From Roseovarius arcticus (GTDB lineage Bacteria; Pseudomonadota; Alphaproteobacteria; Rhodobacterales; Rhodobacteraceae), in NCBI RefSeq assembly GCF_006125015.1, contig NZ_SZZN01000001.1, positions 1,364,001 through 1,428,000 on the forward strand: DNA of 64,000 bases. The letters run 5' to 3'. Under the pieces are notes generated by a model. It saw only the letters and a program-made list of their open reading frames with translations, searched no databases and was not told the DNA's origin. A program made the translations under genes and the position numbers. This document shows positions 1 through 64,000 of this stretch, in pieces (the stretch's first letter is position 1; every line of letters starts with the position of its first letter).

Positions 1-961
1 TCAGGCGGCGCAGCGAAGGATAGGCCAGGACCGCCGCAATGCGTGACAGCAGCGAATACTGAAACGCCTCGCGCAGCAGGTCGGCGATAAGATTTGCCGT
101 GCCTTCGCCGGTTTTCAGCGCGACGTTGCCGGTGAATCCATCCGTCACGATTACGTCGACAGTATCGCCGGGCAGGTCGCGTCCCTCGACGAAGCCCACA
201 AAATCGAAATCGGCACCGCGTGCGTGGGCACGAATCAGGTCATGCGCCTCGCGTAGTTCGGCGCGGCCCTTATGCTCTTCTGTGCCGACATTCAGCAGGC
301 CGATGCGGGGGCGCTCCACGCCTAGCCCCTCGCGGGCATAGGATGCGCCCATGAGGGCATATTGCATCAGATCTTTGGCATCGGCGCTGATATCGGCGCC
401 GCCATCCATCAGAAGGTTGAATCCTTGTGGATTGCGGGAGGGCCACATCACTGCAATGGCAGGGCGGTAAATTCCGGGCAGGCGACGAAGGCGTAGGACC
501 GACATCAGCATCAGCGCGCCTGTATTCCCGCATGAGACGCAAACTGTCGCCTCGCCGCCGCGCACTGATTCGAGTGCCGACCACATTGAGGTGTCCTTGC
601 CGTTGCGAGCGACATGGCCGGGCTTGTCGTCCATAGTGACGACACCGCGCGCGTCGCGCAGCGTGCAGCAGTCTGCCAGCGCGCGGTGCTTCGCGACGAG
701 CGGTTCCAGTTCGTCCTTGGGGCCGTGCAATATGAACGCAATATCAGCGTTTTTCGCGGCGCTGGCAGCGATGCCTGCGATGACTGTGGCGGGGCCCATG
801 TCCCCGCCCATGGCATCGACCGATACAACAGTCTTGCCCGCAAACAGCGTGCCGGCAGGGGCGTCGCCGGAATCGTCAGCCAATGGCCGACGCGACGATG
901 TGCCGGCATTGCCTGTCTGCGCCGGAGTGCTGGCCGATGTGCTATCTGGACGCGCGATCAT
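1..961 (-). CDS. plsX: Phosphate acyltransferase PlsX (3' end cut by window edge)
   Basis: PlsX makes acyl-phosphate from acyl-ACP for the PlsY step of phospholipid synthesis. The frame runs from ATG at 961 and leaves the window at base 1 after about 320 codons; the family is usually 340-365 residues, so roughly the last tenth is missing. The family signature VSVDAMGGDMGP lies near residue 47, and a VTDGFTGNVALK motif lies in the C-terminal part. The chosen start gives an unusually long, Ser/Thr/Ala-rich leader of about 45 residues before the conserved core. It has a GAGGA about 12 bases upstream, and there is no ATG closer to the core. It follows rpmF on the same strand, the usual yceD-rpmF-plsX order. 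Identity is secure; the start is less so. Confidence 0.93.
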   Translation of the reverse strand, partial: MIARPDSTSASTPAQTGNAGTSSRRPLADDSGDAPAGTLFAGKTVVSVDAMGGDMGPATVIAGIAASAAKNADIAFILHGPKDELEPLVAKHRALADCCTLRDARGVVTMDDKPGHVARNGKDTSMWSALESVRGGEATVCVSCGNTGALMLMSVLRLRRLPGIYRPAIAVMWPSRNPQGFNLLMDGGADISADAKDLMQYALMGASYAREGLGVERPRIGLLNVGTEEHKGRAELREAHDLIRAHARGADFDFVGFVEGRDLPGDTVDVIVTDGFTGNVALKTGEGTANLIADLLREAFQYSLLSRIAAVLAYPSLRRL

Positions 962-1022
962 GCGGACGATCCATCCTCGATAATATGTCCGGCCAGCGAC
1001 GGCGTGCTAGGTGAGGTGTGGA

Positions 1023-1229
1023 TCAGGCCGCGTCTTCGTCCAGATCGACCTCGTCGGCCATCGCGACGATTTCGCGATCAGCGTAGTGGCCGCATGCCGA
1101 ACATACGTGGTGCGGGCGCTTCAGCTCGCCGCAGTTCGGGCACTCGTTGGGGTTGGCGCCACTGAGGGCGTCATGTGCGCGACGATTGTTGCGGCGCGAT
1201 TTCGATACTTTGTTCTGCTGGACAGCCAT
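1023..1229 (-). CDS. rpmF: 50S ribosomal protein L32
   Basis: L32 is a small protein of the large ribosomal subunit. The 68-residue product starts [17 protein letters not shown], the standard L32 opening. It carries two CxxC pairs (CPNC and CSAC) that form the zinc-binding knuckle, then ends in an acidic tail. An in-frame ATG 15 codons upstream is ignored because homologues begin at MAVQQ. It sits between yceD and plsX on the same strand, an arrangement common in bacteria that couples ribosome and lipid genes. Confidence 0.96.
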
Positions 1230-1402
1230 GTCGCGATCCCGATTCCTGATGGGCCGGTGCGGCCCTGTTTCCATTAGGTTCCGCGGCTCTTAATCCCTCA
1301 AGCGCCGCAGGTACAACCCTAAATTCCGGTGAAGTCGCGAAAATACAGCGAATTGGCGTTATCGCAAGCGATTTCTCGCAAAGGAATGGCAGATGGCGCT
1401 CT

Positions 1403-1969
1403 TTATTCGTCGTCGTCCATCTTGGCGCGGAGGGCTGCCAGTCCTGCAAACGGCTTGACCGCGTCGTCATCCAGCGGGTCCGCGCCGGGGGGCGCGGCGG
1501 CGGCCTCGGCAGCGCCTGCACCGACTTTGCGAGGATAGTCGGGCAGGGCCAGCGCGACCGCCTCGATCAGGACGCGGCCCAGATCGATGATATCGCCCAG
1601 CGGCTCTTCGGCCTCGTCATCCGGGATGGGAACGCCGTCTTCGGATGTTGGCTCCAGTTCCTCGGGGCGTGGCATGTCGGCCAGAAAGCGGCGCTGGACG
1701 CGCGCGTCGATGCGGCAGGTCACCGGCTCAAGTGTTGCAATGCAGGCCTGCGACGCGGTCGCGCCCAACTCGGCGGTCAGTTGCCAATCGCGGCGGCCCA
1801 GCGGTGCCAACTCTCCGCGAAAGGTCAGCTTGCGCAGCGCGAGGATGCCAAGCTCATCGGCCATGAGGGCGCGCGCGGCGGCGTCCGGCGCAATGTCAAA
1901 GGGCTGCGTCGTGCCCTTGGGCAACTCGGCCACGCGGAGGACTACAATATCTGTGAGCGGCTTTGCCAT
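1403..1969 (-). CDS. YceD/DUF177 family protein
   Basis: This is a 188-residue member of the DUF177 (YceD) family, whose gene typically precedes rpmF. Bacterial and plant relatives have been linked to 23S rRNA accumulation or maturation; I infer the same role here from family and position only. The product starts MAKPLTDIVVLRVAELPKG, has a central segment with the family's CIATLEPV motif around residues 95-103, and an acidic stretch rich in Asp and Glu near residues 125-145. It is divergent from bamE with 89 bases between the starts, so promoters for both directions must lie there. Confidence 0.85.
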   Translation of the reverse strand: MAKPLTDIVVLRVAELPKGTTQPFDIAPDAAARALMADELGILALRKLTFRGELAPLGRRDWQLTAELGATASQACIATLEPVTCRIDARVQRRFLADMPRPEELEPTSEDGVPIPDDEAEEPLGDIIDLGRVLIEAVALALPDYPRKVGAGAAEAAAAPPGADPLDDDAVKPFAGLAALRAKMDDDE

Positions 1970-2058
1970 GGGCGGGACGCTTCCTTTCTTGAACCTTGTA
2001 GGCTCATTGCTGTAAGCCGGATAAAAGGCCCGGCGGGCCGGGATGCAAGAGGGCAGTC

Positions 2059-2520
2059 ATGTTTGGGACCGATTTTTCGCTAAAGACCGTTTGTGCGGTG
2101 CTTGCCGTCATGTGCTTTGGTGCGCTCGCGGGATGCACTGCATTATACCAAAATCACGGATATGTCCCGCCTGATGAGGATTTGGCGCAGCTTGTACCGG
2201 GCGTCGATACGCGCGCTAAGGTCGATGAAGTGATCGGCGCGCCGTCGGCGTCAGGCGTCCTTTCGGCGGGCGACTACTACTACGTACGAAGCCGGGTCCG
2301 TAGTTTCGGCATGTTCCGCCCCGAGGTTATAGACCGCCAAGTGCTCGCCATCAGCTTTGACGCGCGCGATGTGGTCGCCAACATCGAGCGCTTCGATCTG
2401 CGTGACGGCTATGTCGTGCCGCTATCGCGGCGCGTCACGGATTCCACCGTTGAGGGCAAAGGGTTCTTGCGCCAGATGTTGGGTAATATCGGCAACATCA
2501 ACCCAGCCGATTTCTTCTAA
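2059..2520 (+). CDS. bamE: Outer membrane assembly lipoprotein BamE
   Basis: BamE (SmpA/OmlA family) is a lipoprotein of the BAM complex that inserts beta-barrel proteins into the outer membrane. The 153-residue product has an N-terminal hydrophobic signal ending in the lipobox LAGC around residue 29. A BamE-like fold follows with the PGVDTRAKVDEVIGAPSA stretch near residue 50, which matches the family's G-x-x-x-x-x-V-x-x-x-x-G-x-P pattern. BamA, its partner, lies 33 kb away in this window. An OlsB-like gene follows after only 15 bases, so the two are probably co-transcribed. Confidence 0.88.
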   Translation: MFGTDFSLKTVCAVLAVMCFGALAGCTALYQNHGYVPPDEDLAQLVPGVDTRAKVDEVIGAPSASGVLSAGDYYYVRSRVRSFGMFRPEVIDRQVLAISFDARDVVANIERFDLRDGYVVPLSRRVTDSTVEGKGFLRQMLGNIGNINPADFF

Positions 2521-2535
2521 GACCTCGCTGCTGCA

Positions 2536-3291
2536 ATGCAGCCCGACTTGACCGATCGCTTTAAGGGTGGCCAAGCGCGCCGCTATATCGTGCGCGCGGT
2601 GGCAAGTGCCTCTGACCTGCGCGCAGCGCAGGCACTGCGCGGGGCGGCATTCGGTCTAAGAGGGCCTGACGTTGATCCGTTAGACGACATCTGCGAACAT
2701 ATGTTGATTGAGGACCGGAGGCTGAACAGGCTTGCCGGTTGCTTTCGCCTGCTCCCGCTGGCCAGCGGTTCAGACATAGCGCGCAGCTATTCGGCGCAGT
2801 TCTATGATCTAAGTGCGCTGACCAGCTATGCTGCCCCGATGACTGAACTGGGGCGATTCTGCATCCACCCTACCGCGCGCGATCCCGATATCTTGCGGGC
2901 TGCATGGGCGGCCATCACTGCGCATGTGGATGCTGGTCGGGTGGAAATGCTGTTTGGCTGCACATCATTTCGCGGCGTCGATCCCGCACCCTATGAGGGC
3001 GCTTTTGCCGCGTTGGCCCGCGCGCATCTGGCGCCGCGCGCATGGGCGCCGGTGGCCCGCGCTGCGCAGACCATACCTCTTGGAGGGCGGTGCGCGCGTG
3101 CCTCGCTGGCCGCAGTGCCGCCGCTTTTGCGTAGCTATCTGGGGATGGGTGGCTGGGTTAGCGATCATGCCGTGGTCGATCCGGCGATGAACACACTGCA
3201 CGTCTTTACCGGGCTGGAAATTGCGGCGATTCCGCCTGCGCGGCAGCGCTTGCTGCGCGCCACGCTTGACGGCGGCGGCGCGGCGCGGTAG
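2536..3291 (+). CDS. OlsB-like ornithine-acyl[ACP] N-acyltransferase
   Basis: This is a 251-residue GNAT-type acyltransferase of the OlsB/hemolysin-like family. OlsB adds a 3-hydroxyacyl chain to the amino group of ornithine, making lyso-ornithine lipid. The N-terminal half contains the family pattern RAAQALRGAAFG, then DDICEHMLIED, and a central ELGRFCIHP motif near residue 110, followed by LFGCTSFRGVDP. The gene lies 15 bases after bamE and 8 bases before an ABC-F gene. OlsA, the second acyltransferase often encoded next to OlsB, is not adjacent. The exact acceptor is inferred from the family. Confidence 0.8.
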   Translation: MQPDLTDRFKGGQARRYIVRAVASASDLRAAQALRGAAFGLRGPDVDPLDDICEHMLIEDRRLNRLAGCFRLLPLASGSDIARSYSAQFYDLSALTSYAAPMTELGRFCIHPTARDPDILRAAWAAITAHVDAGRVEMLFGCTSFRGVDPAPYEGAFAALARAHLAPRAWAPVARAAQTIPLGGRCARASLAAVPPLLRSYLGMGGWVSDHAVVDPAMNTLHVFTGLEIAAIPPARQRLLRATLDGGGAAR

Positions 3292-3299
3292 CGGGCGCC

Positions 3300-5114
3300 A
3301 TGGCAGCACGTCCTCCTCTTTTGCAACTCAGCGACATCTCCCTCACCTTTGGGGGCGATCCTGTGTTTTCAGACCTATCTTTGGTCGTCCAGCTCGGCGA
3401 CCGCGTCGCGCTTGTCGGGCGGAATGGATCGGGCAAATCGACCCTGTTGAAGGTTATGGCCGGTCTGGTCGAGCCGGATGCAGGCACGCGCACCGTCGCG
3501 CCCGCAGCCTCGGTCGGGTATATGGAGCAGGAGCCGGACATGGCCGGATTCGCCACGCTGGGCGATTTCGCCTCAAGCGAGCTGGACCCGGCCGAGATGT
3601 ACCGCGTCGAGATGGCAGGCGAGGGCCTGAAGTTTGATCCCGCCCGCGCAGTCAGCACCGCCTCTGGCGGCGAACGGCGCCGCGCGGCGTTGGCCAAGCT
3701 AATGGCCGAGGCGCCGGAGTTGATGCTACTGGACGAGCCGACGAACCACCTTGATATCGAGGCAATCGCGTGGCTGGAGCAGACGTTGAAGGACACGCGT
3801 ACAGCCTATGTCCTGATAAGCCATGACCGTGCATTTCTGCGCGAACTTACGCGCGCAACCCTTTGGATAGACAGGGGAATGGTGCGGCGTCAGGAAAAGG
3901 GTTTTACCCATTTCGAGGAATGGCGCGACAAGGTTTGGGAAGACGAGGACCAATCCCGTCACAAACTGAACCGCAAGATCAAATCAGAGGCCCGATGGGC
4001 CGTCGAGGGTATCAGTGCCCGTCGCAAGCGCAATCAAGGCCGGGTCCGCGCGCTTCAGGATTTGCGCGCGGAGCGTAGTAGCCAGATCAAGCGTCAGGGC
4101 GCCGCTGCGATGGCGCTGGATGCTGGGCCGAAGTCCGGCAAGAAAGTGGTTGAAGCCATAGGGATATCAAAGGCTTACGGCGGCAAAGTGATCCTATCGG
4201 ACTTCTCACTCAAGATGCAACGCGGTGACCGTGTGGCTCTGGTCGGCCCCAATGGAGTGGGCAAGACCACTTTGCTGAATATGTTGCTGGGCACCGAGGC
4301 GCCCGATAGCGGCACGATCAGCCTGGGGACTAATTTGATGCCCGCGGTTTTCGATCAGGCGCGTGCGCAGCTGGACCCCGATATGAGCCTCTGGGACAGT
4401 CTGACAGGCGATCCGGACATGCGTGTATCGGGCAAAGCTGATCAGATCCTCGTGCGTGGCTCGCCGCGCCATGTGATCGGCTACCTCAAGGAATTTCTCT
4501 TTGACGAAGCGCAGGCGCGCGCGCCCGTACGGTCGCTGTCGGGCGGTGAAAAGGCGCGGCTTCTGCTGGCCAAACTGATGGCCCGCGAGAGCAACCTACT
4601 GGTGCTGGACGAGCCGACGAACGACCTGGATATCGAGACGCTGGACCTCCTTCAGGAGCTGCTTGACGGGTATGACGGCACGATCATCCTCGTTAGCCAC
4701 GACCGCGATTTCCTGGACCGCGTCGCCACCACCACCATCGCCATGGAGGGAGATGGCAATGCCACCGCCTATGCTGGCGGCTGGAGCGACTATCGCGCGC
4801 AACGCCAAGAGGGCGGTGCAGCGGATTCGCCAAACGCAGGCGGCACATCAAAGCCGAAGGCTAACGCCCCGGCGCAAAAGGAAGTAGCGCCAAAGATCAG
4901 CTTTACGGAGAAGCACCGTCTTGCCGAGCTGCCCCAGGTGATCGCGAAGCTGGAGTCTGAGATCGGCAAGCTGGAAGGGCTGATGGCAGATCCAGAACTC
5001 TTCACGCGCGAGCCGGTGAAGTTTCGCAAAGCGACAGAGGCGCTGACTACTAGGCAAAAGGCGCTGGCCGCTGCCGAGGAGGAATGGCTCGTGCTGGAGG
5101 AAAAGGTCGGCTGA
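3300..5114 (+). CDS. uup: ABC-F family ATPase (Uup-like)
   Basis: This is a soluble duplicated ATP-binding cassette protein of 604 residues with no membrane segments. ABC-F proteins act on the ribosome or, for Uup, affect precise excision of transposons and ribosome function. The first cassette has Walker A GRNGSGKST at residues 40-48, a signature ASGGE and a Walker B ending in LLDEPTNHLD. The second has Walker A GPNGVGKTT from about residue 316 and LVLDEPTNDLD. A charged Lys/Arg-rich linker separates them. A C-terminal tail rich in Glu, Lys and Ala from about 530 looks like the coiled-coil DNA-binding end of Uup. The gene symbol is a best fit within ABC-F. Confidence 0.88.
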   Translation: MAARPPLLQLSDISLTFGGDPVFSDLSLVVQLGDRVALVGRNGSGKSTLLKVMAGLVEPDAGTRTVAPAASVGYMEQEPDMAGFATLGDFASSELDPAEMYRVEMAGEGLKFDPARAVSTASGGERRRAALAKLMAEAPELMLLDEPTNHLDIEAIAWLEQTLKDTRTAYVLISHDRAFLRELTRATLWIDRGMVRRQEKGFTHFEEWRDKVWEDEDQSRHKLNRKIKSEARWAVEGISARRKRNQGRVRALQDLRAERSSQIKRQGAAAMALDAGPKSGKKVVEAIGISKAYGGKVILSDFSLKMQRGDRVALVGPNGVGKTTLLNMLLGTEAPDSGTISLGTNLMPAVFDQARAQLDPDMSLWDSLTGDPDMRVSGKADQILVRGSPRHVIGYLKEFLFDEAQARAPVRSLSGGEKARLLLAKLMARESNLLVLDEPTNDLDIETLDLLQELLDGYDGTIILVSHDRDFLDRVATTTIAMEGDGNATAYAGGWSDYRAQRQEGGAADSPNAGGTSKPKANAPAQKEVAPKISFTEKHRLAELPQVIAKLESEIGKLEGLMADPELFTREPVKFRKATEALTTRQKALAAAEEEWLVLEEKVG

Positions 5115-5204
5115 TCAATTCAGCAGTCGGCGACCTCAGGATCAAACCAAAGCCCGCAACATTCTTTTGAATGAAAACAGGCGTTCATCAGCTAACTTCG
5201 AAGA

Positions 5205-5278
5205 TGGAGCGGGTAACGAGAATCGAACTCGTAACTAAAGCTTGGGAAGCTGCCGTGATACCTTTTCACCATACCCGC
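5205..5278 (-). tRNA. tRNA-Gly (anticodon CCC)
   Basis: The minus strand folds as a complete tRNA. The acceptor GCGGGTA pairs with TACCCGC, the D arm is GTGA...TCAC, the anticodon loop TTCCCAA reads CCC, and the T arm is ACGAG-TTCGATT-CTCGT. A TCCA 3' end is encoded in the DNA. The anticodon stem has a strong inner half but weak outer pairs (a C-T mismatch and a G-T pair). Glycine identity follows from the CCC anticodon reading GGG codons. Confidence 0.95.
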
Positions 5279-5370
5279 CGTGATGGTCTGAATAGCACTT
5301 AGGCATCGTCGTGATCAAGGTGAAATCAGCAACCTGAGAGTCGCACATTGGCGCCGTTAATGCAGGCGTC

Positions 5371-5940
5371 TTAGCCGCCCCAGCTGCGCACAACGCCGCA
5401 ATCCATGTGAACAAAGTTCGAGCGGGAGTATTTGCCGACGCCGCCTGCGTTGCAGGCGATGGCCGCCTTGCCCATCTGTCCAACCGAGCGGGAGCCAAGG
5501 CGTAGATCGGCGGCCTGACCCTTGAGGTGCAGAGAATTTTTGGCGACGCCGCCTGATTTGCTGCGCAGCATCGAATTAGTTTGAGGCGTGCGGTAGCCCG
5601 ACAGCAGTGTGTAAGGCTCGCTTGTATCCATCAGGTTATGCGCGGCGACCATGATGTCGATCGTTCGGATGTCGATATTCTTGACCGCGTCCGAACGCCA
5701 ATCGCGCATGAAGGCCGAAATCTCATCGACAGATTCGCGTATGTATTGGCCTTCGATCCAGTAAATCGTATCGATCCGTTCACCGGTGCGCGGCGACGTC
5801 ATGCGCAGTCGGCGTATGTCGCCGGCTCCGCGCAAAAAGCTGAAAGCATTTGCATATGTGGGGGCTGCGATTAGGGCTGTTGCCGCGAATGCACCAAAGA
5901 GTGCACGCCGCGACAGGCCATTCGAAGATGTATCTGTCAT
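5371..5940 (-). CDS. DUF882 (YcbK-like, peptidase M15 fold) Tat-exported protein
   Basis: The 189-residue product begins with a twin-arginine signal, SRRALFGAFAATALIAA near residue 10, and cleavage is likely after the Ala-rich stretch. The mature part is the DUF882/peptidase M15 domain: LLSGYRTPQTN around residue 112, the zinc-ligand pattern SLHLKGQAADLR, and a C-terminal NFVHMDCG. Relatives such as E. coli YcbK are thought to act on peptidoglycan peptides in the periplasm. I chose ATG at 5940 because it places the Tat motif at the usual distance; an ATG 8 codons earlier exists. It is divergent from the L,D-transpeptidase gene, and the same pair sits together in E. coli (ycbB-ycbK). Confidence 0.82.
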   Translation of the reverse strand: MTDTSSNGLSRRALFGAFAATALIAAPTYANAFSFLRGAGDIRRLRMTSPRTGERIDTIYWIEGQYIRESVDEISAFMRDWRSDAVKNIDIRTIDIMVAAHNLMDTSEPYTLLSGYRTPQTNSMLRSKSGGVAKNSLHLKGQAADLRLGSRSVGQMGKAAIACNAGGVGKYSRSNFVHMDCGVVRSWGG

Positions 5941-6254
5941 TGCTTTGCCTGTCCGTCGCTTCAAGTTTCCCCCGCTTGTCGCGGGCGTTCATCACATCCC
6001 CAGATGCTCTTGTAGCTATGACATATTAAGAATCGCTAACCAAGCTTTCGGTTCCCTCATATTTGAAATTCAATAAATTTCGGCATTAATCCGCGCATTT
6101 CCTGTTGGGCGTGGTGTCATTGCAAGGGGTTGATGCGTTTGCGACCCATACGATGTAAACCGTGGTTCGCGCTGCGATCCGGGGTGGACAAATCTAGCGT
6201 GGCAAGGCTGTCTGAAGATACGACAGCCACCTTTGCCATCTGCCGGGAATTCAA
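5941..6254. other. Divergent intergenic region with an inverted repeat
   Basis: This 314-base non-coding stretch lies between the DUF882 gene (minus) and the L,D-transpeptidase gene (plus). Its middle is AT-richer than the flanks. Bases 6201-6237 form a hairpin: GGCTGTC and GACAGCC separated by 9 bases, extended by GGCAA/TTGCC outside a small bulge. The hairpin ends 17 bases before the transpeptidase ATG, so in RNA it would sit in the 5' leader close to the ribosome site. There is no T-run, so it is not a terminator. No small ORF with a convincing ribosome site was seen. Confidence 0.5.
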
Positions 6255-7877
6255 ATGATCATATCAGCTATCTTCAATGCCACGCGCCGCGCGCGCCGCG
6301 GGATTTTGCCCGCTGCGGTCGCTCTTATGATCTTTGCAGCGCCGCCCGCCTCGCTGGCGGGTGTCACCGCGTTCAAGCAGGCGGTCGCCGAGGGCGCCGC
6401 GCGGGACGATGCGCTGGCCGCGCATTACCGCACCAGCGGATATGACGCAATCTGGACAGGGCAAGACGAGGCCAGCCGCGCGCGCCGTCTGGCGCTGCTT
6501 CAGGCGATCGACGCTGCGCCTGCGCATGGTCTGCCGGCCAGCCGCTATGACGCAGCGGGCCTCATGACCATGATGCGCAATGCCCGCACTCCGCGTGATA
6601 TCGGCGCGGTCGAAATCGAGATGTCGCACGTTTTCCTACGCTTGGCCCATGACATGCAAACCGGCATGCTGACGCCCTCGCGCGTTGATTCTAACATCGT
6701 CCGCGACGTCCCCAAGCGCGACGCAGCAGAGTTGCTGGGCGCATTCGTTGCGTCTAATCCCAGCGGTTTCTTTCGTGGGCTCGCGCCAAAGTCAGGCGAA
6801 TATGCACGCTTGATGCGGGAGAAAACACGGCTGGAGGGGTTGCTGGCTGCGGGTGGCTGGGGCCCTGCCGTGCCCGCCGCATCGCTGGCGCCGGGCCAGT
6901 CGGGCGCGGATGTAGTCGCGCTTCGAAATCGGCTGATGAGGATGGGATATCTGGAGCGGACAGCCTCGGCCAGCTACGACATTCCCCTGCAGCAGGCTGT
7001 GCAGCAGTTTCAGGCATCCCATGGCTTGGTCGCGGACGGCACCGCCGGCGGGTCTACCATCGCCGCCATCAACGCACCTATTTCCGAGCGCCTGCCGATG
7101 ATCATCGTCGCAATGGAGCGCGAGCGCTGGCTGAACATCCCGCGGGGCAAGCGCCACGTTTTGGTCAACCTCGCCGACTTCAGCGCCCGCATCATGGACG
7201 ACGACAAACTGACGTTTGAAACGCGCGCCGTCATCGGCAAGAACGCGGCCGGGCAGGAAAGCCCGGAATTCTCGGACGAGATGGAATATCTGGAGATTAA
7301 TCCGGTCTGGAACGTCCCGCGTTCGATCACTGTTAAGGAATACCTGCCGCAGATGCAGCGCAATCGCGGCGCGATGAGCCATCTGAAGCTGTACAATTCG
7401 CGGGGCCAGCAAGTGAGCCGTGCAAACGTGAATTTCAACGCCTACACCGCTCGGAACTTTCCATTTGATCTAAAACAGCCGCCCTCGACGCGCAATGCGC
7501 TGGGACTGGTCAAGTTCATGTTTCCAAACAAATACAACATCTATCTGCACGACACCCCGTCAAAAAGCCTGTTTCAGCGCAACGTCCGCGCATTCAGTCA
7601 CGGCTGTATCCGTCTGCAGGACCCCTTTGATTTCGCATACGAACTACTGTCCCGCCAAGAGGCCGATCCCAAAAGCTACTTTGACCGTATTCTGAATTCG
7701 GGTCGCCAAACGCAGGTGCGGCTGGACCAAAAGGTTCCGGTGCACATTATATATCGCACCGCCTCGGTTCCTGCGAAGGGGCCGGTTCAGTATCGCGGTG
7801 ATGTCTATGGCCGTGATGGGCGGATCTGGGACGCGCTGCAAAAGGCAGGGGTTTCGCTGCCCGACGTTCAGGGGTAG
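6255..7877 (+). CDS. L,D-transpeptidase (YcbB/LdtD-like)
   Basis: This periplasmic enzyme forms 3-3 cross-links in peptidoglycan or attaches proteins to it. The 540-residue product starts with a signal peptide (Arg-rich start, then [19 protein letters not shown], about residues 17-36). A region like the YcbB scaffold domain follows. Next is a PG_binding_1 domain near residues 214-265 (the [16 protein letters not shown] motif), then a YkuD catalytic domain from about 285. The active site SHGCIRL is present with Cys at 451 and His at 449. The catalytic set is intact. It is divergent from a DUF882 gene and precedes lpxD by 29 bases, so it may lead an envelope operon. Confidence 0.9.
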
Positions 7878-7906
7878 ATATCGCACCGCCAAGCATGGGG
7901 TGCAAA

Positions 7907-8998
7907 ATGTCCTACACCATTGATGAAATCGCGCGCGCTCTGGGGGCTACAGCCCACGGCGCTGTTGATCTGCGCGTCACCAGACTAGCCGAGCCGGGCG
8001 ATGCCGGAGCGGATGACCTGGCACTGGCCACCAAGCCGGAATATGCCGCCGCGTTGCCCGAGGGCCGCGCGCGCGCCGCGCTGGTCTGGGAGGGCGCCGA
8101 TTGGCAGGCAATGGGGCTGGAGGCCGCGATCATAGCGCCGCGTCCGCGCTATGCGATGTCGGGCCTCACACGGATGATGGACCTTGGCGAGGGTTGGGGC
8201 GACGGTATCCACCCCACCGCGGTCATTCACGACACAGCCGAAATGGGCGAGGGCGTCCATGTCGGCCCGCTTGCCGTGATTGGCGCGCGGGCGCGGATCG
8301 CTGCAGGCTGCCGGGTTGGGCCTCAGGTATTCATCGGCGCGGATGCGGAAATTGGTCCAGATGGCCTGATCCGCGAGGGCGCCCGCATTGCAGCCCGCGT
8401 GCGCATCGGGGCGCGGGTGATCATCAATCCCGGCGCGGTTATCGGCGGCGATGGTTTCAGCTTTGTCACGCCCGAAAAGTCGGGCGTCGAGTCGGTTCGT
8501 GAGACGCTTGGGGATCAAGGGGATGCCGCCGCGCAAAGCTATGTGCGCATTCACAGCCTTGGCTCTGTCCGTTTGGGCGATGATGTCGAGGTGGGCGCGA
8601 ATGCTGCAATCGACCGCGGGACCATCCGCGATACTGTCATCGGCGACCGCACAAAGATCGACACACTCGTGATGGTCGCGCATAATGTGGTGGTCGGCAC
8701 TGACACGCTGCTATGCGGTTTGGTCGGTGTCGCGGGCTCGTCGCGGATTGGCAATAACGTGGTGCTGGCGGGGCAGGTGGGTGTTGGTGACAACCTCTTT
8801 GTCGGGGATAATGTGATCGCCGGTGGCGGCACCAAGATCCTGAGCAATGTGCCCGCCGGGCGCGTCGTGCTAGGCTATCCTGCGATGAAAATGGATGCGC
8901 ATATCAATATGTACAAACACATGCGCCGCCTTGGTCGGCTGGTAACGGACGTTGCGCAGCTCAAAAAATCGGTTTTCAAGGATGGGCCGAGTGACTAA
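7907..8998 (+). CDS. lpxD: UDP-3-O-acylglucosamine N-acyltransferase LpxD
   Basis: LpxD adds the amide-linked 3-hydroxyacyl chain in lipid A synthesis, using acyl-ACP. The 363-residue product has an N-terminal uridine-binding domain ([14 protein letters not shown] start). It is followed by a left-handed beta-helix built of hexapeptide repeats from about residue 100. The conserved MVAHNVVVG segment carries the likely catalytic His. A helical C-terminus follows ([13 protein letters not shown]). I use ATG at 7907, not 7895, because homologues begin at this Met. In many alphaproteobacteria lpxD lies between bamA and fabZ. Here it is 30 kb away from them and is followed by its own acyl carrier protein and ketosynthase genes. 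Confidence 0.93.
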
Positions 8999-9028
8999 TT
9001 CGGTCTCACTATCCCAAGGAGGCGCCGC

Positions 9029-9286
9029 ATGAGCATCCCTGACCGCGTGATCGCCATTATCGCCGAGCAGGCCATGCTGGAGCCGGGCGACGTGACGTTG
9101 GAGTCGACACTCGAGGATCTGGGCGTTGATAGTCTGGGCCTCGTGGAGAGTATATTCGCCATCGAGGAAGCGTTCGACATATCTGTACCCTTTAACGCGA
9201 ACGAGCCGTCGGCAGGCGATTTTGACATCTCGACCGTGGGTGCCATCGCGCAAGGTGTACAGCGGCTGGTCGCCGAACAGTCGTGA
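9029..9286 (+). CDS. Acyl carrier protein (specialised)
   Basis: The 85-residue product is an acyl carrier protein with the phosphopantetheine site GVDSLG and modified Ser at residue 35. A strong AAGGAGG ribosome site precedes the ATG. The sequence is not the highly conserved AcpP type: the segment after the site (EEAFDISVPFNANEPSAGDF) is longer and more divergent. That suggests a dedicated carrier, like NodF or AcpXL, rather than the housekeeping one. It lies 30 bases after lpxD, and its stop codon overlaps the GTG start of a ketoacyl-ACP synthase. I infer it supplies an unusual acyl chain, perhaps to LpxD. Confidence 0.85.
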   Translation: MSIPDRVIAIIAEQAMLEPGDVTLESTLEDLGVDSLGLVESIFAIEEAFDISVPFNANEPSAGDFDISTVGAIAQGVQRLVAEQS

Positions 9287-10494
9287 AACGCGTCGTTATC
9301 ACCGGCGCCGGAACCATCAATTCTTTGGGCCAAGATGTGCCATCGACCTTTGAGGCGATGCGCGAGGGGCGCTGCGGGATCAGCGATCTGGAGTTTCGCG
9401 ATGTGGAGCGTCTGTCGATCCGTATCGGCGGTCAGGTCAAGGGATACGACCCCGAAGCCGCGTTCACCCGGCAGGAACTGGCGCTCTATGATAGATTCAC
9501 CCAATTTGCTGTGATTGCGGCGCGGCAGGCCATTGCGCAATCGGGGATCGAATTCAGCGAGGAGCTGTCGCTGCGCGCCGGCGTCGTGCTGGGCAATTCG
9601 GGTGGCGGAATGACCACCCTCGATGAGAATTACCGCTCCGTCTATGAAGACGGCAAAAACCGCGTCCATCCCTTTGTGGTGCCCAAGCTGATGAACAATG
9701 CCGCGGCCAGCCATGTGTCGATGGCATGGGACCTGCGCGGCCCCAGCTTTACCGTCTCGACGGCCTGCGCATCATCTAATCACGCTATGGCGCAGGCGTT
9801 TCAGATGGTGCATGGCGGCCTGTCGCCTGTGATGGTGACGGGCGGATCGGAATCCATGTTGTGCTTTGGCGGGGTCAAGGCCTGGGAGGGTCTGCGCGTG
9901 ATGTCAAAGGACGGCTGCCGCCCGTTTTCGGCTAATCGTAACGGGATGGTGCAGGGCGAGGGGGCCGGGATCTTTGTCTTTGAGGAATATGAGCATGCAC
10001 GCGCACGCGGCGCCGAGATTCTGGCCGAAGTGATCGGCTATGCCATGTCGTCGGACGCGTCCGACATCGTCATGCCGTCCAAGCAAGGCGCGGCGCGGAC
10101 GATATCCGGCGCGCTGCGCGATGCGCGTCTGGCACCCGAGGATGTGGGATATATCAACGCGCATGGCACCGGAACGGCCGCCAATGACAAGACCGAATGT
10201 GCCGCCGTTGCGGACGTGTTCGGGCGTCACGCCGACAAGCTGATGATGTCGTCCACCAAATCTATGCACGGGCATCTGATCGGCGGTACCGGCGCGGTTG
10301 AACTCTTGGCTTGCATCATGGCGGTGCGCGATGGGGTGATCGCGCCCACGATCAACTTTGAAGAGGCGGACCCCGAATGTGCGCTGGACGTTGTGCCGAA
10401 TGAAGCGCGCGAGGCGCATGTCGACGTGGCGCTGAGTAATGCGTTCGCTTTTGGCGGGCTGAATGCGGTACTGGCGCTGCGCCGAGCAGAGTAA
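9283..10494 (+). CDS. 3-oxoacyl-ACP synthase, KAS II (FabF) type
   Basis: This 403-residue condensing enzyme extends acyl-ACP with malonyl-ACP. It has the full Cys-His-His triad: STACASSNHAM with Cys at 162, the HGTGTAANDK motif, and KSMHGHLIGGTGAVE. The glycine-rich C-terminal NAFAFGGLNAVL is typical of the FabF group. The start is GTG at 9283, which shares four bases (GTGA) with the stop of the acyl carrier gene, so the two are translationally coupled. The pair downstream of lpxD resembles dedicated fatty-acid modules such as those for very long chain or hydroxy acids in rhizobia. No dehydratase or reductase follows; the next gene is on the other strand. Confidence 0.88.
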   Translation: MKRVVITGAGTINSLGQDVPSTFEAMREGRCGISDLEFRDVERLSIRIGGQVKGYDPEAAFTRQELALYDRFTQFAVIAARQAIAQSGIEFSEELSLRAGVVLGNSGGGMTTLDENYRSVYEDGKNRVHPFVVPKLMNNAAASHVSMAWDLRGPSFTVSTACASSNHAMAQAFQMVHGGLSPVMVTGGSESMLCFGGVKAWEGLRVMSKDGCRPFSANRNGMVQGEGAGIFVFEEYEHARARGAEILAEVIGYAMSSDASDIVMPSKQGAARTISGALRDARLAPEDVGYINAHGTGTAANDKTECAAVADVFGRHADKLMMSSTKSMHGHLIGGTGAVELLACIMAVRDGVIAPTINFEEADPECALDVVPNEAREAHVDVALSNAFAFGGLNAVLALRRAE

Positions 10495-10570
10495 AGGGCG
10501 CTGTCTGTGCCGCGAATGATCCGTGGCCAGCACCCCGCCCGCCTCATGTGGTGCTCAATTCATATCGCGC

Positions 10571-10600
10571 AAAAAAAGGGCGAGCCTTTCGGCTCGCCCC
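10571..10600 (-). terminator. Rho-independent terminator for the IalB-family gene
   Basis: Arms GGGCGAGCC (10578-10586) and GGCTCGCCC (10591-10599) enclose a four-base loop. On the minus strand the stem is followed by seven T residues, so it ends transcription of the IalB-family gene. The plus-strand ketosynthase gene ends 76 bases away and would read into the same stem without a T-run. Confidence 0.9.
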
Positions 10601-10623
10601 TGAATTCTTGACGTCAGCGACAG

Positions 10624-11376
10624 TTACTCGGTGAACGCGGCCACCGCTTCGAACCCTGCGGTGAACCCGCTGAGCGATATGTCGATCTTGACGATCTGAT
10701 CTGGCGCCTGCGCGGGCACCAGCACCATCTGCGCCTTATTGCCCTTCTTGAACGCTGCGATGTCTTGCTCTGTCAGGCCGATCTGGGCAATGCAGCCAGC
10801 CTCGGTGCAGACGCGGTAGGGATAGCTCTTGGCCGTGCCGCCATCGACCGAGATTTTCAGCTCTTCGGTCAGCAGCGTGATCAGTGGAACGATAGCCGTC
10901 GCACCGGCAATGGCAGGGGCCTGATTTTCGATTCGAAAGATGCTGAACTCGGCCACAGGATTGCCGCCGGATTCGCGCAGCAGCTGGTAGAGCTGGCATG
11001 GATCCTCGCCATCGGCATTGTGGAAGCAGCGCAAGCTCCAATCGCCGAATTTTTCCTTAACATACACTGCGGGCTGATCAGTGCCGACCTCCCGCCCGGT
11101 CGCAAAGCTTTCGTCGGTGGCGGTATCGGCCGTATCTGCGGCCTCTGAATCTGTTGCCTCCGTGCTGGCGGCCTCAGAGGCGCTATCGGTCGCTGTGCCT
11201 TCGGTCGCTGTGCCTTCGGCTGCGGTGCCGGTCTCGGTCGCTGCGCCAGTAGTGGCATCGGCCTCGACGCCCGTAGTCGTCTCAGTTGCGGTGTCGGCTG
11301 CGGTGTCCTGCGCATAGCCTGCGCCAGCGAGGCTCATGGCGGCAGCAAAAGACAGTAGTGAAAGTGATCTGGGCAT
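10624..11376 (-). CDS. Invasion-associated locus B (IalB) family protein
   Basis: The 250-residue product starts with a signal peptide (MPRSLSLLSFAAAMSLAGAGYA). Next comes a low-complexity block of Ala, Thr, Glu and Asp, about residues 22-88. The IalB domain follows from about residue 95: VKEKFGDWSLRCF, then CQLYQLLR and a CTEAGC pair. IalB was named for a role in erythrocyte invasion by Bartonella, but family members are widespread in free-living alphaproteobacteria with unknown function. The low-complexity linker contains short DNA repeats (a 15-base unit repeated at about 11190-11220), so its length may vary between strains. I prefer ATG 11376 over 11394 because it has GGGG upstream and begins the signal peptide. 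Confidence 0.8.
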   Translation of the reverse strand: MPRSLSLLSFAAAMSLAGAGYAQDTAADTATETTTGVEADATTGAATETGTAAEGTATEGTATDSASEAASTEATDSEAADTADTATDESFATGREVGTDQPAVYVKEKFGDWSLRCFHNADGEDPCQLYQLLRESGGNPVAEFSIFRIENQAPAIAGATAIVPLITLLTEELKISVDGGTAKSYPYRVCTEAGCIAQIGLTEQDIAAFKKGNKAQMVLVPAQAPDQIVKIDISLSGFTAGFEAVAAFTE

Positions 11377-11516
11377 AGTGTCCCCGTAATTCATTGAAGT
11401 TTCATGGCGCGTCTAACATGGAGCGCGGGTGCTGTCAGGATAAAACATCAGACCCATCAAGCGTGCAAGGCGGATTTCCGCGCGGAGATCTGCAGCGCGG
11501 CAACAAGCCCGCTTCC

Positions 11517-11545
11517 AAAGAAAAAGGAGCCTCGCGGCCCCTTTT
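11517..11545 (-). terminator. Intrinsic terminator, minus strand, no assigned gene
   Basis: On the minus strand a 10-pair stem (one G-T pair) with loop GCGA is followed by TTTTTCTTT. On the plus strand the stem contains an A-C mismatch, so the structure favours the minus direction. No gene ends here, so it may close a small RNA started between 11546 and 11700. Confidence 0.7.
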
Positions 11546-11700
11546 CCCCTATTCTCCCTGCCGGACTTGGCCGGCTTGCTCATTAGGACGGACGCTACGG
11601 CACGAATAATTCTTCGTCAACAGTCAAAATTGCGTGATCTTTCAGACCCTACAAATTGCAGGACGCCGTGACGTGCCACCAGCGAAATAAGGGCGAGCGG

Positions 11701-11728
11701 AAAAAAGGCCGCACCCATGGGCGCGGCC
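11701..11728 (-). terminator. Second intrinsic terminator, minus strand, no assigned gene
   Basis: Minus-strand arms GGCCGC and GCGGCC enclose a loop of about 10 bases and are followed by TTTTTT. The RNA just upstream would contain CUUCCUCCCU, a pyrimidine stretch able to pair with Shine-Dalgarno sequences. No coding gene ends here. Confidence 0.65.
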
Positions 11729-11867
11729 AGTCTGACAGGGAGGAAGTCACCCCGGCACCCAAGGACATGATGCGCCGGAATGAAATTGATACTGGCACCA
11801 TTAGGTTAAGATTGTATGTTCATGCGGTACGCCCAGACTGCGTGCGCAGGCAGTAAAGGCGGTAATT

Positions 11868-13412
11868 GTGAGCGACAGCATTTTCATCGGTGGCGGCGGG
11901 CCGGATTACGCGGCGGCACAGACCCTTGGCCTGAAATACGCTAACCGGCATGGCCTGATCGCTGGCGCCACCGGCACCGGCAAGACGGTGACACTGCAAA
12001 TCCTCGCCGAAGGCTTCTCGGCAGCGGGTGTTCCGGTGTTTCTGTCAGACGTCAAAGGCGATCTTTCCGGCCTCGCCGAAGCGGGCAGCGACGACTTCAA
12101 GCTGCACAACGCCTTCACCACCCGCGCGTCCAAAATCGGGCTGACGGAGTACAACTATCAGGCGTTCCCCGTCACGTTTTGGGATCTCTTTGGCCAGCAG
12201 GGCCACCCGGTGCGCACGACGCTTGCCGAAATGGGACCACTGCTGCTGAGCCGTCTGATGGAGCTGAGCGAGGCACAAGAAGGCATCATGAACATCGCCT
12301 TTCGTGTCGCCGACGAGCAGGGGATGCCGCTACTGGACCTCAAGGACCTGCAATCGCTGCTGGTTTGGGTTGGCGAAAATCGCGAGACACTGTCGCTGCG
12401 TTATGGCAACGTATCAACGGCCTCCGTGGGCGCGATCCAGCGCCAGCTTATGGTATTGGAAAATCAGGGTGGCACCGAACTCTTTGGAGAACCTGCGCTG
12501 GAGCTGTCGGATCTTATGCATATCGGCGCAGACGGGCGGGGCCAGATCAACATCCTCGCTGCAGACAAGTTAATGGGTGCGCCGCGCCTATATGCTACTT
12601 TCCTTTTATGGCTGCTGTCCGAGTTGTTTGAGACGCTGCCTGAGGTAGGCGATCCGGACAAGCCCAAGTTGGTATTCTTCTTTGACGAGGCGCATTTATT
12701 GTTCGATGACGCGCCCAAGGCGCTGGTGGACAAGGTCGAGCAGGTCGCGCGCCTGATCCGCTCCAAAGGGGTCGGCGTCTATTTCATCACGCAAAACCCT
12801 GATGACGTGCCCGAAGATATTCTTGGCCAGTTGGGCAACCGGGTTCAGCACGCTTTGCGCGCATTCACCGCGCGCGACCGTAAGGCGCTAAGCCGCGCGG
12901 CCGAAACTTACCGGCCAAACGAGCGTTTCAGCACCGTTGATGCCATTCGCGACGTTGGCGTGGGCGAGGCGGTGACATCCATGTTGGAGAACAAGGGCGT
13001 ACCGGGCATCGTGGAGCGAACGCTGATCCGCCCGCCATCATCCAAGCTGGGGCCGATCAGCGATGCCGCCCGCCGCGCCGCGATGCAGGCGTCACCAGTC
13101 GCAGGCAAATACGAGGCGTTGGTTGATCGCAAATCAGCCTATGAGATCCTGAGGGACCGGGCCGATGAGGCCGCCAAAGGAGCCGCAGAGGCCGAAGTGG
13201 AAGCGGAGGAGAAATCCGTTGCCGAGCGCGAGTTCAACGCGGGTCGCCGATATTCAGGCAAACGCGTCGACCGTTCCACCGCGCAGCCGCGCGAAGGCAT
13301 GGGCCTCCAGTTCGGCCGCGCAGCTGCAAATGCGGTACTTAAAGAGTTGAAGGGGACCACGGGCCGCCGTCTGGTGCGGGGTATTCTTGGGGGACTTTTC
13401 AAGGGACGTTAA
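11868..13412 (+). CDS. HerA-like / DUF853 (YjgR-type) P-loop ATPase
   Basis: This 514-residue ATPase belongs to the DUF853 group, related to the HerA/FtsK translocases; cellular function is not established. Walker A GATGTGKT lies at residues 33-40 and Walker B is LVFFFDEAHLLFDDAP near residue 270. FITQNPDDVPEDILGQLGNRVQHALRAF follows, which looks like the sensor and arginine-finger region. The C-terminal 90 residues are rich in Ala, Glu and Lys and likely helical. The start is GTG at 11868. The gene stands alone between a non-coding stretch and the HU-like gene 87 bases downstream. Confidence 0.85.
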   Translation: MSDSIFIGGGGPDYAAAQTLGLKYANRHGLIAGATGTGKTVTLQILAEGFSAAGVPVFLSDVKGDLSGLAEAGSDDFKLHNAFTTRASKIGLTEYNYQAFPVTFWDLFGQQGHPVRTTLAEMGPLLLSRLMELSEAQEGIMNIAFRVADEQGMPLLDLKDLQSLLVWVGENRETLSLRYGNVSTASVGAIQRQLMVLENQGGTELFGEPALELSDLMHIGADGRGQINILAADKLMGAPRLYATFLLWLLSELFETLPEVGDPDKPKLVFFFDEAHLLFDDAPKALVDKVEQVARLIRSKGVGVYFITQNPDDVPEDILGQLGNRVQHALRAFTARDRKALSRAAETYRPNERFSTVDAIRDVGVGEAVTSMLENKGVPGIVERTLIRPPSSKLGPISDAARRAAMQASPVAGKYEALVDRKSAYEILRDRADEAAKGAAEAEVEAEEKSVAEREFNAGRRYSGKRVDRSTAQPREGMGLQFGRAAANAVLKELKGTTGRRLVRGILGGLFKGR

Positions 13413-13499
13413 CCCATCGCAAGGTAAGGCAAGTCTGGCAAAATGCGCGCAAGGCAGCTAGTCTGTTGCTAAGATAGAAACAATAAAGGGGCAGCCACA

Positions 13500-14033
13500 A
13501 TGGCAAGCCGTAAATCAGCAGGCAGTAAGATGAAATCTAAGGGACTAAAATCCAGCCGGCCCAGTGCCATGCCACCCAAGACACCAGCGCCCCTGCGCGC
13601 GCAGGGCGGGCCGACCACGCTGGTCCCAAAACCACCTCTGAAGGGCGAAGATACCGGTAAAATCGCGAAGCCGCCACGCGACGCCTCAATGCCTGATGAT
13701 GCAGGCGACAATCCCCTCAAAAAACAAGAGTTGATCGCGAAGGTCGTCGAACGCTCGGAGGTGGCTAAAAAGCACGCCAAGCCGGTCATCGAGGCCATGC
13801 TGGCGGTGCTGGGAGACGCGCTTGCTGAGGGCCGCGATCTGAACCTGCAGCCCATGGGCAAGATCAAGCGTAAGCGCATGAAAGAAACTGAGAAGGCGCG
13901 CATTATCGTCGCCAATATCCGCCAGCCTAAATCACTGGGTTCCAGCGGCAATGCGCCATTACCCGGAAGCACGCCTGGCGGCGCACTCGCCCCACCCAAA
14001 CAATCGGTTGCAGAGGACGGCGAGGGGCGCTAA
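13500..14033 (+). CDS. HU/IHF-like DNA-binding protein with basic Pro-rich N-terminal tail
   Basis: The 177-residue product has a disordered, Lys/Pro/Ser-rich first part (about residues 1-75). A domain that resembles the helical half of HU follows, from KKQELIAKVVERSEVAKKHAKPVIEAMLAVLGDALAEG. The expected GFGTF and the Arg-rich beta-arm of HU are replaced by LNLQPMGKIKRKRMKETEKARIIVANIRQP, which is shorter. It ends in a Pro/Gly/Ala tail. Standard HU is about 90 residues, so this is a long, modified form, perhaps a nucleoid protein. The assignment to the HU fold is good but not certain; its DNA-binding mode cannot be inferred. Confidence 0.7.
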   Translation: MASRKSAGSKMKSKGLKSSRPSAMPPKTPAPLRAQGGPTTLVPKPPLKGEDTGKIAKPPRDASMPDDAGDNPLKKQELIAKVVERSEVAKKHAKPVIEAMLAVLGDALAEGRDLNLQPMGKIKRKRMKETEKARIIVANIRQPKSLGSSGNAPLPGSTPGGALAPPKQSVAEDGEGR

Positions 14034-14045
14034 AAAACGCCCCGA

Positions 14046-14120
14046 GGGTGATTAGCTCAGTGGTAGAGCGCTTCGTTCACATCGAAGATGTCAGGGGTTC
14101 AAGTCCCTTATCACCCACCA
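14046..14120 (+). tRNA. tRNA-Val (anticodon CAC)
   Basis: The full cloverleaf is visible. The acceptor GGGTGAT pairs with ATCACCC, and the D arm contains AGCTCAGTGGTAGAGC. The anticodon stem CTTCG/CGAAG encloses loop TTCACAT, so the anticodon is CAC. The T arm is AGGGG-TTCAAGT-CCCTT and the CCA end is encoded. It starts 12 bases after the HU-like stop codon. Confidence 0.96.
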
Positions 14121-14371
14121 TCCTCTTGCTACATATTCTGTCGTTAAATTAATCGCTTAGGTATGCATCCTGAATGCGATGTGATGCAAGTCGGCTGCAG
14201 ATTAACGCTGATAAGCGGGAGTAAGATGTGATCGATAAATTATGGCTAGATTAGCACAAAGAGAGCCATACGCATGACGTTTAGGTCACGCGGGCGTCGC
14301 GAGATTTCAGGTTTTACTAACGTTATCAGGATGATGTTCGATAAAGATAATCTATTGAGTGTGTCACCGCT

Positions 14372-15535
14372 ATGACACCCGGTGCGCGTGTCCAAGCTGC
14401 GATTGAACTGCTCGACAGTATCGATACTGGCGGGTCCGCCGAAAAGGTGCTGACCAGTTGGGGGCGCCGTTCGCGCTTTGCCGGGTCAGGCGATAGGGCA
14501 GCGGTCCGTGATCACGTCTTTCAGGTGCTGCGCTGCTATCGGTCCTACGCTTGCCTCGGCGGGGCGCAAACTGGTCGGGGCCGTATGATCGGTGCGCTGC
14601 GTGCTGAGGGGCTGGACCCCGCGGACACCTTTACGGGCGAAGGTCATGCGCCTGCGCCACTGACGAACATGGAACTATCTGCCGGTGTTGAGCCGGTCGG
14701 CGCTGATGCCCTTGATCTGAACGATTGGGTGCTGGACGAGTTTCGCGCATCGCTCGGCAGTTGCGCTGAGGCTGCTGCCATGGCTCTGCGCACGCGCGCG
14801 CCTGTGATGGTGCGCGTGGATCTGCGCCGTGCCACGCGCGACGATGCAATTGGGGTGTTGGCTGGAGATAACATTAGCTCCGCCGTTCATCCGATTGCAA
14901 CTACAGCATTATGCATTACTGGCGGTGCCCGACGTATTGCGCGTAGCCGAGCTTATCTCGACGGAATGATTGAGCTTCAGGACGGTTCCGGACAGGCGGC
15001 GATGGAGGCGATTGAGCTGGAAGGCGTGCAAAGCATCCTTGATTATTGCGCGGGCGGCGGTGGCAAGGCGCTGGCGCTCGCCACACGGTCAGATGCGCGA
15101 ATATACGTGCATGATGTTGATCCGTCGCGGATGCAGGATATTCCTGCGCGTGCGGCGCGCGCAGGTGTGAGCATCACCTCACTTTTAACATCAGCTTTGC
15201 CGCGTAAGGCGCCGTATGATATAGTTTTATGTGATGCGCCATGTTCTGGCAGCGGGACGTGGCGGCGCACTCCCGAGGCAAAATGGCGTCTGACGTCCGA
15301 AAGGCTAACGGCATTGACGCAATTGCAGTCTCAGATCCTGCCCTCTGCAGCGGCGCTTGTCGCCCCTAAGGGTCAGCTCATTTACGCCACATGCTCGCTG
15401 CTGAAAGCAGAAAATGAGGATCGCATAGATGCCTTTTTGAGCACGGTGCCGGGATGGAAACTTGTGCGGGCGAGGCGCTTTGATGTGACTGACGGTGGTG
15501 ACGGCTTCTTTCTGGCCCGGATGATACGCCTCTGA
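14372..15535 (+). CDS. RsmB/NOP-family rRNA m5C methyltransferase
   Basis: This 387-residue SAM-dependent RNA cytosine-5 methyltransferase is of the RsmB/Sun type. The N-terminal third is the NusB-like helical region. The catalytic domain has motif I DYCAGGGGKALALA near residue 225, the LCDAPCSGSGTWRR motif with one catalytic Cys, and IYATCSLLKAEN with the second Cys. All key residues are present. Relatives methylate 16S rRNA at C967; the precise target here is inferred. An ORF of 33 codons (14274-14375) ends with its TGA overlapping this ATG, which may be chance. Confidence 0.86.
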   Translation: MTPGARVQAAIELLDSIDTGGSAEKVLTSWGRRSRFAGSGDRAAVRDHVFQVLRCYRSYACLGGAQTGRGRMIGALRAEGLDPADTFTGEGHAPAPLTNMELSAGVEPVGADALDLNDWVLDEFRASLGSCAEAAAMALRTRAPVMVRVDLRRATRDDAIGVLAGDNISSAVHPIATTALCITGGARRIARSRAYLDGMIELQDGSGQAAMEAIELEGVQSILDYCAGGGGKALALATRSDARIYVHDVDPSRMQDIPARAARAGVSITSLLTSALPRKAPYDIVLCDAPCSGSGTWRRTPEAKWRLTSERLTALTQLQSQILPSAAALVAPKGQLIYATCSLLKAENEDRIDAFLSTVPGWKLVRARRFDVTDGGDGFFLARMIRL

Positions 15536-15571
15536 TAACTGCTGCCGGAATTCTGAATTCTCTGCCCTGCG

Positions 15572-15586
15572 TTAAGACGACATTAA
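15572..15586. promoter_or_regulatory. Perfect CtrA box upstream of cckA
   Basis: The sequence TTAA-GACGACA-TTAA matches the CtrA full-site consensus TTAA-N7-TTAA exactly. It lies 54 bases before the TTG start of cckA, in the 104-base gap after the RsmB-like gene. CtrA binding here would make the kinase gene a target of its own pathway. The match is seen directly; binding is inferred. Confidence 0.7.
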
Positions 15587-15639
15587 TCCGTTTAAACGAA
15601 TATCTAAGGGACCGAACCCGTAGCACGAGGCCTGTTCGC

Positions 15640-17937
15640 TTGACCATATTTGTAAAAACTCTTGGCCCGATCCAACGCGCGGCTACCCAGATGCGCCCGC
15701 ATGCCGGACTTATCCTTTGTTCGGCCGTTCTGTTCGCGATAACCGCGTTCTTGATTCAGCCGGGGGCAGAGCGGTACCTCACTGTGCTGGTATCGTTGGC
15801 CTTGGGATGCAGCGCGCTCTGGATTGTGATTGTTTCGCGGATCGGCGATTTGGCGGGCGCGCAGGCGGTGTGCGGCGTACGCACGCTGATTGCGCATGAT
15901 GCGGCGCCTAGCATCGTCACTGGCCCCGACGGTGCCGTTATCTATTGTAATGATGCGGCGGAGCGAGCCTACAAGGCACGAAAGTTCGATACCCTGCCAG
16001 CGGCATTGCAACAACTCATCGCCAATCCCAGCGCGTTGCTTCATCGCCTCAGGACAAAGGCGGGATCCGCAGGATCAGCCCACGAGGATATAGTGACTGG
16101 GACGGGCCATGTGCGCCTGTCGGTCCACGAGGCCGGGTCTGAGATGCTGTTGTGGCGGATCGAAAAATCGGCAGACATCGCCGCGCGTCGCAGCGATGCA
16201 GTGCCCCTGCCCATGCTTACGGTTGGGCGCAACAACGCAGTCCTTTTTATGAATGACGCCGCTCGCTTGCTGATTGGCGAGCGGGCCCGGACCCTCGACC
16301 GGATTTGTCCCAAACTGCCGCTCAGATCGGGACAAATGAATGACATCAGCACACAGTCTGGTGTGCAATCATGTCTGGTTGTGGAGCTTGAGGGAATCGC
16401 TGGCCGGCGCGAGGTTTTCGTGCTGCCCGGCATCGCCGCCACGGAGCGTCCTTCTGATGGGTGGACATTCTTTGACGAACTGCCCGTTCCACTGCTCAAG
16501 CTGACACGTGCGGGTGCAATCCAGCTTTGCAACAAGCCGGCGAGCGATCTTTTGGGTTGCAGAGACTGGACTGGCAAACAGATTACCGACCTGCTTGAGG
16601 GGCTGGGTCGATCTATTCCCGACTGGCTGGAGGATGCCGCACTGGCGCGCGGCACAACGCATTCAGAGTTTTTGCGCGTGCGACGCTCTGATCGGGAGGT
16701 TTTCCTTCAGGTGACACTCAACCGCGCCACGGAGGACGGCGAGCCTGTGCTTATCGCCGTCTTGAATGATGCGACCGAATTGAAATCGCTCGAAGCGCAA
16801 TTTGTCCAATCACAAAAAATGCAGGCAATCGGCCAACTTGCGGGCGGTGTGGCGCATGATTTTAATAACTTGCTTACAGCGATTTCCGGTCATTGCGACC
16901 TGCTTTTGCTGCGCCATGATCAGGGCGATTCGGACTATGGCGATCTTCTTCAGATCGCTCAGAACGCAAATCGCGCCGCAGCGTTGGTCAATCAGCTGCT
17001 GGCCTATTCCCGCAAGCAGACCCTAAGACCAGAGGTCATGGACCTGCGCGACGCGATGTCGGATCTGACGCATTTACTTAACCGCCTTGTTGGTGAAAAG
17101 GTCATTCTGTCGCTCAATCACGATCCGACCCTATGGTCGATCCGCGCAGACAAACGCCAGTTTGAGCAGGTGGTCATGAACCTCGTCGTCAACGCCCGCG
17201 ATGCGATGCCGGATGGAGGCGAGATTCGTATTGAAACTCAGAATGTAACCTTGACTGATCCCATCCACCGCGATCGGGCCGTTGTGTCACCCGGCCGCTG
17301 GGTTCGCATCAGCGTGACCGATGAAGGTAGCGGTATCCCGCGAGATCGGCTGCAGAAGGTATTTGAGCCCTTTTTCACTACAAAACGGACCGGCGAGGGA
17401 ACCGGGCTCGGCCTTTCCACGGCCTACGGGATCGTAAAGCAGACCGGTGGTTTCATATTTGTGGATAGCGAGCATAACGCCGGAACCACGTTCTTCTTGA
17501 TGTTCCCGGCTTACGAAAACGTTGTCACACCAGTCAAAGCGCTGCCCAAACCTCAATTCGACGAAAGCCCGGCAGAAGGTATCGTGCTTTTGGTCGAGGA
17601 CGAGGCACCGGTACGCGCCTTTGCATCGCGCGCGTTGCAGATGCGTGGATTTACCGTTCTGGAGGCCGATTCAGCCGAGGAGGCGCTGGAAATCTTGGCC
17701 GACCCAACCGTCAGCGTAGACGTCTTTGTCACCGATGTGGTCATGCCCGGACTTGATGGCCCGAGCTGGGTGCAACAGGCACTCAAAACGCGGCCGCACG
17801 CGCGCGTAGTGTTCGTTTCAGGATATGCCGAAGAGGATTTTGGCGATACGCAGGCTCGAATTCCAAACTCGGTCTTTCTTCCAAAGCCGTTTTCGTTGAC
17901 AGATTTGACGGAGATCGTGCAGCGCCAACTACAGTAG
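15640..17937 (+). CDS. cckA: Hybrid sensor histidine kinase CckA
   Basis: CckA feeds phosphate through ChpT to CtrA and CpdR, setting cell-cycle, motility or gene-transfer programmes in alphaproteobacteria. The 765-residue product has two membrane helices (about residues 22-40 and 46-68), two PAS-like sensor regions (about 85-180 and 270-385) and a HisKA domain. The phosphorylation site GVAHDFNN has His at residue 406. An HATPase_c domain follows ([10 protein letters not shown], then [11 protein letters not shown]), and then a C-terminal receiver with phospho-acceptor Asp at 699 in [11 protein letters not shown]. The start is TTG at 15640; no ATG precedes the first helix closely. SciP and CtrA are encoded 27 kb away. 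Confidence 0.94.
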
Positions 17938-18049
17938 TCGTAGCAATGACGCGAAGACTGGTGCCTAGTCAGGAGAATGTTAAGTGCCTGGCCTTGATAC
18001 CAAAAAACCAAAAAATGGCTGGGCCAGTCGCCGGACGGCAGCGCCTCGT

Positions 18050-18688
18050 TCAGTTGATCGGCGATGGGATCGGCTCTGGGCGGTAAGTTCCATTGGCCTC
18101 CACACTATCGTATAATCGAAAATCTGGCGCGTATTTTCGGCGTAAGACTGCCTCAGTTGCGGGCAGCAATATCAGTGGATCCTTGGGTGATGCGTTCATC
18201 CGCGTCGTGCTGAGGCTGACACCTAGCCTCGATTCGAGATAATTCGTAAGACTGTGTTGATCATCATATCGAAAAAGGTGCGTGGCGGCGGTGCCGTTCT
18301 TCTGTGGCTCTAGAAATTTCGATTGCGATCCCACATTGGCGGGTTGGGGCTGCTTTCCCTGAACATACCCTTGGACGAATGTGTCGAAGCTTACGTCATG
18401 CGTTCCAGTTGGGCGGCCCTTAAGAAAGGGCCTCTGGCGATAACGATACCAACTTCCCAGCCAATCAATGGGCTCGCGTATGACCGCGATCACATGCAAA
18501 TCTTCTCCGATGAATTTTTCCAAGGCAGGCCGAAAGAAGCGATTGTAGCGAAATACGGGCGCGTGTTTCAGTTCAGGCGGATCGTTGATTACCATAGATG
18601 CGTGTGGGCCGAGGGCTGCTTGCCATGCGGTCGTGCCTGTCTTTGGTACTGACAGGAAAACCAATTTGTGCTTGGAAAACACCAGCAT
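18050..18688 (-). CDS. Sulfotransferase family protein
   Basis: The 212-residue product has the PAPS 5'-phosphosulfate loop PKTGTTAW at residues 15-22 and a 3'-phosphate motif with the REPIDWLGSWYRYRQ pattern near residue 72. It is thus a cytosolic PAPS-dependent sulfotransferase; the acceptor (polysaccharide, lipid or small molecule) is unknown. I start it at ATG 18688, which has GGAGAG just upstream. A longer frame to 18757 lacks a ribosome site. It sits alone between cckA and recA, on the opposite strand to both, with somewhat AT-richer sequence than its neighbours. This hints at a later insertion, but I cannot prove transfer. Confidence 0.82.
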   Translation of the reverse strand: MLVFSKHKLVFLSVPKTGTTAWQAALGPHASMVINDPPELKHAPVFRYNRFFRPALEKFIGEDLHVIAVIREPIDWLGSWYRYRQRPFLKGRPTGTHDVSFDTFVQGYVQGKQPQPANVGSQSKFLEPQKNGTAATHLFRYDDQHSLTNYLESRLGVSLSTTRMNASPKDPLILLPATEAVLRRKYAPDFRLYDSVEANGTYRPEPIPSPIN

Positions 18689-18814
18689 GTCTCTCTCCGT
18701 GGGGCGCAGGCGACCGTCATTAGCCGACCTTAACCCTTTATCAATACTTATCGCCAAATGTGTAGTTATGAATATTTGACTTGAAATGTTCTCTGTTTGT
18801 CTTCATTTAGCTTG

Positions 18815-18829
18815 GAACAAGAAGAGAAC
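18815..18829. promoter_or_regulatory. LexA (SOS) box of recA
   Basis: GAAC-AAGAAGA-GAAC is a perfect match to the alphaproteobacterial LexA box (GTTC-N7-GTTC, read on the other strand). It ends 52 bases before the recA ATG. A second, imperfect copy, GTTC-TCTGTTT-GTCT, lies at 18788-18802. Two operators would allow tight repression of recA. Confidence 0.88.
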
Positions 18830-18881
18830 ATTTACAGCAATTGCCGCTTGGGGCAGGGTGTGGAATAAGGACGGAAATGCA

Positions 18882-19967
18882 ATGGCAACGGCAGATCTTT
18901 TGACGATGGACAATAAAAAAAGCGCAGACAAGCAAAAGGCACTCGACAGCGCGCTGGCGCAGATTGAGCGGCAGTTTGGTAAAGGATCGATCATGAAGTT
19001 GGGGGACAACCCCATCACGGATATTGAATCGACGTCTACCGGATCACTCGGTCTTGATATCGCCCTTGGTATTGGCGGCATTCCCAAAGGCAGGGTCGTC
19101 GAGATTTATGGCCCTGAAAGCTCGGGCAAGACTACGCTAACGCTGCATTGTGTCGCTGAGGCGCAAAAGAAGGGCGGCGTTTGCGCGTTTGTTGATGCAG
19201 AACATGCGCTGGATCCACAGTATGCGCGCAAGCTGGGCGTAGACTTGGATGAGCTTCTAATTTCGCAGCCAGATACGGGCGAGCAGGCGCTTGAGATCGT
19301 GGATACGCTGGTGCGCTCGGGTGCCGTCAGCATGATCGTGGTCGACTCCGTTGCGGCTCTGACGCCGAAATCTGAGCTAGAGGGCGACATGGGCGACAGT
19401 AGCGTCGGCGTTCACGCTCGCCTGATGAGCCAGGCCATGCGTAAGCTGACGGGTTCTATTAGCCGTACGAAATGTACCGTCATTTTTATCAACCAGATTC
19501 GTATGAAAATTGGCGTTATGTTCGGTAGCCCCGAAACGACGACGGGCGGTAACGCGCTGAAATTCTACAGCTCGGTTCGTTTGGATATTCGGCGCATTGG
19601 CGCACTCAAAGACCGCGACGAAGTCGTTGGTAATGCCACGCGTGTTAAGGTCGTCAAAAACAAGGTCGCGCCGCCGTTCAAGCAGGTCGAATTCGACATC
19701 ATGTATGGCGAAGGCATCAGCAAGATGGGCGAGATTTTGGATCTGGGCGTCAAGGCTGGTGTAGTCGAGAAGTCTGGTAGCTGGTTCAGCTACGGGGATG
19801 AGCGCATTGGCCAGGGTCGCGAAAATGCGAAGACTTTCCTCAAGGAAAATAGCAACATGGCGCTAGAGATTGAGGACAAGATCCGCGCGGCGCACGGCCT
19901 TGATTTTGACATGGCCAACCCTGCCGATGTTGCCAGCGGAGACGACGAAGATCTCATGGAGGGCTGA
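18882..19967 (+). CDS. recA: Recombinase RecA
   Basis: RecA coats single-stranded DNA, drives strand exchange and triggers LexA self-cleavage. The 361-residue product has the P-loop GPESSGKTT at residues 77-85 and the [20 protein letters not shown] segment. The [15 protein letters not shown]2 region and an acidic C-terminus ending in DDEDLMEG follow. The frame is open 32 codons upstream, but ATG 18882 matches family length and keeps the LexA box in the promoter. A strong terminator follows within 60 bases, so it is monocistronic. Confidence 0.97.
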
Positions 19968-19990
19968 TTGGCCCTGCCTGCAAGTTAAGA

Positions 19991-20024
19991 AGGCCCGGCC
20001 GCATATACGCGCCGGGCCTTTTTT
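19991..20024 (+). terminator. Rho-independent terminator of recA
   Basis: Arms AGGCCCGGC and GCCGGGCCT flank an 11-base loop and are followed by TTTTTT. It lies 24 bases after the recA stop codon and 80 bases before alaS. Confidence 0.93.
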
Positions 20025-20105
20025 CTTGCGGTGGACAGGCGTGGCGGGGCCGGATAATCAGAGCGTCGCCCAACCCGTCTGAAAACGCCGCGAAAAGAGG
20101 TTCCC

Positions 20106-22769
20106 ATGCCGACGCTGAACGATATCCGCTCGACCTTTCTGAGTTATTTCGACCGACACGATCACCGCGTTGTCGAGAGCTCGCCATTGGTGCCGCGCAA
20201 TGACCCGACGCTGATGTTCACCAATTCCGGAATGGTTCAGTTCAAGAACCTTTTTACCGGGGTTGAGCGGCGGGACTACGTACGCGCGACCAGCAGCCAA
20301 AAATGTGTGCGCGCGGGCGGCAAGCATAACGATCTGGACAATGTTGGATATACGGCGCGCCACCACACATTCTTTGAGATGATGGGCAATTTCAGCTTTG
20401 GAGACTACTTCAAGGAGGATGCGATCCGCTTTGCTTGGGAGTTGCTGACGCGCGATTTTGGCATCGACAAGTCCAAGTTTCTGGTGACAGTTTATCATAC
20501 CGATGTTGAGGCAGCAGCCATCTGGAAGAAGGTGGCCGGCCTCGGCGATGATCGCATTATTCGCATCGCCACTGACGACAACTTCTGGTCGATGGGCGCG
20601 ACGGGCCCTTGCGGGCCGTGCTCTGAGATTTTCTATGACCACGGGCCAGAAATCTGGGGAGGCCCTCCGGGCAGCCCGGAGGAAGATGGCGACCGGTTTA
20701 TCGAAATCTGGAACCTCGTCTTCATGCAGAACGAGAGGTTTGAGGACGGCACGCAGCGTGATCTGGACATGCAGTCGATTGACACCGGAATGGGGCTAGA
20801 ACGGATCGGGGCGCTGCTTCAGGGCAAGCACGACAATTACGACACCGACGTTATGCGCGCCCTGATTGAGGCCAGCGCACATGCCACCAGCACTGACGCG
20901 GACGGGCCCGGCAACGTGCATCACCGGGTCATCGCTGATCACCTGCGGTCGACGTCCTTTCTGATGGCCGATGGCGTGATGCCGTCGAATGAGGGGCGCG
21001 GGTATGTCCTGCGTCGCATTATGCGACGCGCCATGCGCCATGCGCATTTGCTGGGGGCCAAGGATCCGGTCATGTATCGGCTGGTGCCATCGCTGGTCAC
21101 GCAGATGGGGCAGGCCTTTCCCGAATTGGGCCGCGCTCAGAACATGATCGAGGAAATGCTGCGACTGGAGGAGACGCGTTTCAAGCAAACGCTTGACCGC
21201 GGACTTGGCCTGCTGGACGAGGCGTTGCTAGATCTTGGCGAGGGTGCAGACCTGCCCGGTGCCACCGCGTTCAAACTCTATGACACGTTCGGCTTTCCGC
21301 TGGACCTGACGCAGGATGCGCTGCGTGAAAAGGGACGCGGTGTGGATATCGCGGGATTCGATGCGGCGATGGCCGAGCAAAAGGCCAAGGCGCGCGCCGC
21401 TTGGGCCGGCACCGGCGAGGCCGCTGATCAGGGCGTGTGGTACGACATAGCCGAGGCTAGCGGCGTGACCGATTTTCTTGGCTACGACACTGAGAGCGCC
21501 GAGGCGCAGATCGCCGCACTGGTCCAAGATGGTGCGACGGTCAAGAGCGTAGGCGCGGGCGAAACCGTTCAAATCGTGCTGAACCAAACGCCATTCTATG
21601 CGGAATCGGGCGGTCAGGTGGGCGACCGTGGCACCCTGCGCTGCGAAGACGGAGAAGCGCGGATTACTGATACGCGTAAGGTAGCAGGCGTGTTCATCCA
21701 CTTTGCTGAGGTGACGCGCGGCACGCTGACCAAGGGCGCGGCTGTTCAGATGGAGGTCGATCACGGCCGCCGCAGCGCTATCCGGGGAAACCACTCCGCG
21801 ACCCATTTGCTGCATGAGGCACTGCGGGAGACGCTTGGCGACCATGTCGCGCAACGCGGCAGCCTGAACGATGATGGGCGCCTGCGTTTTGATTTTAGTC
21901 ATACGCAGGGCTTGTCGGAGGATGAGTTGGCTCGCGTGGCGGCGGACGTGAATGCGTTTATCCGCCAGAATGCACCGGTCGAGACGCGGATAATGACGCC
22001 GGACGAGGCGCGAGCGTTGGGCGCGCAAGCGCTTTTTGGTGAGAAGTACGGCGACGAAGTGCGCGTCGTTTCCATGGGTGCGCAGGACGGATCGGGCAAA
22101 GGCGCGGACAAAAGCACTTACTCGATTGAGCTGTGCGGCGGGACGCATGTGGCCCAGACGGGCGATATTGGCCTGTTTGTGCTGCTCAGCGATACAGCCT
22201 CCAGCGCGGGTGTGCGCCGAATCGAAGCGCTGACCGGGGCTGCTGCGCTAGAGCACCTCACAGATCATTCCAAAACGCTGACCGAGATTGCGGGCGCTTT
22301 GAAAGTCCGTCCAGCTGATGCACAGGCCCGCGTCCGCGCGTTAATGGACGAGCGCCGCACGTTGGCGAACGAGGTCGCCCAATTGCGGCGCGAGCTGGCC
22401 ATGTCGGGCGGTGCGGGGCAGGGCGGCGAGGCCGAGATCGAAGAGATCGGCGGCACTAAGTTTATCGCACAAGTGGTCAGCGGCATTTCGGCGAAGGACC
22501 TGCCAGGCCTTATCGACCAGCACAAAGAGCGCATCGGTAGCGGTGCCGTGTTGCTGATTGCGGACACTGGCGGCAAGGCTGCGGTTTGTGCGGGTGTGAC
22601 CGATGACAAGACGGGCGCGCTGTCCGCAGTTGACATCGTGCGCACTGCTGTCGTTCATCTAGGTGGCAAAGGTGGCGGCGGCAGGGCTGACCTGGCGCAG
22701 GGCGGCGGCGCTGATGCGTCGGGGGCCGGCGCCGCAATTGACGCCGTCCGCACATTACTGAAAGGTTAA
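20106..22769 (+). CDS. alaS: Alanyl-tRNA synthetase
   Basis: This class II synthetase of 887 residues charges tRNA-Ala. The N-terminal catalytic domain shows [11 protein letters not shown] and the [13 protein letters not shown] motif. The editing domain has the zinc ligands in [13 protein letters not shown] and, further on, LCGGTH. The C-terminal third is the oligomerisation region with Gly-rich DLAQGGG near the end. Length and domain order are normal. It follows the recA terminator, a common alphaproteobacterial neighbourhood, and a DUF1330 gene starts 4 bases after its stop. Confidence 0.97.
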
Positions 22770-22773
22770 ATAT

Positions 22774-23061
22774 ATGCCCGCACTTTGGATCGCCCATGTC
22801 ACCGTCACCGACGAGGAAGCTTATGGTCGCTATGCTGCGCTGGCCGGGCCCGCTATAGCAGCGCATGGTGGCCGCTTTGTTGCGCGAGGTGGCCGTTTCG
22901 TACAGCTTGAGGGCAAAGAGCGTCCGCGCAACGTGGTAGCGCGGTTCGACAGCGTCGAGGCCGCTGAAGCCTGCTATCATTCGGCAGAGTATCAAGAGGC
23001 GCTAGATCACGCGCGGGGCGCCTCAGAACGCGAATTGATGATCGTCGAGACAAGCGAGTAG
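22774..23061 (+). CDS. DUF1330 domain protein
   Basis: This small 95-residue protein of the DUF1330 family has a dimeric ferredoxin-like fold. The family pattern is visible: ALWIAHVTVTDEEAYGRYAALAGPAIAAHGGRF at the start, then FDSVEAAEACYHSAEYQEAL. No catalytic role is established for the family. Its start lies 4 bases after the alaS stop, so it is co-transcribed and probably coupled to alaS. Transcription ends at the stem-loop at 23114-23144. Confidence 0.82.
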   Translation: MPALWIAHVTVTDEEAYGRYAALAGPAIAAHGGRFVARGGRFVQLEGKERPRNVVARFDSVEAAEACYHSAEYQEALDHARGASERELMIVETSE

Positions 23062-23113
23062 CGCTAATCCGAAGGCCTGACCTAAGCGTCGCTGCCAGCA
23101 CTGCCAAAAATGC

Positions 23114-23144
23114 AAACGGCCAGATGTAATCATCTGGCCGTTTT
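23114..23144. terminator. Bidirectional terminator between DUF1330 gene and typA
   Basis: A perfect 13-base inverted repeat (AAACGGCCAGATG ... CATCTGGCCGTTT) with loop TAAT has an A-run on one side and a T-run on the other. It serves both convergent genes. Confidence 0.92.
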
Positions 23145-23162
23145 CGAATTTAATTTTAAGGC

Positions 23163-24992
<1,830 letters not shown>

Positions 24993-25108
24993 TCCTTGGG
25001 GTTTTTTTCAGCGCCCTATAGCTTGCGCGCGTGATTTACCAGCGCAAAGGTGTGGGGGCGCAGTTATCGGCGGGTAGATGTGGCAGAGTGTGTGCCCTTG
25101 CGCAGTGT

Positions 25109-25987
25109 TTACAGGCAAAGCGTCGTGGCGCCCAAATCACGCAGGACGGCGCCGGTGCCCGTCTTGAACCGGGTGATGCCAGGGATGCGCGCGGTATCGG
25201 TGCGGCCAAGATCAAGCCGTTTGTAGCCGGCCTGCGCCAGATGACACGACGCGCGCCACATCAATAAGGTATGCGCGTTCAGGCTGCGCCCATGCGGGCC
25301 TGTCCAGCCGATGTGATACGTGGCTGTAGGTGCGTGGAGCAGCATTAGCATAAACGCGACGGGAGTGCCTTGTTCCTCTGCGATCAGTATCAGGGTGCCG
25401 TCCGGAGCAATTTGTGTCCATTTTGCGATGAATTTATGCGGTAGAGTAGCATAGCGCCGTTGTGCGCGCTGCGCTGCCTCCTGCGCCAGCAGCGGGCCGT
25501 CGCGGGCCAGATCGAGCGGGCGAATGGTGACCGCTAGATCGAGATTCTCGGCCCGACCCAGCCGATTGCGCCACTTGCCGTGTTGCGCGCTGCGGCGCGC
25601 GGCCTCGCTGCCTGTCAGGTTCAACTCTGCCATCTGCACACCCTTGGCTACGGGCAAGCCCTTACGCGGCTGGCCTGCATCCGCGCCGATCGCCCAGAGG
25701 GCACGCCAAGGCGCGGCGCGGGAAAGGCCGGCGAGCGCGCGATTCTTTTGGTCGGTCGATGCGCCAGTTGCCCAGACGGGTCCGCGCGGTAGCCAAGCGA
25801 TACGCAGCGGTCCGACGCGCCGGGCATAACTCCGGGCGCGCGCTATCTGGGCGCCATCCTCAGTTACATCCATCACTGCCGTCTCGCAGCCAAAGCTGCG
25901 CATGACGGCGGCGTAGGTGTCGCTTTGCTGGAGGGGGGTGCCGGGCAGATTACCTGCCGTGGCCGGATTGGCTAGGGTGATTTGCAT
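25109..25987 (-). CDS. GNAT-fold acetyltransferase (BioF2/FemAB-like)
   Basis: The 292-residue product looks like a GNAT acyltransferase of the Acetyltransf_6 type. The C-terminal half holds the core: LILIAEEQGTPVAFMLMLLHAPTATYHIGWTG, then LLMWRASCHLAQAGYKRLDLGRTD, with the end KTGTGAVLRDLG. Such domains occur in FemAB-like aminoacyl transferases and in polysaccharide-modification enzymes; the substrate cannot be told. It stands alone, 47 bases downstream of ssb on the same strand, and could be read through from ssb. Confidence 0.7.
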   Translation of the reverse strand: MQITLANPATAGNLPGTPLQQSDTYAAVMRSFGCETAVMDVTEDGAQIARARSYARRVGPLRIAWLPRGPVWATGASTDQKNRALAGLSRAAPWRALWAIGADAGQPRKGLPVAKGVQMAELNLTGSEAARRSAQHGKWRNRLGRAENLDLAVTIRPLDLARDGPLLAQEAAQRAQRRYATLPHKFIAKWTQIAPDGTLILIAEEQGTPVAFMLMLLHAPTATYHIGWTGPHGRSLNAHTLLMWRASCHLAQAGYKRLDLGRTDTARIPGITRFKTGTGAVLRDLGATTLCL

Positions 25988-26034
25988 GGACGCAACTTAG
26001 CCGCGCCCATGCCTAAGATTTCGTTAAGGTGCTA

Positions 26035-26574
26035 TCAGAACGGGATCTCGTCGTCGAAATCGCGTGAGGGGGCGCTGCCGCCGCCTGACCCACCGCCCGA
26101 TCCGCCGCCAGACGGTCCGCCGCGATCACCGTCGCCGCCATAGCCACCGCCGCTGTCGCCGCCATAATCGCCGCCGCCTCCATCGCCGCCGGAGTAGCCG
26201 CCGCCACCACCACCACCGCCGTCGCGACCATCGAGCATGGTCAACGTGCCGTTGAAGCCCTGCAACACGATCTCGGTCGAGTATTTATCGACGCCGGCCT
26301 GATCCTGCCATTTGCGCGTCTGAAGCTGCCCCTCGATGTAGACCTTGGAGCCTTTCTTCAAATATTGCTCGGCAATGCGCACGAGACCCTCGTTAAAGAT
26401 TGCGACGGAATGCCATTCGGTCTTCTCGCGCCGCTCACCAGTGCTTTTGTCTTTCCAGGTTTCCGAGGTGGCAATGCGCAGGTTGCACACTTTACCGCCG
26501 TTCTGGAACGTGCGCACTTCGGGATCGCGGCCCAGATTGCCGATGATGATGACTTTGTTAACCGACCCGGCCAT
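26035..26574 (-). CDS. ssb: Single-stranded DNA-binding protein
   Basis: SSB protects single-stranded DNA and recruits repair and replication partners. The 179-residue product has the OB fold in residues 1-110 (the [16 protein letters not shown] start and WHSVAIFNE). A glycine-rich flexible linker (about 118-168) and the partner-binding tip DDEIPF at the C-terminus follow. The linker is encoded by a long GGC/GGT-rich repeat tract. No GTTC-N7-GTTC box precedes it. TTAA-CTCCGTG-TTAC at 26602-26616 is one base off the CtrA consensus. Confidence 0.96.
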
Positions 26575-26744
26575 GCGCGTCCTCCTTATGGGGCTTGGAA
26601 TTTAACTCCGTGTTACATCACCTGAACAGGGTTAATGCCAGCCTAAAATATGGCATGACGAGGGGCTCGGCGCGCGTAAGGCTGGAATTATCCGGCGGAA
26701 TCGGTTAGCCAGACACAGACTTGGGTGGAAAAAGCGATTTCAGC

Positions 26745-27344
26745 ATGAAGATATTTCCTGGAACTGCAGTCGTATCCTGCGCGCTGGCATTCGGTTTATT
26801 TACGCAGATGGGCCATGCCGAAACACTGTCGACTAAAAGCCGCGTCAAGATGTTCAAATCACAGACCAGCGTGCTGGATAATCGCGCGGCATCGCAATAC
26901 AAAGCGTCCGTGCGTCTGCAGCCAGCCGCGATCAACACGCCGACCAAGTGGGACAACGCCAAGACCTACACCGGCAAATATCGCGGCGAATTTCTGATGA
27001 TGGCCAAGGCCGCAGCACGCAAGCATTCGGTGCCCGAGGATCTATTCCTGCGGTTGATCCAGCAAGAGAGTGGATGGAAACCGGGCGCACTTTCGCACAA
27101 GGGCGCGATCGGGCTGGCGCAGCTGATGCCGGGCACGGCCGCGGTTCTGCGCGTTGATCCGCACGATCCACAGCAAAACCTTGAAGGCGGCGCGCGCTAT
27201 CTGGCGATCCAATTCCGCGAGTTCGGAACGTGGCGACTGGCGCTGGCGGCGTACAATGCCGGACCGGGTGCCGTAAAGAAGTACGGCGATGTGCCTCCCT
27301 ACGAGGAAACCACCAATTATGTGCGCGTCATCTGGGGCAGCTGA
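26745..27344 (+). CDS. Lytic transglycosylase (SLT domain)
   Basis: This periplasmic peptidoglycan-cleaving enzyme has 199 residues. A signal peptide ([25 protein letters not shown]) is followed by a spacer and an SLT domain from about residue 88. The catalytic Glu is in [14 protein letters not shown], followed by [14 protein letters not shown] and [12 protein letters not shown], which are standard family motifs. The frame is open from a TTG at 26721, but ATG 26745 starts the signal peptide. It is divergent from ssb and converges on an AraC-type regulator with only four bases between the two stops. Confidence 0.9.
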
Positions 27345-27348
27345 TCGG

Positions 27349-28137
27349 TCACGCCTTGCGGGCGCGCTTGCGCAGCTCTGATGGACTGGCCTTGGTGTGC
27401 TGCGCGATAAAGCGCGAGAAGTAGGCCGCGCTGCCAAAGCCCAGTTGGGCGGCGACATGACGGATTGCGTCGTCTCCGTCCTCCAGCATTTCGCGAGCGG
27501 CATGCAGCGTGCGCTGCACCAGCAGATCGGCAGCGGTCAGATCGCAGCACGCCTTGCAAGTGCGCGTCAGATGCGTGGGCGTGACCCCCAAATCGCGGGC
27601 ATAGTTGGCCATAGGCTGTCCGGTGCGGTGGTTTTGCTCAACCAGAGATGCGTAGGCCGTCACCAGCCGCTGCGCAGCGGTAGGGCGCGGAGGCACCTCC
27701 TGATCGATCAGCGCGCGGCGCAGCCAGACGGTAATCAAAATCGCAAGCGCCTGCGCCGCTTCATCCGCGAAAGGTCTCATCCGGGCTGCCTCGCGCGCCA
27801 TGGCGTCCAGTAGCGCCGTAAGCTCGGCCTGATTCTGTACCTCGCGGATGCGCAAATGCTCAGGCTGGTCCGGCATCAGGGCAGGGCCGCCGGGCGCAAT
27901 CAGGCAGACCTGACCATAACAGGCCGGGCCGATATCCAGCGAGAACAGCGTTCCTGCAGGCACGGCAAGTGCATTATGCGCACCAATGCCGCGCCTTACG
28001 CCGCTAACCGTGGCGCGCGCCTGCCCCCGCGTGACCCAGATCAAGGCATGACGCGGCTGGCTATGCGGCAAATTCAGCCGCCAAGGCGCGCCGCGCGACC
28101 ATTGCGCAAGCGTCAAAAGTTGTGAGGTGTCGGTCAT
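27349..28137 (-). CDS. AraC-family transcriptional regulator
   Basis: The 262-residue product has an N-terminal cupin-like sensor region (LIWVTRGQARATV near residue 33) and a C-terminal AraC DNA-binding domain with two helix-turn-helix units. The first is in NYARDLGVTPTHLTRTCK around residue 178; the second is DAIRHVAAQLGFGSAAYFSRFIAQHT near 226. The ligand and target genes are unknown. It is convergent with the transglycosylase gene and upstream of no obvious metabolic operon, so its target is probably elsewhere. Confidence 0.85.
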   Translation of the reverse strand: MTDTSQLLTLAQWSRGAPWRLNLPHSQPRHALIWVTRGQARATVSGVRRGIGAHNALAVPAGTLFSLDIGPACYGQVCLIAPGGPALMPDQPEHLRIREVQNQAELTALLDAMAREAARMRPFADEAAQALAILITVWLRRALIDQEVPPRPTAAQRLVTAYASLVEQNHRTGQPMANYARDLGVTPTHLTRTCKACCDLTAADLLVQRTLHAAREMLEDGDDAIRHVAAQLGFGSAAYFSRFIAQHTKASPSELRKRARKA

Positions 28138-28228
28138 TCACGTCTGCCCATGTCGGAATGGTCCAAGTTTATCCCGCGATTGCAGGGATATACATTGCAA
28201 AAAATCGTAAATGGGAAAATCGGCGGTT

Positions 28229-29104
28229 TTAGGGCAGCGTGATGGCCTGCCAGCCATTCATACGCGCACGAAACCACGTGCGCTGGCGCTTCGCAAATTG
28301 CCGAGTGGCGATCGTGGCGGCGTCGGTCGCGTCCTGTAATGGCATTTCACTGCGCAGATAGGCCGCCAGTTCGGGCGCGCCGATAGCCTTGGCACTGGGG
28401 CGCTCCATTCGACCGCTATCTATCTGAGCGCGTACCTCATCCAGCGCGCCCGCCTCGATCATCGCATCCAGTCGCCGCGCGATGCGCGCATTCAGCCACT
28501 CACGCTGGGCGTCCAGCAGCAGGGCATGACAGCCAGCCAGCGGCAGCAAGGGCGGCGGCGTACTATCCTGCCAATCTGCCAGCCCGCGCCCGGTGGTGCG
28601 CTGCACCTCCCATGCGCGCTGCACGCGCATGGGGTTCTGCAGGTCAATGCGAGTGCGGGTTGCAGCATCCAGCGTGTCGGTCATCTGGTCGAGCTTGCCT
28701 GCGTTGCGCAGGCCGTCGCCCTCGGCCCGGACGTGCGGCGGGGTCGGCGGAATTTCGGCCAGCCCCTCGGTGAGTGCTGTAAAATACAGACCTGTGCCAC
28801 CGACGATGATCGGCCTCGGCCCGTGTGTTAGCAGCGGCGCTACATCGCGCAGCCATTGGCCCACGGAATACTCTGCATCCTGAGGGACGTGGCCATATAG
28901 CGCGTGAGGCGCGCGCGCCTCATCCGCCTGCGTCGGGCGCGCGGTCAGCACGCGCCACCCGGCGTAGACCTGCATGGAATCGGCGTTGATGATCCTGCCG
29001 CCGAAACGCTCTGCGATTTCTAACGCCAACGCCGATTTGCCAGACGCTGTGGGTCCGGCGATAAGCACGGGCAGATCCTCGGATATGTTCAAACCGCTCA
29101 GCAT
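28229..29104 (-). CDS. miaA: tRNA dimethylallyltransferase MiaA
   Basis: MiaA adds the isopentenyl group to A37 of tRNAs that read UNN codons. The 291-residue product has the P-loop GPTASGKS at residues 17-24, [11 protein letters not shown] with the catalytic Asp, and [10 protein letters not shown]. It also has [16 protein letters not shown] and the C-terminal [14 protein letters not shown] start at ATG 29104; the frame is open 20 codons further but homologues begin near here. It is divergent from pyrH across a 169-base gap. Confidence 0.94.
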
Positions 29105-29273
29105 GGCGGCGCTTTTAACGCAGGCACTTGGCACTGGCGAGGCGTTTTGCCGTCTCGGCCACATAAGAGCCCCGTTTAAACGATTGAACTATGCCGCCGT
29201 TTGCGACATTTTGCGCGCCAGACAGCCGCAGACAGCCGCAGATAGCGCCAGCCAGCCAATCAGGAGTCATCCC

Positions 29274-30005
29274 ATGCCCGACAGCGACACCCCCAAGACG
29301 ACCTTTCGGCGCGTAATGCTGAAAATCTCTGGGGAGGCGCTGATGGGTGATACGGCATATGGCCTGCATCCGCCCACAGTTGAACGGATCGCGCGCGAAG
29401 TTAAGGTTGTGCACGACATGGGCGTCGAGATTTGCATGGTCATCGGCGGCGGCAACATCTTTCGCGGGTTGCAAGGCTCTGCGCAGGGGATGGAACGGAC
29501 GACCGCCGACTATATGGGCATGCTGGCCACCGTGATGAACGCGCTGGCAATGCAGAGCGCCCTGGAAGAATTGGGCGTATTCTGCCGGGTGATCTCGGCC
29601 ATCCGCATGGACGAGGTCGCCGAGCCATACATCCGCCGCCGCGCCGTCCGCCACTTGGAGAAAAAACGCGTATGCATCTTTGCCGCGGGCACGGGCAATC
29701 CCTACTTCACGACTGATACCGCCGCGACACTGCGGGCCAATGAAATGGCGTGTGAGGCGATCCTGAAGGGCACCAAAGTCGACGGCGTCTATGACAAGGA
29801 CCCGATGACGAACCCTGATGCAGTGCGCTATGATCGCATCACCTATGACGATGTGCTGCAAAAACACCTAAAGGTTATGGATGCCAGCGCAATTGCACTG
29901 GCGCGCGACAACAATCTACCCATCATCGTCTTTTCCCTCGACGAGCCGGGAGGCTTTAAGGGCATCTTAGCCGGTCAGGGTACATACACAACTGTCCACG
30001 CCTGA
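29274..30005 (+). CDS. pyrH: UMP kinase
   Basis: PyrH phosphorylates UMP to UDP. The 243-residue product has the amino-acid-kinase motifs [37 protein letters not shown] and [12 protein letters not shown] 29274 has an AGGAG site 6-10 bases upstream and matches family length; an open frame 100 codons upstream is chance. A short tandem repeat of GACAGCCGCA lies just before the ribosome site (about 29219-29242). It opens the long co-directional envelope run and is followed by frr after 57 bases. Confidence 0.96.
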
Positions 30006-30062
30006 CAGGCGCCCGGTCGATATTGGCCGCGAACTGATAGACTGACTGCAAGAGGATACATC

Positions 30063-30626
30063 ATGGCCGACGATATCGAAATCGACACAGCCGATCTGGA
30101 ACGGCGCATGGAGGGGGCGATTGCATCGCTTAGAGTCGAATTTGCCTCGCTGCGCACGGGCCGCGCCAGCGCCTCGCTGCTGGAGCCTGTGATGGTCGAC
30201 GCCTACGGCCAGATGACCCCGATCAATCAGGTTGGCACCGTCAACGTCCCAGAGCCGCGCATGGTCACGATCAACGTGTGGGACAAGGGGCTGGTCAACA
30301 AGGTTGAAAAAGCCATCCGCAACAGCGGCCTTGGTATTAATCCGCAAATGAACGGCACCATCATCATGCTGCCCATTCCGGAGTTAAACGAGGAACGCCG
30401 CCGCGATCTGACCAAAGTCGCATCGACATATGCCGAAAACGCCCGCGTCGCCGTGCGCAACGTGCGCCGCGACGGCATGGATCAGATTAAAAAGGGCAAG
30501 GTAAACGGCATGTCCGAGGACGACCAGAAATTCTGGGAGACTGAGGTGCAGGACCTGACCAACCGCTTTATCGGCCGCGTGGACGAAACGCTTGAGACGA
30601 AGCAGGCGGAGATCATGCAAGTTTGA
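30063..30626 (+). CDS. frr: Ribosome recycling factor
   Basis: RRF splits the post-termination ribosome together with EF-G. The 187-residue product has the three-helix-bundle motifs [20 protein letters not shown] and [16 protein letters not shown], and the conserved [14 protein letters not shown]. An AGAGGA ribosome site precedes the ATG. The TGA stop shares one base with the ATG of uppS (TGATG), so the two are coupled. Confidence 0.97.
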
Positions 30627-31390
30627 TGTTTGGACGCAATGGCATAAATGGCGCAGGATGTGTCGAAACGGCGGGCGTTGAGGCGCAGCAGGGCCCGCGC
30701 CATGTCGCCGTCATTATGGACGGCAATGGCAGATGGGCGCAGGCGCGCGGGCGTCCGCGCCTTTTTGGCCACCACGCTGGCGCAAAGCGCGTGCGCGAAA
30801 TTGTAAATGCCTGCCCTGATTTGGGGGTCAAGTATCTGACGGTCTTCGCCTTTTCCACCGAAAATTGGAATCGCACTCAGACCGAGGTCGCGGGCCTGAT
30901 GAGTCTCTTTCGCCGTTACATCTCCAAGGAGACACGCGCGCTGCGCGACGAGGGCGTGCGTGTGCGCTTTATCGGGGACCGGGTGCGACTGGATAACAAG
31001 CTGGTCGTGCTGATGGACGAGCTAGAGACGATTACAGAACTAAATGACCGGGTTCACCTGACCATCGCGCTGAATTACGGCAGCCGCGATGAGGTGAGCC
31101 GCGCGATCAAAGATTTGGCAGGCGACATCGCTGCAGGCACGCTGGCGCCCGAAGATGTGGATGAGGAAACGCTGACAAGGTATTTGGATACAAAGGTTTT
31201 GCCCGATCCAGATCTTGTTATCCGTACGTCTGGCGAGGCTCGCGTGTCAAACTTCCTGCTGTGGCAATCGGCCTATGCGGAATATGAATTCGTCGACACG
31301 CTCTGGCCCGATTTTACCAAAGATATCTTCGCCGGGATTGTTTCCGCCTATGGCGTGCGCGACCGGCGCTATGGGGGGGTCCGCCCGTGA
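30626..31390 (+). CDS. uppS: Undecaprenyl diphosphate synthase
   Basis: UppS condenses isopentenyl diphosphate onto farnesyl diphosphate to make the C55 carrier lipid for cell-wall and polysaccharide synthesis. The 254-residue product has the substrate-binding motif VAVIMDGNGRWA with Asp at residue 32. FAFSTENWNR, then IALNYGSRDE and DLVIRTSGEARVSNFLLWQSAYAE follow. ATG 30626 overlaps the frr stop (TGATG). Its own TGA overlaps the GTG start of cdsA by four bases. Confidence 0.95.
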   Translation: MFGRNGINGAGCVETAGVEAQQGPRHVAVIMDGNGRWAQARGRPRLFGHHAGAKRVREIVNACPDLGVKYLTVFAFSTENWNRTQTEVAGLMSLFRRYISKETRALRDEGVRVRFIGDRVRLDNKLVVLMDELETITELNDRVHLTIALNYGSRDEVSRAIKDLAGDIAAGTLAPEDVDEETLTRYLDTKVLPDPDLVIRTSGEARVSNFLLWQSAYAEYEFVDTLWPDFTKDIFAGIVSAYGVRDRRYGGVRP

Positions 31391-32169
31391 CCCGAAAGGA
31401 CCGTTGGAGCGATCTGAACGTCCGCCTGATTTCGGCTGGTGTAATGATCGTGCTCGGCATCATTGCGGTTTGGCTGGGCGGCGTCCCCTTTACAGTGGCC
31501 ATCTGGGTGCTGGGCGGCGCTATGGTCTGGGAGCTGTCGAGGATGCTGGGCGGGCAGGCTTGGGCGCCGGGTATGGGCGTGGTCGCCTCGCTTGCGCTGG
31601 CGCTGGCGTGGCTGCTGCCAGTGTGGCTGGCGCTACCGGTGCTGATCGCGGTCGCGTGCTTTGGCGCATGGCAAATCGCAGAGCGCCGAATCCTTTTTGG
31701 CGCTTTTGCGGCAGCGATCCTTTTGGCTTGCTACGCTACGCTCCTCTTGCGGATTGAGGCGGGCATGGCGTGGCTTCTGTGGGTCGTTTGTGTGGTCGTC
31801 GCAACTGATGTTGCAGGCTACGTGGCTGGGCGCGCTTTGGGCGGACCCAAGCTATGGCCCGCGATCAGCCCTAAAAAAACATGGAGCGGTACTGTCGCTG
31901 GCTGGCTGGCAGCAGGCGTTATGGGCGCCGGTTTTGGTATTTTTCTAGGCGAGGGTACAGGCCTAATGCTGCTTTCGGTCGTTCTGTCCGTCGCGGGGCA
32001 GGCTGGCGACATTTGGGAGAGCTGGATCAAGCGCCGCGTCGGCGTCAAGGACAGCTCCAACCTGATCCCCGGTCATGGCGGCGTGCTGGACCGGTTCGAC
32101 GCGATGCTAGGTGCGACGTTGCTCGCCGGCGCGCTCTGGCTCTTCGGGCTGTTGCCGGGCATTATATGA
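31387..32169 (+). CDS. cdsA: Phosphatidate cytidylyltransferase
   Basis: CdsA makes CDP-diacylglycerol for phospholipid synthesis in the inner membrane. The 260-residue product is mostly hydrophobic, with seven or so membrane helices. It has the family signature near the C-terminus (SWIKRRVGVKDSSNLIPGHG, then GVLDRFDAM). The start is GTG at 31387, sharing GTGA with the end of uppS. The stop shares ATGA with dxr, so translation through uppS-cdsA-dxr is coupled. Confidence 0.94.
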   Translation: MTRKDRWSDLNVRLISAGVMIVLGIIAVWLGGVPFTVAIWVLGGAMVWELSRMLGGQAWAPGMGVVASLALALAWLLPVWLALPVLIAVACFGAWQIAERRILFGAFAAAILLACYATLLLRIEAGMAWLLWVVCVVVATDVAGYVAGRALGGPKLWPAISPKKTWSGTVAGWLAAGVMGAGFGIFLGEGTGLMLLSVVLSVAGQAGDIWESWIKRRVGVKDSSNLIPGHGGVLDRFDAMLGATLLAGALWLFGLLPGII

Positions 32170-33320
32170 GGCGCATCACTATTTTGGGTGCCACCGGCTC
32201 GATCGGTCAAAGCACGCTCGACCTGATCCGCCGTGCGCCGGGCGATTATGCGGTGGTTGCGTTGACTGGTGGACAGAATATCGCGCAGCTAGCACGCGAT
32301 GCTTGCGAACTGCGCGCAGAGGTGGCGGTGACCGCTGATCCGGCACGGTTGAACGATCTTCGCGCCGCGTTGGACGGCAGCGGTGTTCGCGCGGCAGCGG
32401 GTGAGGCCGCGTTGATTGAGGCCGCAACCATGCCCGCCGACTGGATCATGTCGGCCATCGTTGGCGTGGCTGGACTTGCTCCGGGGCTGGCCGCATTGGG
32501 GCAGGGCACTACACTGGCGCTTGCCAATAAGGAATCGTTAGTGACCGCGGGGCCACTGATGCTTGCCACAGCCGCTGCGCATGGCGCGCGTATCCTGCCG
32601 GTCGACAGCGAACATTCCGCAATCTTTCAGGCGCTCGTCGGCGAAGATCGCGCCGCGGTTGAGCGTGTGGTGATCACCGCGTCGGGCGGCGCGTTTCGCG
32701 ATAGGCCGCTGGCCGAACTAGCGCATGTCACAGTGGCCGAAGCATCCAAACATCCCAACTGGGATATGGGCCAGCGCATCACAATCGATAGTGCCTCGAT
32801 GTTTAACAAGGCGCTTGAAATCATTGAAGCCAAAGAATTCTTTGACCTTGAATCTGATTGCATTGAAGTTCTGGTGCATCCGCAGAGCACCGTTCACGCG
32901 CTGGTTGGCTTCAACGACGGCGCGATGATGGCCCATGTCGGTGCGCCCGATATGCGCCACGCCATCGGCTATGCGTTGAATTGGCCGCACCGGCGCGCGC
33001 TGCCTGTCGCGCGGCTGGATCTGGCCGCGATCGGTACGCTTGATTTTGCGCACCCCGATCCGGCGCGCTATCCGGCGTTGGCCCTCGCGCGGCAAGTGAT
33101 GGCGGCCGGCGGTCACTCTGGCGCGATCTTCAACGCAGCCAAAGAACGCGCGCTGGATCACTTCATTTCCGGACATATCAATTTTACAGCGATGAGCACG
33201 CTAGTCGCGCGCGCTCTGAACGAGATCGGCGGCGATACCAGCGGCGAAATCACGCTTGAAAGCGTGGGGCGCTGGGACCACCTTACACGGCAACACATAG
33301 ATCGGCTTGTCGCCGCCTGA
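32166..33320 (+). CDS. dxr: 1-deoxy-D-xylulose 5-phosphate reductoisomerase
   Basis: Dxr makes 2-C-methyl-D-erythritol 4-phosphate, the first committed step of the non-mevalonate isoprenoid pathway that feeds UppS. The 384-residue product begins MRRITILGATGSIGQST, the NADPH-binding loop. It has NKESLVTAG, LPVDSEHSAIFQ with metal-binding residues, and HPNWDMGQRITIDSA. ATG 32166 lies within the cdsA stop overlap; a longer in-frame extension is rejected because it would run through cdsA. Confidence 0.96.
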   Translation: MRRITILGATGSIGQSTLDLIRRAPGDYAVVALTGGQNIAQLARDACELRAEVAVTADPARLNDLRAALDGSGVRAAAGEAALIEAATMPADWIMSAIVGVAGLAPGLAALGQGTTLALANKESLVTAGPLMLATAAAHGARILPVDSEHSAIFQALVGEDRAAVERVVITASGGAFRDRPLAELAHVTVAEASKHPNWDMGQRITIDSASMFNKALEIIEAKEFFDLESDCIEVLVHPQSTVHALVGFNDGAMMAHVGAPDMRHAIGYALNWPHRRALPVARLDLAAIGTLDFAHPDPARYPALALARQVMAAGGHSGAIFNAAKERALDHFISGHINFTAMSTLVARALNEIGGDTSGEITLESVGRWDHLTRQHIDRLVAA

Positions 33321-33373
33321 CGCGTGCGCCGCCAGCACTCACAAAAGCCACCAACGGCAGAATAGGACATCTC

Positions 33374-34720
33374 TTGGACATCTCCGCGCTTATCCCGCAA
33401 TTCGGCAGTTTTATCGGTGTGGTGGCGGCCTTCGTGGTCGCGCTGTCGGTGATCGTGGCGATCCACGAATACGGCCACTACATCGTTGGCCGTTGGTCCG
33501 GGATCAAGGCTGAGGTGTTCTCTCTCGGGTTCGGTCCGGTCATCTACTCGAAGGTTGACCGCCATGGCACGCGCTGGCAACTGGCCGCGCTTCCCTTTGG
33601 CGGCTATGTAAAGTTCCTCGGCGATGCGGATGCGGCCAGCGGCAAAGATGTGGCCGCCATGGCGGCCACCCCGCCCGAGCGGCTACGCCAGACGATGCAC
33701 GGCGCACCGCTATGGGCGCGCACTGCTACTGTCGCTGCGGGACCTGTCTTTAACTTTGCGTTGTCGATCCTGATTTTTGCCGGCGTCATGATGGTGCAGG
33801 GCCAGCGGGCCGAGCCGCTGGCAATCGGCGCACTAAAGCCGGTGCCGGCCCAAGGCGTCGAGTTGCGTCCCGGCGATACAATATTGGACATCGCGGGCGC
33901 GGGCGTGCCGGGATACGATGACCGCGGCGCGTTCGACGCGTTTTCGGAAGCCCTGCCTAACCAACAGGTGATGGATTACCGCGTTCTGCGTGACGGCACT
34001 GAGGAAACCGTGCTAGGGCCGCATCCGCTTCCACCGATTGTGACTGGTCTGGCTCCGCAATCGGCGTCCTACCGTGCGGGAATAAAGACTGGCGACGTGA
34101 TAACCGCCGTGAACGGCGATCCAATTTCGTCCTTTACTCAGCTTAAAAACATCGTTGAGGCATCGAACGGCGCGCCCCTCGCGCTGGATGTGTGGCGCAA
34201 AGGCGAAACGTTGTCGCTGGAACTGACACCGCGCCGCGTGGACGAGCCGCAAGAAAACGGCGGCTTTGCCACCGCGTGGCGCATAGGCATCGCCGGCGGC
34301 TGGGCATTTGAGCCGGGCACAGAGCGGATGGGCCCGCTGGCGGCACTGGGAACCGGGGTGGAGCAGACCTATGCGGTCGCCGCAGGCTCGCTGTCAGGCC
34401 TCTACTACATGGTGACAGGCGCAATCAGCAGCTGCAATATGTCCGGCCCCTTGGGAATCGCCCAGGCATCGGGGGCAATGGCGTCACAAGGCGCATCAGA
34501 TTTTATTTGGTTCATCGCTGTCTTGTCGACGGCCGTGGGACTATTGAATTTGTTTCCCGTACCGGTTTTGGACGGCGGACATCTGGTGTTCTACGCCTAT
34601 GAGGCCGTGGTGGGGAAGCCGCCCAGCGACGGTGCATTGCGGGTAATGATGACCGCAGGTTTGGTCATGATCTTAGGCCTGATGGTCTTTGCGCTCTTCA
34701 ACGATATCTGGTGCCCTTAA
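33374..34720 (+). CDS. rseP: Site-2 metalloprotease RseP
   Basis: RseP is an inner-membrane zinc protease that cuts anti-sigma factors and signal-peptide remnants. The 448-residue product has the active site HEYGH at residues 31-35 in the first membrane helix. It has a PDZ region (about 215-290, with GIKTGDVITAVNGDP) and the second metal motif NLFPVPVLDGGH near the C-terminus. The start appears to be TTG at 33374, with AGGA 8-11 bases upstream; no ATG precedes the first helix. It sits between dxr and bamA as in many proteobacteria. Confidence 0.93.
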   Translation: MDISALIPQFGSFIGVVAAFVVALSVIVAIHEYGHYIVGRWSGIKAEVFSLGFGPVIYSKVDRHGTRWQLAALPFGGYVKFLGDADAASGKDVAAMAATPPERLRQTMHGAPLWARTATVAAGPVFNFALSILIFAGVMMVQGQRAEPLAIGALKPVPAQGVELRPGDTILDIAGAGVPGYDDRGAFDAFSEALPNQQVMDYRVLRDGTEETVLGPHPLPPIVTGLAPQSASYRAGIKTGDVITAVNGDPISSFTQLKNIVEASNGAPLALDVWRKGETLSLELTPRRVDEPQENGGFATAWRIGIAGGWAFEPGTERMGPLAALGTGVEQTYAVAAGSLSGLYYMVTGAISSCNMSGPLGIAQASGAMASQGASDFIWFIAVLSTAVGLLNLFPVPVLDGGHLVFYAYEAVVGKPPSDGALRVMMTAGLVMILGLMVFALFNDIWCP

Positions 34721-34757
34721 GGCCAGTAATCGATCTCTGCCCACCACATATTGCGAC

Positions 34758-34788
34758 TTTGCGGCGTAGCGAGTAGGCACGCCGCAAA
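34758..34788. repeat. Perfect 10-base inverted repeat downstream of rseP
   Basis: TTTGCGGCGT and ACGCCGCAAA are separated by 11 bases, 38 bases after the rseP stop codon. No T-run follows on the plus strand, so it is either a weak terminator or an RNA processing or stability element between rseP and bamA. Confidence 0.6.
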
Positions 34789-34908
34789 CACGATTTGCCC
34801 TTATTTTGCCACATTTTCGCGCCGGATCGCGCCATAATGCGGCGTCATACCTCGTAGCGAAGCTGCCCGTTAACCAAGGGCGCCACGCATCAGACGAGGA
34901 GATGACCG

Positions 34909-35034
34909 ATGCAACACATCACCGGCGGATACAAAGGCCTCGGCCTATTTATCGATGTGAACTGCGATCGCTTTCTGATGCCCGGCGCACTGGCTATTGC
35001 GCTCTTTGCAGGGGCATACATCGCCTCACTCTGA
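34909..35034 (+). CDS. Small predicted membrane protein (41 aa)
   Basis: This short ORF encodes 41 residues, with GAGGAG eight bases before the ATG. The first half is polar with a single Cys (FIDVNCDRFLMPG). The second half is a hydrophobic helix (ALAIALFAGAYIASL) that ends at the C-terminus. I do not recognise a family. It lies alone between rseP and bamA, so an envelope role is possible but unsupported. The strong ribosome site and the clean helix are the main reasons to believe it. Confidence 0.55.
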   Translation: MQHITGGYKGLGLFIDVNCDRFLMPGALAIALFAGAYIASL

Positions 35035-35106
35035 GGCGTGTCTGAACCGCTCACTTGTCTGCCTCAGTGGTGCGCTCTTGGGCGGGCGCGCGGCTGAATT
35101 GGCATT

Positions 35107-35135
35107 TTGACAAGCCCACCCGGACCCGTTACTGA
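35107..35135 (+). promoter_or_regulatory. Possible promoter of bamA
   Basis: TTGACA (35107-35112) and a weak TACTGA (35130-35135) are spaced by 17 bases, 34 bases before the bamA ATG. The -35 element is perfect, the -10 poor. Confidence 0.4.
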
Positions 35136-35169
35136 AAGTCGTTATTAGCACGTCTGACCGGGTGGAAAC

Positions 35170-37524
35170 ATGAACCTTACAAATTTCCTGTGCGCGCTGC
35201 GCCTTCGCAAATTTTCGCGCGGTAGCAGCGAAACCCGTACCGGGTCTCGCCGTGTTACTGCAGGGACGCTGCTCATCGCGTCTATGGCGCTCGTGTTCTC
35301 ACTGGCGCCCACAGCGCCAGAGGCGCAATCTTACCGCTTTACCAACGTCGTGATCGACGGCAACCAGCGGATCGAGTCTGGCACGATCCTGACTTATGCG
35401 GGCATCGGGCGCGGGCAGACCGTTTCGGCGGGCGAGTTGAACGAGGCGTATCAGCGCATCGTCGGCAGCGGGCTATTTGAAGAGGTCTCAATCGATCCAC
35501 GCGGTAGTACGCTGCAGATCACGGTTACTGAGTATCCGACGATCAGCAAGATCGCCTTTGAAGGTAACAAGAAAATCAAGGACGAAGATCTGGCCGGCCA
35601 GATCGAGAGCGCTTCGCGAAAGGTCTTTAATCCGGCCACGGCCGAGCGCGACGCCGCGACTATCGTCAGCGCATATGCCGAAAGCGGCCGCAGTGCTGCG
35701 CGCGTCAATCCAAAGGTAATCCGCCGCAATGATAACCGCGTTGATCTGGTTTTTGAGGTTTTCGAGGGCAAGAAAATCGAAGTTCAGCGTCTTAGCTTTG
35801 TCGGCAACCGTGCCTATTCAGACCGCCGGTTGCGCCGCGTCGTTGACAGCAAGCAGGCGGGCCTCTTTCGTGCGCTGATTAACCGAGACACCTTTGTTCA
35901 GGACCGTATCGAGTTCGACAAACAGTTGCTGTCAGATTTCTACGCTGCGCGGGGATACGTCGATTTTCGCATTACAGGCGTCAATGCCGAACTGGCGCGT
36001 GAACGTGACACCTATTTCCTGACCTTCAACATTCAGGAAGGCCAGCAGTTCAAGTTTGGCCGCATCACCACTGTTAGCGAGATGAACGGTGTGAATCCCG
36101 CCGAGTATCAAGATGTGTTGAAGGTGAAGCCGGGTCAGATTTATTCGCCCACGCATGTCGAAAACTCGATCGCCCGTATGGAGCGTTTGGGTGTTCGGCA
36201 GGGCGTCGATTTCCTGCGCGTTGAGCCGCGTATCACCCGCAACGACCGCAATCTCACGCTGGACGTGGAATTCGCGCTGGTGCGCGGGCCGCGCATCTTT
36301 GTTGAGCGGATTGATATTGAAGGTAACACCACCACATTAGACCGCGTGATCCGCCGCCAGTTTGATACGGTCGAGGGCGACCCATTCAACCCGCGGGAAA
36401 TTCGCGAATCTGCCGAACGCATCCGTGCATTAGACTTCTTTGAGACGGCCGAAGTGGAGGCACGCGAAGGCTCAACCCCCGACCAGGTTATCGTGGACGT
36501 TGACGTTGAAGAGAAAAGCACAGGCTCGCTGTCGTTTGGTGCGTCCTATTCGACCAGCAGCGGCGTCGGCTTCTCGGTCGGCTTTGCCGAGCGTAACTTT
36601 CTTGGACGGGGCCAGCGCCTATCGGCACAGGTTTCGGCTAGCGCAGATCAGGCTAATTACAGCCTCAGCTTTGTCGAACCTGCCTTTCTGGGCCGCGACG
36701 TGGCGTTCGGGCTGGACTTTGGTCTGATTGAGACGACTGATGACTTTGCTTTCTACGACACCACGATCGGGACACTTCGCCCCAGCCTTACTTTCCCGGT
36801 CAGCGAAAATGGTCGCCTGTCGCTGCTCTATAGTGCCGCGTATAAGGACATGAGCAACTATACAGGCACCAGCGGCATCCTCGCGAACGAGACGCTGCGC
36901 GGCGGGGAGTTTTCTAGCGGCTTGGGTTACGAGTATACCTACGATACCCGCAGGACAGGTCTGAACCCGAATGCAGGCGTTTTGCTGTCCTTCGGGCAGG
37001 AGTACTACGGTTTGGGCGGCGATCAGGAATACATCAAGTCCGGCTTTCGCGGCATTGCCCAGACCAAGGTGCTGAACGAAGAGCTGACCTTGCGTGCCAC
37101 CTTGGAAGCCGGCGCGCTGAACTTCACTGGCAGCGATAACAGCCGTGCCGTTGATCGTTTCTCGGGCCAAATCATGCGCGGCTTTGAGCCAAACGGGATA
37201 GGACCCACAGAAGCAGGCGAGCAACTGGGCGGCGACTTCTTTGCCTCGCTGAAGTTCGACGCTGAGTTCCCTCTGGGCCTGCCGGACGAGTATGGCATCA
37301 CCGGTGGCGCGTTCTACGACATCGGCAGCATCTGGGATATCAACACGGCAGGCGCAACGGGCGTTCTGGCCTCGACCGGGTTCAAGGCACGCCACGCAGT
37401 TGGCCTGTCGGTCATCTGGCAGTCACCGTTCGGCCCGCTGCGCTTTAACTTCTCCGAGGCGCTGCAAAAAGAGCCGGGCGACAAGACGCAATCGTTCGAT
37501 TTGTCCATCGCCTCCAGGTTCTGA
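35170..37524 (+). CDS. bamA: Outer membrane protein assembly factor BamA
   Basis: BamA is the core beta-barrel of the BAM complex. The 784-residue product has a long basic leader and a signal segment (TLLIASMALVFSLAPTAPEA, about residues 33-52). Five POTRA repeats follow (about 55-455; for example VVIDGNQRIESGTILTYAG). The C-terminal barrel ends in the aromatic signature SIASRF. Barrel motifs such as GLGYEYTYDTRRTG and GTLRPSLTFPVSENGR are present. Its TGA shares a base with the skp ATG (TGATG). Confidence 0.96.
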   Translation: MNLTNFLCALRLRKFSRGSSETRTGSRRVTAGTLLIASMALVFSLAPTAPEAQSYRFTNVVIDGNQRIESGTILTYAGIGRGQTVSAGELNEAYQRIVGSGLFEEVSIDPRGSTLQITVTEYPTISKIAFEGNKKIKDEDLAGQIESASRKVFNPATAERDAATIVSAYAESGRSAARVNPKVIRRNDNRVDLVFEVFEGKKIEVQRLSFVGNRAYSDRRLRRVVDSKQAGLFRALINRDTFVQDRIEFDKQLLSDFYAARGYVDFRITGVNAELARERDTYFLTFNIQEGQQFKFGRITTVSEMNGVNPAEYQDVLKVKPGQIYSPTHVENSIARMERLGVRQGVDFLRVEPRITRNDRNLTLDVEFALVRGPRIFVERIDIEGNTTTLDRVIRRQFDTVEGDPFNPREIRESAERIRALDFFETAEVEAREGSTPDQVIVDVDVEEKSTGSLSFGASYSTSSGVGFSVGFAERNFLGRGQRLSAQVSASADQANYSLSFVEPAFLGRDVAFGLDFGLIETTDDFAFYDTTIGTLRPSLTFPVSENGRLSLLYSAAYKDMSNYTGTSGILANETLRGGEFSSGLGYEYTYDTRRTGLNPNAGVLLSFGQEYYGLGGDQEYIKSGFRGIAQTKVLNEELTLRATLEAGALNFTGSDNSRAVDRFSGQIMRGFEPNGIGPTEAGEQLGGDFFASLKFDAEFPLGLPDEYGITGGAFYDIGSIWDINTAGATGVLASTGFKARHAVGLSVIWQSPFGPLRFNFSEALQKEPGDKTQSFDLSIASRF

Positions 37525-38171
37525 TGCTACTGGATGTGGCGAGGGCTGCTTGCCGTTTGATGCGGGGGGCGGCCCTGACGGCGGCGCTTACGCTTTGCCA
37601 TCTGCAGGGCGCGCAGGCGCAGGATGTGGGCGTCGTTCAAAGCCAGATATTGGTGCTGGACCCGGATCGCTTGTTTGCTGAAAGCCAAGTGGGCCAACGG
37701 CTGACCGATCAGTATCAAAGCGAGCGTGACGCACTGATCGCAAGTAACCGTGAGCTAGAGGCGCAACTGCGCGGCGAAGAGCAGGCGCTAACCGCATCGC
37801 GCAGCACGATGAGTGCGACTGATTTTAGAGCCGAGGCCGATGCCTTCGACGCGCGCGTCCGCTCGATCCGGACCGAAAATGAGCGCAAGGCGCGTGATCT
37901 TGAGCGGGGCCGCGAACTAGCCCCCTTGGCCCTGATGCGGATGGCCGAGCCGATTTTGATTCAGGTGATGCGCGACACGGGCGGGCAGATTATTTTGGAT
38001 AATCGCCAGGTTTTACTACGTGCCGACGCAATAGACATCACGGATCTCGCGATTGCGCGTGTCGACGAGACGATTGGCGATGGCACTGACATAGGCGCAG
38101 AGGCGGCGCCGATCCCCGATGCACCGAAGTCGCAAGATACTGCGCCGGAAGCGGGCGATACCGCTGATTGA
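37524..38171 (+). CDS. OmpH/Skp-family periplasmic chaperone
   Basis: Skp-type chaperones carry unfolded outer-membrane proteins across the periplasm. The 215-residue product has an N-terminal signal (about residues 1-32) and a coiled-coil body rich in Glu, Arg, Ala and Leu (about 55-140). The OmpH pattern ILVLDPDRLFAESQVGQRL starts it, and GGQIILDNRQVLLRADAIDITDLAI closes it. A tail of Ala, Asp and Pro follows. In many alphaproteobacteria lpxD comes next after bamA or skp; here fabZ follows directly. Confidence 0.85.
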   Translation: MLLDVARAACRLMRGAALTAALTLCHLQGAQAQDVGVVQSQILVLDPDRLFAESQVGQRLTDQYQSERDALIASNRELEAQLRGEEQALTASRSTMSATDFRAEADAFDARVRSIRTENERKARDLERGRELAPLALMRMAEPILIQVMRDTGGQIILDNRQVLLRADAIDITDLAIARVDETIGDGTDIGAEAAPIPDAPKSQDTAPEAGDTAD

Positions 38172-38257
38172 TCCGGTGGTTCTTGCTCCGCGCTGGCCGA
38201 ATTGTTACATGGTTGCGCAGCTTGCCTGCGCCGCCGCGCGCGCCTGAAAGGAATTAA

Positions 38258-38722
38258 ATGACACAGCCGCTCGCCTCTGCCGACATCTCCATGATCCAGC
38301 GGCTGATCCCGCACCGCTATCCGTTTTTGTTGGTAGACAAGGTGCGCGACATCGACGGATATCAAACCGCCGTCGGAATCAAGAACGTGACGATGAATGA
38401 GCCGCATTTTCAGGGCCACTTCCCCGGCAAGCCGATCATGCCCGGCGTCACGATCATTGAGGCGATGGCGCAGACCGCTGCCGTCATGGTGGGCACTGCG
38501 CTGGAGATGCAGGACAAGAATATGCTGGTCTATTTTATGGCCATCGATAAGTGCAAATTCCGCCGCATGGTCGTACCTGGTGATGTTCTGGAAATGCAAT
38601 TGACGACCGCACGCGGCAAGCCCGGTGGCAAGGTTTGGAAGTTCGCGGGCGTTGCCACCGTTGACGGCGAAATGGCCTGTGAGGCCGAATTCACCGCCAT
38701 GATGGATCTTGGCGCCGCATGA
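38258..38722 (+). CDS. fabZ: 3-hydroxyacyl-ACP dehydratase FabZ
   Basis: FabZ dehydrates 3-hydroxyacyl-ACP and so competes with LpxA and LpxD for their substrate. The 154-residue hot-dog-fold product has the active-site pair His 54 ([10 protein letters not shown]) and Glu 68 ([14 protein letters not shown]). AAAGGAA precedes the ATG. Its TGA overlaps the lpxA ATG by four bases (ATGA). Confidence 0.95.
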
Positions 38723-39513
38723 CCGCGGCGGGCATCCACCCCAGCGCCATCGTTGAGGCGGGCGCGCAGATCGGTGCAGGCTGCACCATCGGCCCGTTTT
38801 GTCATATCGGCCCGGATGTCACGCTGGGTGACGAGTGCACGTTAAAGAGCCACGTGGTCATTACTGGCCAGACGTCTATCGGAGCGGGCAGCACTATCTA
38901 CTCGTTCGCCTGCATCGGAGAAGTGCCGCAAGACCTAAAGTTTCAGGGCGAGAAGACTCGTCTAGAGATCGGCGCGCGCGCCCGTATCCGCGAAAATGTG
39001 ACGGTCAACACCGGCACGGCGGGCGGCGGCGGCGTAACGCGGATCGGCGATGACTGTTTGTTGATGGCCGGATGCCATGTGGCGCATGACGTGCGCATCG
39101 GCGACCGGGTGATTGTCGTGAACAACGCTGCGCTGGCCGGACATTGTGTGATTGAGGATGACGTGATCCTCGGCGGTCTGTCGGGGGTACACCAGTTCGT
39201 GCGGATCGGGCGCGGCGCAATCATCGGCGCGGTCACTATGGTGACGAACGACGTCATTCCCTATGGGCTAGTGCAGGCGCCGCGCGGCGTATTGGACGGG
39301 CTCAATCTGGTCGGGCTAAAGAGGCGCGGTGTGGGCCGGGCCGACATTACCGCCTTGCGCGCCGCGTTTCAGATGCTGGCGCAGGGCGAGGGCACCTTTC
39401 AGGAGCGGGCGCGCCGTATGGGCGCCGAATCGGATAGCGCTTATGTGGCGCATATCGTCGATTTCGTGACCGGTGACAGTGATCGCTCGTTTCTCACGCC
39501 GGGACAGGGCTGA
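38719..39513 (+). CDS. lpxA: UDP-GlcNAc O-acyltransferase LpxA
   Basis: LpxA starts lipid A synthesis by moving a 3-hydroxyacyl chain from ACP to UDP-GlcNAc. The 264-residue product is a beta-helix of hexapeptide repeats ([22 protein letters not shown] at the start). The catalytic His is in [11 protein letters not shown], and a helical C-terminus follows. The active-site loops ([11 protein letters not shown]) are normal. It is coupled to fabZ by ATGA and followed by lpxI after four bases. Confidence 0.95.
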
Positions 39514-39517
39514 TATC

Positions 39518-40327
39518 GTGACAGACCGCCTCGCCATTCTCGCCTGCGGCGGTGCGCTACCGGTGCTGCTAGCGCAAGCGCATCCAGATGCGCTTCATTA
39601 TACGCTGCGCGGCGTACCTAGCGAGTTGTCCGGCAGCGCGCAGGAGTTTGCGCTGGAGAAGATTGGCTCGCTCTTTGCGGCGATGAAGGAAGCCGGTATT
39701 GGCCGGATGGTTTTTGCCGGATCGCTGAGCCGCCCCGCACTGAACCCCGCTAAATTCGACGCCGAGATGACGCGCATTGCCCCCGGACTGATGGCCGCGA
39801 TTCCGCAGGGCGACGATGCGCTGCTTCGCTTTGTCATCGCTACGTTCGAGGCGCAGGGACTTACCGTTCTTGGTGCGCATGATTTGCTACCGGGTCTGAC
39901 GGTTGAGCAAGGGCTGGCCGTTGGTCCTGTACCAAGCGAGGCCGAATTGGCCGATACCGCCCGCGCGGCGCACATCCTCAGTGAGATTTCTGCGCTGGAT
40001 ATCGGGCAGGGCTGCGCTGTTGCAGCTGGGCAATGTTTGGGGATCGAGACGGTGCAGGGCACTGACGCTTTGCTGGCTTATGTGGCTCAGGTGGCACCCG
40101 AGCTGAGGCGCGGGCAACGCGGCGTCTATGTCAAAGCGCCCAAGGCGGGGCAGGATCTGCGCATTGATATGCCCACGATTGGCCCCTCGACAATTGCAGC
40201 GGTCGCCGATGCGGGTCTTGCCGGTTTGGTCGTTGCGGCGAATCAAGTTGTAATCATAGACCGTGACGCGACGCTCGCCCTTGCCAAAGAGCGCGGTATT
40301 TTCCTGATATCCCAGATATTTGCATGA
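39518..40327 (+). CDS. lpxI: UDP-2,3-diacylglucosamine diphosphatase LpxI
   Basis: LpxI hydrolyses UDP-2,3-diacylglucosamine to lipid X, replacing the unrelated LpxH of gammaproteobacteria. The 269-residue product belongs to DUF1009. It has RLAILACGGALPVLLA at the start, then FAGSLSRPALNP. The C-terminal QDLRIDMPTIGPSTI and GLAGLVVAANQVVIIDR follow. GTG 39518, four bases after the lpxA stop, is the start that fits homologues; a longer frame inside lpxA is discarded. Its TGA overlaps the lpxB ATG (ATGA). Confidence 0.92.
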   Translation: MTDRLAILACGGALPVLLAQAHPDALHYTLRGVPSELSGSAQEFALEKIGSLFAAMKEAGIGRMVFAGSLSRPALNPAKFDAEMTRIAPGLMAAIPQGDDALLRFVIATFEAQGLTVLGAHDLLPGLTVEQGLAVGPVPSEAELADTARAAHILSEISALDIGQGCAVAAGQCLGIETVQGTDALLAYVAQVAPELRRGQRGVYVKAPKAGQDLRIDMPTIGPSTIAAVADAGLAGLVVAANQVVIIDRDATLALAKERGIFLISQIFA

Positions 40328-41478
40328 AGGTGTTCATCCTCGCCGGTGAGGCCTCTGGCGATCGTTTGGGCGCGGCGCTGATGGCTGGCTTGAAAACCCT
40401 ATCAGATGTTGAGTTCGAGGGAATCGGTGGCCCCTTGATGCAGGACGAGGGGATGGACAGCCTCTTTCCAATGGACGAGCTTAGCGTCATGGGCATCACT
40501 GAGGTGCTGCCAAAATATCGCCACCTCAAACGCCGAATTCGCCAGACAGCTGATGCAGCTTTGGCGAGTGGCGCGGATGTCTTGATCACCATCGACAGCC
40601 CTGATTTTTCGCTGCGCGTCGCCGGTCTGGTCAAGACGCAGAGCGATATTCGCACGGTCCATTATGTTGCGCCGTCGGTCTGGGCATGGCGGGCCGGGCG
40701 GGCGGCCAAGATGGCACGCGTCATCGATCATGTGCTTGCCTTGCTGCCGTTTGAGCCGCCCTACATGCACGCCGCCGGTATGGAGTGTGATTTTACCGGC
40801 CATCCCGTCGTGGCCGAGCCGCAGGCAAGCGCGGCCGAGATGGCTCAGTTCAGGGCGCGCCACGCCTTGGGCGACGCGCCCGTGCTGCTGGTTCTACCCG
40901 GCTCTCGCAAGGGCGAGGTGGCCCGGCTAGGTCCGATTTTTGGCCGGGCACTGGCGCCTGTGCTGGCACAGCATCCCAGCCTCAGGCTGATCGCGCCAAC
41001 GACAGCGCATGTCGCGCCGGTGTTGCGCGAGGTATCGGCAGATTGGCCGACTGCGCCGCTCATCATTGACCCATCGGACATGAAGAGTGATGATTACAAG
41101 GCTGAAAAGAGGGCGGCATTTGGCATCGCATCGGGCGCGCTGGCAGCGTCTGGCACCGTCTCACTAGAGTTGGCGGCAAGCGCGACACCCATGGTCATCG
41201 CCTATGATGTAAGCTGGATCAGCCGCCAGATTATTGCGATGATGCTGAAAATTGATACGCTGACGTTGGTCAACCTCGTTAGCGAAACGCGCGCAATTCC
41301 AGAGTGTAACGGGAAGCATTGTAATCCGGCAGAGATATCGGCAGCGGTGCTAAAGATGCTGGATATGCCCGGCGCGCAGATAGCCGCGATGGAGGATACT
41401 ATGCTACGCCTTGGCAAGGGCGGCGAGGCGCCGGGCCTACGCGCCGCTCGTGCGATATTGGCGGGCCTGAAGCGTTAG
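40324..41478 (+). CDS. lpxB: Lipid-A-disaccharide synthase
   Basis: LpxB joins lipid X and UDP-diacylglucosamine. The 384-residue glycosyltransferase begins with [17 protein letters not shown]. It has VDSP-like [26 protein letters not shown] and [21 protein letters not shown]. The later [19 protein letters not shown] and LVNLV segments are also typical. It overlaps lpxI by four bases and ends the envelope run. Its stop codon overlaps the convergent mnmA stop by four bases. Confidence 0.95.
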
Positions 41479-42620
41479 TAGCCGCGCCAGATCCAACCAC
41501 CGCCCAAGATACGGCTGCCGCCCGCCTCATAGAATACGCAGGCCTGACCGGGCGACACGCCTTCCTCAGGTGTCAGCAATTCCACCTCGGCTGTGGTGGC
41601 CGACAGGGGCCGGATTACCGCCTCGCGCGGCGCTCGTGTCGACCGGATCTTCACCATCACATTTCGCTCTGACACCGCATCGAACGTATCGTCGCCTAGC
41701 CAATTAATCTCGCGCACGGGCACAATCGCTGCGCTCAGTAGCTCCTTTGGTCCGACGATGACTTGACGCGCATCCACATCCAGTTTGACCACATATAGCG
41801 GCGTCTCTAGCCCGCCGATGCCAAGGCCGCGCCGTTGGCCGACGGTGTAGTGCAACACGCCGTTGTGCTGGCTTAGGACGTTTCCGTCCATGTCGACGAT
41901 CTCGCCCGGTTCAGCGGCGCCGGGACGCAGCTTCTCGATGACGGAGGCGTAATTGCCATTCGGGACAAAGCAGATGTCCTGACTGTCAGGCTTGTCCGCG
42001 ACGCTTAGACCGTATTTCGCGGCCAGTGCGCGGGTCGCATCCTTTGACGGCAAGTGGCCGAGGGGAAAACGCAGATAGTCCAGCTGCTCCGCCGTAGTGG
42101 AAAAGAGAAAATATGACTGGTCCCGATTCGCATCCGCCGCCGAGTGAAGCTCTGGGCCGTGCGTGCCCGTCTTGCGCTGGATGTAGTGCCCGGTTGCCAT
42201 GCAATCGGCGTCCAGATCGCGGGCGGTCTCTAGCAAATCCTTGAATTTCACCCGCTCGTTGCAGCGGATACACGGTACGGGCGTGGCGCCTGCCAGATAG
42301 CTGTCTGCAAACTCATCTATGACAGCCTCCTTAAAGACGTTCTCATAGTCGAGGACGTAGTGAGGAAACCCCATTTTTTCGGCCACCCGCCGCGCGTCAT
42401 GAATATCGAGGCCCGCGCAGCATGCCCCTTTTTTCGCTAGCGCCGCGCCATGATCGTAGAGCTGCAGTGTCACGCCGACGACGTCATAGCCTTCCTCGGC
42501 CAGTTGCGCCGCCACGACCGAGCTGTCGACGCCGCCCGACATCGCGACGACGACACGCGTTTCGCACTCAGGCTTGGCAAAGCCGAGGGAGTTAAGGCGG
42601 TGTGCGGTATCCAGGGACAT
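41475..42620 (-). CDS. mnmA: tRNA-specific 2-thiouridylase MnmA
   Basis: MnmA puts sulfur on U34 of tRNA-Lys, Glu and Gln. The 381-residue product has the PP-loop AMSGGVDSS at residues 27-34. The catalytic pair is Cys in PVPCIRCN and Cys in [20 protein letters not shown] and [13 protein letters not shown] are also present. It converges on lpxB with a four-base overlap. It is the last gene before the divergent sciP-ctrA block. Confidence 0.95.
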
Positions 42621-42805
42621 TGGGCAGGGTCCGTTTGAGGGGCGTTATTCTGTCACATAGTGGTCCGCGCGGCAAAACGCAAAAGGCTTTCCAGCCTGAG
42701 TGCGAACCCGGTTTAGGCAAATCCTAGCTATTTGGATCGCGTCGTTTCAGGCGCCGTTAAGGCTAAGTCGGCCATCTTGACCTCGTCAGCATGAGGATAA
42801 TGACG

Positions 42806-43084
42806 ATGTATTTGAAAAAAGTTGAGGGCCCCCGGGCCGTGACCCTGCCAAGCGGCAAAGTGATGACGCAGGCCGATCTACCGCCTGCCGATACCGCGAG
42901 ATGGGTCGCCTCGCGCAAGCTGTCTGTGGTGCGCGGCGTTCTCTATGGTCTTGTTACGCAAGGGGAAGTTTGCAAACGGTATCAACTGAGCGAAGAAGAG
43001 TTCGAGGAATGGGTCCGCGCGGTGTCGCTGCATGGTGAGGACGCGTTAAAGGCGACGGCGCTGAAGATTTATCGACAACCTTGA
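42806..43084 (+). CDS. sciP: CtrA inhibitor SciP (DUF1153)
   Basis: SciP is a small helix-turn-helix protein that binds DNA and CtrA and blocks CtrA-dependent transcription. The 92-residue product shows the DUF1153 pattern: VEGPRAVTLPSGKVMTQADLPP, WVASRKLSVVRGVLYGLVT and EVCKRYQLSEEEFEEWV (the recognition region). Three in-frame ATGs lie at 42791, 42800 and 42806; I take the last because GAGGA (42793-42797) then sits at the right distance. CtrA is encoded 92 bases downstream, which puts repressor and target together. Confidence 0.88.
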   Translation: MYLKKVEGPRAVTLPSGKVMTQADLPPADTARWVASRKLSVVRGVLYGLVTQGEVCKRYQLSEEEFEEWVRAVSLHGEDALKATALKIYRQP

Positions 43085-43111
43085 GTTGTTTTCGCGAAAT
43101 GTTCGCCTATG

Positions 43112-43127
43112 GTAACTTGTAGTTAAC
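43112..43127. promoter_or_regulatory. Degenerate CtrA box upstream of ctrA
   Basis: GTAA-CTTGTAG-TTAAC is one base from the TTAA-N7-TTAA consensus and lies 50 bases before the ctrA ATG. Self-regulation of ctrA by such sites is known in Caulobacter; here it is inferred from the match. Confidence 0.5.
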
Positions 43128-43176
43128 CAATTTTCACCAGTGTGTGAATAACAGGTCATTTTGCGGAGATTAATGA

Positions 43177-43893
43177 ATGCGTGTCCTTCTGGTAGAAGAC
43201 GATCCTACAACATCCAAGAGCATCGAATTGATGCTGACCCATGCGAACCTCAACGTCTATACGACCGAGTTGGGCGAGGAGGGCATCGATCTAGCCAAAC
43301 TTTACGACTACGATCTTATTTTGTTGGATTTAGGTCTTCCCGATATGACGGGCCATGACGTTCTTCGTCAGCTTCGCCTTGCGCGGATCGAAACCCCGAT
43401 CCTTATTCTGTCTGGCGCCGACGATACCGACAGCAAGATCAAGGGCTTCGGTTTTGGCGCAGACGACTACCTGACCAAGCCATTCCACCGCGAAGAGCTG
43501 GTGGCGCGTATTCATGCGATCATCCGTCGGTCAAAGGGGCATTCGCAGTCGGTGATCCGGACGGGCGTGATCAATGTCAATCTCGACGCCAAGACGGTCG
43601 ATGTCGCAAGCAAAGCAGTCCATCTTACTGGCAAAGAGTACCAGATGCTTGAGCTGCTGAGCCTGCGCAAAGGCACAACTCTGACAAAGGAAATGTTCCT
43701 GAACCATCTTTACGGTGGCATGGACGAGCCTGAGCTAAAAATCATCGACGTCTTTATTTGCAAGCTTCGCAAAAAGCTGACCGAGGCGACAGGCGGTCAG
43801 AGCTACATCGAGACAGTCTGGGGCCGCGGTTATGTGCTGCGTGATCCCGAACCTTCCGAGGTGGACCAAGAGAGGCTGGCGGTAGGGGCCTGA
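43177..43893 (+). CDS. ctrA: Cell-cycle response regulator CtrA
   Basis: CtrA is an OmpR-type regulator. In Caulobacter it controls replication and division. In Rhodobacteraceae it governs motility and gene-transfer agent genes. The 238-residue product has a receiver with phospho-acceptor Asp 51 in [13 protein letters not shown] and the CtrA-specific [15 protein letters not shown]. The winged-helix DNA-binding half follows, with [17 protein letters not shown] and [21 protein letters not shown] precedes the ATG. The hydrophobic end (LAVGA) could serve for ClpXP recognition, as the Ala-Ala end does in Caulobacter. Confidence 0.97.
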
Positions 43894-44056
43894 GACGACA
43901 GGGCCGGGGCAGAGGATAAAACTGTGGCACCAATCTGCACTTAACCGCCGCCTTTGTCCTACTATAATCCCTGCGAGACGAGGGTTTTTGAGTGCTGCAA
44001 GCGCATCTCTCTCGCTTGCGCACTGGACCTCACCGTTGCTGCGTCTTATCACGTGA

Positions 44057-48468
<4,412 letters not shown>

Positions 48469-48495
48469 TCGATACATCACGATTTGTTCACGAAT

Positions 48496-48510
48496 GTTCT
48501 TAATAAGTTC
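48496..48510. promoter_or_regulatory. Perfect LexA (SOS) box before a 43-aa ORF
   Basis: GTTC-TTAATAA-GTTC is an exact match to the alphaproteobacterial LexA operator. A third GTTC at 48486 precedes it with a six-base gap. It lies in the 103-base gap after recG and ends 61 bases before the ATG of the small ORF, so the likely target is that ORF. Confidence 0.82.
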
Positions 48511-48571
48511 TTTACATTTCCCGCGAAAAATGAGAACAAAGTGGCAACTGATCAATTGAAAGGTCGTTGCC

Positions 48572-48703
48572 ATGATACACCAGATCAAAACAGTCGCCGC
48601 CCGCTCGCAAGAGACATTGCTGGGTGATGCCGTAGGCGCCGCTGCCTTGATGGTCATGTTAATGGGATGCCTCTATCTGCCGGGCCTTGCCCAAGGGTTT
48701 TGA
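48572..48703 (+). CDS. Small SOS-linked membrane protein (43 aa)
   Basis: This ORF of 43 residues has AAGG ten bases before the ATG. The start MIHQIKTVAARSQETLLGDAV is polar with basic residues. A hydrophobic helix follows (GAAALMVMLMGCLYLPGLAQ) and ends near the C-terminus. I do not recognise a family. The LexA box upstream makes it a candidate SOS gene, and a single-helix protein of this size with such a box recalls SidA and DidA, the Caulobacter SOS division inhibitors. The sequence does not establish homology to either. Confidence 0.65.
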   Translation: MIHQIKTVAARSQETLLGDAVGAAALMVMLMGCLYLPGLAQGF

Positions 48704-48879
48704 TAGAGGGGTTCTGATCAACCAGTTTCTGCCTGCGATATCCTGTGCCTCTTCGCTGACCGCATCTCCTGTCCCCAAAACTTGATGCAACGCGATTGAC
48801 ACTGCCTGTCACCGATCGTCTCGGGGTTCTAAAATCCCCACAATGGCGAAGAGGGTCCCACACGGGAAAACGCATACTT

Positions 48880-48916
48880 CCGCCGCCATCCAAACCGGAT
48901 GTGCGGCGGTTTTTTT
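48880..48916 (+). terminator. Strong rho-independent terminator
   Basis: Arms CCGCCGC and GCGGCGG, extended by ATCC/GGAT, are followed by seven T residues. It lies 177 bases after the 43-aa ORF, so either that mRNA has a long 3' region or a separate small RNA ends here. A TTGACA lies at 48796, but no good -10 follows it. Confidence 0.88.
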
Positions 48917-48933
48917 GTTGTATGTGGTTAATC

Positions 48934-49374
48934 TCAGGCGCAAGCCGTCTCGATCGCCTCCACGGCCGCGTCCAGCGCCAGCATGATCGACGCGTGCCGA
49001 TTCTTGTATTCGCGTGCCGGCATCAGCACTTCGAGCCCGTCGAACGGCGCGGCGGGTGGCGGGCCATCCTCCTTCAGCATGGCGCGCAGCGCGCCTTGCG
49101 CCTCGCGCACCTGCGCAGACGTGCAGCCGACGATGTTTGCGCCGACCACACTCGCCGCCGCTTGGCCGAGGGCGCAAGCCTTCACGTCCTGTCCGTAATC
49201 GGTGATGGTGCCATCCGCGCATGTCAGGTCAACTGTCACAGTTGATCCGCAAAGAGGCGCGCGCCGCTTAACCGTCGCGCCGGGGGCGTCAAGCCGGGTG
49301 TGCCGGGGAATGTCGGCCGCCAGTGCGAGGATGCGGGTCGAGTATAGCTTGATCATATCGGTATCGGCGGTCAT
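48934..49374 (-). CDS. NifU/IscU-like iron-sulfur scaffold protein
   Basis: The 146-residue product resembles the SufU/IscU N-terminal scaffold family that builds Fe-S clusters. The expected Cys sites are visible as APLCGSTVTV, VKACALGQAAASVV and IVGCTSAQV, with a further Cys in ETACA at the end. The start is ATG 49374; an 18-codon longer frame has no support. It is divergent from hisI with 66 bases between starts. No other suf or isc genes lie nearby, so its system is not clear from context. Confidence 0.82.
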   Translation of the reverse strand: MTADTDMIKLYSTRILALAADIPRHTRLDAPGATVKRRAPLCGSTVTVDLTCADGTITDYGQDVKACALGQAAASVVGANIVGCTSAQVREAQGALRAMLKEDGPPPAAPFDGLEVLMPAREYKNRHASIMLALDAAVEAIETACA

Positions 49375-49440
49375 GGCTGGTCCTTCGCAGTGATGCCCCT
49401 TAGATAAGGCGCGCACCGGCAGATGCAAAAGGAAAGTCCG

Positions 49441-49803
49441 ATGAGTTTCGATCCTGCAAGTTTGACGTATAATGATACCAGCCTGATTCCTGCGATCGCG
49501 CAGGATGCCGCGACCGGCGAAGTGCTGATGATGGCATGGATGAATGCGGACGCTGTCGCCCAGACGCTGAAGACAGGGCGCGTGACGTATTGGTCGCGCT
49601 CACGCAGCGCACTCTGGATCAAGGGCGAGACGTCGGGACATGTTCAGAAACTGATCGAGTTTCGCGTCGACTGCGACCGCGATTGCCTGCTGCTAAAGAT
49701 CGAGCAGACGGGACCAGCCTGTCACACCAACCGGCGCAGCTGTTTTTACACGGTGATTGAGGACGGTGCTGAAAAAGTTGTGATGGCGCCCGTCGCTGAC
49801 TGA
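49441..49803 (+). CDS. hisI: Phosphoribosyl-AMP cyclohydrolase
   Basis: HisI performs the third step of histidine synthesis, opening the adenine ring of phosphoribosyl-AMP. The 120-residue product has LMMAWMNADAVAQTL, then YWSRSRSALWIKGETSGH and the metal motifs VDCDRDCLL and GPACHTNRRSCFY. It lacks the phosphoribosyl-ATP pyrophosphatase (HisE) domain, so it is a single-function enzyme. AAGGAAA precedes the ATG at the right distance. It stands outside any his operon. Confidence 0.95.
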   Translation: MSFDPASLTYNDTSLIPAIAQDAATGEVLMMAWMNADAVAQTLKTGRVTYWSRSRSALWIKGETSGHVQKLIEFRVDCDRDCLLLKIEQTGPACHTNRRSCFYTVIEDGAEKVVMAPVAD

Positions 49804-49834
49804 TTGCTTGGTTATTCGGGGCCAATACAACGCG

Positions 49835-50704
49835 CTAGGGCAAGCCGCAGATGCGGCGAATATCCTGCGGTGTCGCACCGTCGTCGCGGTATTTGGCTAT
49901 GGCGCGGGCGTCGTCACGCTTGGCCAGACGCTTGCCCGCATCGTCGCGGATCAGGCGATGATGGTGATAGGCCGGAGTGGGTAGAGACAGCAGGCGTTGA
50001 AGGATCACGTGGATTGCGGTCGCGTCAAACAGATCGGCGCCGCGTGGGACCAGCGTGATGCCTTGGGCTGCGTCATCCACCACGACCGACAGATGATAAG
50101 ACGTACCCATGGCCGTGCGCGCGAGGACGATGTCGCCAATTCCCTCAACGGCGTGACGCCAATCGATAGTGATGAGGCCTGTCTCTCCGTTCGGCCCGGC
50201 GCCGATTTCCGTAAAGGTGAGCGGGGCGTCTCCAAGTGCTGCATGCGCGGCGCGCATGTTTAGCCTGAGCGCGACGTTGTCGGGTAGCGACCCTTGCGCT
50301 GCGGTCTTCTGGCGGCATGTGCCGGGATAAACGATGCCGTCTGGGCCGATCAGCGGAGTGCCTTCCTGCGGGGCGCTGGCCGAGGCGGCAATATCGCGCC
50401 GTGTACAGACGCAAGGATAGATTAGGCCGCGTTGCCACAGTGTGTTAAGGACGTCGCGGTAGTCGGGCAGGCGATCCGACTGATGCATGACTGGCTGCGT
50501 CCATGAAAGGCCGAGCCATGCCAGATCGTCATATATCTGCGCCTCCCACTCGGGGCGACTGCGCGAGGTGTCTATGTCCTCGATCCGCAGCAGGAACGTA
50601 CCGCCCTGCGCCTGTGCCAGATCATATGCAAGCATAGCAGAGTACGCATGACCCAGATGTAAAGGACCCGTCGGGGATGGGGCAAAGCGCGTTCTAATGG
50701 TCAT
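49835..50704 (-). CDS. gluQ: Glutamyl-Q tRNA(Asp) synthetase
   Basis: This enzyme attaches glutamate to queuosine in the anticodon of tRNA-Asp. The 289-residue product looks like the catalytic half of glutamyl-tRNA synthetase without the anticodon-binding domain. It has RFAPSPTGPLHLGH with the HIGH-like box at residues 16-19, LLRIEDIDTSRSRPEW, Cys ligands in YPCVCTRRDI and a KRLAKRD form of the KMSKS loop. The adjacent trmFO on the same strand also modifies tRNA. Confidence 0.92.
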   Translation of the reverse strand: MTIRTRFAPSPTGPLHLGHAYSAMLAYDLAQAQGGTFLLRIEDIDTSRSRPEWEAQIYDDLAWLGLSWTQPVMHQSDRLPDYRDVLNTLWQRGLIYPCVCTRRDIAASASAPQEGTPLIGPDGIVYPGTCRQKTAAQGSLPDNVALRLNMRAAHAALGDAPLTFTEIGAGPNGETGLITIDWRHAVEGIGDIVLARTAMGTSYHLSVVVDDAAQGITLVPRGADLFDATAIHVILQRLLSLPTPAYHHHRLIRDDAGKRLAKRDDARAIAKYRDDGATPQDIRRICGLP

Positions 50705-50749
50705 TTTAGATCAACCATGCTCCGTCCTATCCTCATCCAAATCATGTGG

Positions 50750-52096
50750 TCAGGTCGGACTTGAATCCAGCCACCCCTGCCAGGCTTCCTTGGCGCGGTC
50801 GGTATAGGCTTTGTAGCGGTCCATGCGGCCACGGCGTCCGCCCTTCAGGCCCTCGACAGGGCGGAAAAGACCAAAATTGACGTTCATCGGTTGAAACGTT
50901 TTCGCCTCGGCGCCGCCAGTGATGTGGTGGATCAGCGCACCCATCGCGCTGTCCTGCGGCGGTGTATCCAGTGGCAGGCCCAGTATCTCGGACGCGGCGA
51001 GGCGGCCGGCGAGCAAGCCCATGGCGGCGGATTCAACGTAACCCTCGACGCCGGTGATTTGACCGGCGAAACGGATGTGTGGGTGCGCTCGCCAGCGCAT
51101 CTGGTCGTCCAGCAGCGTGGGCGAATTGAGGAATGTGTTGCGGTGGATACCGCCAAGCCGGGCAAAGCGCGCGGCCTCGAGGCCGGGGATCATGCGCAGC
51201 ACGTCTGCTTGCGCGCCGTACTTCATCTTGGTTTGGAAGCCGACTATATTGTATAGCGTTCCTAGCGCGTTATCGCGCCGCAACTGAACAACCGCCCACG
51301 GCTTCACGTCCGGCTGGTGCGGATTGGTCAGGCCCACAGGCTTCATCGGGCCGTGGCGCAACGTCTCGCGGCCGCGCTCGGCCATCACTTCGATCGGCAG
51401 GCAGCCGTCAAAATAGCCAGCTGTTTCGCCCTCGTGAAATTCGGTCTTGTCGGCGGCCAGCAGCGCGTCGATGAAGGCGTCATATGTCTCGCGGTCCATC
51501 GGGCAGTTAAGATAGGCCGTGCGCTCGTCCTCGGTCGCGCCTTTGTCGTAGCGCGACTGCATCCAGGCGCGCGACATATCTATGCTGTCATGGTGCAGGA
51601 TCGGCGCGATGGCGTCAAAGAACGCAAGCGCCTCCGTGCCGGTTTCCGCTGCGATGGCCTGCCCGAGTGCAGCAGAGGTCAGTGGACCTGTGGCTATAAT
51701 CCAGTGCCCGTCCTTGGGGATTTGGGTAATTTCACCGTCTGATATGGTGACGTTCGGATGCGCCCTCAGCGCTTTGGTCACCGACTCGGCAAAGGGATCG
51801 CGGTCAACAGCCAGCGCACCGCCTGCGGGCAACCGATGCTTGTCTGCGGTTTGCATAATCAGGCCATTGGCAGCGCGCATTTCCCAATGTAGCAGGCCGA
51901 CCGCGTTCTGCTCATCATCGTCCGAGCGAAAGGAGTTGGAGCAGACCATTTCCGCCAGATCACCGGTGCGATGGGCAAAAGTAGCAACCGTTGGGCGCAT
52001 TTCGTGAATGATGACCTGCACACCCATATGGGCGGCCTGCCATGCTGCCTCGGCCCCGGCCATGCCGCCGCCAACGATGTTCAAAACTTGTGTCAT
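50750..52096 (-). CDS. trmFO: tRNA (m5U54) methyltransferase TrmFO
   Basis: TrmFO uses methylenetetrahydrofolate and FAD to make m5U54 in the tRNA T-loop. The 448-residue product starts with the FAD-binding [15 protein letters not shown]. It has [33 protein letters not shown] and, near the C-terminus, [25 protein letters not shown]. All are family motifs. It lies 45 bases upstream of gluQ on the same strand. Confidence 0.95.
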
Positions 52097-52764
52097 AGCG
52101 GGCGAGATAGTCCATCGTCGGCGCTTTGGAAAGGGCTCAGCTAGGGCCGTTGTACCCCGCCGCTATTGCTCGCGTGAGGCCAACATTTCTGACGCTCAAG
52201 AACAGTGAGGCGTCACGGCTGATGTTGGGGAAGTAATTTCGGGTCACCGCGCCGGGCAAGTCGGTGGCCAGAGAGAGGCTGGCCTGGAGGGACATGACTG
52301 CGGCTGCGGTGACCGAAATTCTCATTTGAAGTTAGCGCTAAAAACTATTCGTAGGAAGCATAACTTAGACGAATGGGGCAGAAAGACGGCAGATGTGGAG
52401 ATAATAAGGTATAAAATTAGAAACATTTCGCACGGATTGGCGAAGATTGGCGGAGAATCATCAACGACTGTGGTGCTTTTTCGCCTAATTTACCGCGAAT
52501 CGGGTCGCGACTGGGTGCGCCCGGGGATGAGCCTGACAAGAATAGCCGCGATTCGCTCGGCTGTGTCGGTCATCAACATTGTTGCGGTCACGATGGCATC
52601 GGTGTGGAATTAAGTCTCCTAAATCGGCAACTCCGCTTAATCGTCGAAGGCGTGCTTCAGGGCCGCTGGACGTCCGCGCAGGTGCCGCTGCGCTCAATCA
52701 TCGCCATCTTGTCACTGCCTATGATATCCGCTCATGTGAATCGACGGCACAGGGCGGGGTAAGC
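52097..52764. other. AT-richer stretch without a convincing gene
   Basis: These 668 bases lie between trmFO and the thioesterase and are noticeably AT-richer than the neighbours. Two small frames exist. A minus frame at 52137-52325 (62 codons) has a signal-peptide-like start but no ribosome site. A plus frame at 52326-52613 has a TTG start. Neither resembles a known family or has good codon use. The region may be a decayed gene or an old insertion; I see no inverted terminal repeats. Confidence 0.5.
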
Positions 52765-53202
52765 ATGACGTTAAAGATGAGCGTAGATGATCTGGCCCGG
52801 TTCATGTCCGCGGAATTTCCGCAGGTGGCAGATGATTTCGTGGTTGAGGATTTGCGACCGATGCATCTGACCATTCGCCTGAAAATCGGCGCGCAGCACC
52901 TGCGCCCCGGCGGCACGGTGTCGGGCCCAGCGATATTCGCGCTGGCCGATGTGGGGATGTATCTAGCCGTTTTAGCAATGATCGGGCCGCAGGCGCTGGC
53001 CGTTACCACGAATTGCAGCCTTGATTTCATGCGCAAACCAGCCGCGGGCGCGGACCTTATCGCGGATATTCGCTTTCTCAAGTTGGGGCGCGTGCTGGCG
53101 GTGGGGGATGCCATGATAAGATCGGACGGAGCAGACGAGGTCGCCGCGCGTGCCAGCCTGACTTATGCGATCCCACCAGCGCTGCGGGGTAGGAAGGGCT
53201 GA
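52765..53202 (+). CDS. PaaI-family thioesterase
   Basis: The 145-residue hot-dog-fold thioesterase has the pattern LRPGGTVSGPAIFALADVGMYLAV, in which Asp of LADVGM is the likely catalytic residue. It then has TTNCSLDFMRKPAAGADLIADIRFLKLGRVLAVGD. Members hydrolyse aryl- or acyl-CoA esters; the substrate is unknown. ATG 52765 has GGGG upstream; a second ATG four codons on is possible. A longer upstream frame lies in the AT-rich stretch and is discarded. Confidence 0.85.
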   Translation: MTLKMSVDDLARFMSAEFPQVADDFVVEDLRPMHLTIRLKIGAQHLRPGGTVSGPAIFALADVGMYLAVLAMIGPQALAVTTNCSLDFMRKPAAGADLIADIRFLKLGRVLAVGDAMIRSDGADEVAARASLTYAIPPALRGRKG

Positions 53203-53220
53203 TTTCAGCAAGCAGTGATG

Positions 53221-53236
53221 GGGTATTAATATACCC
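53221..53236. repeat. Inverted repeat upstream of rplM
   Basis: GGGTAT-TAAT-ATACCC lies 48 bases before the rplM -35 element. It could be an operator or a weak hairpin after the thioesterase gene; no T-run follows. Confidence 0.45.
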
Positions 53237-53283
53237 AATTTCTAAGCCATTGAAATGTTGATGTTTTTACGTACGGGTGCGTA

Positions 53284-53311
53284 TTGACGCGGCGCAGACA
53301 CCCTATATAAC
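53284..53311 (+). promoter_or_regulatory. Strong promoter of rplM-rpsI
   Basis: TTGACG (53284-53289) and TATAAC (53306-53311) are spaced by 16 bases, both close to the housekeeping sigma consensus. Transcription would start about 60 bases before the rplM ATG. Confidence 0.75.
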
Positions 53312-53377
53312 CCGCTCATCACCAAGGGGGAACCGGACCTTTCCACACCCCCAGCGGCAATTAAGGATTCTGCGGTC

Positions 53378-53842
53378 ATGAAGACATTTTCTGCGAAACC
53401 GGCGGATATCGACAAGAAATGGATCCTGATCGATGCTGAAGGCATCGTTCTGGGACGTCTCGCGTCGGTTATCGCCATGCGCTTGCGCGGCAAGCACAAG
53501 CCCAGCTTTACCCCTCACATGGACATGGGCGACAATATCATCGTCATCAATGCCGAGAAGGTTCAGCTGACCGGCAAGAAACGCGACAAGCCCAACTATT
53601 GGCATACCGGCCATCCGGGCGGTATCAAATCACGCACCACCGGCGAGATCCTCGAGGGCAAGTTCCCCGAGCGCGTCGTGATGCAAGCGGTAAAGCGCAT
53701 GCTGCCAGGCAACACCCTGAGCCGCACCCAGATGACAAATCTGCGCGTCTACGCCGGCGGCGATCATCCCCATGAGGCCCAAGGCCCTGAGGTGCTGGAC
53801 GTCAAAAACATGAACTCCAAGAATACGCGGGTGAATTACTGA
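53378..53842 (+). CDS. rplM: 50S ribosomal protein L13
   Basis: L13 is an early-assembly protein of the large subunit. The 154-residue product begins [22 protein letters not shown] and has [18 protein letters not shown], the [11 protein letters not shown] segment and the C-terminal [14 protein letters not shown] motif. The TGA stop shares a base with the rpsI ATG (TGATG), the normal L13-S9 pairing. Confidence 0.97.
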
Positions 53843-54327
53843 TGGCTGACGAAATCAACTCCCTCGAAGATCTCGAAGCGATCACATCGGGCACCACGAA
53901 TGTTGAGGCCCTCGCACCGCGCGAGCCGGTCCGCGACGAATTAGGCCGCGCCTATGCGACAGGCAAGCGGAAGAACGCGATTGCCCGCGTCTGGATCAGG
54001 CCCGGGTCGGGCAAGGTCGTCGTCAACGGCAAGGAGCTGAACGTGTATTTCGCGCGTCCAGTTCTGCAGATGATCCTGCGCCAACCCTTCACCATTTCGG
54101 GTACCGAGGATCAGTTCGACGTGATGGCCACGGTCGTCGGCGGCGGCCTTTCTGGTCAGGCCGGCGCGGTCAAGCACGGTATTTCCAAGGCACTGCAGCT
54201 TTATGATCCCAGCCTTCGCGCCGGTCTAAAAGCAGCAGGTTTCCTGACCCGCGACAGCCGCGTTGTCGAGCGCAAGAAGTACGGTCGTGCCAAGGCGCGT
54301 AAGAGCTTCCAGTTCTCCAAGCGTTAA
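53842..54327 (+). CDS. rpsI: 30S ribosomal protein S9
   Basis: S9 reaches the P site with its C-terminal tail. The 161-residue product has an acidic N-terminal extension (about residues 1-35) seen in alphaproteobacteria. It then has [39 protein letters not shown] and the basic end [18 protein letters not shown] terminator follows 20 bases after the stop. Confidence 0.97.
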
Positions 54328-54347
54328 GTTTGGCGGATACGTTTTGC

Positions 54348-54375
54348 AAAAGGGCCGCCTTCGGGTGGCCCTTTT
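54348..54375. terminator. Bidirectional terminator after rpsI
   Basis: AAAAGGGCC and GGCCCTTTT, extended by a CC/GG pair beside a one-base mismatch, enclose a TTCG loop. A and T runs on both sides let it serve rpsI and the convergent membrane-protein gene. Confidence 0.92.
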
Positions 54376-54410
54376 CGCGTTCAGATTAGGGTGTTGCCGC
54401 AAGTACCTGA

Positions 54411-54743
54411 TTAAGTGGCAAAATCAACTGTGCCAGTGAGCCACAAAAGCCAGATCGCAAGCGCCCAGTTGACGGCAAATCCGGCAAATACCACCAGTCG
54501 CGGCAGTCCATAAGGCCGGCCATCCGCCACCTTGCGGCTGCTCGACCATGCCACATACCCCAGTCCCGACGCGATCGAGATAGCGACCGTCGGCCCAAGT
54601 CCCACTTGGGCCGACTGGGCCATACTATATGTCAGTAGTTGATAACCCGCGCCGATTGCCAGAAACACCAGCGCTTGCCAACGATCCCGCATCACGAGAT
54701 AGCCCCCGAAAAAGAGCGCCGATAGCGCGGCTGTCATCGCCAT
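54411..54743 (-). CDS. Small four-helix membrane protein
   Basis: The 110-residue product is hydrophobic with about four predicted membrane helices (near residues 2-20, 24-42, 47-64 and 82-104). Short charged loops carry RDRWQ and SSRKVADGRPYG. I do not recognise a family. It is the last gene of a minus-strand run with a TetR regulator (15 bases upstream) and PPK2, so it may be controlled by that regulator. Confidence 0.72.
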   Translation of the reverse strand: MAMTAALSALFFGGYLVMRDRWQALVFLAIGAGYQLLTYSMAQSAQVGLGPTVAISIASGLGYVAWSSSRKVADGRPYGLPRLVVFAGFAVNWALAIWLLWLTGTVDFAT

Positions 54744-54758
54744 ATCTTATACCTCAGA

Positions 54759-55376
54759 TTACTCATCCTGCGCGATCAGGCCTAAACCTCGCAGGTAAAT
54801 TCCGATACCCGATTCCAGCAGATCCTCTGGTGCGAACGGGCTGGCGGCCCCCGGTGCGCCGCGCGCGAATAGCTCAACCACACCATGGCTCATCGCCCAG
54901 ATATGGGCAGAGAACATGGCCGCAGGCGGGCGTTTGCCCTCCGGGATATGCTCGCAGATGCGGCCTGCCGCCTCCTCTAGTACGCGGCGCGCGGCGAGGG
55001 CGGCAGCGGCCAGTTCGGGCGTTCGGTTGACCGATATACCGCTTTCGAACATCGCGATATAGTGGCCGGGATGGCGCCGGGCAAAGGCGAGGTAGGCGCG
55101 CCCAGTCGCCTCGAACGCCGCCAGCGCCGACGGCTGGCCGGATTGGTACGCATGCTCCATAAGCGCGCCAAACATCTCGTAGCCCTGCAGCGCCGCCTCG
55201 GCGATGAGGTCCTCGCGGCCCGCAAAGTGGCGATAGACCGCGGCTGGCGTGACGCCCGCACGACTTGCCGCTTCGGACAGCGTGAATCCTGCAGGCCCCT
55301 TCGCCTCTATCAGGGCAAGCGCGGACTCCACCAATGCCTGGCGCAGATTGCCGTGATGATACCCGCGTTTAACCAT
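54759..55376 (-). CDS. TetR/AcrR-family regulator
   Basis: This 205-residue repressor-type protein has an N-terminal helix-turn-helix: [47 protein letters not shown], residues 12-58. A helical ligand-binding domain follows. The ATG at 55376 overlaps the end of ppk2 by 8 bases, so the genes are co-transcribed. A longer frame into ppk2 is discarded because [13 protein letters not shown] is the usual opening of this subgroup. The ligand is unknown. Confidence 0.88.
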
Positions 55377-56265
55377 TCGTAGCCTGGCTTGCAGATGCAT
55401 CCACCCAAAGGTCCGGCCCGCCGCTGATCGCAGGATCGGACGGACCGATGGCACCTGCATCTTTGCCGTCATAGGGCACGGCGTTCAGGATACTCTGGAT
55501 AGCAGCAAGGCGTGCGCGCCGCTTGTCGTCTGACCGGATAACCGTCCACGGCGCATGCCGCGTATGGGTACGGTCTAGCGTCTCGCGAATCGCGACCGAA
55601 TAATCATCCCACTTTTTTAGCCCTTCGACGTCGATCCAGCTTAATTTCCAATGCTTTAGCGGATCGCCCTCGCGGCTGAGAAAACGTCTTAGTTGCTCGG
55701 CCCGGCCGACATTTAGCCAAAATTTGATCAGGATAATTCCATCCTGGGTCAACATGCGCTCGAACGCGGGCGCCTGCTCAAAGAAAAGCGCCCGATCGGC
55801 GTCGGTGCAAAAGCCAAAGACATGCTCGACCACTCCGCGATTATACCAACTACGGTCGAAACACACGATTTCGCCGGCGGCAGGAAGATGGGCGGTGTAG
55901 CGCTGAAAATACCATTGGGTTGCCTCGGTGTCTGATGGCTTGGGGAGGGCAACGACCCGCGCGCCGCGCGGATTAAGATTCTCTCGCACCCTCTTGATTG
56001 TGCCGCCTTTCCCGCCGGCGTCGCGCCCTTCGAATATAATTGCGATACGCGCGCCAGACGCCTTGGCCCACGCTTGCATTCGGACCAGCTCAATCTGCAA
56101 CATGTGCAGGTGCGCTTCGTACTCCTTGCGTTTCATTCGCGATGAATACGGGTGGTCCGGCTCAATAATTTCGTCCTTGCTGGCTGCGCGGATAGCCTCG
56201 CGGATGTGCGCCGGCGCGCCATGTTGGAAATACGCGCTGATCGCGCCGTCAAAAGGCAATGTCAT
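55369..56265 (-). CDS. ppk2: Polyphosphate kinase 2
   Basis: PPK2 transfers phosphate between polyphosphate and nucleotides. The 298-residue single-domain product has Walker [16 protein letters not shown] from residue 78, the Walker [17 protein letters not shown] motif and the lid segment [13 protein letters not shown]. It is of the class I type (one domain, about 300 residues); whether it favours GDP or ADP is not clear. AGGAGAT precedes ATG 56265. It overlaps the TetR gene downstream. Confidence 0.92.
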
Positions 56266-56325
56266 CGTATATATCTCCTGTCCGGGGAATAGTATGGGGC
56301 GCAGCGGTGCAGGGTGCAACGGGCG

Positions 56326-57261
56326 CTAAAGGCCCGCGCGTCTCGCAGCCCGGTCGATGGCGGCGATCACCTCGTCCGCGGCCACGTGCTGTACCATATG
56401 GCCAATACCGGGAAGGCGGGTGAGGGTCGCACCGCGAATTTGGCGCACCAGCTTTTCCGAGTGTATCTCTAACCCGACGGTCGTATCGGCGGTGCCATGC
56501 AAAATTTCAGTGGGCGCGGTAATCTGGCCATAGAGCGGCACAAGATCCTCAATCTCGCCCAGTAGGTTAGCGCGCTGATCGGCATTTGCGCGCAAGGATA
56601 TGCGGCGCAGCGTCAGGGGCGCGCCGATGAAGTCCGAATACCCTTCTGGCGCCTCCTGCGGCGCGAACACGGCCTCGACCGACGATTTTACCACCGATTG
56701 CGGGACGAACGCGGTAAGCGGCGGCACGATCAGCGCCTGTCCCCAAGCCGAGGACGTCACGTCGTAAAACCAGCCCAGCCCGGTGTCCCATGGGTTCGAC
56801 GCCGCCGCCACGGGAATCAGTGCGGCCACGTCATCTGGATATTGGGCGGCCCATGCAAGGGCGACGGCGCCGCCATAGCTTTGCCCCATGAGAATCGGCC
56901 GGTCTGCGCCCAGCTGCCGTGCGGCGGCGCGCAAAAGCGTGGCCTGCTGCATTAAGGTCGCACCGGTGCTGTTCAGCCGCTCAGTATAGCCCAATCCGGG
57001 GCGGTCGAATACGATCACGCGGTAGCGCTCCGCGAGGCGCGGCGCGAGTGAGAATGTCATGTCGCGCGTGTTGCCGCTGGCGCCGTGGATAAGGACCAAA
57101 TCGGGGCCGGCGCCCATGACGACCGCATGAACCTGCGTGCCATCCACGTCCAGAATTTGCCCTTCGGGGGGAAATTCCTGCACTGCGCGCCTCTCTCGAA
57201 CTGCCGCTGTCACCTGAACCGCGGCAATGAACAGCGCGATAGAAAGGCCGAAAAGTATCAT
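56326..57261 (-). CDS. Alpha/beta hydrolase, membrane-anchored
   Basis: The 311-residue product has one N-terminal membrane segment (MILFGLSIALFIAAVQV). The alpha/beta hydrolase fold follows: VLIHGASGNTRD (oxyanion region), MGQSYGGAVALAWAAQ with the nucleophile Ser, and LHGTADTTVG with Asp. The C-terminal His is in LPGIGHMVQH. The triad is complete. The substrate cannot be told; it could be an esterase or epoxide hydrolase-like enzyme. I start at ATG 57261; a longer frame overlaps metA. It follows metA by 16 bases on the same strand. Confidence 0.82.
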   Translation of the reverse strand: MILFGLSIALFIAAVQVTAAVRERRAVQEFPPEGQILDVDGTQVHAVVMGAGPDLVLIHGASGNTRDMTFSLAPRLAERYRVIVFDRPGLGYTERLNSTGATLMQQATLLRAAARQLGADRPILMGQSYGGAVALAWAAQYPDDVAALIPVAAASNPWDTGLGWFYDVTSSAWGQALIVPPLTAFVPQSVVKSSVEAVFAPQEAPEGYSDFIGAPLTLRRISLRANADQRANLLGEIEDLVPLYGQITAPTEILHGTADTTVGLEIHSEKLVRQIRGATLTRLPGIGHMVQHVAADEVIAAIDRAARRAGL

Positions 57262-57277
57262 AGCCTTGCGCACCTTT

Positions 57278-58201
57278 TCATATCCCAATCGCGGCGATAT
57301 CATAAGGGACAGTCTGATAGATCTGGCTGATCCAGTTGCCGTAAAGTAGATGCGCGTGGCTGCGCCAACGGTTGCGCGGCGCAACTGATGGATTGTCGCC
57401 GGGATAGTAGTTGCACGGCACGTTAATCGGGGTGCCAGCAGCGGCGTCGCGGTCATATTCCTGCTTCAGCGTATCGCTGTCATACTCAAAATGGTTAAAG
57501 ACATAGAGTGCGCGATGCGCCGCATCCTCGACCAGACAAGGCCCTACCTCGCTTGAGTGCAGCAGGGTGGTCAGGCCGGGCGCCGCGTCGATTTCAGCTT
57601 GGCGCATTTCGGTCCAGCGACTGACGGGGATCACCAGATCGTCGGAGAATCCGCGCAAGTAAGGCGAGGCGGGTTGCATGTTTTCATGGCGAAAGCAGCC
57701 GAAAGCCTTGGCGTCCAGCATGTGTTTTTGGACGCCGTGCAGGTGATTTATCATCGCCATGCCGCCCCAGCACACACCAAAGGTCGAGTGGACATGGCTT
57801 TGCGTCCAATCGAACACGCGGCGAAGCTCGTCCCAATAAGTGACATCGGCGAACTCCAGATGCTCGATGGGCGCGCCGGTGATGATAAGGCCGTCAAACT
57901 TCTCGCCCGTGGCGGCCACTTCGGCAAAAGAGCGATAGAAGCTCTCCATATGATCGGCGGCGGTATTGCGCGCCTGATGCTCGCTCATGCGGATGAGGCT
58001 CAGCTCAATCTGAAGGGGGGTCGCGCCGATCAGCCGGGCAAACTGGTTTTCAGTCTGGATCTTTTTCGGCATCAGATTCAACAGGCCGATGCGCAGCGGG
58101 CGAATATCCTGCGTGGCTGCCTGATCCTCGTCCATAACCATGACGCCCTCGCGCGTGAGCACGTCGTAGGCGGGCAGGTTCGAGGGGATCTTGATAGGCA
58201 T
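57278..58201 (-). CDS. metA: Homoserine O-acyltransferase MetA, predicted acetyl-specific
   Basis: MetA activates homoserine for methionine synthesis. The 307-residue product has the catalytic Cys 144 in [10 protein letters not shown] and the His 237/Glu 239 pair in NHFEYD. The loop [10 protein letters not shown] carries Glu 113 where E. coli MetA has Gly 111. In the Bacillus enzyme that Glu gives acetyl-CoA specificity. I therefore predict O-acetylhomoserine as product. Only 29 bases separate it from the upstream P-loop gene, so no SAM riboswitch fits in front. Confidence 0.93.
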
Positions 58202-58230
58202 GGGGCAGGGTCCGGATGTTTGGGAAAATC

Positions 58231-59103
58231 TTAGATAGGCGTTTGAGTGCGCCTCTCAATGGCATCGGCGATCACATCATTAAAACTGGCGGAATCATTG
58301 ACGCGCTCGACATCTGCGGGGGTTAGTGTGACGCCCCATGAGGCCATCGCTTCATACCGCGGTTTGCGATGCGCGAGCGCGCGGGCATAAGTCCAGCGGA
58401 TGAAGCTATCAGGATCAACATCGGCCTCTTCCATGTTGTTATCGCGTAAGTAATCGCTCCACGCTGTGACCAGAAACTCAGGCAGATATGCCATCGGCTT
58501 GGGCGCGCGATCAAAGCGGCGGATCAGCTCTGCGGTGTGGGCCTCGCTACCCTCAAGCCGGACCAGCAGGCAGTGCTGCGACAGTTCTGTCAAAAGCGGA
58601 TCGTTCGGATCGGTCCCATCGGCCCATTCGCAGATCGACCCGCCCGTGTCGCAGATAAAGTGCGGATACCCATAGAGGCGTGCAGCGCGTTCGATGAAAT
58701 ATCCTGTATCGTTCAGCGCCGCGATTTCGGCCCGGCGAAACTGTTCCTGCCGGGTGCGGTATTCAGCTATTGGCATACCGCCCTTGGCAACTGACCCTGG
58801 CTTGCCCAGATAGGTCGAGACGGGGGCGAGGTTATCAAATGTGATATTTGAGCCGATATAAATCGAGTCGGACAAGAGCAGATCGCGTAGGAACGGCACC
58901 TGCATCGCGTGCGCTTTGGCGTTGTCGGCGATCAACTCGCCCATGTGTCGCGTGCCGATGCGGTAGTCGATTGAGTAATGAAACCAGTCGCCAGCCTCGC
59001 GCAGCATATTCGACAGATGTGTCTTGCCCAGCCCAGACATGCCGTAGAAGAGCACGTGTTTCCGCGGCGCGTTGCGCCAGCTTTCAGCGTCGGGATATAG
59101 CAT
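58231..59103 (-). CDS. Uncharacterised P-loop NTPase
   Basis: The 290-residue product has a Walker [11 protein letters not shown] at residues 21-30 directly after a short lead ([10 protein letters not shown]). That resembles nucleotide or small-molecule kinases more than AAA proteins. Conserved-looking segments include [35 protein letters not shown] and [12 protein letters not shown]. No helicase or transporter motifs are seen. It lies on the same strand as metA, 29 bases upstream, and downstream of guaA. I do not know its function; a link to metA or GMP supply is only suggested by position. ATG 59103 has AAAGG at 11-15 bases. Confidence 0.72.
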
Positions 59104-59171
59104 TGTGCGGCCTTTGGGATGTTTCACCCCGATGCCTAGCCAGCGGGGCGCACGGCGTCAAACGCTAACGC

Positions 59172-60734
59172 CTATTCCCATTCGATGGTACCGGGCGGCT
59201 TGGACGTGATGTCGTAGGTCACGCGGTTGATGCCACGCACCTCATTGATGATGCGCGTCGCCGTTTCGCCCAGAAAATCATGGGTGAAGGGGTAGTAGTC
59301 GGCGGTCATGCCGTCGACGGACGTCACCGCACGCAGGGCACAGGCGAAATCGTAGGTCCGGCTATCGCCCATGACGCCCACGGTGCGTACTGGCAGGATC
59401 GCGACAAACGCCTGCCAAATCTCGTCATATAGGCCATGTTTGCGGATCTGGTCGATATAGACGGCATCAGCCTTGCGCAGGATGTCCAGCTTCTCGCGGG
59501 TAATTTCGCCGGGGCAGCGGATGGCAAGGCCGGGACCGGGAAAGGGATGGCGCCCGATAAAGCTGGCGGGCAGCCCCAACTCCATGCCGAGGGCCCGCAC
59601 CTCGTCCTTGAACAGCTCGCGCAAAGGCTCGATCAGTTTGAGGCCCATCTTTTCGGGCAGGCCGCCGACATTGTGGTGCGATTTGATCGTCACCGAGGGA
59701 CCGCCAGAGAAGCTGACAGATTCGATAACATCAGGGTAAAGCGTGCCTTGGGCCAAGAATTCGGCGCCGTCGATGCCGTTTGCGTATTTCTGGAACACAT
59801 CGATAAAAAGGCGGCCGATTATTTTTCTTTTGGTTTCAGGGTCGCTTACGCCATCAAGCTCACCTAAAAATAGGTCTGCCTCATCTGCGTGAATCAATGG
59901 GATGTTATAGTGATCGCGGAACATGGTGACGACTTCATCGGCCTCGCCCTGTCGCAGAAGGCCGTGATCGACGAAAACGCAGGTTAGTTGATCGCCGATC
60001 GCCTCGTGAATGAGAACAGCCGCGACAGAGCTATCGACGCCGCCTGATAGTCCGCAAATCACCTGTTTATCGCCGACCTGCTCGCGAATTTGGCGAACGG
60101 CCTCTTCTCGGTAGGCGGCCATGGTCCAGTCGCCAGTAAACCCGGCGTCCTGGATGAAGTTCTGATAGAGCGTCTTGCCATTCGGGGTGTGGTGCACCTC
60201 GGGATGGAATTGGACGGCGTAAAACCTGCGTTCCAGATCGGCGGTGACCGCAAAGGGCGCGCCGGGCGAGGTGCCGTAAATCTCAAAGCCGGGCGCGATG
60301 GCAGCAACGTGGTCGCCATGGCTCATCCAGACCTGTTCGCGCTCTTCCAGAAACCAACCTTTGAGCAGGTCGATACGCTCGGCTGTCGGCGTGACATAAG
60401 CGCGGCCAAACTCGGCAGTTCCGTCACCGCGCTCAACGCGGCCACCCAGCATATGCATCATGACCTGCTGGCCGTAGCAGATGCCAAGTACGGGAACGCC
60501 CATCTCGAATACCGACTTCGGGGGGCGGGGCGATCCTTCGTCGATAACGCTGGCCGGGCCACCTGACAGGATGATGGCGCGCGGGGCCATTTCCGCCAGA
60601 AAGGCATCGGTAACCTTCTGGAATGGATGGATTTCGCAATAGACGTCCAACTCTCGCAGGCGGCGCGCGATAAGCTGCGTCACCTGAGAGCCGAAGTCGA
60701 TGATAAGAAGGGGTTCGTGGTGTGTCTCTGTCAT
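59172..60734 (-). CDS. guaA: GMP synthase (glutamine-hydrolysing)
   Basis: GuaA converts XMP to GMP. The 520-residue product has an N-terminal class I amidotransferase with Cys in [11 protein letters not shown] and the His-Glu pair in [10 protein letters not shown]. The PP-loop ATP pyrophosphatase [12 protein letters not shown] follows near residue 228, then the C-terminal dimerisation domain ending KPPGTIEWE. All catalytic residues are present. Confidence 0.97.
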
Positions 60735-60858
60735 GGCGCCCTAGTAGGACGGACCGCGCTTTTGCGCAAGAGGGGCGCGCGTGTCGCTTTCCCCCCACAA
60801 GTGGCGCAATTTAGCCCCGCCGGGCGTAGGCGCTGGGATATTGAGGGTGCAGAAATCG

Positions 60859-60874
60859 GCCCCCAACCGGGGGC
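60859..60874. repeat. Hairpin in the leader of the MttB-family gene
   Basis: GCCCCC-AACC-GGGGGC lies 27 bases before the ATG of the MttB-family gene. It has no T-run. It could slow or shield translation initiation, or be chance in GC-rich sequence. Confidence 0.4.
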
Positions 60875-60900
60875 GGCAAGGCATTAAAGAGGGGCACATC

Positions 60901-62445
60901 ATGGCAGAAGCATCAGCTGGTAGGCGCGCGCGTGGGGGCGGAGGCGCCGCCCGCCGCGCCGAGCGGACTGCAGTCAGCGTCGAGACCGCCAAGTATATCG
61001 AACGCAACATCCCCGTCTATGACCTGCTAAGCGAGGAAGCGCTGGAGATTATCGAGACGAACGCCGAGACGGTTCTGGCCGAAATTGGCGTCAACGTGGT
61101 CGATAACCCCGCCGCGCTAGAGCGCTGGCGCGAGGCTGGCGCCGAGATCGACGGCGAGCGCGTGCGCATCCCCCGCGGGTTGGCCCGCAAACTATGCGCG
61201 ACCGCGCCCAGCCGCTACACCCAGCACGCCCGCAACCCCGAACGTAGCGTCGAGATCGGTGGCAAAACCCTCGTGACTGCGCCGGTCTACGGCCCTCCCT
61301 TCGTCCGCGATATGGAGGGCGGACGCCGCTATGCCACGATGGACGATTTCCGCAAATTCGTGAAGCTGGGCTATATGTCCAAATGGCTGCATATGTCGGG
61401 CGGCACCGTCTGCGAGCCGACGGATATCCCCGTGAATAAACGCCATCTGGACATGCTCTATGCCCACATGACCCTGTCGGACAAGCCGTTCATGGGGTCG
61501 GTCACCGACCCCAGCCGCGCACAGGACAGCGTCGATATGTGCGGCATCCTCTTTGGCGAGAAGTTCGTGCAGGAAAATACGGTGATGACGTCGCTGATTA
61601 ACGTCAACTCGCCGCTGACGTTTGATGACGTGATGATGGGCGCGCTAGAGGTTTATGCCGCGAACAATCAGGCGTGCATCATTTCGCCCTTTATCGTGGG
61701 CGGTGCCATGGCGCCTGTATCAGTCATCGGCACGCTGACCCAGGTTCTGGCCGAGGTTATGGCGGGCGTCGCCTATAGCCAGCTAATCCGCCCCGGCGCG
61801 CCGGTAATCTTTGGCGCGTTTGTGACGTCGATCGATATGAACTCGGGCGCGCCCACATTCGGGACGCCAGAGGCCACCAATATCCTATACGGCGCGGGGC
61901 AGCTTGCCCGGCGGATGAACCTGCCGTTCCGATCAGGCGGCGCGCTCTGCGCCTCTAAGCTGCCCGATGCGCAGGCCGCCTACGAATCAGCGCACACACT
62001 GAACGCGGTTCTGCTGGGCGGCGTGAACTTCATGCTGCACAGTTGTGGTTGGCTGGAGGGCGGGCTTGTCTCCAGCTTTGAGAAATTTGTGATCGACGCC
62101 GACCAGCTGGGTGTGCTGCATCATCTGGCGCGCGGCGTGGAGCATGACGAAAACGGCCAAGCCATGGACGCCATCCGCGAGGTCGGCCCGGGCGGGCATT
62201 ACCTTGGTTGCGCCCACACACAAGCCAATTTCAAGACCGCGTTCTGGCGCACCGAACTGCTGGATTACAAGCCGTTCGAGACGTGGGACGAGGAGGGCGC
62301 GCGCGATACGATGACGCTGGCCAATCTTCGAATGCACCGGATGCTGGACACCTACCAGCGCCCCGCTCTGGATCAGGGCATCACAGAGGCGCTGGACGAG
62401 TATATCGCGAAAAAGAAGGCGTCGATGCCCGACGCCTTCATGTAA
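60901..62445 (+). CDS. MttB-family methyltransferase (non-pyrrolysine)
   Basis: The 514-residue product belongs to the trimethylamine methyltransferase MttB family. Members demethylate quaternary or tertiary amines, passing the methyl group to a corrinoid protein. It has the family's TIM-barrel motifs GVNVVDNPAALERW, AGATPF-like SGGTVCEPTD, GGAMAPVSVIGTLTQ and LPFRSGGALCASKLPD. No in-frame TAG interrupts it, so it is not a pyrrolysine enzyme. Homologues of this type act on betaines, but the substrate here is unknown. The start follows GAGGGG. The first 20 residues are Arg/Gly/Ala-rich. No corrinoid protein or reductive activase lies in the window. Confidence 0.85.
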   Translation: MAEASAGRRARGGGGAARRAERTAVSVETAKYIERNIPVYDLLSEEALEIIETNAETVLAEIGVNVVDNPAALERWREAGAEIDGERVRIPRGLARKLCATAPSRYTQHARNPERSVEIGGKTLVTAPVYGPPFVRDMEGGRRYATMDDFRKFVKLGYMSKWLHMSGGTVCEPTDIPVNKRHLDMLYAHMTLSDKPFMGSVTDPSRAQDSVDMCGILFGEKFVQENTVMTSLINVNSPLTFDDVMMGALEVYAANNQACIISPFIVGGAMAPVSVIGTLTQVLAEVMAGVAYSQLIRPGAPVIFGAFVTSIDMNSGAPTFGTPEATNILYGAGQLARRMNLPFRSGGALCASKLPDAQAAYESAHTLNAVLLGGVNFMLHSCGWLEGGLVSSFEKFVIDADQLGVLHHLARGVEHDENGQAMDAIREVGPGGHYLGCAHTQANFKTAFWRTELLDYKPFETWDEEGARDTMTLANLRMHRMLDTYQRPALDQGITEALDEYIAKKKASMPDAFM

Positions 62446-62456
62446 ATACCCAAGAC

Positions 62457-62488
62457 CCCACGCGGCCCTTATTTCTAGGCCGCGTGGG
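62457..62488. terminator. Perfect 11-base inverted repeat between convergent genes
   Basis: CCCACGCGGCC and GGCCGCGTGGG flank a 10-base loop that contains the stop codon of the DUF6477 gene. It lies 11 bases after the MttB-family stop. There is no long T-run; it is probably a shared terminator or transcript-end stabiliser. Confidence 0.65.
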
Positions 62489-62765
62489 CCATGCGCAGGA
62501 TCTGCGCCTCGCCCATCATGGCGATCAGAATATCAACGTGCTTTGCTGCAGAATATCGCGTGCGATCACTGTGACGCTGCTGGTTCAGCGTATCTTCCAT
62601 TTCTGCCAAACGGGCCAGCGCGGCGGCGCTGCGCGGTAGCGCGCCGTATCCTAAATGGCGGCGCAGATGCGCGTCGCGCCTGTATTCGGCGGCGCCAATG
62701 CGCGCGGCACGGATCAAAAGGCGCGGACGGCGCAGGCTATCGAGGGCTTTGAGGATTTCAGGCAT
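62475..62765 (-). CDS. DUF6477 family protein
   Basis: The 96-residue product is basic and helical, with RRPRLLIRAARIGAAEYRRDAHLRR and LARLAEMEDTLNQQRHSDRTRYSAAKHVDILIAMM. It fits DUF6477, a family I know mainly from Rhodobacterales and of unknown function. It is divergent from the DUF6456 gene across a 262-base gap that carries two DnaA boxes. Its last codons lie inside the hairpin at 62457-62488. Confidence 0.72.
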   Translation of the reverse strand: MPEILKALDSLRRPRLLIRAARIGAAEYRRDAHLRRHLGYGALPRSAAALARLAEMEDTLNQQRHSDRTRYSAAKHVDILIAMMGEAQILRMAHAA

Positions 62766-62945
62766 CTTTGGTCTCCAATCTGAATTGCGACCTTTTCATG
62801 GCACAACTATGGCGGGTGTTGCGCAAAGCGGCGATCCATCGCTCGCACCTGTTTCTCTTTGTTTACACCTTGGAAACCATTGTTGCCAAACCGTTTACAA
62901 TTAACGAACCGGTAACTTTTTCTCGCATAGGTTGCATGCCAAAGA

Positions 62946-62966
62946 CGTGGATAAGTCTGTGGATAA
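62946..62966. promoter_or_regulatory. Tandem DnaA boxes
   Basis: CGTGGATAA (62946-62954) and TGTGGATAA (62958-62966) are a one-mismatch and a perfect copy of the DnaA box, in the same orientation with three bases between. An AT-rich tract lies just upstream (62860-62930), with TTAA-CGAACCG-GTAA (62901-62915), one base off the CtrA consensus. The gap between the DUF6477 and DUF6456 genes holds both. Confidence 0.65.
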
Positions 62967-63027
62967 GCAGCGGCGAAGGGGCAACGACCCCAAATGGGAA
63001 CGCCGCGAAAAGGCTAAAAGAAGGGTA

Positions 63028-64000
63028 ATGATGTTGAACTGGGGAACAGACAGCGGCGGTGCGCCTAGCGTGCCGTCATGGGTGCCGCAAGGGGCGATGC
63101 TATACCTCGCCCATACCGAGCAAGGATCGTCGATCCGTGCCCTTGCGCGACAAAATGGCTGTCACGCCTCGACGGTTCTGCGCCGTATTCGCAACATCGA
63201 AACCCGCCGCGACGATCCTATGGTGGACGAGGCGCTACGCCGCCTTGGCTGCCGAATTGCACCGCGAGAAGAGGCCGGCTCCCATCCTCAGGAGACTGCC
63301 GTGAATACCCAGACAAAAGAAATGCCAGCAGACGTGGCCGAAGTGACCGAAGCCCAACTGACGCGCGAGGCGGGCCGTATTCTGCGCCGCCTGTCCGAGG
63401 CGGGGGCAGTGCTGGCCGTCGCGGCGCAGATGGACAAGGCTGTTGTGGTGCGCGGCGATGGTGGGGGCGATCCGACGCGTACCGCTGTGGTTGACCGGGC
63501 AGTGGCCGAGGCGATGGCGCTTAAGGGCTGGATTGCTTGCGACGCGCCAGGACGCCTCGCGCGGTACCATATCACGAAGGCTGGCCGCACGGCACTGGGC
63601 GGTATGTTGGCCAAGGCAGAAAACTCCGCGTCAGGATTCGCCGATGCGCAGGCGCCGTTCAGCATGAAGGAGGGGGCAAGTGAGGCGCCCGGCCGCGTCC
63701 GGTACAGCGCATGCGACAGTCCTCTGGCCTCGCTGGCCCGGCGGCGCGACCGCGACGGTACCCGCTTTGTCCCCGATGATCTGGTGCGCGCAGGCGAGCG
63801 CCTCCGAGAGGATTTCGAGCTGTCTCAGATGGGCCCGCGTGTGACGCAGGACTGGAGCCGATTTTTGACCGCACCCGGCGGCGGTGGCGGCGCCGGCGGC
63901 CATGCCCGCGGCTTTGAGGCTGCCCGTCGCCGAGTTGAGGGTGCGTTGCATGATCTGGGTCCCGGCCTGGGTGATATAGCGCTGCGCTGCTGCTGCCATC
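63028..64000 (+). CDS. DUF6456 helix-turn-helix protein (3' end cut by window edge)
   Basis: The frame starts with two ATGs at 63028 and 63031 behind AAGAAGGG and is still open at the right edge, giving 324 codons so far. The N-terminal part holds a helix-turn-helix-like segment (SSIRALARQNGCHASTVLRRIRNIE, about residues 36-60). A spacer follows, and then a winged-helix-like region (VAEAMALKGWIACDAPGRLARYHITKAGRTAL). The DUF6456 domain starts near residue 225 (SPLASLARRRDRDGTRFVPDDLVRAGERLREDFELSQMG). A DNA-binding role is likely from the domains; targets are unknown. Only the last few dozen residues should be missing. Confidence 0.75.
   Translation, partial: MMLNWGTDSGGAPSVPSWVPQGAMLYLAHTEQGSSIRALARQNGCHASTVLRRIRNIETRRDDPMVDEALRRLGCRIAPREEAGSHPQETAVNTQTKEMPADVAEVTEAQLTREAGRILRRLSEAGAVLAVAAQMDKAVVVRGDGGGDPTRTAVVDRAVAEAMALKGWIACDAPGRLARYHITKAGRTALGGMLAKAENSASGFADAQAPFSMKEGASEAPGRVRYSACDSPLASLARRRDRDGTRFVPDDLVRAGERLREDFELSQMGPRVTQDWSRFLTAPGGGGGAGGHARGFEAARRRVEGALHDLGPGLGDIALRCCCH

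Follow-up and report, generated by a model that had tools for sequence, protein, structure and literature searches.

A conserved membrane microprotein and a structured RNA downstream of a LexA box beside recG: a candidate SOS unit of Rhodobacteraceae

What is encoded in the short stretch downstream of recG in Roseovarius arcticus, and could it hold back cell division while DNA is repaired? A preliminary description of the window (the whole 64,000-nucleotide stretch of DNA that was analysed) had pointed to an exact GTTC-N7-GTTC at 48496-48510 with a third GTTC before it, to an ORF 61 bases further on with a ribosome site and a single hydrophobic helix, and to the placement of these elements after ligA-recG. 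All of this was borne out: the motif coordinates and spacing are correct in the sequence, with the three GTTC copies starting at 48486, 48496 and 48507, the box lies 61 bases from the ATG at 48572, the ribosome site GAAAGG and the single hydrophobic helix are present, and both neighbouring genes were identified by Pfam. Two elements go beyond that description, namely a GAAC-N7-CAAC at 48534-48548 and a covarying RNA at 48723-48916. The features of the locus are as follows.

44108-46357, upstream of recG: ligA (Pfam).
46354-48468, plus strand: recG, the upstream neighbour (Pfam RecG_wedge and RecG_dom3_C).
48486-48489, plus strand: a third GTTC half-site, separated by N6 from the box that follows (sequence).
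48496-48510, plus strand: putative LexA operator 1, the exact GTTC-N7-GTTC (GTTCTTAATAAGTTC), adjoining the probable -35 hexamer.
48511-48516, plus strand: TTTACA, probable -35 element.
48534-48548, plus strand: GAAC-N7-CAAC in the probable -10/start region, perhaps a degenerate second operator.
48558-48563, plus strand: ribosome binding site GAAAGG (sequence).
48572-48703, plus strand: ORF of a 43-residue single-helix membrane microprotein, predicted N-in/C-out.
48723-48916, plus strand: structured 3' RNA of ~190 nt (covariance model, fold z, covariation in relatives).
48734-48757 with 48845-48874, plus strand: closing stem of the RNA in the window's own fold.
48762-48788, 48792-48819 and 48823-48839, plus strand: hairpins of the RNA in the window's own fold.
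48880-48916, plus strand: intrinsic terminator hairpin and T run, the first terminator after the ORF and the RNA.

Facing the unit on the minus strand is an ORF at 48934-49428 that resembles SufU Fe-S scaffold proteins. It matched TIGR01994 with an E-value of 7e-11, below the family cut-off, gave no Pfam match at 1e-5, and 24 of the 30 loci from the genus have a SufU-like ORF nearby.

The closest named relatives of the microprotein ORF were from Roseovarius, and matches at E<1e-4 were obtained in 34 of 36 genomes of the genus, its own included (60 genomes searched). Searched with a profile, 394 family genomes yielded 331 with a match at E<=0.01, corresponding to 330 of 393 genera, with Ruegeria, Phaeobacter, Leisingera, Tritonibacter and Roseovarius among the named carriers, and recG was situated upstream of the ORF in all 58 distinct loci and all 80 named loci. 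Loss of the reading frame in relatives, which the preliminary description had put forward as grounds for abandoning the idea, is clearly not the case, the frame being kept alongside recG. The true frame gave a dN/dS of 0.22 in the genus set, indicating purifying selection, and of 0.28 and 0.41 when two sets from the family were used (right-length loci 26 of 28 and 51 of 60, the ratio being taken from pairs with pS<0.7 only), and the other frames gave 0.76-2.15. The ORF at 48572-48703 is, by these comparisons, virtually certain to be a real gene, and the earlier picture of a conserved single-helix membrane microprotein beside recG holds across the family. It matched no Pfam or NCBIfam family at E<=10, a single chance-level match was obtained in PHROGs (E 0.23), and one scan of viral contigs yielded no relative.

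The gene appears to be confined to the family. Among 385 alphaproteobacterial genomes sampled across the class, convincing matches were found in five genomes of the same family only and in none of the 380 from other families; two marginal matches were rejected, as they lay inside frames of 495 and 770 residues. Similarly, 28 recG loci of other alphaproteobacterial families contained neither a box within 400 nt after recG nor a comparable ORF (at one of them, L269, just 264 nt after recG could be assessed), and the best hit of the RNA model described below had an E-value of 0.15.

Within the family, 61 of the 63 profile-negative genomes have a RecG-like match, six of which are weak and were taken as a related helicase. 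Of 53 recG ends inspected in these genomes, two ran off the contig (L121 and L138). The first 28 assessable ends included 25 with a hydrophobic ORF of 36-67 codons close behind recG and 21 with an exact GTTC-N7-GTTC, while such an ORF was present at 16 of the next 23, nine of these 16 with the exact box; these ORFs are candidates, chosen by hydropathy and by eye. Neither ORF nor box was found at the remaining ten (L127, L128, L129, L272, L276, L277, L283, L284, L285 and L286). Most of the apparent absences thus seem to be diverged copies, and the gene or a candidate for it would be present in about 372 of the 394 genomes if every weak match is counted, the weakest of which could be false. The unit is dispensable, because ten profile-negative genomes have no ORF at recG and seven of them have a clear LexA.

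The box was assessed in 148 loci that were selected by protein alone and that all differ between -100 and +60, though some of the genus rows are close kin. An exact GTTC-N7-GTTC was present within 150 nt upstream in 140 of them: 30 of 30 in the genus set, 28 of 28 among the best family matches, 59 of 60 among the further family matches (sampled at roughly every other listed place) and 23 of 30 among the weak matches, which came partly from profile-negative genomes. Likewise, 78 of 80 named loci from Ruegeria, Phaeobacter, Leisingera, Tritonibacter and others carried it (10 of these 80 duplicate a locus among the 148), compared with one of 1026 windows of 150 nt elsewhere in the same loci. The position of the box relative to the ORF is far beyond chance.

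A box by itself is not rare, which would speak for a chance ORF next to a chance box; the pattern occurs twice in the 64-kb window against 1.33 expected, and 87 times in the 4.22-Mb genome against 159 for a reversed control pattern. Set against this reading is the conservation of codons, box and RNA in loci of many genera, and such a coincidence is extremely improbable. The gene, the box and the RNA are well supported as conserved parts of one locus.

Upstream of the ORF, 117 loci gave the consensus GTTC.C.AATGTTCT.AAAAAGTTCTTTAC, then TGAGAACAAA and CAACA, and the triple GTTC-N6-GTTC-N7-GTTC was found in 115 of the 148 loci. The TTTACA hexamer was conserved in the 117 loci at T98 T98 T91 A95 C92 A71 percent, and in 120 of 139 loci GAACA is set at a distance of exactly 27 nt from where the last GTTC starts, mostly with CAAC at N7. 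Several diverged loci, judged by eye, have an exact GAAC-N7-GAAC as second element, which makes 48534-48548 a candidate for a second, degenerate LexA operator in opposite orientation, covering the -10. The exact N7 box was absent from eight of the 148 loci. Three loci, L191 (from the same genome as L325), L155 and L327, have GTTC at N6-N6 spacing in its place, and here LexA perhaps tolerates a 10-bp register.

Within the same genome, recA, lexA and uvrA (identified by Pfam and NCBIfam) are each preceded by an exact box. The recA gene even lies in the same window as the microprotein ORF, from 18882 onward, with a GAAC-N7-GAAC at 18815-18829 that serves as a built-in positive control, and the LexA box of Caulobacter is reported as the same GTTC-N7-GTTC motif (PMC12700426). 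A GTTC-N7-GTTC operator over a promoter, the mark of the LexA/SOS regulon, is thus what was found at the locus. Control of the unit by LexA is very likely, because the box is conserved upstream of the gene, control windows are nearly empty of it, and recA, lexA and uvrA carry the same one.

LexA itself was sought with LexA_DNA_bind in 80 genomes, 11 of which gave no match. Two of the genomes, G209 (locus L144) and G359 (L131), are 99-100% complete and keep the exact box with no LexA_DNA_bind match, their repressor possibly being diverged or replaced. Among the ten genomes with no ORF at recG, G254 and G226 had no LexA match, G067 had marginal matches and seven keep LexA. A link between loss of LexA and loss of the gene was considered and dropped as weak, given those seven genomes and the boxes kept in G209 and G359. 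A further observation concerns two places in one genome (G000:C1:2589964 and 3668122; L102 and L104), where near-identical GTTCTATTTTTGTTC boxes precede the same downstream ORF; the pair is perhaps a duplicated or mobile SOS-controlled element.

The microprotein is 40 residues long in 101 of 118 relatives. Its lysines and arginines are concentrated at the N-terminal end (mean 2.42 in residues 1-19 compared with 0.01 from residue 23 on, n = 118), which predicts an N-in topology, and aspartates and glutamates average 0.00 from residue 23 on. AlphaFold2 modelled one helix over residues 2-40 with a mean pLDDT of 85.6. T15, D19, G22, L26, L30, L34 and P37 are strongly conserved, each being kept in between 99 and 106 of the 113 distinct sequences (a few of the aligned rows are out of register), and the conservation along residues 15-38 peaks at 100 degrees with modest significance (permutation p 0.0145). 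This pattern suggests that one conserved face of the helix touches another helix. By prediction, the locus has what typifies a SidA-type inhibitor, a small single-helix membrane protein under a LexA box.

Size, one helix and LexA control would also agree with a peptide of the TisB/DinQ kind, which would insert in the inner membrane, lower the proton motive force and lead to dormancy with no specific partner. TisB has charged residues in its membrane part, whereas that of the present microprotein is uncharged, and its conservation on one helix face, the purifying selection on it and its wide occurrence at one locus beside recG also argue against such a role. DinQ is described as an SOS-controlled single-transmembrane toxic peptide (PMC3567139), which lends the idea some precedent, and we nevertheless consider it unlikely. 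Docking on a specific partner helix is the reading preferred here.

The preliminary description had taken the peptide to be the sole output of the locus; the peptide stood, the exclusivity did not, since a conserved structured RNA occupies the stretch between the ORF and the first terminator. In 116 of 118 loci the stop codon is followed at 135-274 nt, mostly at about 185 nt, by a terminator-like end, although a simple terminator scan did not flag the window's own terminator at 48880-48916, and the stretch up to it holds conserved C-rich motifs. Folding of two wide alignments with MAFFT and RNAalifold returned the terminator only, plus one hairpin in one of them, and a further alignment yielded the closing stem with double changes at 7 of 34 pairs. 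As alignment-based folding recovered little, the stems were tested without alignment by swapping strands between loci and comparing own with swapped pairing; anchors were found in 102, 99, 82 and 109 of 116 loci, and for the middle hairpin in 103 of 116. The closing stem gave -25.9 for own strands and -17.2 for swapped ones (sd 0.33, 0 of 10,000 reaching the observed value, n = 102). The same held, with 0 of 5,000 each, for the CUGUCCC hairpin (-10.8 vs -7.8, n = 99), the GCCUC hairpin (-8.3 vs -5.75, n = 82), the middle CUGCCU hairpin (-8.8 vs -7.0, n = 103) and the upper stem of the terminator (-6.7 vs -4.0, n = 109), and two control segment pairs were not significant (p 0.13 and 0.24). The loci are related, so these values are not formal probabilities.

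A covariance model built from 18 sequences of other genera, with the window outside the training set, matched the window at 48723-48916 with an E-value of 5.5e-22. It was found at E<=0.01 in all 84 ORF-bearing loci searched, among which are 10 training loci and some duplicates, and of which L012, L017 and L038 matched over 69-83 nt only. One RNA alignment (A9) retained the 69 of 72 sources that passed 1e-12, three being dropped. In 68 distinct rows, 92.1% of cells pair (78.0 when shuffled) and 336 cells show double changes (85 when shuffled), figures from an alignment that was fitted to the model and is hence biased towards its structure. Sliding the structure lowered pairing to 35-51%. The 68-row structure has a five-pair CUGUCCC hairpin in place of four doubtful RNAalifold pairs, and one hairpin pairs in just 73.6% of cells. 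The window RNA has a fold z of -5.22. Rfam gave no match at E<=1 for window positions 48400-49000, and in five relatives nothing over the RNA, with two weak Ysr141 matches elsewhere, far below the gathering score. From these comparisons the structured RNA is almost certainly real.

The motif CUG[CU]C[CU] occurs 3.6 times per RNA compared with 0.51 in shuffled sequences (n = 116), its copies are 72% unpaired as opposed to 41% for the whole RNA, and the window has three, at 48729, 48769 and 48802. The RNA could be merely a cis element with no trans targets, stabilising the microprotein mRNA or ending transcription. Its place immediately after the ORF, ahead of any terminator, would suit such a role, as would the absence of the model where the ORF is missing: it was found at none of the ten profile-negative recG loci with no ORF, and at 23 of the 41 with an ORF candidate (E<=0.1 in both cases), some by the terminator part only. 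The covariation, on the other hand, extends through the closing stem and three hairpins, well past a terminator, and the recurrent, largely unpaired CUG[CU]C[CU] motifs are more in keeping with an RNA that pairs or binds protein than with a mere stabiliser. We therefore regard a purely cis function as doubtful, and give action in trans about an even chance.

Taken together, the ORF and RNA would lie on one shared transcript, although two separate ones are conceivable, and the following scheme is proposed. When DNA is undamaged, LexA would occupy the promoter via operator 1 over the -35, perhaps helped by operator 2, weaker and facing the first, at the -10/start. Damage would lead to a RecA filament and LexA cleavage, and one transcript of ~370 nt would be made, from about 48540 (a presumed start) to 48916. 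Its 5' part would be translated into a bitopic inner-membrane protein of ~40 residues with a cytoplasmic N-terminus, whose conserved face (T15, D19, G22, L26, L30, L34 and P37) would dock on a partner helix. Its 3' part would persist as an RNA of several hairpins in which CUG[CU]C[CU] seeds, mostly two to five in number, are exposed; these would probably base-pair with the G-rich ribosome sites of its target mRNAs. Inhibitors of the SidA type bind FtsW/FtsN and block division. The peptide may similarly act on a divisome membrane protein and the RNA, like DinR, on one or more cell-cycle mRNAs, such that division or the cell cycle would pause until DNA is repaired. LexA binding, induction by damage, the targets and division arrest are all inferred here, and the complete proposal of a LexA-repressed, dual-output SOS unit that halts division or the cell cycle is a tentative one, to which we give slightly less than an even chance.

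SulA (PF03846) was found in none of 100 family genomes, the present one included, while the E. coli control was matched, and the microprotein ORF itself has no SulA domain, as it has no Pfam match. With no SulA in these 100 genomes, the post of an SOS checkpoint looks open in the family. The unit could also serve another SOS-controlled process, such as the envelope, respiration, the CckA/CtrA phosphorelay, competence or the gene transfer agent. LexA sites have been predicted at c-di-GMP, GTA, pilus and flagella genes of D. shibae, LexA of R. capsulatus is reported to act on cckA (PMC6473078), and the microprotein has no recognisable partner. Indirect evidence points the other way, as in several phyla small bitopic proteins of the SOS response are described as division inhibitors (PMC13396833) and SulA is absent from the family genomes searched. 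A different process is thus possible without being the likelier outcome, and arrest of division or of the cell cycle, by analogy with these inhibitors, is a plausible main role that we hold at just under an even chance.

No earlier description of the locus and no SOS division inhibitor of Rhodobacteraceae was found in the passages searched of the CC-licensed PubMed Central literature, and recG, LexA and SOS are absent from the main text of an R. pomeroyi sRNA paper (PMC4809877). As far as the searches reach, neither the microprotein family nor the RNA family nor their combination in a single LexA-box unit is described in the databases and CC-licensed papers searched, while the individual parts resemble known ideas. 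The locus offers a ready candidate for an SOS division inhibitor in most of the sampled genomes of the family. It also brings two undescribed families, one of a microprotein and one of an RNA whose covariation is strong. Members of the Rhodobacteraceae are abundant in the sea and serve as model bacteria. Should a single LexA-controlled transcript yield both a peptide brake and an RNA brake, this compact unit would encode SOS control of the cell cycle at two levels. At its most far-reaching, and here we speculate, this would be a core yet unannotated SOS checkpoint of the entire Rhodobacteraceae, gained once beside recG in the family ancestor, in which a dual-function LexA RNA encodes a microprotein that stops the divisome and carries a new multi-seed riboregulator family that silences cell-cycle mRNAs.

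Several known systems share parts of this design. YneA, SosA and ChiZ are described as SOS- or damage-induced small bitopic division inhibitors of Gram-positives, and for small bitopic inhibitors other than SidA, FtsW binding is predicted at low confidence (PMC13396833). Unlike YneA, SosA and ChiZ, the microprotein consists of a single helix, lacks an extracytoplasmic domain and has no Pfam family. TisB and DinQ of E. coli resemble the unit as SOS-controlled hydrophobic peptides with an RNA element nearby. At tisB, this RNA is an antisense regulator of the toxin mRNA. The same is reported for dinQ (PMC3567139), whereas in the present unit the RNA follows the ORF on the ORF's own strand, and the peptide occurs widely, at a single locus. 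SidA of Caulobacter is described as a 29-residue SOS inner-membrane division inhibitor acting on FtsW (PMC4211646), and lexA mutants are reported to filament through sidA (PMC12700426). The likeness to SidA drawn here is one of description, both being tiny inner-membrane proteins of alphaproteobacteria with a GTTC-N7-GTTC box; the present protein differs in its position behind recG in Rhodobacteraceae, in its length of 40-43 residues and in the structured RNA that follows it. The closest parallel for that RNA is DinR of Klebsiella, an sRNA from the 3' end of the LexA-controlled dinI mRNA that represses ftsZ, with a pairing stretch described as Klebsiella-specific (PMC10907235). In both cases the RNA belongs to the 3' end of a LexA-box gene for a small protein, here between ORF and terminator, co-transcription being presumed for the present unit; the proteins are unrelated, and in contrast to DinR the RNA described here covaries across a family and carries several repeated seed-like motifs.
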